Assembly: GCA_018648325.1 (NCBI GenBank)
Contig: JABGRK010000012.1
Location: forward strand, 102,549-166,548
DNA from: Chloroflexota bacterium
Lineage (GTDB): Bacteria > Chloroflexota > Dehalococcoidia > JABGRK01
Direction: 5' to 3'
DNA length: 64,000 bases
Part shown: in pieces, positions 1-64,000 of the stretch
Numbering within the stretch: the first letter of the stretch is position 1
Layout: every line of letters starts with the position of its first letter
Program-made: the position numbers and the translations under genes
The notes under the pieces: generated by a model
What the model saw: the letters and a program-made list of their open reading frames with translations, nothing else
Told to the model about the DNA's origin: nothing
The model's database searches: none

Positions 1-86
1 GCACGCCTGGTAATTCTGGAAACCAGGGCAACTCTGGCACGCCTGGCGACTCAGGTACACGTGGTAATTCAGGTAATTCCAGATAG
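1..86 (+). CDS. 3' end of a collagen-like protein gene (partial)
   Basis: Only the last 28 codons lie in the window, read in the frame starting at base 3 and ending with TAG at 84-86. They form uninterrupted Gly-X-Y triplets (GNS, GNQ, GNS, GTP, GDS, GTR, GNS, GNS) ending in Arg, the repeat pattern of bacterial collagen-like surface proteins. The other two frames are broken or give no recognisable sequence. The gene ends 38 bp before the FecR-domain gene in the same direction, so the two may be co-transcribed. No function can be given from the tail; a cell-surface or secreted filament is the usual setting for such repeats. Confidence 0.6.
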   Translation, partial: TPGNSGNQGNSGTPGDSGTRGNSGNSR

Positions 87-123
87 TAACTAAATTCAAT
101 TTGTGAAAGAGACTTAAAAAAGA

Positions 124-3100
124 GTGCAGATCGGTAAAGCAGCAATAGCAGTGATAATTGCGGTGGCAATATCTCCTCTACTCACATATTTGGTATTACC
201 TTCCTACTCCACTTCAGCACTCACCGTTCCCGTAATAAACAACCTTATTGTTGTAGCTGATGACGTATTTATAACCAGAGGTGATATTGAGCAAAGGGTC
301 GATACCAAGCAGGCAATTCTTAAGCAGGGCGATATCATCAGAACATCGGCAGATACTGGCAGGGCGCTTATCAACTTCTTCGACGGCAGTTCCACACAGC
401 TTGAACCCGGTGCCGAAATCAGCGTTGATGCATTAAGTATGAGCGTAAAAGGTTCTACAACCATCCAGTTCACGCAAAACGTGGGTACAACGTGGAGCCG
501 CGTAACCAAGCTGGTGGATACAAAATCAAGTTTCAACGTGAAAACGGCCTCTGCCGTTGCCATCATACGTGGCACTCTGATAGCCATTAACGTTGATGAG
601 TCAGACGGCGTAAAGACGGTAACCGAGGTAAAGGTATTTGAGGGGCTGTCTGATGTTTATGATACAAACGGACGAAACAGGGTTTCCGTGGGTGGAGGCA
701 ATCAGACTTTGGTAACAGAAGGCGAAAAACCTCAAACGCCTCAAGAAATACCGCCGCCGCCAAGCGAGCTTAATATTACCGTTGCCTCGCCGGTGTGGCT
801 ACATGTAGCTGATCCATATGAGAGAAACGCTGGTATCGTACCGCCCGGGTTTGAGGCCAATGAAATACCACTGTCTACAAATACGGGTGATTTGGATGAA
901 GAACAATCAATAAATATCGATGAGCCTGTTGCCGGCAGATACTATATTATGACCCATGCTCGTGGTGACGGCCCAGTTTCGCTTACGGTGCAAGCCAACA
1001 ATGATGGGGTGCTTTTTGATCAAAAGCTCTATTCGCAGTTTATCGTTACGACTGGTGATACCTACTACGTAACCGTTGATGTAGAGATTGATGACAACGG
1101 CCAAATTACCTCTTTTACTTATAGCGATGTTTATTTGCCGCCCAAGTCCGTTTTTTCTTCAGAGAGGGAGGCCGATGGCGGTATTGATGTCGCCGTTAAT
1201 GACTCACTTCAGTTCACCGGTGGTTATGGGCAGGGCTATTACACGTCAGAGGAGTGGGGCTTTGGTGATGGAACCACCAGCGATCAGCAAAACCCGTCGC
1301 ATGTTTATGATGAGGCTGGCGTTTATACGTTGCAGCATATCGTGGAAAACCCGGTCACCAGGCAAACCACTGTAAAAACCGATTACGTAACGGTATATAG
1401 TACTCCGCAGTCCGCATTTGGTACCAACTATACAGTCGCGGATCAGGATTATATTGAGGTGGTTGTAGGTCTGAACGTGAACTTTTACGATCAAACCATA
1501 GGTGGTTCCTCGTCCTGGGCTTGGGACTTTGGTGACGAGTCAACCAGCGATCAGCAACATCCGTCGTATGCCTACACTCTTCCGGGGGCATATACGGTGT
1601 CACTTACTACGTCTAATATCGCCGGCGATAATACACTAACAAAAACCGGATACGTACTGGTATTTGCTGAGCTTGTTGCTGATTTTACTGCAGTGCCAAC
1701 CAGTCTGCCTGCTAACAAACCTGTACAGTTTACCGATTTGTCAACGGGAGTTGCCAGTGCCTGGGCATGGACTTTTGGCGATGGCGGCACCAGCGATGTT
1801 CAAAACCCAACGCACTCCTACTCAAGCGCCGGGCTGTACGAAGTATCGCTGTTCGTGTCTAATCCGCTTGATAGCGATGTAGTGCTTAAAACCGGATATA
1901 TAGATGTTTATGCCGATATCACAAATCCCACGGTAACGCTTGCTGATATCGCAGATTTTGTAGATGAATTCACTATTATAAATGGCACTGCTGCTGACCT
2001 CGCACCCGGCGAGCTGGACAAGGTGCAGGTGCAGATAAAAAAGGGCCTTGATAGTAATTGGTGGGACGGAAACGATTGGGTTGATAGTGCCATCTGGGTT
2101 GATGCTGCTGGCACCACTTCGTGGTCATATACCATGCCCACACTAGAAGAGCAAAACTATATAGTGACGGCCAAATCCATAGACAAGGCTGATAACGAAT
2201 CTGAGCAGGTGTCTGATACTTCCAATTACGATACAACCGTTCCCACTGTGACGCTTGATGATATCGCAGATTTTGTGGATGAACTTGTTATCATTAGCGG
2301 CACGGCTGCTGATGCGCCTTACGGCATACTGGACAAGGTGCAGGTACAGATCAAAAAAGGGTTGGATAGTACCTGGTGGGACGGAAACGGCTGGGTTGAC
2401 AGCGGCGCTGCCTGGGTTGATGCTTTCGGCACTGCGTCGTGGACATATACTATGCCTGCGTTGGAAAATCAGAATTACACAGTAACGGCCAAATCCGTAG
2501 ACAAAATAGGTAACCAGTCAGCACAGGCGTTTGATACCTTTAATTATGATGCAACCAATCCTATCGTGATGCTTGATGATATCGCAGATTCCTTAGATGA
2601 GCTTGTTGTTATTGGCGGTACGGCGGCTGATTTGCCGAACGGTACACTTGATAAGGTGCAGGTGCAAATAAAAAGAGATCTTAATAACACATGGTGGGAT
2701 GGAAACGATTGGGTCGCCAGTGCCATCTGGGTTGATGCTACCGGCTCTGCGTCGTGGACATATACCATGCCTGCGCTTGAGATTGAGAGTTATACGATAA
2801 CGGCCAGGGCCATAGACATTCTTGGCAATCAGTCAACCGAGGCGACAGACAGCTTTATGTTTGGAGTGATTGTTGATGTTGATATTACAAGCCCTGTTGA
2901 CGCGCAACGCTTTGAGACCAGAACTATTGACGTTCAGGGTACTGTAGGCGATAGCAATGTAACCACGGCAACGCTGACGGTTAATGGTAGCGCCAGCACC
3001 ATAGCTATCAGCCGTGGCCAATTCGATCAGTCGGTCAATATTCTTGAAGGCGTAAACACCATTACCGTGGCGGTCGCCTATCCTGGCTACACAGGCAGCA

Positions 3101-3618
3101 GCACTATAACCGTTTACGGCGACATACCGCAGGTTGATGTACAGATCAAACTTACCTGGGATACTGATGTCACCGACTTTGACAGCCACTTTATATGGTC
3201 ACAGGACGCTAATTACTGGCAGTACTATGATGATCGTGACTACGATTGTTATTATCACACCGATGATCCTGATTGGGATGGTTCGGGTGATTTAAGCAGT
3301 GGTGATCCTGTACTCGATACAGATGATACCGATGGCTTTGGCCCGGAATTCATTACGCTGACCGATGTAAGCACGGATGACCGTTATTGGTTCTTTGTTC
3401 ATTACTACTCAGATGATAGACTTGGTGCTTCCATTGCTACAGTTGAGATACTGATTGACGATCAGGTAGTGTTCCAGTCCAGCAGGTTGATGGAAGACGA
3501 CTATGTATGGGAAGCGGCCTATATAGATTGGGCCAATGGCACGGGTACGGTTCATGCCGGTCCTGAGGATGCTTACTATGTCGAAGGGGCTGGTGATGAT
3601 TATCACGCCGGTTTATAG
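124..3618 (+). CDS. Large FecR-domain, PKD-repeat, YfaP-like surface protein
   Basis: A 1164-residue exported or membrane-anchored protein with a GTG start and only a weak ribosome site. An N-terminal hydrophobic segment (about 5-30) is followed by a FecR-like domain (about 45-200), three PKD domains (about 345-598) with WxFGDGxxS-type cores, and three near-identical modules of about 105 residues (598-704, 705-811, 812-912) each with a DKVQVQIK core and a WWDGN motif. A Big/glucodextranase-like beta domain (about 913-998) follows, then a YfaP/DUF2135-like C-terminus beginning LTWDTDVTDFDSH. Such architecture suits an adhesive or scaffolding cell-surface protein. A CHASE2 cyclase gene follows 46 bp downstream; FecR/CHASE2-cyclase pairing is a recurrent gene neighbourhood. 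Domain calls are by eye; ligand unknown. Confidence 0.85.
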   Translation: MQIGKAAIAVIIAVAISPLLTYLVLPSYSTSALTVPVINNLIVVADDVFITRGDIEQRVDTKQAILKQGDIIRTSADTGRALINFFDGSSTQLEPGAEISVDALSMSVKGSTTIQFTQNVGTTWSRVTKLVDTKSSFNVKTASAVAIIRGTLIAINVDESDGVKTVTEVKVFEGLSDVYDTNGRNRVSVGGGNQTLVTEGEKPQTPQEIPPPPSELNITVASPVWLHVADPYERNAGIVPPGFEANEIPLSTNTGDLDEEQSINIDEPVAGRYYIMTHARGDGPVSLTVQANNDGVLFDQKLYSQFIVTTGDTYYVTVDVEIDDNGQITSFTYSDVYLPPKSVFSSEREADGGIDVAVNDSLQFTGGYGQGYYTSEEWGFGDGTTSDQQNPSHVYDEAGVYTLQHIVENPVTRQTTVKTDYVTVYSTPQSAFGTNYTVADQDYIEVVVGLNVNFYDQTIGGSSSWAWDFGDESTSDQQHPSYAYTLPGAYTVSLTTSNIAGDNTLTKTGYVLVFAELVADFTAVPTSLPANKPVQFTDLSTGVASAWAWTFGDGGTSDVQNPTHSYSSAGLYEVSLFVSNPLDSDVVLKTGYIDVYADITNPTVTLADIADFVDEFTIINGTAADLAPGELDKVQVQIKKGLDSNWWDGNDWVDSAIWVDAAGTTSWSYTMPTLEEQNYIVTAKSIDKADNESEQVSDTSNYDTTVPTVTLDDIADFVDELVIISGTAADAPYGILDKVQVQIKKGLDSTWWDGNGWVDSGAAWVDAFGTASWTYTMPALENQNYTVTAKSVDKIGNQSAQAFDTFNYDATNPIVMLDDIADSLDELVVIGGTAADLPNGTLDKVQVQIKRDLNNTWWDGNDWVASAIWVDATGSASWTYTMPALEIESYTITARAIDILGNQSTEATDSFMFGVIVDVDITSPVDAQRFETRTIDVQGTVGDSNVTTATLTVNGSASTIAISRGQFDQSVNILEGVNTITVAVAYPGYTGSSTITVYGDIPQVDVQIKLTWDTDVTDFDSHFIWSQDANYWQYYDDRDYDCYYHTDDPDWDGSGDLSSGDPVLDTDDTDGFGPEFITLTDVSTDDRYWFFVHYYSDDRLGASIATVEILIDDQVVFQSSRLMEDDYVWEAAYIDWANGTGTVHAGPEDAYYVEGAGDDYHAGL

Positions 3619-3621
3619 TAG

Positions 3622-3640
3622 TCTGGCTAAACTAGCCAGA
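3622..3640 (+). other. Intercistronic hairpin
   Basis: A perfect 8-bp inverted repeat (TCTGGCTA and TAGCCAGA) with a 3-base loop sits just after the stop of the FecR-domain gene and before the cyclase ribosome site. No T-run follows, so it is more likely an RNA-processing or stabilising stem than a strong terminator. Confidence 0.4.
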
Positions 3641-3664
3641 AAATGATTGTGTAAGGGATTATAT

Positions 3665-5704
3665 ATGGTTTCGTTTTTTAAAAATATGTTTGCACCCCAG
3701 TCAACCCTTGCCGACTTCTGGCGCAAGGCCAAAAAGGGGCTTGCATCTACCTACAAAAGCCTTTCTACTGCGCAAGCGTGGCGTAACAGGTGGGCTGTGC
3801 TAAAGGCCGCTGGCAGGACGTGTATTACGGTCGCCTTCTGGAAAGAAAAATGGGATGACATCAAGGCTGGCACAAGGCAAAGCCAGAGAAACTTTAAACC
3901 GGCTCTTAAAACACTATTTAGTTTTAAAACCCGTAAAGACCGAAGGCTTTGGTACTACAGCTTCATCATTTTCGGTGCGGGTGTGGCAATAGCACTTGTC
4001 GTTTACTTTATAGCACCTTTTTATGGAGTCAATCAGAGTTTAAAAGATAAGTTATATGTTGCGCAGGTTCCGGCCTCCAATATCGTTATTGCTGCAATTG
4101 ATGATGCTACTTTGGATGAGTATGGCGATATTGGTACGTGGTCTCGTGAGCTGCATGGTCAGGCCATACAAAATATGAAGGATGCCAGGGCTCAGATTGT
4201 AGGCTATGATATTCTGTTCGGGAATTCGTGGACGGGTGATGGTGTTCTGAAAGCCCAGATGGATGCCGCGGGCAATGTAATGCTGGGTAATTTTGGAGTT
4301 ATAAACGATGCAAACAAGTATAAAAACGTAGACGGCGTTTTGGAGTTTGAAGACGTCATAACGCCGCTGGACTCCCTGGCATCCTCATCTATTGCCATCG
4401 GTCATGCCAATGTGCTTGTGGATAATGATAATAATGTAAGAAAGCTTCCACTCAAAATTAGAGAAAAGGGATCTACTACCGAGTATCTTGCATTTTCGGT
4501 TGCCATGCTTGAAGCTGCCAGAGTGATACAGGATATCAGCGACATACGCCTTGACGGTGAAGGCTATATGTATATCAACTACATTGGTCAGCGGTCAGCT
4601 TTTACCAGCGTGCCATATATGGATATCATAGAGGGTACCTTTGATGCCAGCCTGCTGGAGAACAAAATAGTGATTGTGGGTGTTACCACCTCCACCGATG
4701 CTGCCGTAGAAATAGATATACTTGATACTCCTTTTGGGCGTATGCCTGGTGTGCTGGTACATGCCAATGCCATGGACACTGTTCTGAGGGGCAACTATCT
4801 AACAGTTGTTGGCAGTTGGAGCAATCTACTGGTCATTCTAAGTTCTGCTTTTCTGTGTGGGATATTACTTCCACGCATTTCTATTAAAAAGGGTTCTTTG
4901 CTCACCGTTGTTTTGATAGGCGCGTTTATTGCTATTATTGCAATCAGCTCCGGTAAGGGATATATCCTCGATCCCATGTATCTTCCTCTTGCCGTTTTAA
5001 TACTGTTTACATGCGTGATTATCATTAAGATATCAATGGAAAGGGCTGATCAGAGGCAAGTTACCGGGCTGTTCGGTAAGTACGTATCGCCCAAAGTAGC
5101 GCAAGCCATCATAGGCATGGCCGATAGAGACGTGCTGGGGCTGAGCGGAGAAAATAGGGCAGTGACCGTGTTTTTTGCGGATTTGAGGGGTTTTACATCA
5201 CTATCCAGCGGGCTTGAGCCTCCACAAGTTGTCGAGCTACTCAACAGGTGCTTTGAGGTGATGATCGATCGAATTCAGGCAAACGATGGTATGATCAACA
5301 AGTTCGTCGGTGATAACGTTATGGCAATCTGGAACGCGCCACAAGATCAGCAGGATCATGAGTACCTGGCAGTAAAAACCGCTATTGAGTGTCAGCAGGG
5401 TATGGATGAGGTAAATGCCCAGTTCACAAAAGTTGGTCCGTTGCAGTGGGGAATTGGTATCAATACAGGCATCGCTACGGCCGGCAGTATTGGTGGTAGA
5501 GGTAGGTTGGAGTACACCGTAATTGGTGACACGGTCAATATGGCATCGCGCTTCTGTGGAGGTGCGCCGGGTGCAAAAATATGGGTCGGGTTCGATACAT
5601 ACGAAAGAGTGAAGGATAAGATCGTAGCCACGCCGCTTGAACCGCAGAGTTTTAAGGGCAAAGACAAACCTATAGTTGTTTATGATGTTGAGTCTATAGT
5701 CTAG
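3665..5704 (+). CDS. CHASE2-domain class III adenylate/guanylate cyclase
   Basis: A 679-residue membrane sensor-cyclase. I start it at ATG 3665 because AAGGGA lies 7 bp upstream; an in-frame TTG at 3647 has no such site. A basic cytoplasmic N-terminus leads to one membrane segment (about 93-118), an extracytoplasmic CHASE2 sensor (about 125-365), three membrane segments (about 378-455) and a class III cyclase catalytic domain (about 490-675). The catalytic domain shows FADLRGFTSL with the first metal Asp, NKFVGDNVMAIWNAP with the second metal Asp, and EYTVIGDTVNMASR with the transition-state Asn and Arg. The usual residues are therefore present and activity is likely. Substrate (ATP versus GTP) cannot be fixed by eye; the VIGDTVN context favours adenylate cyclase. 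Likely co-transcribed with the upstream surface protein. Confidence 0.92.
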   Translation: MVSFFKNMFAPQSTLADFWRKAKKGLASTYKSLSTAQAWRNRWAVLKAAGRTCITVAFWKEKWDDIKAGTRQSQRNFKPALKTLFSFKTRKDRRLWYYSFIIFGAGVAIALVVYFIAPFYGVNQSLKDKLYVAQVPASNIVIAAIDDATLDEYGDIGTWSRELHGQAIQNMKDARAQIVGYDILFGNSWTGDGVLKAQMDAAGNVMLGNFGVINDANKYKNVDGVLEFEDVITPLDSLASSSIAIGHANVLVDNDNNVRKLPLKIREKGSTTEYLAFSVAMLEAARVIQDISDIRLDGEGYMYINYIGQRSAFTSVPYMDIIEGTFDASLLENKIVIVGVTTSTDAAVEIDILDTPFGRMPGVLVHANAMDTVLRGNYLTVVGSWSNLLVILSSAFLCGILLPRISIKKGSLLTVVLIGAFIAIIAISSGKGYILDPMYLPLAVLILFTCVIIIKISMERADQRQVTGLFGKYVSPKVAQAIIGMADRDVLGLSGENRAVTVFFADLRGFTSLSSGLEPPQVVELLNRCFEVMIDRIQANDGMINKFVGDNVMAIWNAPQDQQDHEYLAVKTAIECQQGMDEVNAQFTKVGPLQWGIGINTGIATAGSIGGRGRLEYTVIGDTVNMASRFCGGAPGAKIWVGFDTYERVKDKIVATPLEPQSFKGKDKPIVVYDVESIV

Positions 5705-5759
5705 TGCTTATATAAATCGGGCATTGGTTATCTCATGTTTCGCTATTATCGAGTGCTTG

Positions 5760-6764
5760 TTATGCCTTAGCTGCCTCGAGTACTTTTTCAAGCTTGTGTC
5801 CCTCCTCGGGCGTGGTCATGATAACCAAAGTTTCATTCGATTTGATAACGTGATTTTCCGGCGGATTATAAATCCAATCTCCACCCGATTTCATGGCAAG
5901 CAACACTATGTTGCGGTACTTCTTCAAATTCAAACTCATAAGATCTTTACCTGCAAACGTATCTGGTATAGGTACCTCTTCAACACGCAGGTTCTTTTCT
6001 GTGTCACGTAGCATCATATCTAAAAAACTAACCACGGTAGGGCGCACCATCTCGGAAGTCATTCTCATACCACCTATCAAATGAGGGCAAATCACAGCAT
6101 CAGCACCCGCAAGCTTCATCTTTTCAACGTTCTTTGTATCACGGCATCTGGAGACCACTTTTATCTTGGGATTAAGCTGCTTTGCTGATAAACCGATCAC
6201 AAGATTCTGATTATCGTCCTTGGTAACTGCAAAAACACCTTTGGCGTGCTCAATCCCAGCCTTAACCAGGGTATCATTATCAGAAGCATCACCGATGATA
6301 TAGATTTCGCCCTCTAGCTGCTTTGATATCTCTTCCATAAGGCACTCATCAGTATCCACCAGCACATGCGGTCGCTTGGTGGCTTGAAGCTCCTTTACAA
6401 TGTGAATCCCGGTGGTGCCAATACCACATACTATGTAATGCTTTTCTGATTTATTGGCTATCTTTTCCATTTTCCTTCTCCTAAAGGATTTCGTTAATTC
6501 CCCTTCTATGATAAGTGCAGTAAAATTGGTGATTATGTAGAACAGTGTACTGATACCGGCGATGGCGATGAATATGGTGAAAGCCCGGGCCGCGCCCTCA
6601 AGCTCAACCACCTCTCCATAGCCAACCGTGGTTATGGTTATTACTGTCATGTAGAAGCCATCGCCTACGCTGGCAACCTGACCGGAAAGCAGCCAGTACC
6701 CAATGCTGCCTATAATCAGGATCATTAATACTGCGGCTCCGGCCCAAACAAATTTCCTGTACAT
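5760..6764 (-). CDS. Two-TM potassium channel with TrkA-N/TrkA-C (RCK) domains
   Basis: A 334-residue K+ channel subunit of the Kch/MthK type. Two membrane helices (about 5-27 and 60-85) flank a pore loop carrying the selectivity filter TTVGYGE (about residues 45-51). A cytoplasmic RCK domain follows with the nucleotide-binding CGIGTTGIHIV motif (about 110) and a TrkA-C domain (about 250-330). I chose ATG at 6762-6764, placing the first residues MYRKF directly before TM1; an in-frame TTG at 6803 would add 13 residues, and neither start has a clear ribosome site. It is convergent with the cyclase gene. Ligand-gated K+ flux is inferred from the family. Confidence 0.88.
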   Translation of the reverse strand: MYRKFVWAGAAVLMILIIGSIGYWLLSGQVASVGDGFYMTVITITTVGYGEVVELEGAARAFTIFIAIAGISTLFYIITNFTALIIEGELTKSFRRRKMEKIANKSEKHYIVCGIGTTGIHIVKELQATKRPHVLVDTDECLMEEISKQLEGEIYIIGDASDNDTLVKAGIEHAKGVFAVTKDDNQNLVIGLSAKQLNPKIKVVSRCRDTKNVEKMKLAGADAVICPHLIGGMRMTSEMVRPTVVSFLDMMLRDTEKNLRVEEVPIPDTFAGKDLMSLNLKKYRNIVLLAMKSGGDWIYNPPENHVIKSNETLVIMTTPEEGHKLEKVLEAAKA

Positions 6765-7109
6765 CGTAGCAATGATTATACATTCCACATGAGATACATG
6801 CAATCAATTAAAAGTTCGCTCTTCTCCATTACAGTAGCACTAATTATGCTCTGGCAATCTGCAGATAATACAAAGCCTACCTCAGAAGTTCCATGTATTG
6901 CTTTGTAGTTTAATCTTAAGCTTGAACTATCTGAAAACCAATATATACGGCAGCCACTTCAATACTATTTACATGGATTTTCCCACCTGAGGTATAAATA
7001 TCTGCATCGGTTTGTTATTATACTATTTGATTCCACTTAAATAAAAAGAGGGGATTGGCACTTTTGCTTTGAGTGCCAACCTCAATCCATTATTGATCGA
7101 GGGAGAATT
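6765..7109. other. Divergent intergenic region
   Basis: Between the divergently transcribed K+ channel and MBL genes I see no credible gene. It is AT-rich with a perfect inverted repeat near its right end (listed separately) and the ribosome site GGGAG just before the MBL start. No strong promoter pair was identified by eye. Confidence 0.5.
7055..7079 (+). promoter_or_regulatory. Inverted repeat ahead of MBL gene
   Basis: TTGGCACT and AGTGCCAA form a perfect 8-bp inverted repeat separated by 9 bases, about 30 bp upstream of the MBL start. Outer bases GGA/TCC can extend the stem across a small bulge. It could be an operator or a 5'-leader hairpin. It resembles the HrcA CIRCE element in core letters but the spacing and one base per arm differ, and no chaperone gene is present. 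Confidence 0.45.
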
Positions 7110-7895
7110 ATGGAAATTACGCTTTTGGGAGTACATAATCTGGAGTCGGCAAATACCAGGCTCGTATCTATTCTGGTTGATGGCGTTGTGGCTATTGACG
7201 CTGGATGCATTACTTCTGCTCTAACTTTTAAAGAACAGCAAAAGCTGGAGGCTATATTACTGACGCACCGCCACTTTGATCATATAAGAGACCTGGCTAC
7301 ATTGGGGCTTGGCAATGTGCTTAGTAATATTCCATGGGGGACAAAAAAACTCTACTCCCTTGCTTCTGTGTTTGAGGCACTTGGGTCTCATATAATGAAT
7401 GGCGTAATGTATCCAGACCTTACTCGTCTTCCATCTCCCGAAGCCCCTTCTTTTAAAACAGTGTTGTTAGAGCCATATATATTAAAAACTGTTAGTGGCT
7501 ATAAGGTTTTACCTGTGCTTGTCAATCATGGGGTTCCCACCGTTGGTTATGAAATAACCGATGGTGATGGCAAGTCATTTTTCTTTAGTGCCGATACGAC
7601 AAAAGGACTTTCTGGGGCTTGGGAGTATATTTCTTCACCGCAGTTTTTAATTATTGAGACTACATTCCCTAACAGTATGATGGATTCTGCTATAGCTGTT
7701 GGCCACTTAACACCTGCCCTGCTGAAAGATGAATTGATATCTTTCAAGGAGGTTAAAGGCTATTTGCCCCCCACGATTGTTGTGCATATAAACCCTCTAT
7801 ATGAGGAGAAAATAGGCAAAGAAATCCAGCAGGTCAGCCAGGACCTAGATGCCGAAATCCAGCTTGGATTTGAGGGGATGAAGCTCGTAATTTAG
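7110..7895 (+). CDS. MBL-fold metallohydrolase (possible class II cyclic-nucleotide phosphodiesterase)
   Basis: A 261-residue metallo-beta-lactamase-fold enzyme with GGGAG 5 bp before ATG. The metal-binding set is visible: THRHFDH (H53, H55, D57, H58), a later VNHGVP histidine, FSADTT aspartate, GHLTP histidine and VHINP histidine. The LTFKEQQKLEAILLTH approach to the metal site is reminiscent of class II cAMP phosphodiesterases (yeast PDE1/CpdP), which would fit a cyclase 1.4 kb away, but that is inference; other hydrolases of this fold (ribonuclease Z-like, lactonase) are possible. No signal peptide, so cytoplasmic. Confidence 0.8.
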   Translation: MEITLLGVHNLESANTRLVSILVDGVVAIDAGCITSALTFKEQQKLEAILLTHRHFDHIRDLATLGLGNVLSNIPWGTKKLYSLASVFEALGSHIMNGVMYPDLTRLPSPEAPSFKTVLLEPYILKTVSGYKVLPVLVNHGVPTVGYEITDGDGKSFFFSADTTKGLSGAWEYISSPQFLIIETTFPNSMMDSAIAVGHLTPALLKDELISFKEVKGYLPPTIVVHINPLYEEKIGKEIQQVSQDLDAEIQLGFEGMKLVI

Positions 7896-8093
7896 CCTGT
7901 AACCGCAGACACTGAATCGCATAAGGAAGAACTTTTTAACAACGTTTAGGAATGGTAGGTCAAGACATGTTGGTGGTGGTCAAGCACGGTGGTCCTTCAT
8001 CCCATTTACCAAGAATTGCTGAAGGTGCTATGATAATGGTGCTTTGTAGCGCATAAAACTATCCTCAAACCCTTAACTTCATACCCGAACGTA

Positions 8094-8146
8094 CTCTCGA
8101 AATGGTATAGTCCAAGAGTACGCGTCAGTGGATAAACATCCCGATA
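8094..8146 (+). repeat. Twin element, copy 1
   Basis: A 53-bp segment matching 12682-12734 at 45 of 53 positions with no gap. Two 15-bp blocks (CTCTCGAAATGGTAT and ATAAACATCCCGATA) are identical; all eight differences fall in the 23 bp between them. Including 4 bases upstream, CGTACTCT (8090-8097) and AGAGTACG (8115-8122) form a perfect inverted repeat. It ends 22 bp before a predicted -35 box for the sorting-signal protein gene, so an activator site is possible; a mobile-element remnant is the alternative. Confidence 0.7.
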
Positions 8147-8168
8147 TTGTATGCAACGGTGGTCACTA

Positions 8169-8196
8169 TAGACAAATTAGCAGATATGTGTATAAT
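8169..8196 (+). promoter_or_regulatory. Predicted sigma-A promoter of the sorting-signal protein gene
   Basis: TAGACA (8169-8174), a 16-bp spacer and TATAAT (8191-8196), about 30 bp ahead of the AAGGA ribosome site. The -35 box differs from consensus at one base. Confidence 0.5.
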
Positions 8197-8285
8197 AAGC
8201 ATCAAACTGGCTTTAGTATCAAGGAATTGTTATACGTAAGTTTGCTGATAGCAGAATAGTTATAATAACATTACTGATCAGTGTT

Positions 8286-9698
8286 ATGGTCATGCTGTTT
8301 CCGGTAGCTGCAAATGCTGATGAAGTACTAAGAACAGCGGTTTCAGGAGAAACCGTTACAGATGGAGTGGCAGTTTCAGATGATAGTGTCTGGGAAAATG
8401 CCATAACTACCAGTACTTTGAACCTTGGGAGTAACACCAGTGATGTACAATCAGTATTGGTAGTAGCTTCTTTTGAGTGTACAACAGTTGGGTCATATGC
8501 CACTGATGCCCAGTATAAAATAGTTAATAGCGCCGATTCTAATGTGAGTCAAACACTGCAACGAGGACTAGCTGCTTCAAAAACAAACGATTATGGCATT
8601 GGTTCACTGGTGCATATTTTTGATGTGAGTTCATTATCAGGGAATCTTACTTATACGCTTCAACATTTGTCGACAGATAATCGTAGACTGGTTACCACTA
8701 CTGGTACTATAGTCGCCATTCCCCTTTCTACTACTGCAGGTACTCCGGAACATCTCGATAATGCCTGTGCGAGTGTTACTGGAAGCGACCAGATGCAGGT
8801 GAGTACATGGGAGGATGTGCCAAGTAGTACGGTCACAGGTGTCACCTTATCGGTAGCAGGGCACCTTTATGTTGCTGCATCAATTGAGAGTGGACAAACC
8901 GGACCTAACAGTACAAATACGGGCGAGTGGAAGATAATGTACAGGCAAGGCGCGGGTGATTGGACTGATCTGGGTTATTCGATGACTCGATCAACAGGTA
9001 CTTCCACCGATTCAGGATTGGTCAGTTTAGTTGCTGTTAAGTTGAATCAAGATGCCGCCGATTATTCTTTTAAGCTTCAACACAGGCAAACAGTGCAGGG
9101 ACATGTCAGTGCCTATTCTTTAACCAACAATTTCGAGGTTGTGGCTGTTGCCTTGGCTGATAGCAATCAATACTTCACCGCTTTTGAAGGATATACGGCA
9201 AGTCCATCAGGCATAACCAGCAGTGATATAACTGCTAATTCAGCCACAACTGCTAATATTACGCCTTATGTAGCAACTCCAATATTCGTACACGCTCAAT
9301 ATAATATGACTTCCAATGATAGTAGTGCCGTTAATACCGCAAAATACGATTTATGTGTTGATCAATCTACACCAGCAGGCCCAGTTGAATTGGACTCGAG
9401 AGAGCAGGATCGATACATAACAGATGATGCTGATTCAGGTAGTGGTGCGTCAGTCGGTTTGTCTTCGAGCCTAAGTGCTGCTACTGAGTATACGGCAAGT
9501 TTGCGGCATGCCTCGGATGGAACAAACACATTGGTGACTTCAAATGCATACATTGTGGGATTCACATTAGGCTATGCTACCGCGCAGCCTCCAGTACCAG
9601 AATGGCCTACTATGGCTCTGGTGTCTATCGGAATACTGGCGATTATATTGTACTATTGTGCCAAAAATCGTCGATTAATCAAAACAGTTGCGGATTAG
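8286..9698 (+). CDS. Secreted protein with PEWP-type exosortase sorting signal
   Basis: A 470-residue secreted protein from the first ATG. The C-terminus has the tripartite exosortase signal: PVPEWPT (PEWP at 438-441), a hydrophobic helix (about 442-458) and a basic tail with NRR. It is a PEP-CTERM variant with Trp-Pro after PE. The body has three similar modules of about 110 residues, each ending in a TYTLQH/SFKLQH/TASLRH-type strand, presumably beta-sandwich. Codons upstream of ATG stay open to 8217 and encode the rest of a good signal peptide (RKF..RIVIITLLISVMVMLFPVAANA). The natural start is therefore near 8226-8234, where only ATT/ATA codons sit behind AAGGA. An exosortase gene follows directly. 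Function of the mature protein is unknown. Confidence 0.85.
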   Translation: MVMLFPVAANADEVLRTAVSGETVTDGVAVSDDSVWENAITTSTLNLGSNTSDVQSVLVVASFECTTVGSYATDAQYKIVNSADSNVSQTLQRGLAASKTNDYGIGSLVHIFDVSSLSGNLTYTLQHLSTDNRRLVTTTGTIVAIPLSTTAGTPEHLDNACASVTGSDQMQVSTWEDVPSSTVTGVTLSVAGHLYVAASIESGQTGPNSTNTGEWKIMYRQGAGDWTDLGYSMTRSTGTSTDSGLVSLVAVKLNQDAADYSFKLQHRQTVQGHVSAYSLTNNFEVVAVALADSNQYFTAFEGYTASPSGITSSDITANSATTANITPYVATPIFVHAQYNMTSNDSSAVNTAKYDLCVDQSTPAGPVELDSREQDRYITDDADSGSGASVGLSSSLSAATEYTASLRHASDGTNTLVTSNAYIVGFTLGYATAQPPVPEWPTMALVSIGILAIILYYCAKNRRLIKTVAD

Positions 9699-9754
9699 TC
9701 AAGCTTCTATAGTATCTCTATAGAGGTATATTCATTAAACGATGGATGGAGGGA

Positions 9755-10592
9755 ATGAATAATCAAAAAGCAAAATATTATTATTTCCCTTGCTTTATTT
9801 GTAGCATTAATAATCTACATTCCTACATTCATATGGTTAACTAATAATTGGATTAATAATCCCTATTACAGCCATGGATTTATTGTACCCATTGTGTCCG
9901 GTTCTGTTTTTTGGATAAGGCGTAATAGGCTGGTTTTAGGGAAGCCTTCATTAAATGGATATATTATTATTGGTGTGGGCTTAACAGTTTATTTGTTATC
10001 CTATATATGGAAAATGGAATATATTACTGCGTTATCCTTCCCACTAGTGTTATTCGGAACAATAACTGTTATATGCGGGAAGGCTAATGCACGGGCCTTT
10101 TTATTTCCCATATTGTTTATGTTTTTAATGATACCCTTGCCCTTGGTTTCAACAGTTAGTTCCTCCTTGCAGGTTGTAGCCACTCATTCATCAGCATGGA
10201 TAACTGGTTTGGTCTTAAGCGACGTAGTAACCAGTGGAAATCAAATTTATCTTCCTAATGCCAGCTTCACTGTTGGTACTGCTTGTAGCGGCATACACAG
10301 CGTAATAGCATTGCTGACTGTCTCCGCTGTTCTTGTCTTTCTGGAAAGTGGTCCCGCATGGAAAAAGTCTACAATATTCCTATCTGCTATTCCCGTGGCA
10401 ATTATCACGAATATTCTGAGGATTGTATCTGTGCTTCTTATAGCGAGCTGGTGGAATCCTGAAGTAGCAATTAACTATTTTCATGGAATCTCTGGGATAT
10501 TGTCATATGCGTTTGCTATTATCATATTTATAACACTTGCTAAATTACTTCAATGTAGGTTTAGAACGTGGGCAGAAATAAAAAATGATTGA
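9755..10592 (+). CDS. Exosortase (apparent +1 frameshift near start)
   Basis: A polytopic membrane transpeptidase that would cleave the PEWP signal of the neighbouring protein. Catalytic hallmarks are visible: Cys in TACSGIHS, Arg in TNILRI and His in NYFHGISG. The N-terminal family motif YYSHGFIVPIV is encoded at about 9864-9896, upstream of the first in-frame GTG (9894), so that GTG cannot be the true start. The frame is open back to 9759 but has no ATG/GTG/TTG before 9894. An ATG at 9755 with GGAGGG 1 bp upstream is in another frame. Dropping one A from the A5 run at 9765-9769 joins them into a 278-residue protein starting MNNQKQNIIISLALF. Either sequencing error, inactivating indel or slippage. 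Eight or so membrane helices expected. The EpsI-domain gene overlaps the stop by 8 bp. Confidence 0.85.
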
Positions 10593-11460
10593 ATATAAAC
10601 AGTATGCTCCATTGCTTGGTCTGTTTATGCTAGCGATATTGTTTGTATTTCTATTATCAACACCAGATGATTTTACTAGTCGCCAAATGCATTTTAGTAC
10701 TCAATTACATAGCGGAACAGCAAGCGATGTACGCGTTAATGCAAGCTTGGAATTAGGCGATGACGTGCAACTGCAAAGTTTCCCCTATGAACTATCCGAT
10801 TTTATTGGATTTGATCAATCCATAGGGTCATTAAAGGAAACCTTGGGTGCGGATTCTATACTTTTCAGAGGGTACACTAATGAAGAGTCATCTCAGCTTA
10901 TATTCCTTCTAATAGTGCAAAGTAAGAGCAGTTTAAGTTTCCATTCACCACGTGGTTGTTACCAAGCTCTTGGGTACGAAATAGAAGAAGAGTCGGAAGA
11001 AATAATCCACGTTGCTGATCCATCGTGGACGCCAACACATCTTATAAATTACGAAGCTCTACCGGACTGGGCAAAACAAGAATTAGCCGTGTCGCCATAT
11101 GGAGGCTATTTACCAGTTAATAAAATCGTAGTATCCAAAATTGAAGGAGTAGAAATTAAGGAGCGGAGGGTAGCCCTCTACTTTTACATCAAGAGATGGC
11201 CAAGCAGTGATACGATCGATATGATCCGGGTATCAATGGTGGTACCTACATCAGGTGAATATGAAGAGTCGTTGAATGTTGCCAGAGAATTCATGGGTTA
11301 TACAGTGCCTCTTATACTTGAACCTTATGATGGGGGGGATGAACAGATATTGATTTTATCAATATTATCCTGGGGAGTAGGTGGATATTTTCTTATTATT
11401 TTGTTGTTATCTATTTGTTTATCTTTAGTTGCATTCCCCAAACTATTTAAAAAGAAATGA
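10585..11460 (+). CDS. EpsI-domain exosortase-associated protein
   Basis: A 291-residue membrane-anchored protein whose start overlaps the exosortase stop by 8 bp (ATGATTGA), showing translational coupling. TM helix at about 8-28, an extracytoplasmic domain, and a second C-terminal helix (about 258-280) followed by a basic tail. The diagnostic EpsI motif FHSPRGCYQALGYEI lies near residues 118-132 and resembles the SFHSPxxCxPxxGW signature of EpsI domains, which accompany or are fused to exosortases. Its biochemical role is not established; it is assumed to work with the exosortase at the membrane. Confidence 0.8.
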   Translation: MIEYKQYAPLLGLFMLAILFVFLLSTPDDFTSRQMHFSTQLHSGTASDVRVNASLELGDDVQLQSFPYELSDFIGFDQSIGSLKETLGADSILFRGYTNEESSQLIFLLIVQSKSSLSFHSPRGCYQALGYEIEEESEEIIHVADPSWTPTHLINYEALPDWAKQELAVSPYGGYLPVNKIVVSKIEGVEIKERRVALYFYIKRWPSSDTIDMIRVSMVVPTSGEYEESLNVAREFMGYTVPLILEPYDGGDEQILILSILSWGVGGYFLIILLLSICLSLVAFPKLFKKK

Positions 11461-11498
11461 TAAATAGTGCCAAATAACTGGAGGCTCGTTACATAGGA

Positions 11499-12263
11499 AT
11501 GGATAAAGATCTTAAATCATTGTTGCCATTGTTGGCATATCTCTTAGCTATAATTACAGCAGAGTTACTTACTATATTAATCAATCCCTTTTGGGGAGTA
11601 TTGTGCAATATTGTACTGTTATTCGTAATTATTATTCATTCTTCAAGATCACTGACCAGTGCTCCAAATCAACTAATAGCATCACTTGCTTTAGTCCCAC
11701 TAATAAGGATTATCAGTTTATCCATTCCACTCGCTAGTATCTCACAACTTTGGCAATTCGCTATTATCTATATGCCATTACTGTTGGTCACAATCGTTGT
11801 TGCTCGCATATTGAATATAAGTGTAAAGCAACTTGGTATAAGTATAAGATTCAGTTGGCTACAGATAGTAATAGTATTATCTGGGCTTATTATCGGGGCA
11901 GTTGAGTATATAATATTGAAACCTGATCCTCTATTAACTGATTATTCCTGGGATAAAGTATTATCTTATTCAATTATTTTTATTGCCTGTCCTGGTTTTA
12001 TAGAGGAGTTAATCTTTCGTGGAGTATTACAGCATACGGCAGCTATGACTTTAAGACGTTGGGGAATTGTCTATGTTAGCATAATATTCGCTATTCTTCA
12101 TTTAGGTTTCCTTTCTTGGGTTTTTGTATTTTTTGTATTTTTTGTTTCACTATATTTAGGCTGGATGGCAAAAAAAACAGGATCACTATTTGGAGTGATC
12201 CTCGCACATGGTTTAGCTAATATTATATTGTTTATAGTTATGCCTGTTTTATTAATACAATGA
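11499..12263 (+). CDS. CPBP/CAAX-family intramembrane metalloprotease
   Basis: A 254-residue polytopic protein with about seven helices. The CPBP (Rce1-like) motifs are present: EELIFRG (Glu-Glu near 169-170 and Arg 174), a His in AILHLGF (about 200) and a His-rich ILAHGLANI near 237. It lies 38 bp after the EpsI gene on the same strand, with GGAGG 13 bp and AGGA directly before ATG. In the family these enzymes cut prenylated or membrane peptides. One exosortase class (exosortase E) is fused to a CPBP domain, so a linked role in processing the sorted protein is a reasonable inference. Confidence 0.82.
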   Translation: MDKDLKSLLPLLAYLLAIITAELLTILINPFWGVLCNIVLLFVIIIHSSRSLTSAPNQLIASLALVPLIRIISLSIPLASISQLWQFAIIYMPLLLVTIVVARILNISVKQLGISIRFSWLQIVIVLSGLIIGAVEYIILKPDPLLTDYSWDKVLSYSIIFIACPGFIEELIFRGVLQHTAAMTLRRWGIVYVSIIFAILHLGFLSWVFVFFVFFVSLYLGWMAKKTGSLFGVILAHGLANIILFIVMPVLLIQ

Positions 12264-12494
12264 TACTGTGACAAATTTATCGACTACCATAACACTAAAC
12301 AATATAAAGAATGGCACAACGATAATATTCATATCAGTGACTACACGAAGCCAATAACGGTTTTTACTCGCTTTCGCAATTTCAACGATAATTAAAATAA
12401 TAATTAGAGATAATGCCACCAAAAGTGAAAGAGCACTCACAAGACTATAAGTCATGCCAGTCACTATCGTCGTCGTTGTCACTGTTACTATCAT
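12252..12494 (-). CDS. Small two-helix membrane protein, hypothetical
   Basis: An 80-residue ORF opposite and tail-to-tail with the CPBP gene (12-bp overlap). I start it at ATG 12492-12494, which has GGGGAT about 8 bp upstream; an in-frame TTG at 12530 would add 12 residues. Two hydrophobic helices (about 17-38 and 55-72) are separated by a basic loop containing KASKNRYWLRV. No family recognised. The arrangement (helix, positive loop, helix) looks like a genuine small membrane protein, but low-complexity Thr/Ile/Val coding in AT-rich DNA could also arise by chance. Confidence 0.4.
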   Translation of the reverse strand: MIVTVTTTTIVTGMTYSLVSALSLLVALSLIIILIIVEIAKASKNRYWLRVVTDMNIIVVPFFILFSVMVVDKFVTVSLY

Positions 12495-12681
12495 AATATC
12501 TATCCCCAAGACTGTATTATCTGACCACAATATTTATCATATTGTATGTTATTTGTCAAGCATTGCTCCAACATACAATATGATAAAGGAGTTTGCCAAA
12601 TTTCATGCTTAAAAGCCAGCCACATATTATTGCCCATAGTACCAAATTGAGGAATTTTATCAGATTCTACACCCCAACATG

Positions 12682-12734
12682 CTCTCGAAATGGTATCACC
12701 CAATCGTATGCATGAGTGGATAAACATCCCGATA
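12682..12734 (+). repeat. Twin element, copy 2
   Basis: Direct-orientation copy of 8094-8146 (45 of 53 identical, ungapped), 4588 bp downstream. The arms of the inverted repeat in copy 1 are changed here to CATGC and GTATG, which still pair with one G-T wobble. The element ends 55 bp before the predicted -35 box of the PAS histidine kinase gene. Confidence 0.7.
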
Positions 12735-12789
12735 AATATAACGAATATACAAAACAGTATTCGTATGAAATTATATACGTCTCGACTTG

Positions 12790-12818
12790 TTGACATTTCA
12801 TTAGCATGGGCATATTAT
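12790..12818 (+). promoter_or_regulatory. Predicted sigma-A promoter of the PAS histidine kinase
   Basis: TTGACA (12790-12795), a 17-bp spacer and TATTAT (12813-12818), 46 bp before the kinase start. Near-consensus. Confidence 0.65.
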
Positions 12819-12864
12819 CAAGTGCAATTAATCTATGCAACATGTCTTTCTAGGGAGATAGTTA

Positions 12865-15573
12865 ATGAAGAATGACAGGGACAAGACAAAAGAACAATTG
12901 ATCATTGAGTTAGAGGAAATGCGTCAACAGATGGCAGAAAGGCTTGAGACCGCTGCAAATGAAGCTTTGCAGTTTAAGAAAGCATTGGATCAGGTGTCCT
13001 CATATGTCTATATTAAGGATACGAAATCTCGTTATCGTTACGCAAATGAATTAACACTAAAACTATTCGGATGTTCGGCCAAAGAGTTGGGCGGTTGCGC
13101 AGATTCCAACTTTTTCCCTCCAGATGTTGCAAAACGACTACGCAAAATCGACTTACGTGTCCTGCATGGTGAGCAGACTTCGGAAGAAATTGTATCTGTA
13201 CGTGATAGTGGCGAACAGCAAATATTTCTAGAAGTTAAGACTCCGCTGCGCTCAAAAAACAGAGAGGAGATTATTGGTTTACTGGGCATCTCAACAGACA
13301 TCACCGAGCGCAAGCAGGTAGAGGAGAAGTTAAATCTACAGGCATCACTTCTTGAACAAATTGATAGTGCCATAATTACTATAGATTTCAATAATATCAT
13401 CTTATCTTGGAATAAACGTGCTGAAGTTATGTATCAGTGGACAAACGAAGAAGCGGTGGGGAAAAACATCACAGAATTATTAGCTCCTGATGAATTGAAA
13501 GAGCAAACATTGGTTAACTTTGAACAGCTTAATAGAGACGGTCACTGGGAGGGTGATTATGAAGTACTGAGGAAAGATGGGAGTAAGATACCAGTCCATA
13601 TCGTTAACACATACTTGACGGACCTGAGTGGGAAAAATATAGGATTCATCGGTATGAGCAATGATATCACAGAGCGCAAGCTTTCAGAAAAGAAAATCAT
13701 AGAGTACTCGAAAAATCTGAAGATGGCACAGAGGATAGCCGAAATTGGGAATTGGAGATGGAACCCGAAAACAAACACACTGATTTGGTCAGAGCAAACC
13801 TATCGGCACCTCGGCTTTGAACCAGGCGAAGTCAATCCCACATTTGAGCTCTATGAGAATATGCTCCATCCTGATGACAGGGATAAGGTAAACGAAACCA
13901 TCCAACTATCGTTAGAAACAGGTGAACCTTACAGCCTAGAGATGAGAATGTTTCCAAAAGGCGGTGGAGAGAAAACCTTTCTCTCAGCAGTCGAGATAAT
14001 GCATGATGATAAAAGTGAAGCCGATATTTTCTACGGCACTATGCTTGATATTACTGAGAGCAGGCAGGCAGAGAGTGAATTATTGAAACAACAGCATTTC
14101 CTTGAAAAAGCTCAAGAGATGGGACATATAGGCACATGGATACTTGATATTACAAATAATATTCTTAAATGGACTGATGAGAACTACAAAATTTTTGGAG
14201 TAACTGTTGGAACAGAGTTAGACTATGAGAGATTTATTAATATCGTTCACCCTGAAGATAGAGCTACTATAGACTCTGCATGGAGAGATGCCTTGGAACA
14301 TGTGCCCTACAATGTTGAACACCGACTTCTGGTAAACGGGAAGACAAAGTGGGTACGCCAAGAAGCTAAAGTTAGATTTGATGAATCTGGGAAAGCAATA
14401 AGTGCAATCGGGTTTACGCAGGATATCACCGAGCGCAAGCAATCTGATAATATAATCAAGGAATACTCAGAAAACTTGGAGCACATGATTGAGAAGAGAA
14501 CAAAAGAAGTAAAAAAGGCAACAGAAGAGTTTGAGCGTATTTTCAAGCTGTCATCTGATATGATTTGTATTGCCGATCTAAAAACAGTCAACTTCCTCAA
14601 AGTAAATCCGGCCTTTACCAGCGTCCTTGGTTACAATGAGCAAGAGCTGCTCAGCAGTTCTATCATGGATTTTGTTCACCCAGATGATAAAGAAACAACC
14701 AGCGAACGTGCAAGATATCAACTCAATAATAAAAAATCGATTCTCGACTTTAATAACCGTTACATATGTAAGGATGGCTCAGTAAAATACCTCGAGTGGA
14801 CCGGCTCACCAGTTTATGATAAAGGAATAACCTATGCTATAGCACGTGATGCCACCGAACGCAAAGAGGCAGAAAAGGAGCTTGCCGAGGCCAACGACAA
14901 AGTTGCGCAAGCCCAAAGACTCACAGAAATAGGCCAACTTGCTACAGGAATAGCCCACGAGTTACGTAATCCACTGGCCATCATCAACAATGCCGCATAC
15001 TACCTGAAAATGAAACTGGCGAATAGTGATGAAAATATAACAAAATCTCTTAATCATCTGGAGACACAAGTGTTCAGGTCATCCAATATTATCGAAGGAC
15101 TGCTTGATTTTGCCAACACCAAGCAACCTAATTTGAGTAATGTTGATCTGCAGTCTGTAGTTGAAGAAACCATAAACTCAATATCTATACCCAAGTCAGT
15201 AGCGGTAAATATTGATATGGCAAAAGACCTGCCCGTGCTTGAAGTTGATAGAGAGCAAATGTTACGTGTGTTCAGTAACCTGATTAATAATTCCATTCAG
15301 GCAATACACGACAGCGGAAAGCTATCCATATCCAGCAAAAAGGTTGGCAACTACATAGTAACCGATGTAACTGATACAGGAAGAGGAATATCTCCTCATA
15401 ACATAGAGAAGATATTTGATGCCATGTTTACCACAAAGTCTTCTATGGGTGGCATTGGAATAGGTCTTGCTATTACCAAGACACTGGTTGAGGCAAACAA
15501 GGGGACCATTACTGTTAGAAGCACGGAGGGTAAAGGGACTATCTTCACTGTAAAATTACCAATTGTGCAATGA
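12865..15573 (+). CDS. Multi-PAS sensor histidine kinase
   Basis: A 902-residue kinase preceded by AGGGAG. No membrane helix is apparent, so it is probably cytoplasmic. Five PAS/PAC units (about 30-150, 155-275, 290-400, 410-525, 550-665), most closing with the DITERK signature; the last ends DATERK. A coiled linker leads to the HisKA domain with GIAHELRNPLAII (His near 697) and a HATPase domain with N box (SNLINNSIQAI), G1 (DTGRGI) and G2 (GGIGIGLAIT). All kinase boxes are present, so activity is likely. No response regulator lies nearby; the cognate partner is unlinked. The duplicated 53-bp element upstream ties it to the exosortase island, where a sensor kinase would parallel PrsK of PEP-CTERM systems, but homology to PrsK is not claimed. 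Confidence 0.9.
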   Translation: MKNDRDKTKEQLIIELEEMRQQMAERLETAANEALQFKKALDQVSSYVYIKDTKSRYRYANELTLKLFGCSAKELGGCADSNFFPPDVAKRLRKIDLRVLHGEQTSEEIVSVRDSGEQQIFLEVKTPLRSKNREEIIGLLGISTDITERKQVEEKLNLQASLLEQIDSAIITIDFNNIILSWNKRAEVMYQWTNEEAVGKNITELLAPDELKEQTLVNFEQLNRDGHWEGDYEVLRKDGSKIPVHIVNTYLTDLSGKNIGFIGMSNDITERKLSEKKIIEYSKNLKMAQRIAEIGNWRWNPKTNTLIWSEQTYRHLGFEPGEVNPTFELYENMLHPDDRDKVNETIQLSLETGEPYSLEMRMFPKGGGEKTFLSAVEIMHDDKSEADIFYGTMLDITESRQAESELLKQQHFLEKAQEMGHIGTWILDITNNILKWTDENYKIFGVTVGTELDYERFINIVHPEDRATIDSAWRDALEHVPYNVEHRLLVNGKTKWVRQEAKVRFDESGKAISAIGFTQDITERKQSDNIIKEYSENLEHMIEKRTKEVKKATEEFERIFKLSSDMICIADLKTVNFLKVNPAFTSVLGYNEQELLSSSIMDFVHPDDKETTSERARYQLNNKKSILDFNNRYICKDGSVKYLEWTGSPVYDKGITYAIARDATERKEAEKELAEANDKVAQAQRLTEIGQLATGIAHELRNPLAIINNAAYYLKMKLANSDENITKSLNHLETQVFRSSNIIEGLLDFANTKQPNLSNVDLQSVVEETINSISIPKSVAVNIDMAKDLPVLEVDREQMLRVFSNLINNSIQAIHDSGKLSISSKKVGNYIVTDVTDTGRGISPHNIEKIFDAMFTTKSSMGGIGIGLAITKTLVEANKGTITVRSTEGKGTIFTVKLPIVQ

Positions 15574-15777
15574 TTAAAGTTGATTTCTATTAAAGGACCT
15601 CTCAAATATTCTCCAAGTGGCGCCCTAGTTTCACCCTAATGTACTCTATGACATCACCTCTCTTAGTAGCCACACAATATAGCGTTATTACCCTTGACAC
15701 GTTGTAACTGCGAGAGTATTCTGTAATCCGATATATATGTTATTGAATCTTTATTTGCAGACAATGGAGACTCAGGC
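15574..15777. promoter_or_regulatory. Intergenic region with promoter at 15694-15722
   Basis: The 204-bp gap after the kinase contains TTGACA (15694-15699), a 17-bp spacer and TATTCT (15717-15722) directed at the CheR fragment. Nothing else was recognised. Confidence 0.5.
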
Positions 15778-16050
15778 TTGCTGAAAATAAATCCCATTTC
15801 AATAAAACATGGCCTGCCTGATATCATAAATGCTGTGAACCGAATACTGGATGTTGACGTGTCTATCTATGACGAGTTGTTTTTTGCTGAAGCCATTAGT
15901 AGGCGACTTACCGAAACATCTATCAAAACAGCAAGTGCATATTTGGAGTATTTATCGAAGAATCCCGCAGAGGCAAAACTACTTGCCGACTCTTGCCCAT
16001 TTTCCCGTCCCTTATCATTATGCTTTTATTATCAAGATCTATGTCATTGA
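15778..16050 (+). pseudogene. CheR-type methyltransferase, N-terminal remnant
   Basis: The reading frame (TTG start, GGAG 10 bp upstream) gives 90 residues. Residues 1 to about 72 look like the N-terminal alpha-helical domain of CheR, in particular the AEAISRRL helix followed by YLEYLSKNPAEAKLLADS. The family would continue with a FFRD-type motif and the SAM-binding domain, but here the similarity stops at about 15990 and the remaining 18 codons are the antisense of the recombinase gene. A functional methyltransferase is excluded. A good promoter still precedes it, so a short peptide may be expressed. Confidence 0.6.
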
Positions 16051-16576
16051 TGGTTAGGTTTGTAAGCTCGCTAAGGCGCGCTCCGCTTTCCATAAACAGG
16101 CACACGATAGCAGTATTTCGTGCAGATCGCATCTTTTCTCTGGCAGTATGAGCCTGCTTGTGTTCCAGATCTAATGCTTGGGTTAGGCGTAGAACATGAT
16201 CTGGCTTGCATGGCTCAATAATAGGAGCACGTGGGGCCCTTAATGAGATGCCATCCATAGGATTGATTTCCAGTATTCCTTCATGAATTGCCCAGCTTGA
16301 ATAGCGCTTCAACGCGCGATAATAGGGCCACCGATAGCTGTTTATATCGCGCTCTCTACTAGTTGGTTCATTATGCGGGGTGAGATCGTGCAGGAACGCC
16401 TGGATATCTCTTTTGGATACCAAGGTGGGGGAATTTATACCATGTGTCTCTGAGGCCCATTTAGCGAAGCTTTTGACTCTACTGTGATAGTAGTCTACTG
16501 TCTTAGGCTTTACCTGCAGTTCAAGTTCGTATTTGAAGCCGTCTAAAGCCCATTGCCAAGTATTTTGTTGTACCAT
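15923..16576 (-). pseudogene. Tyrosine recombinase/integrase, C-terminally truncated
   Basis: 217 codons of an XerC/D-like integrase. The N-terminal core-binding SAM-like domain (about 1-95) and the first part of the catalytic domain are present, including ESGARLSELTNL with the first catalytic Arg and the beta-hairpin Lys in GKMGKSR. The sequence loses integrase character near 15990, so the HxxR motif, the second His/Trp and the nucleophilic Tyr are missing. It starts 105 bp beyond the 3' end of tRNA-Gly, the usual position for an integrase of an element inserted at a tRNA gene. Full-length relatives are about 300 residues. Inactive remnant. Confidence 0.78.
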
Positions 16577-16681
16577 TGCATTTTTGGGGAGCCCGCCCTG
16601 TGCAGGTTGTCTGCACTAGCTATATGTTGTATTTATACTTCCAACTCATGCAGGCTGTCAAGAGCCTGTTGCTTAGCTTCA

Positions 16682-16757
16682 TGGAGCGGGAGACGAGACT
16701 CGAACTCGCGACAGCCTGCTTGGGAAGCAGGTACTCTACCAACTGAGTTACTCCCGC
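16682..16757 (-). tRNA. tRNA-Gly (CCC anticodon)
   Basis: A full cloverleaf on the minus strand. The 7-bp acceptor stem is GCGGGAG/CTCCCGC with the discriminator base and encoded CCA at 16682-16685. The D-loop carries AGTTGGTAGAGTA, the anticodon stem CCTGC/GCAGG encloses loop TTCCCAA (anticodon CCC), and the T arm has GAGTTCGAGTCTC. It reads GGG glycine codons. A truncated integrase follows its 3' end, marking a used integration site. Confidence 0.95.
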
Positions 16758-16766
16758 ACATAAAGT

Positions 16767-16796
16767 ATTATAGTAATGCGAGAGAAGAAGTGTCAA
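16767..16796 (-). promoter_or_regulatory. Promoter of tRNA-Gly
   Basis: On the minus strand TTGACA (16796-16791) and TATAAT (16772-16767) are separated by 18 bp and lie 10 bp before the tRNA 5' end. Both hexamers match consensus exactly. Confidence 0.75.
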
Positions 16797-16850
16797 CGGG
16801 GAACGCTGGTTTTACGCCAAAAAATCATGCGAAAATCGGCTGAAGATAAT

Positions 16851-17069
16851 CTACTTTGGAGGACCCGGCTTAATCATTTGACAGTTAGGCAATATAATAG
16901 TGATTTCCGGTGGGCTTATTCCATCAGTGTCGGGATCAATATTGAAGACTGGTTTATTTCCAGAGCCCGCATCAATTAGGATACTGTATGGTGGAGAGGC
17001 CGAAACCGACGCGACCGACGAAATTGATAACAGCAATCCGATGACTATGCCTATAATGATTTTTTTCAA
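16851..17069 (-). CDS. Small secreted protein, hypothetical
   Basis: A 72-residue ORF starting at TTG 17067-17069, chosen because GGAGG lies 7 bp upstream. A basic start (MKKIIIG) and hydrophobic core lead to a signal-peptidase site around VSASPP (about residue 24). The 48-residue mature part is rich in Pro, Ile and Asp, with NIDPDTDG (a calcium-loop-like run) and one Cys. No family recognised. It is divergent from the rhomboid gene. Confidence 0.65.
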   Translation of the reverse strand: MKKIIIGIVIGLLLSISSVASVSASPPYSILIDAGSGNKPVFNIDPDTDGISPPEITIILPNCQMIKPGPPK

Positions 17070-17173
17070 CTGCTGCCTCCTTTTGGGTTTCTGTCAGCAT
17101 TATACCATCACAAACAAGATTTTTTTATAATTTTTACTTGCGGGCTAGTTAGTGGGTGCGTTACACTTGAAGT

Positions 17174-17785
17174 ATGCATTACGGACGTGGCGGCTATGGC
17201 CGTCCTAACTTAAATGTGCTTTGGACAATCATTGGCATAAACATTGTCGTATTTATTATAGATTTGATGGTTCAATATTCTTCTTTATCCCGTGATCTGG
17301 GCTACTTTTTTGCACTTTACCCTCTTTTCGTATGGAACGAACCATGGACACTTATAACCAGTATGTTCATGCACGCCGATATGATGCATATATTTTTCAA
17401 CATGCTTTGGCTTTATTTCTTTGGCTCGTACATAATTATGCTGGTGGGAGATCGTAAGTTTTTGATGGTGTATTTCATTGGTGGGATTGTTGGAGGATTG
17501 TTTTACGTATGGCTGGCTGCCTTTCCGTATCCTCCTGCTGTTGGTGCATCGGGGGCGGTTTTTGCGCTGGGTGGCATGCTGGCAGTAATGCAGCCCAAAC
17601 TCAAGGTGATGCTTATGTTTATACCTGTGCCGCTATCGCTTTGGGTGGTGGTCACTGGAAGCTTCCTTCTCGGCTTCATTTTTCCTAATATTGCCTGGCA
17701 GGGACATTTGGGTGGCCTATTGGTTGGCATGGCATTCGGGTTTTACTTTAGGCGCAAACCGCGTCGTATCATTTTTTATCGGTAA
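17174..17785 (+). CDS. Rhomboid-family intramembrane serine protease
   Basis: A 203-residue, six-helix protein. Rhomboid hallmarks are the FMHADMMHIFFNM segment in helix 2, the GASGAVFALGG motif with the nucleophilic Ser (about 125) and GHLGGLLVG with the catalytic His (about 177). Length matches the basic bacterial core. It cleaves membrane-spanning substrates within the bilayer; substrate here unknown. The C-terminus is basic and cytoplasmic. Confidence 0.9.
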   Translation: MHYGRGGYGRPNLNVLWTIIGINIVVFIIDLMVQYSSLSRDLGYFFALYPLFVWNEPWTLITSMFMHADMMHIFFNMLWLYFFGSYIIMLVGDRKFLMVYFIGGIVGGLFYVWLAAFPYPPAVGASGAVFALGGMLAVMQPKLKVMLMFIPVPLSLWVVVTGSFLLGFIFPNIAWQGHLGGLLVGMAFGFYFRRKPRRIIFYR

Positions 17786-18438
17786 ACTTCGTTCGACGAT
17801 TTTTCTCGAGACCTCTTAACATTGATGCCTCAAACTGTCTTTTCGGCTAACCAAAACGAGCTTCGTGGTACTTGGACAACTTCATTCTGCTGCGCTAGCA
17901 TGAGGTTACTGCTTATATATTCCTGATACTCTTGGACAATTGAATAACACAACATCGTAAGTTATCGCTATAAAACACTTGTGTGCTTGCCTTAGGTACG
18001 CCTTCTTGCCTGATACAGGACGGTGACTGCTGGATATAAATACAAGCTGTATAGAAGTGATAATCGCGTGGTGGTTGTTGCCAGTCACTTTTAGTAGCAT
18101 TGGACATTGTGACGTGCAAAGATATGTCTTATATTTCGAGGCCTTTTTGAGTTGTGCGCGCTTTTACCTGTCGGGTTGCCAATCATATGTGTTGGTGTGC
18201 CAGAGGCGGATGCTAGACGCCGTTTACTCTTGCCGTGTCTGGGATAGCTTGCTTACCTATGTATATCTACATATAGCCTAAGTGAGTGTTTTTGATATTC
18301 CTCTTTTACATCTCCCATTAGTACATTTGTATTCAATCATGCCCGTTGATATATCTGCCTGGTCATATTCCTTTCAAGTTGCGCGGTACTCCCTTTGCGG
18401 ATATTATAGATATCTAAATGGCAAGGAGGCAGAGGACA
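17786..18438. other. Long intergenic region
   Basis: About 650 bp with no ORF that shows protein-like composition on either strand. The octamer TTGGACAA occurs twice (near 17872 and 17932). No hairpin terminator, tRNA or repeat was recognised. The right end carries AAGGAGG, the ribosome site for the next gene. Confidence 0.5.
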
Positions 18439-19194
18439 ATGGCAGATGAGGTGCAGCAGCTTTTAGCAAGCAGTGCAATCAATGATAGCATTATTTCCGA
18501 AAAGGATATTGAGGGATTGCCAGAGCCGGTACAGAGGAATTTACGCTATGCCGGAGTCGTCGGTAAGCTAAGAATCAGCACAGTGCGCCTCAAACAGACG
18601 GGTCTTTTCAAAATGAAGCAGGGCCAGAACTGGAAGCCTTATTCTGCCTTGCAGTACTTTACTATTGATCCCCCCGGTTTTATCTGGCAGGTCAAGTTGA
18701 AGTTCCTTCCTCTGATCTGGGTATCGGGGAGGGATTCGTATTTTGATGGCAAAGCAAGCATGCAGATGAAGCTGTTGTCTTTCATTAAGATTGTTGATGC
18801 TGCCGGACCAAAACTTGATCAGGGGGCCATGCTCAGATATCTGTCTGAAATCGTATGGTTTCCTACTGCCTATTTGAGTGACTATATAACATGGGAAGCA
18901 ATTGATGTAAATTCAGCCAAAGCGACAATGCGCTATGGTGGAGTAACCGCTTCGGCCATGTTTCATTACGACGAAGAAGGCAGGTTTATCGATTTTGTTG
19001 CCGATCGGTATATGGGCACGGATGACAACGCTGAGCTGGAAAAGTGGACGGCTGAAATCAGTCAGTATTCCGAGATAAGCGGGATGATGATACCGGTTGA
19101 TGGCAAAGCGACATGGAATCTTGCCATCGGTGATTTTACCTACATAGACCTCAAAATAACGGATATTGAGTACGACAATCCTACGAAGTATTGA
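18439..19194 (+). CDS. DUF6544/DUF6920-family protein
   Basis: A 251-residue soluble protein. I use ATG 18439 because AAGGAGG sits 9 bp upstream; an ATG at 18418 would place that site inside the coding sequence. The sequence matches the pattern of a family seen in many bacteria: LPEPVQRNLRYAGVVG near the start, a PPGFIWQVK segment, GRDSYFDGKASM, LDQGAMLRYLSE, WFPTAYLS and WEAIDVNSAKATM. Function is unknown. It ends 11 bp before the convergent fabZ stop. Confidence 0.75.
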   Translation: MADEVQQLLASSAINDSIISEKDIEGLPEPVQRNLRYAGVVGKLRISTVRLKQTGLFKMKQGQNWKPYSALQYFTIDPPGFIWQVKLKFLPLIWVSGRDSYFDGKASMQMKLLSFIKIVDAAGPKLDQGAMLRYLSEIVWFPTAYLSDYITWEAIDVNSAKATMRYGGVTASAMFHYDEEGRFIDFVADRYMGTDDNAELEKWTAEISQYSEISGMMIPVDGKATWNLAIGDFTYIDLKITDIEYDNPTKY

Positions 19195-19205
19195 TGCGCT
19201 TTTAG

Positions 19206-19640
19206 CTATTCGCCTTTTTGAATAGCGAATATGAGCTCGCCGTTGGCTACAACTTTATCATCGATAAACGCCTTGGCTGTGCCCTTGCCGATGCTGCCGC
19301 GAACCTTGTCCAGTGTGACCTCTAGCCTAACCGTGTCGCCAGGGCCTACCTGTTTGCGAAAGCGGAATCCGTCCATGCCAGCGAAAAAGGCGATTTTTCC
19401 TTTGTTGGCGGGAAGGCTCAGCAGAGCTACTGCACCCACTTGTGCCAGTGCCTCAGCCAGAATTACACCGGGAACTACCGGGTAATCCGGGAAATGTCCG
19501 GGAAAGAAGAACTCGGTTGAAGTGAAGTTTTTGAGCCCCACGGCCCTTACCCCTTCCTCAAGCTCTAGAATTTTATCCACCAGCAGAAAAGGCCAGCGGT
19601 GAGGTATGATTTCTTGAATCTCTTTAGAATTTAGAATCAT
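19206..19640 (-). CDS. fabZ: 3-hydroxyacyl-ACP dehydratase FabZ
   Basis: A 144-residue hot-dog-fold dehydratase removing water from (3R)-hydroxyacyl-ACP in fatty-acid elongation. [10 protein letters not shown] and the catalytic [12 protein letters not shown] (His near 48, followed by the conserved LAEALAQVG helix with Glu near 62) are present and the length is normal. Its ATG overlaps the stop of the upstream PHP gene by 1 bp, making the two a unit, which continues upstream to ymdB and rny. Confidence 0.95.
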
Positions 19641-20479
19641 TACTTAAGATGTCCTTTCTGCCGGGCCAGAAGTAGTAGCTGCTCAATAGATTTTGATGGT
19701 ATATCCGTGTACCCCAGGGGGCCTCCGGCATCTCCATTATCATTATGATAGTCGCTACCGCCGGTTGTAATCAATCCGTGATTGTTTGCCAACTGGGACA
19801 GCCAGTCGATAGTTTTCATAGAATATCCATGGTAGTAGGTTTCTATGCCAATAAGGCCGTTTTTTTTGTATAAAGGCAGTAATTCTTCAAGGTTTTCTAT
19901 ATCGGCGGGGTGCGCCAGAACAGGAAGCCCTCCAGTTTGTGCTATGAGCTTAACAGCCTCCTGCGGAAGCATTTTCTCTCTTTCAGCGTATGCCGGGCCA
20001 TTTCGACCTATGTATTTGTCAAAGGCCTCACGAAAATCGCTAATATATCCTTTTTCCAGCAAAGCCTTTGCAATATGAGGCCGGCCTACCGAAGCGCCAT
20101 CTGCCAGTTGCAGAACACGCTCATACTCAATTGACAGTCCTAAACCATTGAGCTTGGCCGTCATGTTTTCGGCTCGCATTTGGCGTGATACACGCAGCCT
20201 TGTAAGTTCTGCTTGTAATTGCTGGTTTGCGTAGTCGACAAATAAGCCCAGAACATGGATTTCGTTGCCCGGGACATCGGTGCTTATCTCCACGCCGGGT
20301 ATGACGGTAAGCTGCTTATAGTTTTTTGCGGCTAGGGTGGCCTCCGGTATTCCCTCGACCGAGTCATGGTCTGTTATGGCGATAACACGTATGTCCTGAT
20401 CTGCGGCACGTTTAATCAGTTGCGCAGGTGTCAGACTGCCGTCTGATGCTGTTGTATGCAGGTGAAGATCGACTTTCAT
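19640..20479 (-). CDS. PHP-domain phosphoesterase (RNase AM/YciV-like)
   Basis: A 279-residue metal-dependent phosphoesterase. The PHP motifs are clear: [27 protein letters not shown] with the metal Glu, VLAHPAD and GGSDYHNDN. The family includes 3',5'-nucleoside bisphosphate phosphatase/RNase AM, which acts on small nucleotides and RNA 5' ends; specific substrate not provable here. One-base overlaps on both sides (fabZ and ymdB) indicate tight co-translation. Its position beside ymdB and rny suggests RNA/nucleotide turnover. Confidence 0.88.
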
Positions 20480-21249
20480 TAGTCTCTTATTATTTTATCG
20501 AGGCGGGTTATTGAGGTGGCCTGTCCCGTATCCTCCGATATTTCCAGAATTACCGAGTTAAAAAGGCGGTCGCCTTTGCCTATGGATAGGTTGAGTGGCG
20601 TCTGGGTCAAAAATGATTCCAGTACTGCGTCGGTGTTAGCTCCGATTACCGAGTCCATGGGGCCAACCATGCCTATATCGCTTACGTAGGCAGTGCCGTT
20701 GGGAAGTACCCTTGTGTCTACCGTACCTACATGTGTGTGTGTGCCCAGTACCGCCGATACTCTGCCGTCCAGATACCATCCCAGAGCGACTTTCTCCGAT
20801 GTTGCTTCGGCGTGAAAATCGACGATAATGATTTTTGGCCTCTGCGTAAGCTCTTCCAGCAGCTTGTCCATGGCCCTGAAAGGGCAGTCATAGGGCTGCA
20901 TGAAGGTTCGCCCAACCAGGTTTACCACCATGACTTGCCCTATTTTGATATATCCTCTGCCGGCAACACCCGGCGGGTAATTAAGAGGACGGATTATAGG
21001 GGCATCGCTGTCCAGATAAGGGATTACCTCTTTGCGCCTCCAGACATGATTGCCAGAGGTGAGTATATCTACTTCTGAATGCAGCATTTCTTCAGCGGTG
21101 GTTTGTGTGATTCCCACGCCTCCGGCCGCATTTTCAGCATTGGCGATAACCATGTCTATTTTATTTTGCTCACGTATCTCCGGTACAAACTCGTGGATTG
21201 TGTCCCTTCCGGGTTTGCCCACGATGTCTCCAATGACGAGTATTCTCAA
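20479..21249 (-). CDS. ymdB: YmdB-like 2',3'-cyclic nucleotide phosphodiesterase
   Basis: A 256-residue calcineurin-like metallophosphoesterase (TIGR00282). Metal motifs: GDIVGKPGR at the N-terminus, ANAENAAGG, TSGNHVW, VDFHAEATSEK and GTHTHVGT. Length and motifs match Bacillus YmdB and Deinococcus DR1281, which hydrolyse cyclic nucleotides. The gene follows rny by 23 bp, reproducing the rny-ymdB pair of Firmicutes. Confidence 0.93.
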   Translation of the reverse strand: MRILVIGDIVGKPGRDTIHEFVPEIREQNKIDMVIANAENAAGGVGITQTTAEEMLHSEVDILTSGNHVWRRKEVIPYLDSDAPIIRPLNYPPGVAGRGYIKIGQVMVVNLVGRTFMQPYDCPFRAMDKLLEELTQRPKIIIVDFHAEATSEKVALGWYLDGRVSAVLGTHTHVGTVDTRVLPNGTAYVSDIGMVGPMDSVIGANTDAVLESFLTQTPLNLSIGKGDRLFNSVILEISEDTGQATSITRLDKIIRD

Positions 21250-21272
21250 AAGCTATGCCTTTCTAGCTTGAT

Positions 21273-22802
21273 CTATTTTGCGTAGTCTACGGCTCTGGTT
21301 TCTCTTATCAGTGTGACCTTTATCTGTCCTGGATATTCCAGACTTTCCTCGATTTTTTTGACTATATCTCGTGCCAGTCTGAGGGAGCCCAGGTCGTCTA
21401 TCTCATCTGGTTTGACCAGTATTCTTACCTCACGGCCGGCCTGAATTGCGAACGATTTATCCACACCTTCAAAGCTGTTGGCCACGCTTTCCAGCGCCTC
21501 AAGACGTTTTATGTAGCGATCCATTGATTCGCGCCGGGCACCCGGTCTGGCGCATGATATGGCATCTGCCGTGGAGACGATCAGGCCGTACAGGTCGATG
21601 CTGCCCTCATCGTTGTGATGATCGGCTATGGCGCGAACCACCTGCGGTGATCTGCCCATGCGCTTGGCTATATCAGCACCGATGGCGGCATGTGTACCTT
21701 CTACCTCGTGGTCGACGGCTTTACCAAGGTCGTGCAGCAGTCCGCCCGCCTTGGCTATATTGACATCGGCACCCAGTTCGGCGGCCAGCATACCGGAGAC
21801 ATGAGCCACCTCGACGCTGTGTGCCAGTACGTTTTGTCCGTAGCTAAAGCGGTATTTCAGGCGGCCCAGTATCTTGATAAGTTCCGGGTTGAGCCCGCTC
21901 ATGCCTACTTTATAGGCTGCCTGTTCACCCTCGCTGTATATGGTTGCCTCTACATCGCTTCTGGCCTTGTTGACTATTTCCTCGATGCGTCCAGGATGGA
22001 TACGACCGTCTACGATCAGTTTTTGAAGGGCCACTTTTGCGATTTCGCGGCGGACCGGATCGAAGCTGGAGATAGTTACTACTTCCGGAGTGTCGTCTAT
22101 TATCAGGTCAACGCCGGTTGCGGCTTCCATGGCCCGGATGTTGCGACCCTCACGGCCGATCAGTCTACCCTTCATTTCATCCGATGGTAGCGGTATAGCA
22201 CTGACGGTGGATTCTGAGACAACATCGGCGGCCAAACGGTGTGCTGCGGTTGCTACCAGTTCTCTGGCTCGCTGGTCGGCCTCCATCTTGAGTCTGGATT
22301 CGGTCTCGAATATGCGTTTGCTTATATCGTCGCGGGCCTCGGTCTCTACCATATCAAGTAGCAGATCCTTGGCCTCATCTTTGGATAGATCAGCTATTTT
22401 TTCCAGTTGTGCCAGTTGCTGTTTCCTGATCTCATCCAGTTGGTTCTTTGCTATATCGTTGTCGCTTTCTCTTTTCCTGAGTTGTCCGTCGCGTTTGTCG
22501 ATAGTGTCGGTTCGGCGCTCCAGGTTTTCCTCTTTTTGGGAGATACGTTTTTCCATTCGCAGCAGTTCTTGTCTGCGCCCCCTGTTTTCAAGGTCAACCT
22601 CGGCTCTTACCTTTACGCCATGTTCTTTTGCCTCGACCAGCAGTTCTTTTTGTTTTGTTTGTGCCTCCGTAATTATTCTACTTGCTTCTTCTTCTGCCGT
22701 GTGTAGTTTACGTTGTGCTATAATTCGTGGAAGAACATACCATCCGATCACCAGACCACAAATAATAGCCAAGGGAACGCCTATATATAAAGCGTAATCC
22801 AT
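21273..22802 (-). CDS. rny: Ribonuclease Y
   Basis: A 509-residue endoribonuclease that starts mRNA decay. One N-terminal membrane helix (about 5-23), a long charged coiled coil (about 30-190), a KH domain with [19 protein letters not shown] (about 210) and an HD domain with [12 protein letters not shown] and IADHHND. The C-terminal end [16 protein letters not shown] is typical. Membrane-bound, forming a degradosome scaffold in Firmicutes. GAGG precedes the ATG. Confidence 0.97.
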
Positions 22803-22897
22803 ATCTGCCTCGCTTTCTAATCATATTAATTAACATTCTTATAATCATTTCGATATCCGATTATTGATAAAATAGATATATGTATATATAACCTTAT

Positions 22898-22926
22898 ATA
22901 CTAATGTTTCCATCGTGTTTAGTCAA
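22898..22926 (-). promoter_or_regulatory. Predicted promoter of rny
   Basis: Minus-strand TTGACT (22926-22921), 17-bp spacer and TAGTAT (22903-22898), about 100 bp before the rny start in an AT-rich leader. Confidence 0.45.
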
Positions 22927-22947
22927 CAAAACACTAAAAGAGGATTC

Positions 22948-24309
22948 TTAAGCTTTCCAGGTAGTGCCGGAGGGCTTGTCTTCGAGGGTTATTCCCAATG
23001 CCAGCAGCCCATTACGAACGTTGTCTGCCAGTTCCCACTGCTTGGCTGTTCTCAATCCTTTGCGCGTTTCTATGAGAAGCTCGATCAGTGGTATCGCATC
23101 GAGCGAAATACTTTCCTCTTCTTTTAGCGTAAGCCCCAGTACTCCTGCAAACTCAGTAAGCATCTTTTGTGCCTTGCTAACCTGCATTTTTGCTTTTTGT
23201 CCTTTGTTAATCTCTTTTGCCAGATCGAAAAGAGCTGCTACTGCCTGAGCAGTGTTGAAATCATCGTCCATAGCCTCGATAAATCTATTTTTAAACGGCT
23301 CACCGTCGACGATGTTATCACTTTCGGTTGCGTTACTCTCGCTAAACGCAGCCTGGCGCAGTCTCTGTACTCCTCTGCTCATGGCAACCACATTATCTTT
23401 GGTGTAGGTTATGGGGCTGCGATAATGAGAGCTGAGGACGAAAAGCCTTAATGCATCAGAGCTGAATAGGCTTAGCGCCTCCTTTATTGTTATTAAATTT
23501 CCGGTGGATTTGCTCATTTTTTCTTTTTCGAATTGCAGAAGGCCGTTGTGCATCCAGTATTTAGCAAACGGCGCTTTTCCGGTATAAGCCTCCGATTGGG
23601 CGATCTCGTTTTCGTGGTGCGGAAACACCAGGTCCTGTCCGCCGCCATGAATATCCAGCGTTTCTCCCAGATACTTTAGCGACATGGAGGAACACTCGAT
23701 ATGCCAGCCCGGCCTGCCTTTGCCCCAGGGGCTGTCCCACTCAGGATCGCCAGGTTTGGCTGATTTCCATAGAGCAAAGTCCATAGGATGTTCTTTGTTA
23801 TCCAGATGTTGTCCCTGATCTCCGGTTACCATCTCATCTAAACTTCTGTGTGAAAGTTTGCCGTAGCCGGTAAAGGAATTGACTCTAAAGTATACGTCAC
23901 CCTCCGATTGATAGGCGTATCCTTTATCAATAAGACCCTTGACCAGATTGATAATGTCGGAAATCTCCTCGGTTACCTTGGGGTAGATATGTGCGTGTTG
24001 AATATTAAGTGCGTCCATATCTGCAAAGAAGTTGTCTATAAGTCCATCGGCAAGCTCTTTTGCCGGGACGTTTAGCCTGTTGGCGTTGGCGATTATCTTA
24101 TCATCAATGTCGGTGAAGTTCTGCACATGTTTTACACTATAACCACGATATTCCAGATAACGCCTGATTGTATCGAAAACGATGTAGCTCATGGCGTGTC
24201 CGATATGGCAGTCGCTGTAGGTGGTAACACCGCAGACGTACATCTTAACCGGGTCTGACGGTAAAAAGTCTTCTTTACTTTGTGACTGTGAGTTATATAC
24301 TTTTATCAT
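22948..24309 (-). CDS. cysS: Cysteinyl-tRNA synthetase
   Basis: A 453-residue class I synthetase charging tRNA-Cys. Zinc ligand Cys in YVCGVTTYSDCHIGHA with the HIGH signature, the WHIECSSMS zinc site, HHENEIAQSEA and the KMSKSTGN signature are all present. C-terminal anticodon-binding helices complete a normal-length enzyme. Its ATG shares 1 bp with the ispF stop. The ispD-ispF-cysS order also occurs in Bacillus. Confidence 0.97.
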   Translation of the reverse strand: MIKVYNSQSQSKEDFLPSDPVKMYVCGVTTYSDCHIGHAMSYIVFDTIRRYLEYRGYSVKHVQNFTDIDDKIIANANRLNVPAKELADGLIDNFFADMDALNIQHAHIYPKVTEEISDIINLVKGLIDKGYAYQSEGDVYFRVNSFTGYGKLSHRSLDEMVTGDQGQHLDNKEHPMDFALWKSAKPGDPEWDSPWGKGRPGWHIECSSMSLKYLGETLDIHGGGQDLVFPHHENEIAQSEAYTGKAPFAKYWMHNGLLQFEKEKMSKSTGNLITIKEALSLFSSDALRLFVLSSHYRSPITYTKDNVVAMSRGVQRLRQAAFSESNATESDNIVDGEPFKNRFIEAMDDDFNTAQAVAALFDLAKEINKGQKAKMQVSKAQKMLTEFAGVLGLTLKEEESISLDAIPLIELLIETRKGLRTAKQWELADNVRNGLLALGITLEDKPSGTTWKA

Positions 24310-24782
24310 TACTTCTTATCTATAAGGGCGACGGCCTGGGCTGCTATGCCTTCACCGCGACCCGTAAATCCCATTTTTTCCGTTGTTGTCGCTTTTATGC
24401 CAATTTGCGATTTATTTATTTCAAGAACGTTACTTATCGACTGCTTCATTTGATCTGTATAAGGAGCCAATTTTGGCTGCTCGGCAATTATAGTCGAATC
24501 GATATTTACTATTTTCCAGTCATCCTGGTCCAGCATTGCTTTTATTTTTTGCAGGAGCGCAAGACTGGACACGTTTTTATATGCGGGATCGGATGGGGGG
24601 AAATAAGTGCCAATGTCTGCAAGACCGGCGGCTCCGAGGAGAGCATCCATAATGGAGTGAACAAGAACATCGGCATCACTCCACCCGGCCAGTCCTAAAT
24701 TGTACTTTATCTCAACTCCGCCCAGAACGAGTTTTTCTCCTTCTGTGAGCGAATGAACATCGTAGCCAATACCTACACGCAC
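24309..24782 (-). CDS. ispF: 2-C-methyl-D-erythritol 2,4-cyclodiphosphate synthase
   Basis: A 157-residue trimeric MEP-pathway enzyme. RVGIGYDVHSL supplies the metal Asp/His, SDADVLVHSIMDALLGAAGLADIG the second metal His, and ATTTEKMGFTGRGEGIAA the C-terminal signature. Normal length. One-base overlaps with ispD and cysS. Confidence 0.97.
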   Translation of the reverse strand: MRVGIGYDVHSLTEGEKLVLGGVEIKYNLGLAGWSDADVLVHSIMDALLGAAGLADIGTYFPPSDPAYKNVSSLALLQKIKAMLDQDDWKIVNIDSTIIAEQPKLAPYTDQMKQSISNVLEINKSQIGIKATTTEKMGFTGRGEGIAAQAVALIDKK

Positions 24783-25462
24783 TACTTGCCCCGATTACTT
24801 AAAATTAACCTTGCTAGGTGAATATCCTCCACTGTAGTTACTTTTATATTGTCGTATGATCCCATGTACAGTTTGATGCTTTTCCCCGTGCGCTCAACCA
24901 GCGCTGCATCGTCAGTTACATTTTCGCTAACCTTACTATAGGCCTGCGCTATTATATCATACTTGAAAACCTGGGGCGTTTGAACGTCCCACAGATTTTC
25001 CCGTTCAAGTGTTTTTACCACAAAACCACCATCATCCGCAACCTTAATGGTATTTTTTACAGGAACTGCGGCCACTGAAGTACCATGTTCTTTGGCAGTG
25101 GTAATCGCTTCATCAATAAGAGATGGCGTGATCAGAGGACGCGCACCGTCATGAATTAGTATAAAATCACAATTTGCAAGATGATCTAATCCCAGTTTTA
25201 CGGAGTCCTGCCGCCTTGGTCCGCCCTCACATATTTGCGCTACTTCACTGAAGCCATATCGTTTAACCAGGGATCGCCCGCGTTTGAGGTTGTGTTCGCT
25301 CAGAACCAGTACGATACTGTCTACCGATGAGCACTTAGCAAAAGCGCTCAGGGTATGATAAAGCAGAGGTTTTCTGCTTATGGAGGCAAATATTTTATCT
25401 ACTTGGCCCATCCTTTGGCTGCTTCCGGCAGCAACAATGATGGCGCCTGTTTTTACATTCAT
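24782..25462 (-). CDS. ispD: 2-C-methyl-D-erythritol 4-phosphate cytidylyltransferase
   Basis: A 226-residue nucleotidyltransferase adding CMP to MEP. AAGSSQRMGQVDK is the nucleotide loop, followed by GGPRRQDSVKLGL, IHDGARPL and TPQVFKYD, with VTDDAALVER near the end. Normal length. It follows the PIN/TRAM gene by 3 bp and overlaps ispF by 1 bp. Confidence 0.96.
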   Translation of the reverse strand: MNVKTGAIIVAAGSSQRMGQVDKIFASISRKPLLYHTLSAFAKCSSVDSIVLVLSEHNLKRGRSLVKRYGFSEVAQICEGGPRRQDSVKLGLDHLANCDFILIHDGARPLITPSLIDEAITTAKEHGTSVAAVPVKNTIKVADDGGFVVKTLERENLWDVQTPQVFKYDIIAQAYSKVSENVTDDAALVERTGKSIKLYMGSYDNIKVTTVEDIHLARLILSNRGK

Positions 25463-25465
25463 GTC

Positions 25466-26338
25466 TTAGCCTGCTTCAGGTTTGAGGTTGGCGAAGATCA
25501 TGCGTCCGGCAGCGGTTTGCAGCACTCTTGCCACGATCACATTCAGGTGGCTATTGATGTACCGCCTGCCCCCTTCTACAACTATCATTGTGCCGTCATC
25601 AAGGAAACCGACTCCCTGGCTGGACTCGCGGCCCTCCTGTATTACGTGCACTTTGAGTTCCTCGCCGGGGAGTACTACAGGTTTTATGGCGTTTGCCAGT
25701 TCGTTCACATTGAGTACCTGTACTCCTTGAAGCTCGGCGACGCGGTTTAAATTGAAGTCGTTTGTTAGAATGGGGCAGCGAAGTATTCGTCCAAGCTGTA
25801 CCAGCTTGGCATCTACTTCATGCATGTCTTCGAAATCCACATCCGATATTTCGATAGGTATGTCTGAATCTTTTTGTAGTCTTGAGAGCATCTCAAGACC
25901 TCGTCTACCTCGGTTTCGCCTCAGTGAATCTGCCGAATCTGCTATATGTCTTAACTCGTCGAGTACGAATCTGGGTATAATCAGTGACCCTTGAATAAAG
26001 CCGGTCTGGCTGATATCGGCTATGCGCCCGTCTATAATGGCGCTGGTATCCATTATTATGTGCTTGCCACTGGACTCTTTTGGTGGTGCAGCACTGCCGC
26101 CGTTGCCGGTTGATGAGTAGGAGGACAGTGTATGCAGAATCTCCTGTCCTCTGATCAGCATTATGGTGATGCCCGCAACACCTAGCACCAGGATGGTTAT
26201 ATAAGGTGCGGCTGTTCCCCATGGGTCGGCAAGATCACGGAGGCCAAGTGATACTATGAGCAGGGCGGCGATTACCAGCCCGACAACCAGTCCGATTGTT
26301 ACCATTAAGATTTTATTAGCAGAAACATGTGTTGACAT
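25466..26338 (-). CDS. PIN/TRAM-domain membrane protein (YacL-like)
   Basis: A 290-residue protein started at ATG 26336-26338, which has GGAAAG about 9 bp upstream; an upstream extension (to 26398) lacks this. Two to three N-terminal helices (about 10-80) are followed by a PIN-fold nuclease domain with IIMDTSAIIDGRIAD, RFVLDELRHIADS, RRGRRGLEML and LTNDFNLN acidic clusters, and a C-terminal TRAM domain. It resembles Bacillus YacL, which also precedes ispD. An RNase role is inferred from the fold. Confidence 0.9.
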   Translation of the reverse strand: MSTHVSANKILMVTIGLVVGLVIAALLIVSLGLRDLADPWGTAAPYITILVLGVAGITIMLIRGQEILHTLSSYSSTGNGGSAAPPKESSGKHIIMDTSAIIDGRIADISQTGFIQGSLIIPRFVLDELRHIADSADSLRRNRGRRGLEMLSRLQKDSDIPIEISDVDFEDMHEVDAKLVQLGRILRCPILTNDFNLNRVAELQGVQVLNVNELANAIKPVVLPGEELKVHVIQEGRESSQGVGFLDDGTMIVVEGGRRYINSHLNVIVARVLQTAAGRMIFANLKPEAG

Positions 26339-26532
26339 AACTATACACTTTCCAGAGCTGCAAACAAAAAAACGCACCTTACCGGTACGCTCAAACAAGA
26401 CCTTGATTTTTAAAGATTAATTATGACTTTGATAATGCCTGTGTGCTTGTTTGCAATTCTTGCCAAGCGTTCTCAGCAGATTTAAAGACTATTATTTTAC
26501 TAACTAAATATTAGCACAAATTCGCTAAAAAA

Positions 26533-27261
26533 TCAAAGATTATCGGGGGGTTCCTGTTTACGGTTCCTGTGTTTGCGGTAGTAGAAGAAGTAAACCAGTG
26601 TTCCAACAACAACTGCTATGCCTACTCCTGCAACAAGTATGATCCACAGAGCGTTTCCTCCGTTAATAAAAGGTTTGATTGTATTAAAAAGTCCTCTGCC
26701 GGCTAGGGCAAAGCATAACGATTTGATGATTTTGCCAGTGCATCCGATGATGAAATATTTCCACGCCGGATAGCGCAGTGCTCCGGCTGCGCCACCTACC
26801 AATTTGACGAAGTGGTTGGGAATAGCGGATGCCAGAAATATCACCAGCCAGCCGCGCCGTTTCATCCATGATTTGATTTTGGGGTAGAATCCAATTTTTT
26901 CAACCGCTATTTGCGAGCCAAACCCAGCTGTGTAGCCGATAAGTTCGCCGATACCCTCGCCTACACCGGCGGCAAGTGCAATGTAGAATGGATTCCAGCC
27001 CAGTCCCCCGGCAAAAAACGCTGCAACCGATCCCGGAACCAACCAGATAGGTGCGGAACTGCCTATAAGGCCCATGAGAAAAACGCCGGCAAGTCCATAG
27101 CTTTCGTATGTTTCGGTAAGGTATTCCAGTTTACCGGTGAGGTAGATGGCGAAAAGAATGGTTATGACAATCGAGGCTGCAAGAAATGAGATATGTATTA
27201 TCTTTTTTCTTTTGGTAAGGGGTTTGGGTTTGGCCTCCGGTTGTTCAATTATTGTTTCCAT
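26533..27261 (-). CDS. VTT/SNARE-associated (DedA-like) membrane protein
   Basis: A 242-residue polytopic protein. The VTT signature region is visible as VPGSVAAFFAGGLGWNPFYIALAAGVGEGIGELIGY, preceded by one helix and followed by two to three more; the C-terminus is a short charged tail. The family includes DedA/TVP38 proteins linked to lipid scrambling or export. Its start overlaps the end of a paralogous VTT gene by 17 bp. Specific substrate unknown. Confidence 0.75.
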   Translation of the reverse strand: METIIEQPEAKPKPLTKRKKIIHISFLAASIVITILFAIYLTGKLEYLTETYESYGLAGVFLMGLIGSSAPIWLVPGSVAAFFAGGLGWNPFYIALAAGVGEGIGELIGYTAGFGSQIAVEKIGFYPKIKSWMKRRGWLVIFLASAIPNHFVKLVGGAAGALRYPAWKYFIIGCTGKIIKSLCFALAGRGLFNTIKPFINGGNALWIILVAGVGIAVVVGTLVYFFYYRKHRNRKQEPPDNL

Positions 27262-28003
27262 TTTCTGCTTTTTCCCGTTTTTTATCCCTGAGTTGCTTGA
27301 TAATTATAAAGATTACAATTACTAACGCTATAACTCCAATGAGGACGAAGACCAGAACCTTGTTCTCTATAACATCAAATCCCCATGCTGCTAGATAGGA
27401 CATGGTGATGTAAAGGATGGCTCGGCCTATCCAGCAGGCTATGATAAATCGCCATACAGGGTAGCGGAATGCTCCTGCTGCCAGTCCTGCAGCATCGAAG
27501 GCCAGCGCGAAAACGGAGAAGAAGATGATGGTGATGAAACCGCGGCGTTCCATCCAATGCTCAATTTTGAGGTAAAAACCGCGTTTTTTTATAGCGGCTT
27601 GGGAGCCGTATCCGGCCATATAACCCGATAGTTCGCCGATGCAGGCAGCTGATGCGCCGATGAGTGAGGCCTCCAGTGGTGTAATACCGAATGTTTGTGG
27701 AGCCAATATTACCGCGAAAACGGCGCCGACAGGAAATATAACGGTGGCGTTACTTGCCAGGCAAAACAGGAATAGGCCCAGAGGGCCCAGAGAGGAAAAA
27801 GTTTCCGGTTTTGCAAGTGTGTCTTTGTAAACGACAAGAACTATGGTAAGCGCAATTGCAATAACAAGCAGCCCAATGACCCAGTATCGTTTTCTGATGC
27901 CCAGGTATTTTTTGTGCAGTGTTCTGGTGTACGCTGCTTCTTGCTGCGCGTGACTTTCTATTGAGTCTGTTTGTTTGTCGTCCAAATCGATCGATTCATT
28001 CAT
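27245..28003 (-). CDS. VTT/SNARE-associated (DedA-like) membrane protein, paralog
   Basis: About 252 residues from ATG 28001-28003; a GTG at 28066 would add 21 residues of unlikely N-terminus. An acidic cytoplasmic head is followed by helices with the same core as its neighbour: FPVGAVFAVILAP, EASLIGASAACIGELSGYMAGYGSQAAI and FFSVFALAFDAAGLAAGAFRYP. The next gene is clearly a tandem duplicate (GSQ-A-KxGFYxKI-xWMxRRG shared). The two probably form one operon and may act together. Confidence 0.72.
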   Translation of the reverse strand: MNESIDLDDKQTDSIESHAQQEAAYTRTLHKKYLGIRKRYWVIGLLVIAIALTIVLVVYKDTLAKPETFSSLGPLGLFLFCLASNATVIFPVGAVFAVILAPQTFGITPLEASLIGASAACIGELSGYMAGYGSQAAIKKRGFYLKIEHWMERRGFITIIFFSVFALAFDAAGLAAGAFRYPVWRFIIACWIGRAILYITMSYLAAWGFDVIENKVLVFVLIGVIALVIVIFIIIKQLRDKKREKAENGNNN

Positions 28004-28116
28004 CTCGAAAATAAGCCTATATCTCAAAAAGGGAAAAGTCAACCTTGCATGCTGTTTGCTCGCCACCAGAGATTAGGGATATAATGATTTGAACCTACTT
28101 ACTGCATTGGAGAAGA

Positions 28117-29964
28117 ATGAACGGCACAGATAACCTGTTATACAAAGTTACCAAACCGGCGCGCTACAGAGGTGCCGAGTGGAATAGCATCACTAAAAAT
28201 TGGGACGACATTGATATCAAGATAGCGCTGGCCTTTCCCGATGTCTACGAAATTGGGATGTCCAACTTGGGGCTGGCGGTTCTTTACGATATTTTAAACG
28301 GGCAGCGCCATGTTTTAGCCGAGCGCGTTTTTACCCCGTGGGTTGATATGGAGTCCGAGATGCGTCAGTCCGGGATTGCGCTTTTTTCACTGGAATCCCA
28401 AAGGCCTTTGATTGACTTTGATGCCATCGGTTTTTCACTGGGGCATGAGCTTACCTATACCAACGTGCTTAACATGCTGGATCTGGCTGGTATTCCGGTA
28501 CTGGCGTGTGATCGTAATCAGTCGCATCCCCTGATAATTGGCGGGGGAGTATGTGTTCTCAACCCTGAACCTATGGCCGATTTTTTTGATTTGTTTGTCA
28601 TTGGTGATGGCGAAGAAGTTGTAGTTGAGCTTGCAGATGTGCTGCGTGAGTTGAAAAAATCAGGGATTGAACTCAGTAGAAACGAAATGCTCATGAAACT
28701 GGCGCAGATTTCCGGTATTTACGTTCCGTCGTTATACAAAGATAGTTATAACACAGACGGCACACTGGCCGCGCTGAAGCCGTTATTTGAAGATATTCCT
28801 GCGATTATTAATCGGCGCATAGTGCAAGAGCTGCCGCCGCCACCGGTTAAGTACCCCGTGCCCTATATTCAGGTGGTGCATGACCGCGCTGTTGTTGAGA
28901 TACAGCGTGGTTGTACTCAGGGGTGTCGCTTTTGCCAGGCGGGGATTGTGTATCGCCCACTGCGTCACAGAACGAGTGACCAGATTGTAGAAGCTGCAGA
29001 CCAGCTTATCGACAACTGCGGATATGACGAACTATCGCTGTTATCCTTAAGTACTGGCGATTATCCGGGGATAGAGGAACTGGTTACTGTACTGGCAAAG
29101 CGATACCAGCGTAAGCGTGTTTCCATCTCTCTTCCCAGTTTGCGTCTCGATACTTTCTCTGTGGATCTTGCCGAATCGCTCAAAGGGCGCAAAAAGACTG
29201 GCTTTACATTTGCTCCGGAAGCTGGCTCGGACAGGTTGCGCACTGTTATCAATAAACACCTTTCCAATGACGCCTTGATGCAGACCGTGACTATGGTTCT
29301 TGCCAAAGGGTGGAGCAACCTGAAGCTTTATTTTATGGTGGGTTTACCTACCGAAACGTTGGATGATGTCCGGTCCATAGTCGATTTGGTATACAGCATA
29401 CGCAAGATTCGTGGTTCAAATGGCAGGCAAGCACAGATAAAGGTCAATGTATCCACCTTCATTCCCAAGCCGCATACTCCGTTTCAGTGGGTGGGGCTGG
29501 ATAGCCCTGAGCAACTTGAACAGAAACACGATATTCTGAGGCAGGGATTCAGGAAAGGTGGCATTCAGCTTTCGTGGCATGACCCTGAATCAAGCCTGCT
29601 GGAAGCTCTAATGGCGCGTGGCGACAGGAGAGTGGGCAAGGCCATACACCGTGCATGGCAGTTGGGTTGCAGATACGATTCCTGGAGTGAGCATTTCAGG
29701 TACGATTTGTGGCAGCAGTCCTTTGATCAGACTGGTATTGATCCGGGACTATACGCTCGTCGGAAGCGTGATCTAGATGAGGTGCTGCCTTGGTCACATA
29801 TCGATATTGGCGTTAGTGTAGATTTTCTGCGGCGCGAATATCAGCGAGCCATGGATGAGAAGGATACACCTGATTGTTCTCAGAATGCGTGTGTGGCATG
29901 CGGGCTTCAGGCCTCGGACGTTAAGTGTCAGACGAGGCGTGAGTCTTCTGCTTCATCTGATTAA
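28117..29964 (+). CDS. TIGR03960-type radical SAM protein
   Basis: A 615-residue radical SAM enzyme with GGAG 5 bp before ATG. An N-terminal B12-binding-like domain (about 35-240, with FPDVYEIGMSNLGL and IIGGGVCVLNPEPMADFFD) precedes the SAM barrel with RGCTQGCRFCQAG, whose three cysteines bind the 4Fe-4S cluster. FTFAPEAGSDRLR and VSTFIPKPHTPFQW are conserved later. The C-terminus has a Cys-rich piece (CSQNACVACGL). In many bacteria this gene neighbours rpsL/rplU-type genes, and function remains unassigned. Confidence 0.88.
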   Translation: MNGTDNLLYKVTKPARYRGAEWNSITKNWDDIDIKIALAFPDVYEIGMSNLGLAVLYDILNGQRHVLAERVFTPWVDMESEMRQSGIALFSLESQRPLIDFDAIGFSLGHELTYTNVLNMLDLAGIPVLACDRNQSHPLIIGGGVCVLNPEPMADFFDLFVIGDGEEVVVELADVLRELKKSGIELSRNEMLMKLAQISGIYVPSLYKDSYNTDGTLAALKPLFEDIPAIINRRIVQELPPPPVKYPVPYIQVVHDRAVVEIQRGCTQGCRFCQAGIVYRPLRHRTSDQIVEAADQLIDNCGYDELSLLSLSTGDYPGIEELVTVLAKRYQRKRVSISLPSLRLDTFSVDLAESLKGRKKTGFTFAPEAGSDRLRTVINKHLSNDALMQTVTMVLAKGWSNLKLYFMVGLPTETLDDVRSIVDLVYSIRKIRGSNGRQAQIKVNVSTFIPKPHTPFQWVGLDSPEQLEQKHDILRQGFRKGGIQLSWHDPESSLLEALMARGDRRVGKAIHRAWQLGCRYDSWSEHFRYDLWQQSFDQTGIDPGLYARRKRDLDEVLPWSHIDIGVSVDFLRREYQRAMDEKDTPDCSQNACVACGLQASDVKCQTRRESSASSD

Positions 29965-30710
29965 ACCACCACTGCTGCTATTTCTCGGCTGTTAATTGTG
30001 ATGCTATTGGATTGCAGGGTGAATACGAACTGGCTACCCTGTCCGTACTCACTTGATGCTGTAATATCGCCGCCCATAAGATTGGCCAGTTTTTTGCTCA
30101 AATACAGGCCCAGACCGGTGCCGTCCTGGCTTTTGGTAAGGTCTGAATTGACCTGTTGGAATGGCTGGAAGAGCCTTTTGAGGTCTGTACTTGTGATTCC
30201 TGCACCTGTGTCAGTAACTTTGAATTCCAGCGTTGTCTTGTCTTTAAGTTTGGTAGATATCTTGATACTGCCTTTTTCGGTAAATTTGATTGCATTACTA
30301 AGCAGATTGATTAAAATCTGTTTAATTCGTCTGCTGTCACTATGCAGGCATATGGCTTCTTGTATATCGGTGTTAATCGGCAGTTTTTTAAGATTGGCCA
30401 TTGGCGAAACAGTATTTAGCACTTCGGTTAACAGATCATCCAGTTTGATATCAGCGGTAATAAGTTCGAATTTTCCGGCTTCCAGCTTGGAAATATCCAG
30501 TACATCATTGATCAGGCACAGCAGATGGTCGGCACTGCTTTTTACCATTGTTAGTTGCTGGCGTTGTTCGTCGTTTATCTCGCCGGTAAGTCCTTGCAGC
30601 ATTATACCTGTAAAACCGATTACAGCGTTAAGTGGCGTTCTTAGTTCGTGACTCATACTGGCAAGAAATATGGATTTAAGCCTGTCAGCTTCCTGAAGGT
30701 GTATATTCAT
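29961..30710 (-). CDS. Histidine kinase catalytic half (3' part of a split gene)
   Basis: 249 codons from an ATG inside the preceding reading frame. HisKA (MSHELRTPLNAVIG, phospho-His near 21) and HATPase boxes N (LINLLSNAIKF), G1 (DTGAGI) and G2 (DGTGLGLYL) are intact, and it ends naturally. On its own it lacks any sensor. The codons upstream of the ATG remain open, and the sensory half ends 26 bp into this ORF in another frame, so the two are best read as one broken kinase. An independent kinase translated by coupling is the alternative. Confidence 0.75.
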   Translation of the reverse strand: MNIHLQEADRLKSIFLASMSHELRTPLNAVIGFTGIMLQGLTGEINDEQRQQLTMVKSSADHLLCLINDVLDISKLEAGKFELITADIKLDDLLTEVLNTVSPMANLKKLPINTDIQEAICLHSDSRRIKQILINLLSNAIKFTEKGSIKISTKLKDKTTLEFKVTDTGAGITSTDLKRLFQPFQQVNSDLTKSQDGTGLGLYLSKKLANLMGGDITASSEYGQGSQFVFTLQSNSITINSREIAAVVV

Positions 30711-32064
30711 TTTTAATATGGGCGAAAGATGCCAGGGACGGGAAAAGGTATCCGTCTTTTCTAACGTGTTCTATTTCCGCCGTATGTGTGGAATTACCAG
30801 GTACAGATAGTATGCCAGAAAGTGTTTCAATTTTATTGGTGAGAAATCTGTTAATGTAATGCCGTAACTGTGTTCCGATGAGTTCTTGCGGAGTATATCC
30901 GAGCATGTCAGAGAATGCGTCATTAACATACGATATTTTCCTATCGATAGTGCTGATAATAACAATGCCATCGCTGGCTTGTTCCATGGCCAAGTTTAGC
31001 TTGCGTATGCTGTCTTCCATCTGTTGACGTGTTGTGATGTCACGGGCGATGAAAAGATATCCTATTCGTTTACCGTGCTCGTGTTGCAGCAAGGACGGCG
31101 ATATGGATACCGGGATGATTTTGCCTGTTTTGGACTGTAATGTTGCCTGGTAATCTTTTGCTTCTTTGAATTCGGGGCTATGCATTTTCCGAATAGTGTT
31201 CATTGTTATATCTGCTTGAGGGAAGTATGCTCTGAGTTCGTTCCCCACCAGTTCTTCCTGCCGATAGCCGATTGTGTCCATAGCAGCGCGGTTAACCGTT
31301 GTGATTTTACCATCAAGGTCGGTCAGAAACAGCAAGTCCGACATGGTATCCAGAATGTTTTCTGCTGCCATAGATGGTTCCACTGTAAATAGGCGGTATT
31401 TCCACATACCATACCAGATAAAAAGGCCGCCAACGGTCCAGGCAGAGACAGTCATATCCGGCATTTGGATACTCAGTAATGGAGAAAGCAAACCCGTTAG
31501 CATACCTACTAATGATGGTATTGTGTAGCCGATTGCGATATATTTGGCCAAGTGCTTTTTGGCATGGTCTTTTTGCTTGATATAGTATCTCCACATTATG
31601 AAACCAATAAGCACGACCATTGATATGAACCAGATATTAGTAATCAGTGTTGTTGCGTTGAATTGTGATTCATTTGCCCACCCCCACCAGGCCTGTTTGA
31701 TTTCCGAAGTCAGGTAATTTGTCGTTATAACGATAATAGTAAAGCACATTGCAGGAACATATATTAGTATGAGGGCTCGTTTTTTACTTAAGATCTTCCA
31801 TTGTTCGGTATAAGCCAGCGCGAAATGCAGGATGACTACCATGATAAGTGGCCACAGAACATCAATTTTTGCCCAAACCAGTGCCGCTGCTGTATTGCGT
31901 GACTGGCGAAGGCTGTATTCTGCGAAAGCGGTATAGGCCATCAGGATACATGTTATGGAGAAGAAACGATTGACTTTACTTTTAGAATTACTGGCATAAA
32001 CCAGCGCTGCCAGCACAAGCGAAATGATGGCAGAAGCTAGTGATACGAAGGCAAAAGAATTCAT
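30685..32064 (-). CDS. Histidine kinase sensory half: 7TM and two PAS domains (5' part of a split gene)
   Basis: 459 codons. An N-terminal seven-helix module (about 1-230, HisKA_7TM type), then PAS1 (about 240-355, ending FIARDITTRQQ) and PAS2 (about 365-455). PAS2 stops after SFAHIKNE, before its last strand and the usual DITERK linker, then runs into a frame-shifted end (YTPSGS). A length of about 20 residues typical for the PAS-HisKA junction is missing. With the downstream kinase half, one protein of about 700 residues would result if one base were dropped from the T5 run at 30710-30714 (plus strand). Confidence 0.78.
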   Translation of the reverse strand: MNSFAFVSLASAIISLVLAALVYASNSKSKVNRFFSITCILMAYTAFAEYSLRQSRNTAAALVWAKIDVLWPLIMVVILHFALAYTEQWKILSKKRALILIYVPAMCFTIIVITTNYLTSEIKQAWWGWANESQFNATTLITNIWFISMVVLIGFIMWRYYIKQKDHAKKHLAKYIAIGYTIPSLVGMLTGLLSPLLSIQMPDMTVSAWTVGGLFIWYGMWKYRLFTVEPSMAAENILDTMSDLLFLTDLDGKITTVNRAAMDTIGYRQEELVGNELRAYFPQADITMNTIRKMHSPEFKEAKDYQATLQSKTGKIIPVSISPSLLQHEHGKRIGYLFIARDITTRQQMEDSIRKLNLAMEQASDGIVIISTIDRKISYVNDAFSDMLGYTPQELIGTQLRHYINRFLTNKIETLSGILSVPGNSTHTAEIEHVRKDGYLFPSLASFAHIKNEYTPSGS

Positions 32065-32195
32065 CGTTACCGCCGATTATAGATAATATCTTCCCGAAAT
32101 TATAAAATACGGCAGCTTGCAGGTGGGAAAAAGGTCTTTTAGGGTCATTTTAGTGAGCGGATCAGCTCGTTTTTTTATTGGACAAAAATACATCA

Positions 32196-32224
32196 TTGAC
32201 ATGGCGCTTGCGCAAACCTAAAAT
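32196..32224 (+). promoter_or_regulatory. Promoter of the GAF/HPRT fusion gene
   Basis: TTGACA (32196-32201), a 17-bp spacer and TAAAAT (32219-32224), 20 bp before the TTG start with AAAGGGG between. Repeated TGCGCA hexamers overlap the spacer and follow the -10 box. Confidence 0.65.
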
Positions 32225-32244
32225 GCGCACAAAGGGGAAAACAT

Positions 32245-33642
32245 TTGGCTAGCGCAAAAGTGAGAGACTACTACAAGCTGGTGCGGCGTGTGACAGCGGA
32301 ACTTCATGCCGAAAGTACGCTTGAGCATTTTAGTGCGACCGCTATCCGTGGTATCGCACGTAGCATGGATGGTTCCGCCTCTCTGCTTCTTTTGGATTCA
32401 ACCGGTAAAAAACTGGTGCATAGTACTTCTTGGAAGCTGCCTCAATTCTATCTAAAAAAGGGCGTGCTAGATGCCCAAAAAAGTATTGCCGAGATAGTCA
32501 AACGACAGCCAATAATAGTGCCCAGTGTGCGCCGTAGCAAGCGTATGCAGTATCGTGAGCAGGCACTAGAGGCGGGATTCGCCTCAGTTTTAGGTGTTCC
32601 GATAATGAATGGCAGCAGCCCGGTTGGCACTATAAGGGTTTATCTTAAAGAGCATAGGGAATTTACCAACAACGAGGTGGAGTTTGTTTCAACGATGGCT
32701 AGCTTAGTGTCGCTGGCCCTTGAGAAACAAACATGGTTGAATCAAACTAAGGATATGGCGGCAATCGAGCCAGTGGAACCCAAGCAATTGCCAAAGCTAA
32801 AGAAGGTAAAGTTTGTCCATCCCAGCGAGGAAGAATTTGCCAGTATCCTCGATTTCTACAACATCGAGTGGGTGTATGAGCCAAGGGCGTTTCCTCTGAA
32901 TTGGGAGGGGCAGAGAGTAACGCAGATGTTTACTCCCGATTTCTATCTACCCCGCTATGATTTGTATGTAGAGCTTACTACCATGAAGCAGCGGTCGGTT
33001 ACACTTAAAAACAAGAAATTGCGCCGCCTGCGTCAGCTCTATCCCGGCACTAAAATAACATTGTTGTATAAAAAAGACTTTGAGCGTATGCTTGCCCGGT
33101 TTGGGTATGAACCGATGGCACAGGCTAAAGGGCACGGCGTTGGCGAAGTACTCTTTTCTGCAGATCAAATACAGCGGCGCGTGAGTTCACTGGCAAAGCA
33201 AGTGTCCGAAGATTATGAAGGTAAAGTGCCACTGCTGGTGGGAGTTTTAAGGGGGGTGATTTGCTTTATGGCTGATCTTATACGAAATATGAGTATTCCC
33301 CTAAATGTTGACGTGATGTCGTTGTCTTCTTACGCAAGTGATAGGGGTGAGGTGGTTAAGATAACCAAGGATCTAGCTATGGATGTTGTGGGCAGGCATG
33401 TGATTATGGTGGAGGATATTATAGATACGGGCATAACTTTGAACTATCTGCTCAATCACCTGTGGTTAAAAAAACCGGCAAGTCTAGCGGTATGTACGTT
33501 ACTTGATAAAAAGGCGCGGCGTTTGTTGGATACTCCTTTAGACTATGTGGGATTTGAAGTGCCGGATCAATTTGTGATCGGCTATGGGCTTGATTATAAA
33601 GAAGAGTATCGCAATTTACCGTTTATAGGTGTGCTTGAGTAA
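32245..33642 (+). CDS. GAF + PD-(D/E)XK-like + hypoxanthine phosphoribosyltransferase fusion
   Basis: A 465-residue protein with TTG start and GGGGA about 7 bp upstream. Residues about 1-165 form a GAF domain (LGVPIMNGSSPVGTIRVY, then the LALEK helix). Residues about 190-290 look like a restriction-endonuclease fold: YEPRAFPL, FTPDFYLPRYDLYVELTTM and the KNKKLRRLRQLYP helix provide a PD-...-E-x-T/K pattern. Residues about 295-465 are an HPRT-type phosphoribosyltransferase with LVGVLRGVICFMADLIR, SLSSYASDRG and the PRPP motif VIMVEDIIDTGITL, ending FVIGYGLDYKEEYRNLPFIGVL as in real HPRTs. The PRT active site looks intact, so IMP/GMP salvage is plausible. What the GAF and nuclease-like domains sense or cut is unknown. 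Confidence 0.82.
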   Translation: MASAKVRDYYKLVRRVTAELHAESTLEHFSATAIRGIARSMDGSASLLLLDSTGKKLVHSTSWKLPQFYLKKGVLDAQKSIAEIVKRQPIIVPSVRRSKRMQYREQALEAGFASVLGVPIMNGSSPVGTIRVYLKEHREFTNNEVEFVSTMASLVSLALEKQTWLNQTKDMAAIEPVEPKQLPKLKKVKFVHPSEEEFASILDFYNIEWVYEPRAFPLNWEGQRVTQMFTPDFYLPRYDLYVELTTMKQRSVTLKNKKLRRLRQLYPGTKITLLYKKDFERMLARFGYEPMAQAKGHGVGEVLFSADQIQRRVSSLAKQVSEDYEGKVPLLVGVLRGVICFMADLIRNMSIPLNVDVMSLSSYASDRGEVVKITKDLAMDVVGRHVIMVEDIIDTGITLNYLLNHLWLKKPASLAVCTLLDKKARRLLDTPLDYVGFEVPDQFVIGYGLDYKEEYRNLPFIGVLE

Positions 33643-34056
33643 GAGTAAAAAACGGGCATAAAAAACCCTCCAGGTAACCTTTGTATCCTGTAACTTCCTG
33701 AGTAACTCCAGCCTTTCAGTTTAACCCTAATCGGCTTTTGTTTCCTCGTTCCTTTACTTTATACTCCGGTTTCCTGGAAGGACTTACAATTTGCCATAAA
33801 GCGGATTCCTTGTCAAACGTTGTATCGGGTAAATAGTGACGTTATAAGGCACTGACATCCAATGGCATATAGTATAATCTTCAATAATCCGCCTATTCCG
33901 TCAATTACCACGATTAACTCCCTCTTTTGCCAAGGGGAGGTCACTACTAACGGGGCCACGGATTTTTGTTTAAATAGATGATGCAATGGGTTGCACAAAG
34001 TTATTTATCGAACATATAATGGTTATTCGTTAAGCAATTATTTGGGAGAGAGTAGG
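33643..34056. other. Intergenic region
   Basis: About 410 bp between the fusion gene and the first acetyltransferase. No gene, tRNA or clear hairpin terminator was recognised. A GGGAGAG ribosome site (34044-34050) closes it. Confidence 0.45.
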
Positions 34057-34695
34057 ATGAATGATGATTTAATCGGGCTATACCGCTTGGATAAGACTGA
34101 TGTTGATCGTGCGGCTGAAGCTCTGGGGCGGGCTTTTACTGATGATCCGCTCACTCTGTTTGCCTTTCCCGATGGAGTGCCGGATGATGGGGTAATGTTC
34201 AATTTCTTTAAGGTTCCGGTGAAGTACACATTGAAATACGGCGAGGCCTATGCTCCTTCCTCTGAGATAGAGGGTGTTGCATTGTGGTTGCCATCGGGCA
34301 GGTCTGCGATGACCTTCTGGAGGATGTTACGTATTATGTCGCTGTGGTCCATGTTAAAGATGATGCGCAGAATAGGTTTTGGCAGGATGAAACGCATGGC
34401 CAGTATCGGCGGGTTTCTGGATAAAGCGCACAAGCGTCTGGCACCTTCTGAACACTGCTATCTACAAACACTGGGCGTTGATCCTGATCATCAAGGTAAC
34501 GGATATGCCAGTAAACTGCTGCGGCCTATGTTTGCCCGCCTCGATGAACAGCGTATGCCTTGCTACCTTGATACGCTCACCGAAAAGAACGCTGCGATGT
34601 ATGAGCACCTCGGTTTCAAGGTATTGGAAAAGATGGATATCCCTGATACTGACATCTCAGCTTGGGCTATGCTAAGGGAGCCGGGCGGAATATAA
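34057..34695 (+). CDS. GNAT-family N-acetyltransferase (copy 1)
   Basis: 212 residues from ATG 34057, preceded by GGGAGAG; an in-frame ATG at 33991 lacks a ribosome site. GNAT motif A appears as LQTLGVDPDHQGNGYASKLLRPM with the acetyl-CoA pyrophosphate loop (QGNGYA), and motif B as MYEHLGFKVLEK. The acceptor substrate is unknown. The next gene is a close paralog (both contain KRLAPSEH and PCYLDTL), so this is a tandem duplication. Confidence 0.85.
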   Translation: MNDDLIGLYRLDKTDVDRAAEALGRAFTDDPLTLFAFPDGVPDDGVMFNFFKVPVKYTLKYGEAYAPSSEIEGVALWLPSGRSAMTFWRMLRIMSLWSMLKMMRRIGFGRMKRMASIGGFLDKAHKRLAPSEHCYLQTLGVDPDHQGNGYASKLLRPMFARLDEQRMPCYLDTLTEKNAAMYEHLGFKVLEKMDIPDTDISAWAMLREPGGI

Positions 34696-34733
34696 TGGTT
34701 AATCATTTACTGATTTTTAAAGGAGCAAGTGGG

Positions 34734-35375
34734 ATGGATGACGGTTTGAATGGGCTCTACAGACTTCAGAAGGATGATGCCGATAGTGTGGGTGAGATGC
34801 TGGGGAGGGCTTTCTACGATGATCCACTGACATTGTATGCTTATTCCGATAGGGAACGCGAAAGTGGTAGCCTGCACTACTTTTTCCAATTCCCCATAAG
34901 GTATTGTTTGCGCCACGGCGAAGGTTATACACTCACTTCCGAGATAGAGGGCGTTGCTTTGTGGTTGCCATCCAACAAGTATCCAATAACGTTCTGGAGG
35001 ACGTTGCGCACTGCATCGCTGTGGTCCATGTTAAAGATGAGCAGTAGGATAGGTATTGGTAGGATGAAACGCATGGCCCGCATAGGTAAACACATTGATG
35101 AAGCGCATAAACGTCTGGCTCCGTCTGAACACATGTATCTATATGTATTGGGCGTTGATCCTGAGCATCAAGGACAGGGCCTTGCCAGCAAGCTGCTAAA
35201 GCCGATGTTTGCCAAGCTTGATCAGGAAGGCATGCCGTGCTACCTGGATACACTCATGGAGAAAAACGTTGGAATGTATGAGCATTTTGGTTTCAAGGTG
35301 CTGGAAAAGATAGACATTCCAGACACTAATATTACAAGCTGGGCTATGCTTAGACAGCCCAGCTTGGCTATTTAA
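34734..35375 (+). CDS. GNAT-family N-acetyltransferase (copy 2)
   Basis: 213 residues from ATG 34734 (AAGGAG about 8 bp upstream); in-frame starts at 34662 and 34695 would overlap copy 1 or lack a site. Same layout as copy 1: LYVLGVDPEHQGQGLASKLLKPM for acetyl-CoA binding and MYEHFGFKVLEK. A gap of 38 bp separates it from copy 1. The N-terminal third (DDPLTLYAYSD, IEGVALWLPSNK) diverges more, which may reflect a different acceptor. Confidence 0.84.
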   Translation: MDDGLNGLYRLQKDDADSVGEMLGRAFYDDPLTLYAYSDRERESGSLHYFFQFPIRYCLRHGEGYTLTSEIEGVALWLPSNKYPITFWRTLRTASLWSMLKMSSRIGIGRMKRMARIGKHIDEAHKRLAPSEHMYLYVLGVDPEHQGQGLASKLLKPMFAKLDQEGMPCYLDTLMEKNVGMYEHFGFKVLEKIDIPDTNITSWAMLRQPSLAI

Positions 35376-35387
35376 CGTAGCATTTGT

Positions 35388-36161
35388 TTATACAGGCACA
35401 CCACCGTCTATGTACATGGTTTGGCCGCTCATATAGCTTGATGCATTTGATGCCAGATACAGCGCTGCTCCGGTAATCTCGCTTGTATGTCCTAAGCGCT
35501 TCATGGGTACGCCCACCTTGACCATAAGTTCCAACGCAGGTGATTCCATTACCGGCTCGCCAAGGTCAGTATGAATAAGTCCCGGTCCAATTCCATTTAC
35601 CCTGATGCCGTGCTGCGCCAGTTCCCACGAGAGCACGCGGGTAAGCATAACTACACCTGACTTGGCTACACTATAGGCACCAAGCTGGTAGATGGGGAAC
35701 CTGCCGGCAATAGAACTGACATTAATAATAACGCCACTTTTCTTTTCCAGCATGCATTTGGTGGCTGCTGCCTGACTGCACAGGTAGCCGCTTTTGAGGT
35801 TGTTGTTCATTACCTTGTCCCAGCCGTCCTCGCGCAGTTCCATAAGCGGTACCATAACATTCATTCCGGCGTTGTTTACCAGAATATCGATGGTGCCGAA
35901 TTCTTCAATACATTTATCCACCATATTGTCAACGTCGGCTTTAAGGGCAACGTTGGTGGGGACCACTAGCGCTTTTCGTCCCAGCGCTCTTATCTCAACA
36001 GCTACTTTTTCCAGATCTTCTGCCGTTCTACTGGCTATACAAACGTTGGCACCCGCTTCGGCATAGGTAAGGGCAATCGCTCTTCCTATTCCTTTGCTGC
36101 CGCCTGTTACTATCGCTACTTTCCCTTTAAGTGAGAAATCGGGTAAATTGGGCGTTGTCAT
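35388..36161 (-). CDS. SDR-family oxidoreductase
   Basis: A 257-residue classical short-chain dehydrogenase. TGGSKGIGRAIA binds NAD(P), NNAG is conserved, Ser in NVSSIAGR and the YSVAK pair form the catalytic set, and the C-terminal SYMSGQTMYIDGGVPV is typical. FabG-like and glucose dehydrogenase-like enzymes share these; substrate not assignable. Convergent with the acetyltransferase pair. Confidence 0.88.
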   Translation of the reverse strand: MTTPNLPDFSLKGKVAIVTGGSKGIGRAIALTYAEAGANVCIASRTAEDLEKVAVEIRALGRKALVVPTNVALKADVDNMVDKCIEEFGTIDILVNNAGMNVMVPLMELREDGWDKVMNNNLKSGYLCSQAAATKCMLEKKSGVIINVSSIAGRFPIYQLGAYSVAKSGVVMLTRVLSWELAQHGIRVNGIGPGLIHTDLGEPVMESPALELMVKVGVPMKRLGHTSEITGAALYLASNASSYMSGQTMYIDGGVPV

Positions 36162-36256
36162 TTCTTAAACCTCTTTCTAAAATCCAACAGCTATACTTGT
36201 ACTTACCTGCGATATAGTTTAACCTGTTGTGTTACTTCATATCAAGTGGGGGCGAG

Positions 36257-37645
36257 TTACATATCGGCAACCATGTCCATAATAAGTGTAGTCCATCCGT
36301 AGTCGGTGGCACGTTCGCCCTTGCCTGTTTTTGCTGAGTAATATTCCCTGAATCCCTGGTTTTTTATCAGCTTATAAGTCCTTCTGGTCAGTTCGTCGGC
36401 AACATCGTTATATCCATGCAACCTGAGGCCTTTTGCCAGATACCAGTTGGTATATATCCACGTCTGATGGCCGCGCCAGATAACGTGCATATTGTGGAAC
36501 GGGGAGCTTACCGGCTCGACTGGTACGGGATATTTGGCCCAGAATTCGTTAGGATTTAGCAGCCAGTCGTTTACCAGTTTATCGGCGTGTTTCTTATCTA
36601 TATTTTCCAGTATCAGCGGCATAAGGCTTGATATGGTATTGACCTTGATTTGCTTATCTTTGCCGTGTCTTGCATCAAGGCTGAAGTATAGTCCTGTATC
36701 TGGGTCATACATTTTATCTAGGATAGAGCTTTCTACTTGATCTGCCATTTGGGTGAATCTAGCGCAGTCCTGATCATCACCTGATATATCACACAGGCGG
36801 CTTAAGGATCTTAAGTTCTGCGCGTAGACACAGCAGAAAAGGGTGTCTTTGACTCTAAACAAGTTGCTATCGATAATCTTTTTATGGTCCCATCCTATGC
36901 TTGCGTATCTGACGATAAGTCTTGCCATGGGACCTATCGGAGCCAGACCGGCGTTGGAATGGCCGTAGACGGGATCGTATTCAGGACTGCGATCCTTTGA
37001 TTCGTAGGAGATGAATATTTCCGGCAGATGATCGTTTCCGGTTACCCTGTGGTTGTGTATATAAAGATAGTACTTTTTTAATCGGGGCAGTGCCCATTTT
37101 AGAAAATCGAGATCGTCGGTTCCCTGATAAACATATTCTACGGCAATACGCTCTACCGTTGCAGCCATGGCCGGTGGTTGCAGATAGGGTGAGCCGTATC
37201 TTATAGGCAGCACCTTTTTTAAAAGAATATCGCCCCAGTGCATCCTGTGTGGATTCCATATCATATGAGGTATGAATCCGTCTTCTCTTTGGCCTCGCAG
37301 CAGAAGCTCCATTTCTTCTCGGGCCAGATCGAGGTCAAAGTGAGTCATGCTGACGACATGGGCGCAGGAATCCCAGTTCCATTGATGTGGATACCTTACG
37401 TCTATCGGTTCTTTGATTTTCCACCACAGCTTGTACATCCACTTAAGCCATGAGGGCCACTTATGTGGGTATGTGAGCGGTTTTAGACTGGGTGCGTGGT
37501 ATGACAACTTTCTGAAAGGGTTTCTTTTAGTGGGTGCCGGTTTGGTGACCCTGTTTTTTTCAAGGGTGGTCAGTACTGCTTCTTTCAGCCAGTTAACATC
37601 TATTTCATCCGATGCCTGCTGTATATGATTGGCTTTGTCTAACAC
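36257..37645 (-). CDS. GH63-like (alpha/alpha)6 glycoside hydrolase, mannosylglycerate hydrolase type
   Basis: A 462-residue soluble enzyme starting at GTG 37643-37645 with AAGGA about 10 bp upstream. The (alpha/alpha)6 barrel is suggested by repeated helix-loop units. YPHQWNWDSCAHV, REDGFIPHMIW and the C-terminal FREYYSAKTGKGERATDYGWTTL match the Trp-rich subsite and catalytic regions of GH63/mannosylglycerate hydrolases and trehalase-like enzymes. Substrate (mannosylglycerate, glucosylglycerate or trehalose-like) is inference. No signal peptide. Confidence 0.7.
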   Translation of the reverse strand: MLDKANHIQQASDEIDVNWLKEAVLTTLEKNRVTKPAPTKRNPFRKLSYHAPSLKPLTYPHKWPSWLKWMYKLWWKIKEPIDVRYPHQWNWDSCAHVVSMTHFDLDLAREEMELLLRGQREDGFIPHMIWNPHRMHWGDILLKKVLPIRYGSPYLQPPAMAATVERIAVEYVYQGTDDLDFLKWALPRLKKYYLYIHNHRVTGNDHLPEIFISYESKDRSPEYDPVYGHSNAGLAPIGPMARLIVRYASIGWDHKKIIDSNLFRVKDTLFCCVYAQNLRSLSRLCDISGDDQDCARFTQMADQVESSILDKMYDPDTGLYFSLDARHGKDKQIKVNTISSLMPLILENIDKKHADKLVNDWLLNPNEFWAKYPVPVEPVSSPFHNMHVIWRGHQTWIYTNWYLAKGLRLHGYNDVADELTRRTYKLIKNQGFREYYSAKTGKGERATDYGWTTLIMDMVADM

Positions 37646-37700
37646 AAAAGCAGTATCCTTGCTAAATCCCTTTATTTATTACCTCTGACACCACATTTCA

Positions 37701-40286
37701 TTATTCGGGGGTATTTGTTTCAGTCTCTGGTTCACTTAACTCGGCTTTTTCGCTTTTGGTATCACTCTCTTTTTGCGGTTTAAGCGTTAGCTGTTTGTCC
37801 TTGGTTTGCTTTGGAGTGGTGGCGATTGGAACCTGGAAGCAGGCTATGGATGCTACGCTGTCGCCTTTGCCCAGCTTCATAATATTTGATCCGCGCGTTA
37901 GTCTGGAGCGAACTGATAGTTCTTCAAGCGGAACGTGATTGACTATTCCGCCAGTGGAAATAAGCATTACATCCTGTCCGGGGAAGACCATGTAAGATGC
38001 GACCAGTTTGCCCGTTTTTTCGGTGGCTCTGAATGTTTTAACGCCGACGCCGCCTCTGGCCTGCAATCTGTATTTTTCGATCTTGGTTAGTTTTCCGTAT
38101 CCGTTTTCACTTACCACCAGTAAGGATTTATCCGGCTCCTCGATCCCATCTTCGTCTATTAGTTTGGGACGGATAATACTCATACCTATAAGCTCATCGC
38201 CCGGAGCCAGTTTAATTCCTCTTACTCCTCCGCTGGTTCTGGTGCGTAGAGGGATGGCCGGAACGGTAAATCGGATAGACCTGGTGTTTTTGGTAACCAG
38301 AACCACTTCGTTTGCATCGTCTGCCAGATCTACAGATACCAGCTCGTCACCCAGTTCAAGGTCCATGGCAATCAGGCCGTTGCTGCGTACCGCACTGAAG
38401 TTTTCCAGTTTCATTCGTTTTATTTCGCCCATTCTGGTAGACAGAATAATATAAGCATTTGCATCCCAGTTTTTCACCGATACGACTGCAGTGACTTTTT
38501 CCTGCTGGTCGATAGAAATCAGGTTTATGATAGGAACGCCTCTGGAGGTTCTGGAGGAATCCTGATGCACCTCATAGCATTTCATGTGGAATGCCTTGCC
38601 CCTGTTGGTGAAAAAGAGCAGACTGTTGTGTGTATCTGCGACCAGTAATTGGTTGATGACATCGGCCTCTCTTGTTGTCTGGCCGGTAACGCCCCTGCCA
38701 CCCCTGTGTTGCAGTTTATAGGTATCGGCAGCGACTCTTTTTATATATCCACGGTTGCTTATGGTGACCACCATCATCTGATGAGGTATCAGGTCTTCCA
38801 GTTTGAAGTCCCTGGCCTCTTCCTGGCTGATGGCACTGCGGCGTTTGTCGCCGAACTTCTCCTTGATTTCGACAATCTCGTCTTTAATCAGGAAGTATAT
38901 TTTCTGAGGATTTTCCAGCAGGTCCTGTAGATATGTGATTTTTATCATAAGCTCGTCGTACTCGTCGTTGATCTTCTTGCGTTCCAGTGCTGCCAGCCGA
39001 CGTAGTTGCATGTCCAGGATGGCCTGGGCTTGAGCCTGGCTCAGGAAAAAGCGGTTCATCAGGTTTTTACGGGCATCTTCCACGTTGGCCGAACCCCTGA
39101 TTGCCGCGATAATCTCGTTGAGGTGATCCAGTGCGATTTTTAGTCCCTCAAGGATATGTGCCCTGTCCTGGGCCTTTTTCAGGTCGAACTGGGAGCGTCT
39201 GACGATGACCTCGTGGCGGAATTTAATGTATTGCTGCAATGCAGTCTTCAGGCTTAAGACGCGTGGTTGTCCGTCTACCAGTGCCAGCATGTTGGCATAG
39301 AACGCCGACTGCATTGAGGTGAACTTGTACAAGCTATTGAGCACCATCTGAGGCTGGGCCTCTTTTTTGAGTTCGATAACGATGCGCATGCCCTGCCTGT
39401 CGGACTCATCGCGCAGATCGCTTATTCCCGTAAGTTTCTTATCTTTTACCAGCTCGGCAATTCTTTCGACAAGTGTTGCCTTGTTAGTTTGATATGGCAG
39501 CTCGGTGACCGCTATAAGGAATCTGTTGCCTTTGGCCATTTCCTCGATCTGAGTTTTGGCTCTGACCACGATGCGTCCGTGCCCCATGGTGTATGCGTTG
39601 TTGATTCCCTCTGTGCCTAAAATTATGCCGCCGGTGGGGAAATCCGGGCCTTTTATAAACTCTGTCAGTTCTTCAATGGTGGCGTTGGGATTGTCGATAA
39701 GGCAGGCTATGCCATCGCACAATTCAGACAGGTTATGCGGCGGGATGGCCGTTGCCATACCTACGGCGATACCGGAGCCGCCGTTAAGCAGCAGATTGGG
39801 TATTCTTGAGGGAAGGACAGTAGGTTCGTTAAGTGAATCGTCAAAGTTGGGGCTAAAATTGACGGTATTTTTTTCGATATCGACCAGCATTTCTTCGGCA
39901 ACTGCACCAAGGCGTGCTTCGGTGTACCTCATTGCTGCGGCAGGATCGTTATCCATGCTGCCGAAGTTACCCTGACCATCCACAAGCATGTATCTCATGG
40001 AAAAGTCCTGGGCCAGTCTTACCATGGCATCGTAAACGGATTGATCGCCGTGCGGGTGGTATTTACCAAGTACTTCACCCACGATTCTGGCACTTTTTTT
40101 GTAGGAACTGCTATGCGAAATACCCATCTCGTTCATAGCAAAGAGGATGCGGCGCTGTACCGGCTTTAATCCGTCACGCACATCAGGAAGGGCACGCGAT
40201 ACGATTACACTCATAGCGTAATCCAGATACGAGTTGCGCATTTCATCTTCGATGTTAATGGGCTTTACGACGCCGATATTATCCAT
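37701..40286 (-). CDS. gyrA: DNA gyrase subunit A
   Basis: An 861-residue topoisomerase II subunit. [21 protein letters not shown], the [20 protein letters not shown] region and the active-site Tyr in [11 protein letters not shown] are intact. The C-terminal beta-pinwheel has the GyrA box [11 protein letters not shown], which distinguishes it from ParC. The tail is acidic ([13 protein letters not shown]). RBS AAAGGGG precedes ATG. The gene stands alone, without gyrB. Confidence 0.97.
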
Positions 40287-40362
40287 GCTTATTTCCCCTT
40301 TGGCATTAATATCTAAAACTTAGTTCTAATTTGCATTAATATGTAGCTGATACACTGCACAA

Positions 40363-40391
40363 ATTTTATATCTTCCGGCGCACTTTTTCAA
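40363..40391 (-). promoter_or_regulatory. Predicted promoter of gyrA
   Basis: Minus-strand TTGAAA (40391-40386), 17-bp spacer, TAAAAT (40368-40363), about 77 bp before the gyrA start. Confidence 0.5.
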
Positions 40392-40448
40392 GGGTAAAAG
40401 ATAGTATATATTGCTATTGGATGTATTACCCGTTTATGGGGGGATATT

Positions 40449-41222
40449 TTAGTCGAGTGCGGCCCTTAGCTCTGTGGCGAAGTTACGCAGTGAGTCCAGC
40501 GAAACTCCTGATTCCAGCAGCTGGATTATACGGCTACCTATGATTACCCCGTCTGATATTTCGGCTACCTGTTTTGCCTGCTGTGGCGTGGATATGCCGA
40601 AGCCGACGCATAGCGGTTTATCGGTGACCTGTTTTACCCGCGATACAAAAGAACTCAACTCCTGGGGAAGTGCGGCTCTGGCGCCGGTCACACCCGTAAC
40701 CGAAACCATGTAAATGAAACCACTGGATTTTTCGGCTATAAGTTTGGTGCGCTCATCAGTGCTGGTTGGGGCAAGCAGGTAGATGAGATCCAAGCCGTGT
40801 TTTGCACAGGCGTTGCCCAGTTCTGTGCCCTCCTCGGGGGGAAGATCGGGTATTATCAGGCCGTCTACTCCTGCTTCTTTCGAATCAGCGCAGAATTTTT
40901 CCACACCGTAGTGGAAGATAGGATTGTAATAGCTCATAAACACAATCGGTACATTGGTTTTCAGACGCAGTTTCTGTGCGGTTTCAATACAGGTTTTTGG
41001 GGTTACACCGTTTTGCAGTGCATCGAAGCTGGCCTTCTGGATGGTAGTACCGTCGGCCAATGGATCTGAAAAAGGGATGCCCAGCTCTATGATGTCGCAG
41101 CCACATTCGGCCAGTAGCGGGACTGCCTGAAGTGTTGCCCACATGCTGGGGTAGCCCACAGTTACGTAGGCGATAAAGGCTTTGTGATCTTTTTTGGCAA
41201 ATACCGCTGCTATTCGGCTCAT
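40449..41222 (-). CDS. trpA: Tryptophan synthase alpha subunit
   Basis: A 257-residue TIM barrel cleaving indole-3-glycerol phosphate. The [13 protein letters not shown] motif contains the catalytic Asp (and upstream Glu in DIIELG), and [10 protein letters not shown] supplies the phosphate loop. Last gene of the operon; ATGA overlap with trpB. Confidence 0.97.
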
Positions 41223-42412
41223 ATATTTTCTCCCAATGCGTTTATGACAATGTCCATGTCCTTGTCGCCGCGTCCGCTCAAGTTTACCAGGACGATTTTA
41301 TCTTTATCCAGAGTTTTAGCCAGCTGGGTCGCGTGGTACACTGCATGCGCCGATTCCAGCGCCGGTACTATACCCTCCGTCTTGCACAGCAGTTTGAATC
41401 CGTCCAGCGCCTGATCGTCATTCACGGCGATGTAGGTAGCACGGCCTGTGTCTTTGTAGTAGCTATGCTCCGGCCCTACGCCGGGATAGTCTAGTCCTGC
41501 CGAGATGCTGTGCGTTTCCATAACCTGACCGTTACTATCCTGCAGCAGGTATGATTTTGCTCCGTGCAGTACGCCGGGAGACCCTGCGGTCAGCGGTGCA
41601 GCATGCGCTGTTGTATCCAGCCCCCTGCCTCCTGCCTCCACGCCGACAAGCTTGACGTCGGCATCATCAACAAAGGGATAGAATATACCGATGGCGTTTG
41701 ATCCGCCGCCGACGCAAGCGACAATATAGTCGGGCAATTGTTTGTAATCATCCTGCATTTGTTGCTTAGCCTCTATACCGATGACCGACTGGAAATCGCG
41801 CACCATGATGGGATATGGATGAGGGCCTACTGCACTTCCGATCAGGTAGTGGGTAGTTTCAACATTGGTTACCCAGTCACGTATGGCTTCGTTAATGGCG
41901 TCTTTGAGAGTTTTGCTTCCGGCATCTACCGATACAACCGTGGCTCCGGCCAGTTTCATTCTGAAAACGTTAAGCGCCTGACGCTGCACATCCTCCGAAC
42001 CCATGTAGACAATGCATTCGATTCCCAGCATGGCACATACACATGCTGACGCTACGCCGTGCTGTCCGGCTCCTGTTTCGGCAACGATGCGTTTTTTACC
42101 CATGCGTTTGGCAAGCAGTCCCTGCCCTAGCGCGTTGTTTATTTTGTGTGCGCCGGTGTGGGCCATGTCCTCTCGCTTAAGCATTATCTTCGCGCCGCCG
42201 CATTGTTCGCTCAGTCGTTTTGCATAGTACAGTGGCGTGGGTCGTCCCGAATAATAAGCCGACAGCGATTCCAGTTCGCTTAAGAACTCGGGATCGCCTA
42301 TCGCTTCTGTATAGGCATTTTCCAGTTCGCTTAGCGCTGGCATCAACGTTTCAGGCACGTATTTGCCGCCGTAGTCACCGAAGTAGCCGTTGAATCTTGC
42401 GGGTTGTTTCAT
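41219..42412 (-). CDS. trpB: Tryptophan synthase beta subunit
   Basis: A 397-residue PLP enzyme condensing indole with serine. [16 protein letters not shown] start, the PLP-Lys in [26 protein letters not shown] and the GGGSNAIG phosphate loop are all present, and [16 protein letters not shown] marks it as TrpB1 type. Overlaps trpA and trpF by 4 bp. Confidence 0.98.
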
Positions 42413-43047
42413 TTTTTGGCCTCGCTAATAAATTTTCTGATTTTTGCCACGTCTTTTACGCCATCCGTTTCCACCCCGGAGGAAACGTCCACTCCCAGTG
42501 GTTTCATAGTTTTAATTGCCTCCTGCACATTGTTGGGATCAAGGCCTCCGGCAACAAATATTGGATATCTGGCTGAGATGGAGCGCGCAAGTTCCCAGTC
42601 AAAGGTTTTGCCGGTGCCGCCGTACTGCCCCTCTATATGGGTATCCAGTAATACGATGTAAAGGTTATCTGTAAGTACGTCTGTCCCGGCTACTATGGAG
42701 ACAGTCATCTCTTTGTCAGTTTGATTTTTCATATGGATTGCTTTTATTATCGTCTTCTGAATATCTTCGCAGTATTCCCATGACTCATCACCACTGAGTT
42801 GCACCATATCCAGATTGCAATCGCGGGCGATACGGTTGACTTCATAAGCCAGTGTATTTACGAAAACGCCTACAGTTTTTACGGTGTCGCTTGTCTGCCT
42901 TACCGCTTCTACTATCTGTTTTGCCTGCTCAGGCGTGACCTGACGCCTGCTTTTAGCAAAGACCATACCGATTAGATCAGCGCCGGCTTCTACCGCAGCT
43001 ATGGCATGGCCTTTTTCCTGTATGCCGCATATTTTTACCTTTGTCAT
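42409..43047 (-). CDS. trpF: Phosphoribosylanthranilate isomerase
   Basis: A 212-residue TIM barrel. KICGIQ with the catalytic Cys, [23 protein letters not shown] and the C-terminal [13 protein letters not shown] phosphate loop are present. It is the separate TrpF, not a TrpCF fusion. Overlaps by 4 bp with both neighbours. Confidence 0.96.
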
Positions 43048-43820
43048 AACACCAACTCTTTCAGCTTTTGCAGCGCATCGCTGGCTGTGACCAGAGATTC
43101 GCCAATAAGCGCTGCGTTTACCTTCCAGCTATTTAGCGTTTTTATATCGCTTCGGTTTTTTATACCGCTTTCACTTACGATTTTAGCGCCATCCGGCACC
43201 AGCGGCAACAGGCGTTTTGTTGTATTGATATCTACGTTAAAGGTTTTTAGATCACGATTGTTTATACCTATGATCTTGGCGTTTGCATCGGCTGCCCTTT
43301 TCATCTCATATTCATCATGAACTTCTATTAAGCATCCAAGTTTAAGGTCACGTGCAAGTGCGATTAGGTCAGTTAGTTGCGTCTGCTCCAAAATTGCCAC
43401 AATAAGCAGTAGTGCGTCTGCCCCGTAAGCTCTGGCTTCATATATCTGGTATGCATCGAATATGAAGTCTTTTCTTAAGATGGGGATGTTCACCTTGTCT
43501 CTGATATCAGCAAGATAGTTGATGTTACCCATAAAATATTTGCTTTCAGTAAGCACAGAAATAGCGGCGGCACTGCCCTGCTGGTATAGCTTCGCTTGTG
43601 CAACGTGATCAAGGTTGGGGGCCAGATTACCCTTGGATGGCGATGCCTTTTTTATCTCTGCGATAATGCTGGTTTTGTCACCGGTTAGAGCACGTGCAAA
43701 ATCAAGCGGCGGCTTTTGCTCTGCAATGAGCTTTTCAAGAGTAGCAACTGGTCGTTCAACCTTGAGCCGCTGGACCTCTATTTTCTTATCTTTAACGATT
43801 TTTTTTAGTATGTCTGTCAT
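43044..43820 (-). CDS. trpC: Indole-3-glycerol phosphate synthase
   Basis: A 258-residue TIM barrel. IIAEIKKASPSKG contains the catalytic Lys, then ILRKDFIFDAYQIYEARAYGADALLLI, IGINNRDLKTF and SESGIKNRSDI. Normal length. Five bp after trpD. Confidence 0.97.
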   Translation of the reverse strand: MTDILKKIVKDKKIEVQRLKVERPVATLEKLIAEQKPPLDFARALTGDKTSIIAEIKKASPSKGNLAPNLDHVAQAKLYQQGSAAAISVLTESKYFMGNINYLADIRDKVNIPILRKDFIFDAYQIYEARAYGADALLLIVAILEQTQLTDLIALARDLKLGCLIEVHDEYEMKRAADANAKIIGINNRDLKTFNVDINTTKRLLPLVPDGAKIVSESGIKNRSDIKTLNSWKVNAALIGESLVTASDALQKLKELVL

Positions 43821-43825
43821 TTCAA

Positions 43826-44842
43826 TTATCCAAGGCTCTGGCTTAGTTTAATCAGCGCATTAAGCTTTTCAAGTGCTTTGCCGCTATCAATGGCTTGCTC
43901 TGCCAGCACTGCACCGCTTTTAAGGTCGGCAGCTAAGTTTCCTGCAACCAGCGCGGCGGCGGCGTTCATTACTACCACGTCGCGATGTGCGCCTTTTTCA
44001 CCCGCAAGTATGCGTTTGATTATATCCGCGTTTCCCTGCGGGCTCTCGCCTCTGATCAGACTTATGTCTGCTGACTGGTAACCGAAGTAACCGGGTGAGA
44101 CCTGATATGGATCGGCAACGCCATTTTCGGTGATATTCCATACAAGGGAAGTGGCGCCAATAGATATTTCGTCCATACCGTCCTTGCCGTGTACCACCAG
44201 CGAGTGTTTTGTACCAAGCCTGTGCAGTACATGCGCTATTTTCTCACCGATGTCCTTGCTGGCAACGCCTATGACCTGCGATTTGGCCCTGGCCGGGTTG
44301 GTTAGTGGACCAAGGATGTTAAACACGGTGCGTATTCCTATCTCTTTGCGTGGCGGGCCTGCATACTTCATTGCAGGGTGGAACATGGGGGCGAACATAA
44401 ATCCAAATCCCACTTCCTGGATACATTTGGTAACTGCATCGGCTCCAAGCTCTATTTTTACGCCCAGCGCTTCCAGCACATCGGCGCTGCCGCACTTGCT
44501 GCTCATGGCGCGGTTACCGTGCTTGGCCACCTTGAGTCCTGCGCCCGCTGCGACGAATGCTGCGGCAGTGGAGATATTAAAGCTGGACGAGTTATCTCCG
44601 CCGGTGCCGCAGGTATCTACGACATCGCCTTTTACATTAACAGGAGTTGCTTTATCTTTCATTACGCTTGCCATACCAGCGATTTCGTCGACTGTTTCGC
44701 CTTTTATCCTGAGCGCGACAACGAATGCGCCGAACTGCGCCGGTGTGGCTTGCCCGCTCATGATCTGGTCCATGGCGCTGGCCGCCTGATCGAAGCTGAG
44801 CGATTTATTTGAAACCAGAATATTGATTGCTTCAGTTATCAT
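43826..44842 (-). CDS. trpD: Anthranilate phosphoribosyltransferase
   Basis: A 338-residue enzyme. DTCGTGGDNSSSFNISTAAAFVAA is the PRPP-binding loop, KHGNRAMSSKCGSADVLEALG the second signature, and PMFHPAMKYAGPPRKEIGIRTVFNILGPLTNPA the third. Separate TrpD, not fused to TrpG. ATGA overlap with the upstream unknown gene. Confidence 0.97.
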   Translation of the reverse strand: MITEAINILVSNKSLSFDQAASAMDQIMSGQATPAQFGAFVVALRIKGETVDEIAGMASVMKDKATPVNVKGDVVDTCGTGGDNSSSFNISTAAAFVAAGAGLKVAKHGNRAMSSKCGSADVLEALGVKIELGADAVTKCIQEVGFGFMFAPMFHPAMKYAGPPRKEIGIRTVFNILGPLTNPARAKSQVIGVASKDIGEKIAHVLHRLGTKHSLVVHGKDGMDEISIGATSLVWNITENGVADPYQVSPGYFGYQSADISLIRGESPQGNADIIKRILAGEKGAHRDVVVMNAAAALVAGNLAADLKSGAVLAEQAIDSGKALEKLNALIKLSQSLG

Positions 44843-45564
44843 ACAGGAAACTCCTCATCCTCTATCAGGTTTATATCTAAATTTCCTACAGAGTAATAGG
44901 CTTCTTTTTCATTTATGTGAATTGTTCTTGTCGATTTAAAGCATCTGCCATAAATGTCTCTATAATATGCTAGCAGTACTGATTTGTCTTCCATTTGTTC
45001 CACACATAGTTTAATTGGATAGGAATTGTTTTCTTTATTAGTCAGAGTCCCAAAAGAGAACAGGCGACGCTGCGGTTCAGGTATATACGAATATATGTCC
45101 AGTGCCGGACCTGCTCCTATATTTTGCAGTGCGCAACCCAAATATTGAAGTTGACCTGATTGAATAGCTATCTCTTGTTTTACCAGTCTCTGGCCTGCGG
45201 TTGGTTTGTTTGCGATAATATCAATTATTGGTCGGGCTGAATCATACCTTTGCTCGTTCATCTCCTTGGCCATTGTAATGCTGGCTCTGGATTGTCTGGT
45301 TGCCACCGTTGCAAAAATCACTGTAACTGCTACAAGTCCAATCATAAGTATGATTTGAGCTTGATCGGCAGGTCCGATAGTGCTTGAGTAATAACCTAAA
45401 TACACTATGAACAGGGCACCCATGCCCAGAGCAAGAAAAGCAGTAGACTTGTTGGTGGAACCGTCTTTGCGAATCATGCGGATTGCCAGTACACAAAGGG
45501 TTATTGCGCACGATATAGCAATGACTATACTAATGCTCAAAATCCACGTTAATGCAATTATCAC
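44839..45564 (-). CDS. Hypothetical membrane protein inside the trp operon
   Basis: A 241-residue protein not recognised. Three hydrophobic helices occupy about 1-92 (MIIALTWILSISIVIAISC, then two more). A soluble remainder follows with a charged amphipathic linker and a beta-rich domain containing YLGCALQNIGAGPALDIYSYI, a pattern of short plain domains found in small membrane-anchored proteins. It overlaps trpD by 4 bp and follows trpG by 27 bp on the same strand, so it should be co-transcribed and coupled to trpD. Its codons are more AT-rich than trpG and trpD, suggesting later insertion. No link to tryptophan synthesis can be read from the sequence. Confidence 0.7.
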   Translation of the reverse strand: MIIALTWILSISIVIAISCAITLCVLAIRMIRKDGSTNKSTAFLALGMGALFIVYLGYYSSTIGPADQAQIILMIGLVAVTVIFATVATRQSRASITMAKEMNEQRYDSARPIIDIIANKPTAGQRLVKQEIAIQSGQLQYLGCALQNIGAGPALDIYSYIPEPQRRLFSFGTLTNKENNSYPIKLCVEQMEDKSVLLAYYRDIYGRCFKSTRTIHINEKEAYYSVGNLDINLIEDEEFPV

Positions 45565-45591
45565 TTTTTATCCTCCCATAGCAAGGAAGTT

Positions 45592-46176
45592 TTAATAAGT
45601 CTTTGCCCTACTCTCCATTGCCAGGAAATTTGCCAGCAGGTCTTTACCTTCTTTGGTCATAATGGACTCAGGATGGAACTGCACTCCCTCGATGGGGTAT
45701 TCTTTGTGGCGCAGCCCCATTATAATACCGTTTTCCGTATGTGCGCTAACCTCGAAGCAGTCCGGCAGTCCTTGTCTTACAACAGTAAGCGAATGATATC
45801 TGATGGCCGAGAACGGATTGGGCAGCCCGGCGAGCACGCCTTCGCTATTGTGATAAACCAGCGATGATTTGCCGTGCTTTATCTCTCCGGCGCGATCAAT
45901 GTTAGCACCGAAGGCCTGTGCGATGCACTGGTGTCCCAAGCATACACCCAGTATGGGCAGCTTTCCGGCGAAGTGACGTATTACATCGTTGGAAATACCC
46001 GCATTCTCTGGCCTGCCGGGGCCGGGCGAGATAACGATACGTTCCGGTGTCATCTTCTGGATATCGTCAATCGTTGTTTTGTCGTTTCTTATCACCACCA
46101 CTTCCTGTCCCAGTTCGCATAGGTACTGGTACAGGTTGTAGGTGAAGCTGTCGTAGTTATCAATAAGTAGCAGCAT
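45592..46176 (-). CDS. trpG: Anthranilate synthase glutamine amidotransferase subunit
   Basis: A 194-residue class I amidotransferase supplying ammonia to TrpE. Started at ATG 46174-46176 with GGAGG 7 bp upstream, so [15 protein letters not shown] is the N-terminus; the longer frame overlaps trpE further. Triad: Cys in LGVCLGHQ, and His/Glu in FHPESIMT. Overlaps the trpE end by 17 bp. May also serve PabA. Confidence 0.95.
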
Positions 46177-47605
46177 GATCCGCCTCCGCCTGCTGAATTG
46201 CACGAATAAGCGCCTTGGCTTTATTCATGCTTTCGTTGTATTCAAGTTCCGGCACGCTGTCGGCCACAATGCCGCCGCCTGCCTGAATGTATGCCGTACC
46301 GTCTTTAATGACGATGGTTCTTATGGTGATAGCTGTGTCCATATTGCCGGAAAACGAGAAGTAACCGACTGCGCCTGCGTATGGACCTCGCTTGTCGGGC
46401 TCAAGCTCGGCGATGATCTCCATGGCGCGTATTTTGGGTGCGCCGGATACAGTGCCCGCCGGAAGGCTGGCTCTAAATGCATCGAAGGCCGACATGCCGC
46501 TCTCGATTTTGCCCTGCACATGTGATACCAGGTGCATTACATGTGAGTAGCGCTCTACATCCATGAGTTGTGTTACCTCGACAGTGGCTGGCTGGCTCAC
46601 CCTGCCCACATCGTTTCTAGCCAGATCGACCAGCATGATGTGCTCCGCCTGCTCTTTCTCATCGGCGCGAAGTTCTTTCTCAAGCGCCAGGTCTTCTGCA
46701 TCGTCCTTGCCCCTGGGGCGTGTGCCGGCGATGGGATGGTTAGATACGACGTCGTCCTCCAGTCGTACCAGCAATTCAGGAGACGAGCCGACGATGTGAA
46801 AATCGCCAAGGTTAAGGAAGTACATATATGGGGAGGGGTTAATAGACCGCAGCGCCCGGTATATGGCGAAGGGCTCGGCGCTGGTTTTTTTGGACAGGCG
46901 TTGTGAAAGCACTACCTGAATGACGTCTCCGGCGTATATATATTCCTTGCCATTTTCCACCATGTTCTCGAACTGTTCTTTGGTCATATTGGACTGCACT
47001 TCGCCGTTAGTCGAAGTAGGCTCCGGCAGTGTTTCTTCGTAGGCTATGGGCTGGCTTAGCCTTTTGACTATCTCATCGATCTTGTCGGTAGCAACCTTGT
47101 AGGCAGATTCGACATTGTCGTCGATTTTGGCATGGGATATTACCTTTATTCGGTGGGCGATATGATCGAAGATAAGGATGGTATCGGCCAGCATCATTAC
47201 CGATTCAGGGACGCCCTGTGGGTCGGAATCAGGCGATGGCAGTTCCTCATAGTAGCGCGCTACTTCGTAGGTGAGATATCCCACCATGCCGCCGTGAAAG
47301 CGGGGAAGTTCGGGAATCGAAATGAGCTTGAGTCCGGCAAACTCTTTCTCCATAGCTTTTAGCGGATCGACAGGGTTGTCCTTGCCCGTTGTCAGCACCA
47401 GCGATGGGTCGGTGCCGATGACGCTGTATCTGCCCAGACGCTCGCCGCCCTCTACGCTTTCAAGCAGGAAGGAATGATCGCCGCGAGCTACTTTAAGGTA
47501 TGCAGATACCGGCGTTTCCAGGTCGGCTCGAATCTCGCGATAGACCGGCAGCAGGTTACCCTGTGTGCTTAACTTTTTTGCCTCTTGCAGAGTTGGATTG
47601 TACAT
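46160..47605 (-). CDS. trpE: Anthranilate synthase component I
   Basis: A 481-residue chorismate-using enzyme. The feedback motif LLES ([11 protein letters not shown]), [43 protein letters not shown] and the C-terminal [16 protein letters not shown] and GGGIVADS are present. The tryptophan-binding LLES residue suggests allosteric inhibition. First gene of the operon; GGGGG precedes ATG. Transcription is gated by the T-box leader upstream. Confidence 0.97.
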
Positions 47606-47620
47606 GATTTTACCCCCGTA

Positions 47621-47655
47621 GAAAATAGAAAAACCCGTCCACTAAAGGGACGGGT
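47621..47655 (-). terminator. T-box-controlled terminator
   Basis: Perfect 8-bp GC-rich stem (ACCCGTCC/GGACGGGT) with loop CTTTAGT followed by TTTTCTATTTTC on the minus strand, between the T-box and trpE. It is the OFF conformation of the riboswitch. Confidence 0.9.
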
Positions 47656-47925
47656 CAAAATATTCCCGCGGTGCCACCCTCCTTGGCCAAACTTTTGATT
47701 TGACCCTCTTGTCAGGTACGGAAAAGGCCAAGCCTTAACGATACCCTGAGCTCTGATAACGGTGCTCTTTCCGTCGACGCCTACTTGGTACTTGACCGTT
47801 CGGGTCGCAGCTCCCGAGTCCATTCAACTCCTGCGATAAGCACCGGCTCACACCTTACCCGGCTCTCTCTTGCCCCGCCTTTGAGTCTACTACTCTCGTT
47901 CACAGCTTTTGGGTGATATCAATTT
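47633..47925 (-). ncRNA. Trp T-box riboswitch leader
   Basis: A T-box leader precedes trpE. The invariant T-box sequence AGGGTGGCACCGCG lies at 47680-47667. Stem I with AGAGAG and a GGTG-type loop lies upstream, and a specifier loop GAATGGAC displays UGG (47822-47820), the tryptophan codon. The T-box is followed by a terminator: ACCCGTCC (47655-47648), 7-base loop, GGACGGGT (47640-47633) and a T-rich run. Uncharged tRNA-Trp would stabilise the antiterminator and switch on the operon. Confidence 0.93.
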
Positions 47926-47943
47926 ATTAAGCTACTAGACATA

Positions 47944-47971
47944 AGCATATCAAATTTAAATCTTTTGTCAA
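47944..47971 (-). promoter_or_regulatory. Promoter of the trp operon
   Basis: Minus-strand TTGACA (47971-47966), 16-bp spacer and TATGCT (47949-47944), just upstream of the T-box leader. Confidence 0.65.
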
Positions 47972-47999
47972 GTACGTGAATTTGATGTCTTGTTTTTGG

Positions 48000-48045
48000 T
48001 TGACGCAGGTATTCCAATCGTGTTAATATTTCCATAGTGGAAATA
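48000..48045 (+). promoter_or_regulatory. marR promoter with palindromic operator
   Basis: TTGACG (48000-48005) and TAATAT (48024-48029; 18-bp spacer) form a promoter. A perfect palindrome TATTTCCA-TAG-TGGAAATA (48027-48045) overlaps the -10 box, ideal for autorepression by the MarR protein encoded 17 bp further on. Confidence 0.65.
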
Positions 48046-48061
48046 AATATGGCAGAATTTG

Positions 48062-48553
48062 ATGACAGATAATAATCAAGATGACGATGTAGTACTGCAA
48101 TTAATGCGTAGTGCAACAAGGCTGGGCATAAAATTCGAGATCAGCACTCCTGCAGAGCTTTTGAAAATGCAACGGCAGATATTTGGCGACGAGAGCAATA
48201 CTCCTCATCTATTCGATCTTCAGGGTTACTACCACATCGGCTCTACTATTCATGAAATGGGCTCTCCTACTATGGGTGAGCTGGCAAAGAAGCTGGATGT
48301 GCCGCTTTCTACTACTACACGAATGGTAACATGGCTGGTTGATAATGAATATGTTCACAGAATTGTGGATGAGAATGACAGGCGTATTGTAAGGATTGCA
48401 CTGGCCGATAAGGGTATGCAGGTTTACGAGGTGGCCACACAGTTTTTTGCACAGATAATCAAGCATAATCTGAGTGTGCTTACCGAGGAAGAAAGGGCAA
48501 TTCTGTTTACACTGTTGCACAAGATAGTTAGGGGATTGCTTAATCAAGAATAG
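48062..48553 (+). CDS. MarR-family transcriptional regulator
   Basis: A 163-residue winged-helix repressor; ATG 48062 is used, although no strong ribosome site is visible and a TTG at 48059 is also in frame. The wHTH is seen in PTMGELAKKLDVPLSTTTRMVTWLVDNEYVHRIVDENDRRIVRIALADKG, with the DxRxxR wing. Helices at both ends form the dimer interface. The upstream palindrome and a second one before the exporter gene are probable operators, so it likely represses itself and the exporter, relieved by an unknown ligand. Confidence 0.9.
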   Translation: MTDNNQDDDVVLQLMRSATRLGIKFEISTPAELLKMQRQIFGDESNTPHLFDLQGYYHIGSTIHEMGSPTMGELAKKLDVPLSTTTRMVTWLVDNEYVHRIVDENDRRIVRIALADKGMQVYEVATQFFAQIIKHNLSVLTEEERAILFTLLHKIVRGLLNQE

Positions 48554-48558
48554 TTAAG

Positions 48559-48577
48559 TATTACCACTATGGAAACA
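48559..48577 (+). promoter_or_regulatory. Second MarR operator-like site
   Basis: TATTACCA-CTA-TGGAAACA resembles the palindrome upstream of marR: TTxCCA and TGGAAA half-sites with the same 3-base centre. It sits in the 52-bp gap between marR and the exporter gene. Confidence 0.5.
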
Positions 48578-48605
48578 AAATGACAAATATTGGAAGAGGA
48601 ACTGG

Positions 48606-51014
48606 ATGAACCGCTTTTTTAACAGACTGGGACACATAATAGAAAACAAGTATATCTGGGTGCTGGTTATTGCCGGATTGCTGGTGGTAAGTGCCTTTTA
48701 TGGAATGACCCGCATCAAGATGGAATCAGGCATGGGCTCCTTTCTGCCGGCCGACAATCCGGTACAGATAGATTACGAGAAGTTCACAGATGACTTTGGG
48801 GACGAGCAGGTAATTGTTTTGCTTTCTGCTGACAGTATTGAAGAGTTACTCTCGGCCCAGAATCTTCAGGCGATGAAGGACATTGAAGATGACGTCCAGG
48901 GCAATAATGAACTGGAAGATGTTACGACGATAGGTCCGGCTTTTCTGCTCAATCAAGCGATAACACAGATGGAGAAGTGGGATGCGTCGCCTGATCCATC
49001 TCCGATAACTTTACCGAACCCGCTTCCGACGTGGCCACCCGATATGGATATGATTGAAGACATTAGGTCTATCCCTCTGTTTGGCGAAGGGTTTGGCCAG
49101 ATGGTTGTGGACAATACGGAAAGCGAGGAAAAAGAGCAAAAGGCCCACGCCATTATAGTTGTTTCATCCAATACCGATTTTATGTCTAAAAACATTAAAA
49201 TTACTGGTGATGCGATCAAAAAGGCGGTTGCAGATTCCGGCTTTGTTGGCGATGAGCCGGTTATTACCGGTGGTCCCCTGATTATGGATGAGGTTCAGGG
49301 TATGATGTCGGGCAATTTGATAGTGATGATGGTTTTGGCCATCTTTTTACTGTTTGTTCTGCTGGCGGTAATCTTCAAGGTGCGAGGTGTTTTTATTTGG
49401 CGCTGGTTGCCGCTGGGTGTGGTGCTTATCGGTCTCATATATACACTTGGTACTATGGGGTACCTCAGTGTTCCGCTAACCATGGTTTCTATGGCGGTAT
49501 TTCCCGTGATGTTGGGGCTTGGCATTGACTACGGTATTCAGTTGCATAACCGCTATGACGAGGACAGCATTGATAAATCGCCGGCGCAGGCCATTATTCA
49601 TGCAGTTACCCATATGGGGCCGGCCGTTGGAGTTGCGCTTATCGCCAGTTGTCTGGGCCTGGCTGCCATGTTCTTCTCGCCGATGCTGATGGTAAGAGAC
49701 TTTGGTTTGATGCTGATGATTGGTATGGTTGCCAGTTATATTGTAGCCATGTTCCCGTTACCGGTCATTTTATACTGGTTTCATCGTCGCAAGCACAACA
49801 ACAATGGTAACGGCAAAGCAGAAGCCAAGCAAATCAACGTAGAAAGCCATAAGATGGGCTTTCTTGAAAAAGGATTGCGTCGCATTGCACCGCGCATAAT
49901 AAGGTCGCCCAAGATAATTCTACCTATTGCACTGATTCTGGCGGCGGGTGGAGTGGTGGCCGACTACAATTTAGATGTCTCATTTGATGAAACCGAGTTT
50001 CTTTCTGAAAGCTCACCTGTTATGCAAAAGATAAACAAGCTTGCTGAGGTCGTTGAGGGGATGGCAGTCATTAATATTCTGGTTGAAGGCGATGATCTTG
50101 CCAACCCTGAAACTATGGACTGGATGCTGGGCATTAAGCAGGAAATTATGGATGACAAAGCGTTAGGTGACAGCGACATTAAGTATGTTGATAACGTAAA
50201 TACTATCGCTGACACGGTTAAGCAGATAGAGGGTGGCAATATGCCAACAGATGTTGCCGCACTCAGATTAGTTCTGGAGGGGATTGACGTTGGACAGAAG
50301 AGCAATCTGGTGGTTTTGGCAGACGACGGGGTAAAGTACAGGGCAGCCAATATCATAGTTGCGGTAACCGAATGGGATATTGAGATTATTCCGGGAATCA
50401 GGGATAAGTTAATCGGGTATGCGGACAATCGTCCTGATGGCGTGAGTGTTGCCGTCACAGGTACTCAAATACTAAGTGCTGAGATAAAAGATGCTATGAC
50501 CAGCAGTCGGTCGAAGATAACTTTTTATAGCATTGGGTTTATTCTTCTCGGATTGTTTTTAATGTTCAGGTTTGATATTTTGAATGCGATTATAGCTACA
50601 CTGCCGGTGGTTCTGATTGTCGGTTGGTCGGCACTGACCATGTACGTGCTGGGTATGAATTACACTCCGCTTACCGCTGCACTGGGAGCGATGGCTATAG
50701 CTATAGGCGTTGAGTTTACCATATTGCTGATGAGCCGTTACTACGAGGAACGTGGCAAAGGTAATGCTCCTGCGGAGGCGATGACCATGGCCATGACCAA
50801 GATAGGGCGAGCTATAGCTGCCTCGGCACTGACTACCATAGGCGGATTTGCCGCACTGTTGTTTGCCTTTGATTTCCTCATACTACAGGATTTCGGCGTT
50901 ATTACCATGATAAACGTGTTCTTTGCACTGGCGGTGACCATATTTGTGCTGCCTTCGCTGGTGGTGATAATGGATAAATGGAAGATGAGACGCAAACAGG
51001 CGCGTATCGAGTAG
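48606..51014 (+). CDS. MMPL/RND exporter (HAE3-type)
   Basis: An 802-residue proton-driven exporter with GAGGA before ATG. Architecture: N-terminal helix (about 18-36), large extracytoplasmic domain, five helices (about 235-395), a second domain after residue about 455, and five more helices (about 630-795). MMPL cores GLGIDYGIQLHNRY and IAIGVEFTILLMSRYYEERG contain the proton-relay Asp/Glu. Hydrophobe or lipid efflux is typical. Induced through the adjacent MarR regulator by inference. Confidence 0.9.
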   Translation: MNRFFNRLGHIIENKYIWVLVIAGLLVVSAFYGMTRIKMESGMGSFLPADNPVQIDYEKFTDDFGDEQVIVLLSADSIEELLSAQNLQAMKDIEDDVQGNNELEDVTTIGPAFLLNQAITQMEKWDASPDPSPITLPNPLPTWPPDMDMIEDIRSIPLFGEGFGQMVVDNTESEEKEQKAHAIIVVSSNTDFMSKNIKITGDAIKKAVADSGFVGDEPVITGGPLIMDEVQGMMSGNLIVMMVLAIFLLFVLLAVIFKVRGVFIWRWLPLGVVLIGLIYTLGTMGYLSVPLTMVSMAVFPVMLGLGIDYGIQLHNRYDEDSIDKSPAQAIIHAVTHMGPAVGVALIASCLGLAAMFFSPMLMVRDFGLMLMIGMVASYIVAMFPLPVILYWFHRRKHNNNGNGKAEAKQINVESHKMGFLEKGLRRIAPRIIRSPKIILPIALILAAGGVVADYNLDVSFDETEFLSESSPVMQKINKLAEVVEGMAVINILVEGDDLANPETMDWMLGIKQEIMDDKALGDSDIKYVDNVNTIADTVKQIEGGNMPTDVAALRLVLEGIDVGQKSNLVVLADDGVKYRAANIIVAVTEWDIEIIPGIRDKLIGYADNRPDGVSVAVTGTQILSAEIKDAMTSSRSKITFYSIGFILLGLFLMFRFDILNAIIATLPVVLIVGWSALTMYVLGMNYTPLTAALGAMAIAIGVEFTILLMSRYYEERGKGNAPAEAMTMAMTKIGRAIAASALTTIGGFAALLFAFDFLILQDFGVITMINVFFALAVTIFVLPSLVVIMDKWKMRRKQARIE

Positions 51015-51036
51015 TCATCATTTGTATTATAAGATC

Positions 51037-51066
51037 AAAAGGGCTCCTTTACGGAGCCCTTTCTTT
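51037..51066. terminator. Bidirectional rho-independent terminator
   Basis: AAAGGGCTCC (51037-51046), loop TTTAC, GGAGCCCTTT (51052-51061) followed by CTTTTT. It lies between the convergent exporter and DinB genes; the A-rich 5' flank lets it work in both directions. Confidence 0.85.
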
Positions 51067-51594
51067 TTATATTGGTAGCCAGCCTTTACCAGCAATGAGG
51101 CCACGTACATAAGAAGCTTGGCCCGAGTGCTGCAGCCCTTCCTCCAGCAGGCTGATCAGGCGTACTCCGACAGTAGGCGTTGGTGTGAACCATGACTCAT
51201 CAAGTTCACGGTCAAGGTCGGCTTCAGAGAGCGAGTTTATATAGTCTTTTGCGCGATTTAATACGGCATGGTGATAGTCGAGCAGGATTCTGGTATCGGG
51301 CGATTTAAATGCTGCTACCTGCTCCGGCGTATGTTTGAATCCCGAATCCGCCGGATCGGCAGGACGGTTGAATTTCTCATACCATTTGTCTTTCATCCAT
51401 AGCTGATCCTGATCGCTTAAACTGGCGATGTTACGGTCGCGTCCGCGGGATAAATGCCAGCACAGCCAGCCAATGGTGTTTGTGTCTGAGCTTGGCTGCT
51501 GGTTGATTTCCTTTTCCGTGAGTCCGTCAAGCGTTCGTTTTATTGATTGCTCCACTCGTTCATATCCATCGATAAGTAATTGCTGCCAGTTCAT
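51067..51594 (-). CDS. DinB-family protein
   Basis: A 175-residue four-helix protein of the DinB/DUF664 superfamily. The metal-binding histidines are suggested by CWHLSRGRDR, the DYHHAV segment and EEGLQHSGQASYVRGL. Such proteins act as thiol- or metal-dependent transferases/hydrolases; function here is unknown. Co-directional with the DUF1284 gene 11 bp upstream. Confidence 0.75.
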   Translation of the reverse strand: MNWQQLLIDGYERVEQSIKRTLDGLTEKEINQQPSSDTNTIGWLCWHLSRGRDRNIASLSDQDQLWMKDKWYEKFNRPADPADSGFKHTPEQVAAFKSPDTRILLDYHHAVLNRAKDYINSLSEADLDRELDESWFTPTPTVGVRLISLLEEGLQHSGQASYVRGLIAGKGWLPI

Positions 51595-51605
51595 ACCTAG
51601 CCTCC

Positions 51606-52007
51606 TTATTTAAGGTAATCGGGGAGTTTTTTCGGGTCACATTTGTCGGCCCGGCTATATGGGCACCTGTTTGCACAGAAATCAAGGGGTGCATTTTTCT
51701 TGATCAGACGTTTTACCTTGTCGATCTTTATTGTCTGCCCATACTCAATATCCAGCCCCCGGAGTATTTTCGCATCCCATTTTCTGACCTGAGTTTCATC
51801 GCCATTGGGGTGAGTGCACGCGTCTCCATCGAAATAAGCACACGGCGTACAAAGCATGTCCGGGCCCTCGGTTACCTCTACCTCACCTTTTTCTTGCCTG
51901 AATGCTTCTTCTATCTGCTGTCGGGCGATCAGATAATCCTGACCTCTTTCCGGATCGGTAAGTCCCAGTATATGAAAACAATAGATATGATGTGGTCGCA
52001 ACCTCAT
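51606..52007 (-). CDS. DUF1284-family protein
   Basis: A 133-residue protein with RLRPHHIYCFHI at the N-terminus and conserved cysteines in CTPCAYFDGDACTH and CANRCPYSRADKC, typical of DUF1284, which may bind an Fe-S cluster or metal. Function unknown. It forms a pair with the DinB gene. Confidence 0.78.
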   Translation of the reverse strand: MRLRPHHIYCFHILGLTDPERGQDYLIARQQIEEAFRQEKGEVEVTEGPDMLCTPCAYFDGDACTHPNGDETQVRKWDAKILRGLDIEYGQTIKIDKVKRLIKKNAPLDFCANRCPYSRADKCDPKKLPDYLK

Positions 52008-52234
52008 TTTTTTGTATTCTACTCCGTTTCGCTTAAGTTCATGTCGCGGTTATATACGTAGATTGTCGTTTGTTGCTTAGTAAGAATGTTTTTGATCTCT
52101 TCTTTTTAGGTTTCTCATGATTATATGACTTTTGCGCTCTGTTGACCATATCTAGTAATATGAACTTGGATACTGTATGAACGGATGACTATATAGCCCT
52201 GATACTGTTCTTGAGACGTGTTACGACCAAAAAT

Positions 52235-52261
52235 GAACTTTTTTTCGCAATTTGGCGTATA
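52235..52261 (+). promoter_or_regulatory. ECF-type promoter of the sigma operon
   Basis: GAAC (52235-52238), 17 bases and CGTA (52256-52259), within a context nearly identical to 58271-58297 (shared GAACTTTTT and ATTTGGCGTATATA). It lies 33 bp upstream of the sigma gene. Such GAAC/CGT promoters are used by ECF sigma factors, so autoregulation is likely. Confidence 0.7.
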
Positions 52262-52293
52262 TAGTAACAGGGGTAAGATAAGGAGAATAAAGC

Positions 52294-52824
52294 TTGGCGA
52301 AGCGCATCGGGTTGGACGATTTCGATAAGATCTTTCAACAGTACAAGGACATGGTATTTAAAACCGCGTACTTGACGGTAGGAAACGTGCAGGAGGCTGA
52401 GGATATATTGCAAGAGGTTTTTTTAAAGGTGTATGAGTCGGGCGGGACGTTTGATCCGGCTAAGGGTAGCATGAGTACTTGGCTGCACCGTATCACCGTT
52501 AACCACTGCATATCGGGAAAGCGCAAAAAACGCCTTACCTCTTATTCCAGCGATGAGATGATGGAAGAAAGCGGCTTTGATATAGCCGATGTGACAGCCG
52601 AAGTTCCCGGGGAAATGCTGATAGAGCAGGAAGAGTGTTCAGAGATGTGGCAAGCGATCAACTCCATCGATAAGAAGCATCGTGCTGTATTAGCACTGAG
52701 ATATTTTGACGGTCTTTCTTACGATGAAATTGCCCGAGCACTGAATATGCCGCTGGGAACAGTAAAATCAAGGCTTAACGTGGCCATCAAAAACTTACGA
52801 AGCCAGATGGCCAAAGGTGAGTGA
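52294..52824 (+). CDS. ECF-family RNA polymerase sigma factor
   Basis: A 176-residue sigma-70 family protein. TTG start chosen for AAGGAG 8 bp upstream. Region 2 (about 12-80, with DMVFKTAYLTVGNVQEAEDILQEVFLKVY and STWLHRITVNHC) and region 4 (about 115-170, RAVLALRYFDGLSYDEIARALNMPLGTVKSRL) are intact, without region 3. The anti-sigma gene overlaps its end by 8 bp. Confidence 0.95.
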   Translation: MAKRIGLDDFDKIFQQYKDMVFKTAYLTVGNVQEAEDILQEVFLKVYESGGTFDPAKGSMSTWLHRITVNHCISGKRKKRLTSYSSDEMMEESGFDIADVTAEVPGEMLIEQEECSEMWQAINSIDKKHRAVLALRYFDGLSYDEIARALNMPLGTVKSRLNVAIKNLRSQMAKGE

Positions 52825-53878
52825 CAAGATGAATTGCGAACATATAAAAGAACAATTGCTCAGTTATATTAATAATGAATTAGATGCTAGCGAGCGGGAA
52901 AATATTGAAAGCCACTTTTTTGTGTGCCCTACATGTAAGGGCGAGATGGAGGCTCTTGCTGCAACCGAATCAAAGCTTCGCCAAGTATACGGTACGGTTG
53001 CGGCAGGGGTCTCTCCATCGCCCGGGGTCTTAAGTGAGATAAGGCAGGAAGTGGCAAGGCGCGAGCGCTCCCGTTCCACTCTTAGGGGTTGGATTGGTTT
53101 GCAGTTGAGACAGACCTTTGCCAGATTCAATTGGCGCCGTCCTGTGCGACAGACGGCATTTGCCGGTAGTGTGGCAATGATCTGCCTCGCTGTGATTATG
53201 TTTAACAGGGGGCCAGGCAGTGAGCAGCTGTCAAATTCCGATTCTTTAAGCTTCGCATGGACGGCTAATGAGCAGGCGGCTATAGATATAGCCCTGAATG
53301 ATCCCAGCGTGCAGGCCATGCTGGACGGTGAGGGAGTTGTGTATGAAGTTATACCCGTTAATGGTAACGGGACTACTGAAAAATATAAGGTTGCATTTTT
53401 TGATGTTGATGAAGACGTAGCTGATGATATTAGCGAGAGAGGCTGGGACTCATATTCGGCCCCCAGTACTTATTCGGATGGGGTTGCTGTACCTCTTTCT
53501 GGAGAACTGGCATTTGATGCGTCAAACAATGCGATTGTGGACATAGAGGCTAACTCGGTGCTTCAATCTCATTCCAATAAAAATGCTGGTGCCAGTGTTT
53601 GGCTTAGTACCGAGCAGATAGAGGAAGCGGCAGATATAGCTGTGTCCTACGGTAGCCTTGGGTCGGAGGCGGTTACTAATGGGGCGCTATCGATTGATTC
53701 GGAGGCGGAGGTACTTGTTAGAAACGTAACTCAGTTTAACGTTTATGATTCCTATTCCAACTCATTTAGTGACGAAATGGAGGTTTGGGTAAGGCTAACT
53801 ATTGACGAAACATCGTATTTTGCACAGGTTGATTTGGAAGAGGACAACGTGGTTAAGCTGATTGAAGGAGGAGAGTAA
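52817..53878 (+). CDS. Anti-sigma factor with zinc-finger ZAS domain and large C-terminal domain
   Basis: A 353-residue membrane protein. The ZAS motif H33-x3-C37-x2-C40 (HFFVCPTC) with N-terminal C7/H9 binds zinc and the sigma. A single helix (about 115-130) precedes an extracytoplasmic region of about 220 residues. GTG 52817 overlaps the sigma stop; ATG 52829 is an alternative. The outer region contains DVDED-type acidic runs and may sense a signal. The beta-propeller gene starts at its last base. Confidence 0.85.
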   Translation: MSDKMNCEHIKEQLLSYINNELDASERENIESHFFVCPTCKGEMEALAATESKLRQVYGTVAAGVSPSPGVLSEIRQEVARRERSRSTLRGWIGLQLRQTFARFNWRRPVRQTAFAGSVAMICLAVIMFNRGPGSEQLSNSDSLSFAWTANEQAAIDIALNDPSVQAMLDGEGVVYEVIPVNGNGTTEKYKVAFFDVDEDVADDISERGWDSYSAPSTYSDGVAVPLSGELAFDASNNAIVDIEANSVLQSHSNKNAGASVWLSTEQIEEAADIAVSYGSLGSEAVTNGALSIDSEAEVLVRNVTQFNVYDSYSNSFSDEMEVWVRLTIDETSYFAQVDLEEDNVVKLIEGGE

Positions 53879-55932
53879 TGGTAACTACCAGAGTTAAAAA
53901 AACATTGTTAATTATTCTGGCTTGTGTTGGGATTATTGCTCAGGCGATGTTTGTTATGGCCTGTGATGTGCCGGCTGTAGGGGAAAACCAGATGCAACAG
54001 TTTTCCTCGCAAACTGAGTTAGAACAAACGCTTGAGCAGATGCGTTCTAATAAGTCTGGCGGCTGGAATAGTTATGATTCAGGGGGCATTCGCACATTTG
54101 GTAATCCTTTTGTTAATGGGGCTGTGATGGAATCTACAGATTCTACGATGGGTCCACAAGGGGCTGAAGGGACTGCAGGCGCTGCAGGGGATGATGGTTC
54201 AGTGCCGGGTACCTATTCGCAGACCAATAATCAGGTTGTGGATGTGGACGAGGCCGACATAGTTAAAACCGATGGTAGCTATATTTACTACAGCGCAGGT
54301 CAAACGATTTACATTTTGAGGGCGTATCCGGCTGATCAGGCCGAGATAGTATCCAAGATAGAGTTAGATGGGAACCCCTATCAACTTTTTGTAAACGACG
54401 ACAGACTTGTGGTATTTGAATACCCTTCATATTCCTGGTACGGTGAATATGATCTGTACGTTGAAGATGCTAAGCATGGAGGTTCATTTGTTAGCAGTCA
54501 ATATGTGAAAGTGTATGATATATCTGACAGGGCCAATCCTGAACTGGTAAGGGATATATCCACCAGCGGTAATTACGTAAGCTCGAGAATGATAGGCGAT
54601 TATGTTTACATGGTGATGAACGAGTATGCTTATGATTATAGTCGTGAAGATATAAACCTTCCCCAGATAAAGGTGGATAACGACGTTATTACTGTTCCGG
54701 CAACAGATATTTACTATCCGGACATTATCGATGAAAGTGGCTATGGCTTTACCACGATTGTGGCCATAAACTTGAGTGATGATGACGCAGCACCGGATTA
54801 TACGTCAATGCTTTTAGGCGCAAGTGGGGCAGTATATGTTTCCACAGATAACATTTATATAAGCCTGCAAAAGTATCTTCCCACCGGCAGTGTAACTCAG
54901 ATTCACCGCTTCAGTGTTATCGATGGCGATGTGATTTACAGAGCAGCTGGTGAAGTTCCCGGCTGGCTTCTGAATCAATTTTCCATGGATGAGTACAACG
55001 GATACTTCAGGGTAGTAACTACCTCAAACGGCTTGGCTACAGGAACCACGCGGACGGACGTTATCACAGAGGATGGAGTTACCACAAGTGCGCCCGCGCC
55101 TATAGATGTAGAGATAGATAGCTGGACCACCAAAAACAACCTGTACGTTTTGGATATGGACATGGATGTGGTGGGCAAGGTGGAAGATTTGGCACCTGGC
55201 GAACGTATCTATTCGGCGCGTTTTATGGGCGGTAGAGGTTATATGGTTACTTTCAGGCAGGTTGATCCGCTGTTTGCCATTGATCTTTCTGATCCGTACG
55301 ATCCACAGGTGATGGGCGAACTAAAGATAACAGGGTACTCCGATTACCTGCATCCATATGATGAGAATCACCTTATCGGAATAGGCAAGGAGGCTACTGA
55401 ACAAGGTAGATTCCTGGGAATGAAGATTGCGCTGTTTGACGTAAGTGATATTAGCAATCCTCAACAAATCAGCGTATATGAGATTGGCGATAGAGGAACA
55501 GAATCACCTGCGCTGCATGACCACAAGGCGTTTCTGCTTGATACGGAAAGAAATGTGATGATAATCCCCGTTTCAATAGCGGAGGTTTATTCCGGTAATA
55601 ATGCTGAGTGGTGGAACAGTCAGTATGTGTGGCAGGGAGCCATGGTCTTTGATATTTCGCCAGAGGATGGTATTGATCTGAAAGGCGGGATTTCTCACTA
55701 CAGTGAAGGGCTGCCTGAGAATTACTATGGTTATAATGGGGGCTATGATGTTAAGAGGTCTCTCTATATAGACGACGTGTTGTATACTATGTCCGATGGC
55801 AAGATGAAGATGAACGACTTTGACTCGCTAGATTACATAAATCAGGTGGCGCTTGAGGATGTGGATACAACGAATAATCCTGTTGGTATAGATGACGGAA
55901 TACGAATGCCTCTTATGCCTATGATAGATTAA
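53878..55932 (+). CDS. Beta-propeller-domain lipoprotein (PF09826-like)
   Basis: A 684-residue exported protein. A hydrophobic leader ends FVMAC, a plausible lipobox with Cys near 29. A Gly/Gln-rich linker precedes the beta-propeller region beginning QVVDVDEADIVKTDGSYIYY, the signature of PF09826. Repeated VYDISDRANPELV, FDVSDISNPQQI and LSDPYDPQVMGEL blades follow. The start overlaps the anti-sigma stop by 1 bp, so the sigma, anti-sigma and this protein form one operon. Function of the family is unknown; a signal-sensing or secreted enzyme-like role is possible. Confidence 0.85.
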   Translation: MVTTRVKKTLLIILACVGIIAQAMFVMACDVPAVGENQMQQFSSQTELEQTLEQMRSNKSGGWNSYDSGGIRTFGNPFVNGAVMESTDSTMGPQGAEGTAGAAGDDGSVPGTYSQTNNQVVDVDEADIVKTDGSYIYYSAGQTIYILRAYPADQAEIVSKIELDGNPYQLFVNDDRLVVFEYPSYSWYGEYDLYVEDAKHGGSFVSSQYVKVYDISDRANPELVRDISTSGNYVSSRMIGDYVYMVMNEYAYDYSREDINLPQIKVDNDVITVPATDIYYPDIIDESGYGFTTIVAINLSDDDAAPDYTSMLLGASGAVYVSTDNIYISLQKYLPTGSVTQIHRFSVIDGDVIYRAAGEVPGWLLNQFSMDEYNGYFRVVTTSNGLATGTTRTDVITEDGVTTSAPAPIDVEIDSWTTKNNLYVLDMDMDVVGKVEDLAPGERIYSARFMGGRGYMVTFRQVDPLFAIDLSDPYDPQVMGELKITGYSDYLHPYDENHLIGIGKEATEQGRFLGMKIALFDVSDISNPQQISVYEIGDRGTESPALHDHKAFLLDTERNVMIIPVSIAEVYSGNNAEWWNSQYVWQGAMVFDISPEDGIDLKGGISHYSEGLPENYYGYNGGYDVKRSLYIDDVLYTMSDGKMKMNDFDSLDYINQVALEDVDTTNNPVGIDDGIRMPLMPMID

Positions 55933-55957
55933 ACTGGTTTGTGTTTTATTATACAAA

Positions 55958-55998
55958 GGAGGGAGTTTGCTTGAGCACTTAAGCAAACTCCCTCTTAC
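55958..55998. terminator. Bidirectional rho-independent terminator
   Basis: GAGGGAGTTTGCTT and AAGCAAACTCCCTC form a perfect 14-bp stem (55959-55972 and 55981-55994) with 8-base loop and a T-rich flank. It separates the convergent beta-propeller and LOG genes. Confidence 0.85.
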
Positions 55999-56000
55999 TT

Positions 56001-56687
56001 TTATTTATCATCCAGCGCTGGTTTGCCCATAAGTTCCTGTTTGTTATACCACTGCTCAACTGCATCGGTAACCTCGTCAGGGTGATCACAGACGCGCAGC
56101 AGGGAAAAGTCCTCATATGATATAAATCCCTTGGCCAGAACAGTGTGCCTGAGCCAGTCCAGGAAGCCCTTCCAGTAATCGCTGTCAAAAAGTATTACCG
56201 GAAATGGCTTTATTTTGTGTGTCTGCATAAGTGTAAGTACCTCGGAAAGCTCGTCCATTGTGCCAAGTCCGCCCGGGAATATGATAAAGGCAGAGGCGTA
56301 TTTTACCAGCATTACCTTGCGTATAAAGAAGTGGTCAAAGCTAACCGATTTTGTGGTGTAGGCATTGACGTTCTGTTCTTCAGGAAGCTCGATATTGAGT
56401 CCAACGGAAGTAGCCCCAGCTTCCATAGCACCCTTGTTTCCTGCTTCCATAACACCGGGGCCGCCGCCTGTGATAATGGCGAATCCCATCTCTCCCAGCT
56501 TCTTGGCTGTTTGCTCGATCTGTTTGTACAGCACTGTGTCCCGTTTAAGGCGAGCGCTGCCGTAGATAGTAACTGCCGGTTCGATACCGGACAACTTGTC
56601 AAATCCCTCTACAAATTCGCCAATGAGGCGGAACATTCGCCAGGAGTCTTCTTTTACCAGATCATTTATTTCGTATCCGTTGGGCAT
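56001..56687 (-). CDS. LOG-family protein (TIGR00730)
   Basis: A 228-residue Rossmann protein from ATG 56685-56687 (GGAGG 5 bp upstream). TIYGSARL, GGGPGVMEAGNKGA and the PGGLGTMDELSE motif define the family, which includes cytokinin-activating phosphoribohydrolases (LOG) and nucleotide 5'-monophosphate nucleosidases. The catalytic Arg/Glu in FIRKVMLVK and the PGGxGT Glu are present. Substrate unverified. Confidence 0.88.
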   Translation of the reverse strand: MPNGYEINDLVKEDSWRMFRLIGEFVEGFDKLSGIEPAVTIYGSARLKRDTVLYKQIEQTAKKLGEMGFAIITGGGPGVMEAGNKGAMEAGATSVGLNIELPEEQNVNAYTTKSVSFDHFFIRKVMLVKYASAFIIFPGGLGTMDELSEVLTLMQTHKIKPFPVILFDSDYWKGFLDWLRHTVLAKGFISYEDFSLLRVCDHPDEVTDAVEQWYNKQELMGKPALDDK

Positions 56688-56717
56688 GATAACCTCCGTA
56701 TGAACCTGTTTAAGCAA

Positions 56718-58124
56718 CTAATCCAGGATTACCTTTTGTCTGTATTCCGGCACCAGCGTGTCCCATCCTGTTTTTTGAGTGATATACTTACCGAAACTGT
56801 GAGCCGATTTTTCCTCACCGTGAATGATAAACACCTTTTTAGGTGGGTTTGTTAGTGCGGTTAACCACGTTAGAAGTTCATCTTTGTCGGCGTGTGCGGA
56901 GAATCCGTATATCTGTGCTACATTGGCCTTTACCCTGTACTGTTGACCCATAACCCTGACGCTTTTTTTGCCGTCTACTATGATTCTGCCCAGCGTGCCG
57001 ATAGCCTGGTATCCGATGAACATCAGTGTACTCTGTTTACGCTCTATATTGGCGGCCAGGTGATGTTTTACTCTGCCGCCGGTGCACATTCCTGATCCGG
57101 CAATTATCATGATGGTGCCTTTTATGAAATTGATGCCCTTTGACTCCTCTGTTGCCGGGGTCATCTTCAGACCCGGGAAGTCAAACGGAGATTTATTCTG
57201 TTCTACCAGTTCGGTCATTTCCTCGTCGTAGTATTCCGGGTGGTTTCTGAACACCTCGGTCATTTTGATGGCCATGGGACTATCAAGAAATACCATGATG
57301 GGAGGTATTCGCTTTTCTTTACGCAACTTGTACATGAAGTACAGCATCTCTTGCGTTCGCTCTAGCGCGAAGCTGGGCACGACGATATTCCCGCCCGCTT
57401 CATATGTGTCGTTTATTATAGTAGCAAGGTTGTCTTCTATGCTTGAGGTTGGCGGGTGTACCCTGTCGCCGTACGTAGATTCGGTTACAACATAGTCGGT
57501 GTTCTTAAACGTGTGCGGGTCGTTAATTATTGGCTTGTCATTTCTGCCCACGTCTCCCGAAAAGAGTATGGTTCTTTTTTCGCCGTCAACGCCTGCTGTT
57601 ACCTTTATCATAGATGAGCCCAGCACGTGTCCTGCATCGCAGAATCTGGCTGAAATACCGTCGCTGATTACGATCTCATCCTCGTACTCAATCGGTTTAA
57701 AGTGCGGCGCAACGGCTCTGGCGTCTTCTACGGTGTACAGCGGAACATCAGGGAAAGGGCCGCTTCTGCCTTCACGTTTATGTCTTTTTGCTTTATACTT
57801 GGCATCTTCTTCCTGAATGTGTCCCGAATCCAGCATAATTATATGAGCCAGCTCGGCGGTGGCATCTGTGCAATAGATTTTGCCTTTGAAACCATCCTTT
57901 ACCAGCTTGGGTATCAGCCCGCTGTGGTCCAGATGGGCGTGAGTCAGTAGCACTGCGTCTATGGTATCCGGTGGTACGGCAAAAGGCTCCCAGTTTCTTA
58001 CCTTCAGCTTCCTTTCCTGATACATGCCGCAGTCCACAAGTACCCTGCTGCCGTTGGCCTCGATCAGCGTACATGATCCGGTAACGCCGCGGGTGGCTCC
58101 CAAAAAGCTTAGTTTGGTTTGCAT
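56718..58124 (-). CDS. Beta-CASP MBL-fold RNA nuclease
   Basis: A 468-residue CPSF73/Ysh1-type exonuclease-like protein. MBL motifs: THAHLDH (H62, H64, D66, H67), the His in DAGHVLGSS, Asp in FSGDVG, then beta-CASP motifs AGSGMCTGGRVKHHL and GFSAHADKDEL with HGEEKSAHSF at the C-terminus. RBS GAGGTG is 9 bp upstream. Role in RNA processing is by family. LOG gene follows 30 bp later on the same strand. Confidence 0.92.
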   Translation of the reverse strand: MQTKLSFLGATRGVTGSCTLIEANGSRVLVDCGMYQERKLKVRNWEPFAVPPDTIDAVLLTHAHLDHSGLIPKLVKDGFKGKIYCTDATAELAHIIMLDSGHIQEEDAKYKAKRHKREGRSGPFPDVPLYTVEDARAVAPHFKPIEYEDEIVISDGISARFCDAGHVLGSSMIKVTAGVDGEKRTILFSGDVGRNDKPIINDPHTFKNTDYVVTESTYGDRVHPPTSSIEDNLATIINDTYEAGGNIVVPSFALERTQEMLYFMYKLRKEKRIPPIMVFLDSPMAIKMTEVFRNHPEYYDEEMTELVEQNKSPFDFPGLKMTPATEESKGINFIKGTIMIIAGSGMCTGGRVKHHLAANIERKQSTLMFIGYQAIGTLGRIIVDGKKSVRVMGQQYRVKANVAQIYGFSAHADKDELLTWLTALTNPPKKVFIIHGEEKSAHSFGKYITQKTGWDTLVPEYRQKVILD

Positions 58125-58270
58125 AGATAATCACCTCATAAATAATTCAGTCGTTTGAGTGTGGGATATAAGATAACTTGCGCAATTATACACCATCTAT
58201 CAGGTTTATGACATATTCACTTGACTGTGAAACCTGCAGTGGTATGATGCGGGCATAATAGTGAAAAAAT

Positions 58271-58297
58271 GAACTTTTTCTGCTGATTTGGCGTATA
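58271..58297 (+). promoter_or_regulatory. ECF-type promoter of the lipoprotein gene
   Basis: GAAC (58271-58274), 17 bases and CGTA (58292-58295), the same geometry and flanking letters as the sigma operon promoter. It is 18 bp before the TTG start of the split lipoprotein gene. Confidence 0.7.
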
Positions 58298-58315
58298 TAT
58301 TAGTAGGAGAATGGT

Positions 58316-58519
58316 TTGAGCCTCATACGATTTACAATGGCGCTCCTTGTTGCAGCCATGCTGGTTGTGGGTATAGGCTGTAATGCTGGGGTGCGCACAA
58401 ACGAACCTGTTGAAGGGCCAGTTGATAATTCTTCTCTGTCTACCGTAGTGCCTCCTGATACTAACGATATTCCCGAAGATGAGCCTGAACCTGAACCTGA
58501 TCCTGAGCTTGTTGCTTGA
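58316..58519 (+). CDS. Lipoprotein N-terminal fragment (5' part of a split gene)
   Basis: 67 codons from TTG 58316 (GGAG 8 bp upstream). A signal peptide ends VVGIGC with lipobox Cys near 22, then an acidic Pro/Glu-rich linker (PEDEPEPEPDPE) that stops prematurely. The downstream frame continues the same linker style (EPDPEPED) and a beta-propeller. Removing one T of the TT pair at 58516-58517 joins the two. Confidence 0.75.
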   Translation: MSLIRFTMALLVAAMLVVGIGCNAGVRTNEPVEGPVDNSSLSTVVPPDTNDIPEDEPEPEPDPELVA

Positions 58520-59828
58520 GCCTTGGCCTATGCCTGTGATTATGTTTGAACCTGATCCTGAACCGGAAGATATGTGGCCCATTACCAGCTATCATAATGG
58601 TAACTGGAATCCTGATAATTTTATTGCGCTGGATAGACCTCATGACCGTGACATATATATTATGAACGGGGATGGTTCGGAACCGGTAAATCTTACAAAA
58701 GATATAACAACAAACTATTTCTTAGCAGACCTTCCTTCAGAAATAGGCTATATGATGTTCACTCACCCTCAATGGTCACCGGATGGGAGTAAAATCCTTT
58801 TCTGGGGTAGTGCTTACTATGAACCTACTTATTATGAAAGACCGAATCAATTCGGTGGATTAAGTAGTGGCTACGATAGGGAAGTAGCTGACAGTGCATA
58901 CTATGTGATGGATTCGGACGGATCAAATATCATCAGGGTTATTGATTCTGGTTATGATAGGATTTTTTGGTCGCCCGATGGCAAAATCACTGTGGTTTAC
59001 ATAGATAAAGACTATGTGGCAAACGAGCTTACTGAGGCAATAGTGGCAATGGATGCAGATGGCTCTAATTTAACAGAGCTCTTTTTTGAAATAACCCCGG
59101 ATGGCAGGACGTATAATAGGGTTAAGCAGGTATACTGGTCTCCAGATGGAAGTAAACTGGCTTTCATAAGAGATGACCACTTATATACGCTTAACAAAGA
59201 TGGCTCAGATTTGAAAGTACTCAATAGTGATGAAAACAAGATAAACACTTATAGCTGGTCACCGGATAGCTCCAAAATTGGATATGGCATATCTTGGGAA
59301 TTCTACCTAATGAATGCTGACGGTTCCAATCTTGTGGCAGTGTACAAAGCCGATAGTGCTACAATGAGACTTGAGTATTCACGTCGCTGGTCGGCAGATG
59401 GCAGCATAGCGGTGTATCATTTTAACAATTATCTTAATTACTTCGTATATGCAGATGGCAGCATCCAATCAATAGATCATCGTGATAACGGATGGTCTTT
59501 CATATCGCCGGATGGTTCCAAAGTTGCCTTTGAGCAATCCCACGACGTATACGTAATGAACGTTGATGAATCAGATAAAATAAACCTGACAGATAACGAT
59601 ATAGGTGGAAGTTTTCGTCGCTGGTCTGCCGACGGCAGCCAAATATATGTTAAAGCAAGTAGTGCAATATATGCTATAGATACGGATGGTTCAAATGTAA
59701 TTAAGATAATCGACAATCCTGCCGGAGAGTCGACAATAGTAAAAAAGTATTACTGGTCACCTGATAATAGCAAAATACTTGCTGATATAGAAAACAGGGA
59801 TACCTTTGAGATTTTAACCTCGGAATAG
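58479..59828 (+). CDS. TolB/WD40-like beta-propeller (3' part of a split lipoprotein gene)
   Basis: 449 codons; the first 13 are an out-of-frame reading of the Pro/Glu linker. At least six repeats with WSPDGSKI and VMNxDGSN cores (PD40/TolB blades) follow from about residue 45. With the upstream fragment and a 1-base correction it gives a lipoprotein of about 503 residues, a cell-envelope beta-propeller. Its ECF-type promoter links it to the sigma operon whose third gene is also a beta-propeller. Confidence 0.8.
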   Translation: MSLNLNLILSLLLEPWPMPVIMFEPDPEPEDMWPITSYHNGNWNPDNFIALDRPHDRDIYIMNGDGSEPVNLTKDITTNYFLADLPSEIGYMMFTHPQWSPDGSKILFWGSAYYEPTYYERPNQFGGLSSGYDREVADSAYYVMDSDGSNIIRVIDSGYDRIFWSPDGKITVVYIDKDYVANELTEAIVAMDADGSNLTELFFEITPDGRTYNRVKQVYWSPDGSKLAFIRDDHLYTLNKDGSDLKVLNSDENKINTYSWSPDSSKIGYGISWEFYLMNADGSNLVAVYKADSATMRLEYSRRWSADGSIAVYHFNNYLNYFVYADGSIQSIDHRDNGWSFISPDGSKVAFEQSHDVYVMNVDESDKINLTDNDIGGSFRRWSADGSQIYVKASSAIYAIDTDGSNVIKIIDNPAGESTIVKKYYWSPDNSKILADIENRDTFEILTSE

Positions 59829-59934
59829 AATATCGCATCAAGTTATCCTCAAGTCACCAGCTTCGTTCGTATGTACCATATAATAAGAAACATCCCCTTG
59901 ACTATCGTGCTGTAGCTACCTAAACTGAGGTGCT

Positions 59935-60906
59935 ATGACAACGGTTATCACCGGTGCAACGGGTCACATAGGCGTAAACCTTATTCCGGCGCTGCTTGAG
60001 CAGGGCAGGATGGTTCGCGCTGTAATCCATCGTACCAAGCCAGCAATAGCCGATCCAAACCTTGATGTTGTTAAGGGCGACATAGGTGATGTCGATTCAT
60101 TGTGTCGTGCCTTTGAGGGTGCCGATGTTGTTTATCATCTAGCTGCCGCCATATCGCTGTCCAAGAAGGACTGGCCGCTGGTCGAGAAAACGAATGTCGT
60201 TGGTACGCGCAATGTCGTAGAGGCATGCTTGCGATTGGGTGTCCGTCGTTTAGTGTCTTTTAGCTCCATACATGCTATAGCGGACAATGATGATTGCATC
60301 GACGAGTCCTGTACGCTCAACGATTTGAGCTGCCGCCATCCGTATGACCGCTCCAAGGCCGCTGCTGAAAGGGCACTACGTGATGGAATTGAGCGCGGGC
60401 TGGATACGGTTATCGTCAGTCCGACGGGCGTTATCGGGCCATACGACTGGGCACCATCCTTTATGGGTCAGGCACTTCTCATGATGGTTAGCGGCAAACT
60501 GCCGGCGCGTATTACCGGCGGGTTCAATTGGGTGGATGTGCGCGATGTTGTGGCCGGAGCGATGGCTGCCGAACAGAAGGCGGTAAACGGTGCCAAATAC
60601 ATACTCTCAGGGCACTGGGTGTCTATAGCGGGGATTACACTTGCGGTGCACCAGATCGCAGGGTCCAAGGTGCCGTCTTTTATAATTCCCACAAGGTTTG
60701 TATCTTTTATCGCTCCTTTGGTGGAACTGCTCTATAAGGTAAGAAAGCAACCTGTGCTGTTTACCCGCATGGCCATGGATTCCATTTGTGGTTATGGGCA
60801 GATAAGTCATGACAGGGCGACACGCGAGCTGGGATACAAGCCGCGACGTTTTGAGCAAACAATTTCTGATACACTTGCGTGGTTTGGGCAAAACGGGTAC
60901 ATTTGA
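59935..60906 (+). CDS. NAD-dependent epimerase/dehydratase (extended SDR)
   Basis: A 323-residue extended SDR. GATGHIGVNL binds the dinucleotide, GDIGDVDSL, VSFSSIHA and the YDRSK catalytic pair are present. The LF motif lies where 3-beta-hydroxysteroid dehydrogenase-like members bind substrate. A 5-alpha-reductase-like gene follows 17 bp later, favouring a sterol/terpenoid role, which is inference. Confidence 0.85.
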   Translation: MTTVITGATGHIGVNLIPALLEQGRMVRAVIHRTKPAIADPNLDVVKGDIGDVDSLCRAFEGADVVYHLAAAISLSKKDWPLVEKTNVVGTRNVVEACLRLGVRRLVSFSSIHAIADNDDCIDESCTLNDLSCRHPYDRSKAAAERALRDGIERGLDTVIVSPTGVIGPYDWAPSFMGQALLMMVSGKLPARITGGFNWVDVRDVVAGAMAAEQKAVNGAKYILSGHWVSIAGITLAVHQIAGSKVPSFIIPTRFVSFIAPLVELLYKVRKQPVLFTRMAMDSICGYGQISHDRATRELGYKPRRFEQTISDTLAWFGQNGYI

Positions 60907-60923
60907 GGTGAGAAAGGCAGTAA

Positions 60924-61688
60924 TTGAACGAACACACCATTTTTAATGGGCTGATAATAGGCTGGTTTGTGCTGGCAGCGGTAGTATTTATAGCGCTGCT
61001 CTTTTTTGTTGCGCCCTATGGCAGGCACGTGCGAAAAGGGTGGGGACCGACCTTAAGCAATCGCGTCGGCTGGATAGTAATGGAGGCCGGAGCGCCGGTA
61101 ATTCTTGCAGTGTGCTTTGTGCTAAAAGGCAACATAATATCGGTTACTTCGGTGGCCTTTCTTGTGTTGTGGGAAACGCATTATGTTTACCGCTCGTTCG
61201 TCTATCCGTTCACACTGCGCGGAGTCACGGCCAAACGCATGCCGATATCTATTGCGGGTATGGGCGTTTTATTTAACGGCGTAAATGGATATTTGAATGG
61301 TCGTTATATCTTTAATTTATCCGGTGGTTATGCTGAAAGCTGGTTGCGTGATCCGCGCTTTATTATCGGCGTTATTATTTTTATTCTGGGCTACTTGCTC
61401 AACCGCCGTGCCGATCACATACTGCGTAGTTTGCGCAAACCGGGTGAGACCGGATACAAGGTCACGGACAAGTGGCCGTATCAATGGATATCATGTCCCA
61501 ACTATCTGGGTGAGATATTGCAGTGGGTGGGCTGGGCTATTGCCACATGGTCTCTGGCGGGGCTGGCCTTTGTCGTGTGGACGGCGGCTAACCTTATTCC
61601 GCGGGCGCGTGCCAATCACTTATGGTACAGGCGTACTTTTCCCGATTATCCGCCTGAGCGCAAGGCGCTAATACCGCATGTGTGGTAA
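60924..61688 (+). CDS. Steroid 5-alpha-reductase-like membrane enzyme
   Basis: A 254-residue, six- to seven-helix protein with TTG start (AAAGG upstream). The C-terminal family signature is strong: GETGYKV, ISCPNYLGEILQWVGWAIATWSLAG, ANLIPRARANHLWY and FPDYPPERKALIPHVW, as in SRD5A/DUF1295 NADPH-dependent reductases. Bacterial relatives act on steroids or isoprenoid enones. Forms a pair with the SDR gene. Confidence 0.85.
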   Translation: MNEHTIFNGLIIGWFVLAAVVFIALLFFVAPYGRHVRKGWGPTLSNRVGWIVMEAGAPVILAVCFVLKGNIISVTSVAFLVLWETHYVYRSFVYPFTLRGVTAKRMPISIAGMGVLFNGVNGYLNGRYIFNLSGGYAESWLRDPRFIIGVIIFILGYLLNRRADHILRSLRKPGETGYKVTDKWPYQWISCPNYLGEILQWVGWAIATWSLAGLAFVVWTAANLIPRARANHLWYRRTFPDYPPERKALIPHVW

Positions 61689-61711
61689 TCTGTTTTTAAA
61701 AAGAGGATGTA

Positions 61712-62467
61712 TTGAGCGAAGCACTCAAACCTTTAAAGTGGTATAAGCAGTTATCTGGCAAGAAGGATCGTCTTACCGAAGGCGCTTTTCTGGTGGAGGG
61801 TCCGCGCGCCGTTGCGCAGGTGATGACGTCGTCACCTGACTCGATAATCGAGATTCTTACCGTCGAAAAGCTTGATGTATCTTTTGACTCTTATCCAACC
61901 AGACTTCTTACTCAAAGCCGGTTAAATTCGATTTGTGCCACGCAGCATCCACAGGGGCCGATCGCGCTCGTTCGTTTGCCCGAGGGAGTTTATTCAGCCA
62001 GTCTGCCTGATAATCTGGGTAGCAGGTTGCTGCTGCTGGAGGACGTGCAGGACCCGGGCAATGTAGGCACGCTTATTCGCACCGCCGCCGCTTTTGGTTT
62101 TGATGGCGTTATCCTAACGTCAAAGTGCGCTGATCCGTTGTCTCCGAAATGTGTTCAGGCCAGCGCCGGTACCGTGCTGTCACTGTGGCTTAGGGTAAGC
62201 GACGATTACATTAGCCTTGCGTCTGATATCCAAGAAAGAGGCTATGCCTTGGTAGCGACGGACCTTGATGGCGATGAGGATATATCGGCACTGGGTAAGG
62301 ATAAATTACTGCTGACGCTGGGCAATGAGGCCGCCGGGTTATCCTCGAATGTTATTGACTTGGCTGACTATCGCATCAAATTTCCTGTTGTAAGCGCTAA
62401 GGCGGAGTCGCTGAACGTGGCGGCATGTGGCGCCATATGCATGTATCTGGCATCGCGCGGGGCATAA
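61712..62467 (+). CDS. TrmH/SpoU-family RNA 2'-O-methyltransferase
   Basis: A 251-residue SPOUT enzyme with TTG start (GAGGA 7 bp upstream). An N-terminal RNA-binding L30e-like domain (about 1-95, with EGAFLVEGPRAVAQ) precedes the SPOUT domain: LEDVQDPGNVGTLIRTAAAFGFDGV, LTLGNEAAGLS and the VSAKAESLNVAACGAICMY knot motif. Methylates a ribose in rRNA or tRNA; site unknown. Confidence 0.92.
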   Translation: MSEALKPLKWYKQLSGKKDRLTEGAFLVEGPRAVAQVMTSSPDSIIEILTVEKLDVSFDSYPTRLLTQSRLNSICATQHPQGPIALVRLPEGVYSASLPDNLGSRLLLLEDVQDPGNVGTLIRTAAAFGFDGVILTSKCADPLSPKCVQASAGTVLSLWLRVSDDYISLASDIQERGYALVATDLDGDEDISALGKDKLLLTLGNEAAGLSSNVIDLADYRIKFPVVSAKAESLNVAACGAICMYLASRGA

Positions 62468-62565
62468 AATCAAGTTTCCATATCTGCTTGTTTTACTCCT
62501 CAAATCACCCTGTTTAGGGCTTCGGATGAGGCCTCCTGCTATGATATAATACAGCTCAACTAACT

Positions 62566-64000
62566 ATGTTTACTCATCTTCATGTACATACCGAATACAG
62601 CCTGCTTGATGGCATGTGCCGCATTCCGTTGGCTATCGCAAAGGCCAAAGAGCTGGGTATGACCAGCCTTGCCATTACCGATCATGGGGCGATGCATGGT
62701 GTTATCGACTTTTATCTGGAGGCTAAAAAGGCCGGTATTAAGCCGATAATAGGTTGTGAAGTATATCTGGCTTCAACCGATCGCCATAACAGGACCACCG
62801 GTCAAAAGGGACCATATCACCTTGTGTTGCTGGTCAAGGACATCGAGGGCTATCGCAATTTGCTCAAGCTGGTCACTCTGTCGAATATGGAGGGATTTTA
62901 CTACAAGCCGAGAGTGGATAAGGAGCTGCTGGAAAAGTATAGCGGGGGGCTTATAGCTCTTTCGGCATGCCTGAAAGGTGAGATACCACAGCTTATTTTA
63001 GAGGGCATGACCGATGAGGCGGACAAGGCGGCGTTGTGGTACAAGCAGGTTTTTGGCGATTTTTATCTTGAGTTGCAGCAACACGACATACCAGCACTGG
63101 CTAAGGCAAACCAGGGGCTTATAGACATGTCTGCAAGGCTGAATCTGCCGCTGGTGGTTACCAACGATTCGCACTACATAAACCAAGCCGACAGTTATGC
63201 TCAGGATGTGTTGCTGTGCATTCAGACCAATGCATCCGTTCATGATGAAAAGCGCATCAGGATGAGTGATGATTCGTATTATCTAAAGAGCGAGCAGGAA
63301 ATGGCGGCCCTTTTCCCGGATATCCCCGAAGCAGTAACAAACACCCAGCGCATTGCTGATATGTGCAATCTTGAGCTTGAGTTTGGGCGCTTGCATCTGC
63401 CGGAGCATGATACACCAAATGGACAAAGCGCGGATGAGTATCTGTCTGAGTTGTGCTGGAAGGGATTGGCTGAGCGCTATACAGACGTGACGCCTGAGAT
63501 TGAGCAGCGCCTTACTTACGAACTGGACGTTATCAAACAGACGCAGTTTGCCAACTACTTTCTTGTAGTCTGGGAGCTGGTTGATTACGTACACGAGAAA
63601 GATATTTATTTCGGTGTTCGAGGGAGTGCCGCTGCCAGTATTGTGCTCTACTGTCTGTACATCACCAGTATCGATCCCATGGCTGGTGCCCTAATTTTCG
63701 AGCGATTCCTCAATATCGAGCGCAAGGAGATGCCTGATATCGATCTCGATTTTCAGGATGATCGCCGTGAAGAGGTGATTGCATGGGTATCACGCAAGTA
63801 CGGCTATGATCATGTGGCCCAAATCATAACATTCGGTACGCTGGGCGCCCGGGCATCGATTCGTGATGTGGGACGGGCGCTGGGTTTTGCCTATGGTGAG
63901 GTTGATCCACTGGCAAAGCTGGTTCCCGCAGCACCACACATGACAATAGAACGTGCTTTTGAGGAGAGCCCGGAATTTAAGAATATGTACAATAGCGATG
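62566..64000 (+). CDS. dnaE: DNA polymerase III alpha subunit, N-terminal part
   Basis: 478 codons to the window edge. The PHP domain begins FTHLHVHTEYSLLDG with ITDHGAMHG and PIIGCEVY. The polymerase palm motif RGSAAASIVLY and PDIDLDFQDDRREEVI (catalytic Asp pair) follow at about 340-400. A TATAAT at 62545-62550 is near the start, with no clear -35. DnaE replicates the chromosome; full-length homologs are about 1150 residues. Confidence 0.96.
   Translation, partial: MFTHLHVHTEYSLLDGMCRIPLAIAKAKELGMTSLAITDHGAMHGVIDFYLEAKKAGIKPIIGCEVYLASTDRHNRTTGQKGPYHLVLLVKDIEGYRNLLKLVTLSNMEGFYYKPRVDKELLEKYSGGLIALSACLKGEIPQLILEGMTDEADKAALWYKQVFGDFYLELQQHDIPALAKANQGLIDMSARLNLPLVVTNDSHYINQADSYAQDVLLCIQTNASVHDEKRIRMSDDSYYLKSEQEMAALFPDIPEAVTNTQRIADMCNLELEFGRLHLPEHDTPNGQSADEYLSELCWKGLAERYTDVTPEIEQRLTYELDVIKQTQFANYFLVVWELVDYVHEKDIYFGVRGSAAASIVLYCLYITSIDPMAGALIFERFLNIERKEMPDIDLDFQDDRREEVIAWVSRKYGYDHVAQIITFGTLGARASIRDVGRALGFAYGEVDPLAKLVPAAPHMTIERAFEESPEFKNMYNSD

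Follow-up and report, generated by a model that had tools for sequence, protein, structure and literature searches.

Why would an HPRT, among the best-studied salvage enzymes and normally annotated as nothing more, share one chain with what reads like a nuclease? The gene that raises this question lies in the window, that is, the whole 64,000-nucleotide stretch of Chloroflexota DNA analysed here, and the original prediction described it as a fusion of a GAF sensor, a PD-(D/E)XK-like domain and a purine-salvage phosphoribosyltransferase (PRTase). The gene, its putative signals and its domains are as follows:

32196..32224 (+): sigma70-like promoter TTGACA-17 nt-TAAAAT, 11 of 12 consensus matches
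32233..32237 (+): AGGGG, ribosome-binding-like, 7 nt before the TTG start, read from the sequence
32245..33642 (+): GAF - PD-(D/E)XK-like - HPRT fusion gene, 465 aa, TTG start
32317..32724 (+): GAF domain, residues 25-160 (Pfam PF13185/PF01590 above cut-off; absent in many relatives)
32812..33114 (+): PD-(D/E)XK-like domain, apparently related to T7 endonuclease I, residues ~190-290 (profile matches and conservation)
33148..33639 (+): HPRT domain, residues 302-465 (TIGR01203 above cut-off)
33412..33438 (+): PRPP loop EDIIDTGIT, residues 390-398 (E390, D391, T395 and G396 conserved in the family)

Both outer domains were recovered as predicted. Using Pfam, we detected the GAF sensor at the N-terminus (GAF_2, residues 25-160, E=7e-13; 49.3 bits against a gathering score of 28.6) and a Pribosyltran domain above its cut-off at residues 306-451 (E=3e-23). 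The NCBIfam HPRT model (TIGR01203) assigns residues 302-465 to the HPRTs with 192.8 bits against a cut-off of 150, and the nearest solved structures to this domain are bacterial HPRTs (1r3u, E=3e-51). The PRPP loop is intact, and the signature residues E390, D391, D394, T395, G396, K422 and D441, which we take to belong to the PRPP loop and the purine site, are conserved in the alignments. The window protein thus shares with bacterial HPRT the entire C-terminal domain, including the PRPP loop and the purine-site residues, but typical HPRTs are single-domain proteins, whereas the window protein adds a nuclease-type domain and its family usually a GAF domain too. Since no second HPRT was found in the genome of the window (the other match is PyrR-like), the fusion protein must carry all HPRT salvage there.

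The same PRTase fold doubles as a regulator in PyrR, but the window protein reaches only 31.8 bits against the PyrR cut-off of 140 and has a nuclease-type domain that PyrR lacks. TilS-HPRT and the TilS/HprT complex of B. subtilis show the same pairing of an HPRT with a nucleic-acid-related partner (PMC8152036), but the window protein is without the PP-loop TilS domain (no ATP_bind_3 match in Pfam) and represents a different HPRT gene. A TilS-HPRT gene with ftsH after it is also present in Chloroflexota (L310; genome G405). In the open-access literature, we found no description of a GAF/PD-(D/E)XK/HPRT fusion; each of the domains is already known, and what appears new is their combination.

Residues 161-300 of the window protein had no Pfam match. 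A profile of the middle domain built from 20 relatives matched T7 endonuclease I in PDB (3cae, E=2.4e-4), and phage endonuclease and resolvase PHROG families were matched by all 20 of these relatives. The Pfam family of T7 endonuclease I (PF05367) was matched weakly by the middle domains of 13 of the 20 (best E 1.3e-4), neither the window protein nor its middle domain gave a match at the gathering score of 29.1 bits, and a search of the relatives of G405 with PF05367 is uninformative, as neither it nor the controls returned any. In a profile-profile comparison (hhalign) with an alignment of T7 endonuclease I built from viral contigs, the middle domain scored 95% over 94 columns (E=3.7e-8), while reversed and eight column-shuffled control profiles stayed below 1%. 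These matches point to a PD-(D/E)XK-like domain, as had been predicted, with a motif that is not the textbook one. The original prediction would have reduced the middle region to a linker if it had no significant match or were degenerate or absent in homologues; judged by profiles it has a significant family match, and it is the most conserved part of the protein.

The predicted motifs FTPDFYLP and ELTTM and the basic helix (KNKKLRRLR) were located where claimed, and their key residues are near-invariant, which exceeds chance by far. Conservation was counted over 153 unique homologous sequences, 151-152 of which cover each position:

32827..32829 (+): E195, motif I acid (T7 E20 in the profile alignment), 152/152
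32938..32940 (+): D232 of TPDFYL, motif II (T7 D55 in the profile alignment), 151/151
32971..32979 (+): E243-L-T245, motif III (T7 E65-T-K67), E243 152/152 and T245 152/152
33007..33018 (+): K255-N-K-K258, basic helix, motif IV, candidate relocated catalytic Lys, K255 152/152 and K258 151/152

The order and spacing of the motif I Glu, the PD and the motif III Glu are those of T7 endonuclease I (PF05367, PDB 3cae/1fzr/1m0d/2pfj), and the helix that follows motif III and ends in YP/HP is also shared over the 94 aligned columns. The T7 counterparts of E195, D232 and E243 are catalytic residues. Among the residues that define PD-(D/E)XK proteins, the motif I Glu, the motif II Asp and the motif III Glu are present and the Lys of motif III is not: a Lys was never seen at position 245, where every sequence has Thr. 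The fusion family further differs from T7 endonuclease I in being cellular and HPRT-fused and in having a Lys at the position of D74; aligned through the helix, K255 falls on T7 D74 and K258 on T7 K77.

Cutting by the middle domain is plausible, but unproven because the invariant Thr replaces the signature Lys. The same Thr in motif III together with a Lys/Arg patch in the following, motif IV helix has been published for DUF1626, and relocation of the signature Lys to motif IV for DUF506 and DUF790 (PMC1913061). The fusion family has no Pfam match to DUF1626, DUF506 or DUF790, which have other domain partners. Given this published pattern, an active or metal-binding variant is a likelier reading of the site than a dead one. 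If spacing is counted from motif III, T7 K67 corresponds to T245; the profile alignment instead opens a gap and sets K67 opposite K248, a position with Lys or Arg in 148 of 152 sequences, and as it does not set K67 against K255, K255 is a candidate only for the relocated Lys. The family provides a large and clean natural set of a PD-(D/E)XK site with a relocated Lys that is open to mutational testing.

Relatives of the middle domain were also identified outside the HPRT lineage. A search of viral contigs gave one close match. A phage contig encodes a standalone middle domain with E-x-T and both helix lysines directly after an endonuclease VII gene (L193:4704-5312). Two Chloroflexota DnaE inteins (L191:1388-7927 and L285:144-5000) contain a related PD-(D/E)XK homing-type nuclease (EIKG); phage and intein relatives of the domain retain the usual ExK. 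A related domain (YRPDFYLP...IEHF...WKR) is present in HelD/UvrD-like proteins of ~910-980 aa (L280-L284), and in these HelD-like helicases, too, motif III has no Lys (IEHF) and the helix that follows carries a conserved WKR.

The middle domain is encoded in 127 of 294 genomes of a same-class sample, mostly with 50-70% identity. Homologues of the window protein in named Chloroflexota genomes are 46-61% identical over the aligned length, and one from the same genus 76%. Among 57 GAF-bearing proteins, mean pairwise identity was highest in the middle domain (74%), lower in HPRT (68%) and lowest in GAF (44%), and by this measure the middle domain is under stronger constraint than HPRT itself. All 80 named loci join the middle domain to HPRT, L114 through overlapping frames and the others within a single frame. 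Of the 153 unique sequences, 124 are fused, 77 as GAF-middle-HPRT and 47 as middle-HPRT; another 16 have the two domains in adjacent genes (18 with L114 and L178, judged by eye), and the rest are middle domains alone or fragmentary. The GAF-bearing form occurs in Dehalococcoidia-type Chloroflexota. In other Chloroflexota, the middle domain is a separate open reading frame directly before or overlapping hpt (L174, L176, L178, L180-L188), and standalone copies without an adjoining HPRT were also found (L172, L173, L175, L177, L179, and L190). The fusion gene is widespread in Chloroflexota and mostly single-copy per genome. A plasmid search gave one true match, to the megaplasmid of Thermomicrobium roseum, a cultured member whose fusion is annotated simply as hpt (WP_012643103.1).

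In a tree of HPRT, the fused and adjacent copies form one clade (61 of 63 leaves, support 0.92) whose other two leaves, L114 and L189, likewise adjoin the middle domain. Most fusions are nested among adjacent pairs, and as far as the sequences tell, this is one HPRT lineage always linked to the middle domain, with the adjacent gene first and the fusion later. The fused L060 and L153 are placed outside the main clade of linked HPRTs and may reflect a second fusion event. Second HPRTs form a separate clade (18 leaves, support 0.98) and precede adenine deaminase in the cases read (L301, L304, and L309), which suggests a division of labour in genomes with several HPRTs. Chloroflexota have a separate HPRT lineage with a nuclease-type domain, and a plain salvage HPRT beside adenine deaminase often coexists with it. 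At six loci (L079, L081, L087, L088, L097, and L119), the fusion gene has a second, distinct HPRT gene in tandem behind it.

The gene was originally predicted to have its own promoter and no partner gene. The sigma70-like site is indeed present, but the count of promoter-like sites in the region around the fusion gene is not above that in shuffles. The lack of a partner is true of the window, where the fusion gene is flanked by a divergent kinase gene upstream and a GNAT gene ~350 nt downstream, and where the genome has nrdJ on another contig; in the family, however, the gene commonly follows nrdR-nrdJ. Of 71 assessable loci, 34 have nrdJ, which encodes the B12 ribonucleotide reductase, immediately before the gene and in the same orientation (spacing -73 to +73 nt), often with nrdR ahead of nrdJ. 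In L094 and L123 the gene follows carB instead of nrdJ, and the T. roseum gene is convergent with mutM.

Our main reading, to which we assign a probability of about 0.5, is that a salvage HPRT carries, on the same chain, a ligand-gated module that is probably active, either as a DNA nuclease or in DNA binding. A housekeeping HPRT, predicted to convert hypoxanthine or guanine and PRPP to IMP or GMP, shares its polypeptide with a nuclease-type, putatively DNA-binding domain from the T7 endonuclease I branch of PD-(D/E)XK and, in Dehalococcoidia-type Chloroflexota, with an N-terminal GAF ligand domain. This domain may be catalytically competent with a Lys supplied by the helix, most likely K255 and possibly K258 or K248, and would act on structured or damaged DNA rather than serve as a scaffold only. 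HPRT oligomerisation could supply the dimer that a resolvase-type nuclease needs, and the nuclease or the DNA-bound state may be tuned by whatever occupies the HPRT site (PRPP, purine, perhaps (p)ppGpp) and by the GAF ligand, which would link the supply of purines and dNTPs to DNA processing. PRPP and (p)ppGpp influence HPRT oligomerisation in other bacteria, with Lys81 as a marker in B. anthracis numbering (PMC6783271). Counting backwards from the ED motif that both share puts K372 at the equivalent position, which makes such control possible in the fusion protein. The missing signature Lys, the standalone copies with no adjoining HPRT and the location of nrdJ on another contig in the genome of the window weigh against the main reading. 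The most specific form of the proposal is tentative: PRPP, purine or an alarmone and the GAF ligand would switch a T7-endonuclease-I-like domain with a relocated Lys, so that the salvage enzyme is itself a ligand-gated nuclease that couples purine and dNTP supply (nrd operon) to the cleavage of DNA that is structured or damaged. That purine state is coupled to nucleic-acid processing, as raised in the original prediction, is a hypothesis that the gene context makes more plausible, while the accompanying suggestion of a regulator of a nucleotide second messenger gained no support in this analysis. If the domain cuts or binds DNA, the protein would connect purine salvage, dNTP synthesis and DNA maintenance in a direct, physical way. 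No endonuclease V was found in the genome of the window, which is context for a possible role with deaminated purines and no proof of it.

The main rival, somewhat improbable in our judgement, is a middle domain that binds DNA or RNA with the help of a metal and does not cut, targeting HPRT to an operator (e.g., of nrd or pur genes) in the manner of PyrR or TilS-HprT. A domain without the signature Lys could bind metal without cutting, its helix is very basic, the operon with nrdR-nrdJ would suit a regulator, and there is a precedent in the B. subtilis TilS-HprT complex, which binds DNA at the ftsH promoter (PMC8152036). However, three acids and two helix lysines are kept essentially without exception in more than 150 sequences, which is stricter than binding alone predicts, and no single operator is implied by neighbours that vary between lineages (nrdJ, carB, and others). 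A structural linker or oligomerisation module without any nucleic-acid role has little probability, even though HPRTs work as dimers and tetramers and the domain sits between two others: its conservation is concentrated at the active-site positions, and standalone genes as well as a phage encode it. On the strength of this conservation and of the standalone copies, we rejected a mere linker.

Two roles for an active nuclease are very unlikely. A stress or anti-phage effector gated by purine nucleotides would agree with the sensor-nuclease architecture, with the phage and homing nucleases among the relatives of the middle domain and with weak PADLOC PD-DEXK matches, but these matches are marginal (E ~1e-3 and 3e-5) and cover the motif region only, so a defence system was rejected, and a mostly single-copy, phylum-wide gene in core-metabolism operons, with one HPRT clade and an intact salvage site, is not what such an effector predicts. 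Similarity to T7 endonuclease I and the phage copy next to endonuclease VII would suit a Holliday-junction resolvase in place of RuvC; the motif III Lys that T7 endonuclease I requires is missing, however, and the RuvC encoded in the genome of the window (170 bits) speaks against a replacement, which we rejected. The reading of a salvage HPRT tethered to a nuclease or DNA-binding module is the one that we prefer.

Elsewhere in the window, an open reading frame for a 7TM-PAS-PAS protein (30685-32064, minus strand) overlaps one with a histidine-kinase-like core (29961-30710, minus strand) by 26 nt in a different frame; the two are probably parts of a single sensor kinase gene (29961-32064) that a frameshift, or an error in the assembly, has divided. 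Downstream, 33991-35375 (plus strand) contains two similar GNAT-like acetyltransferase open reading frames in tandem (234 and 237 aa).
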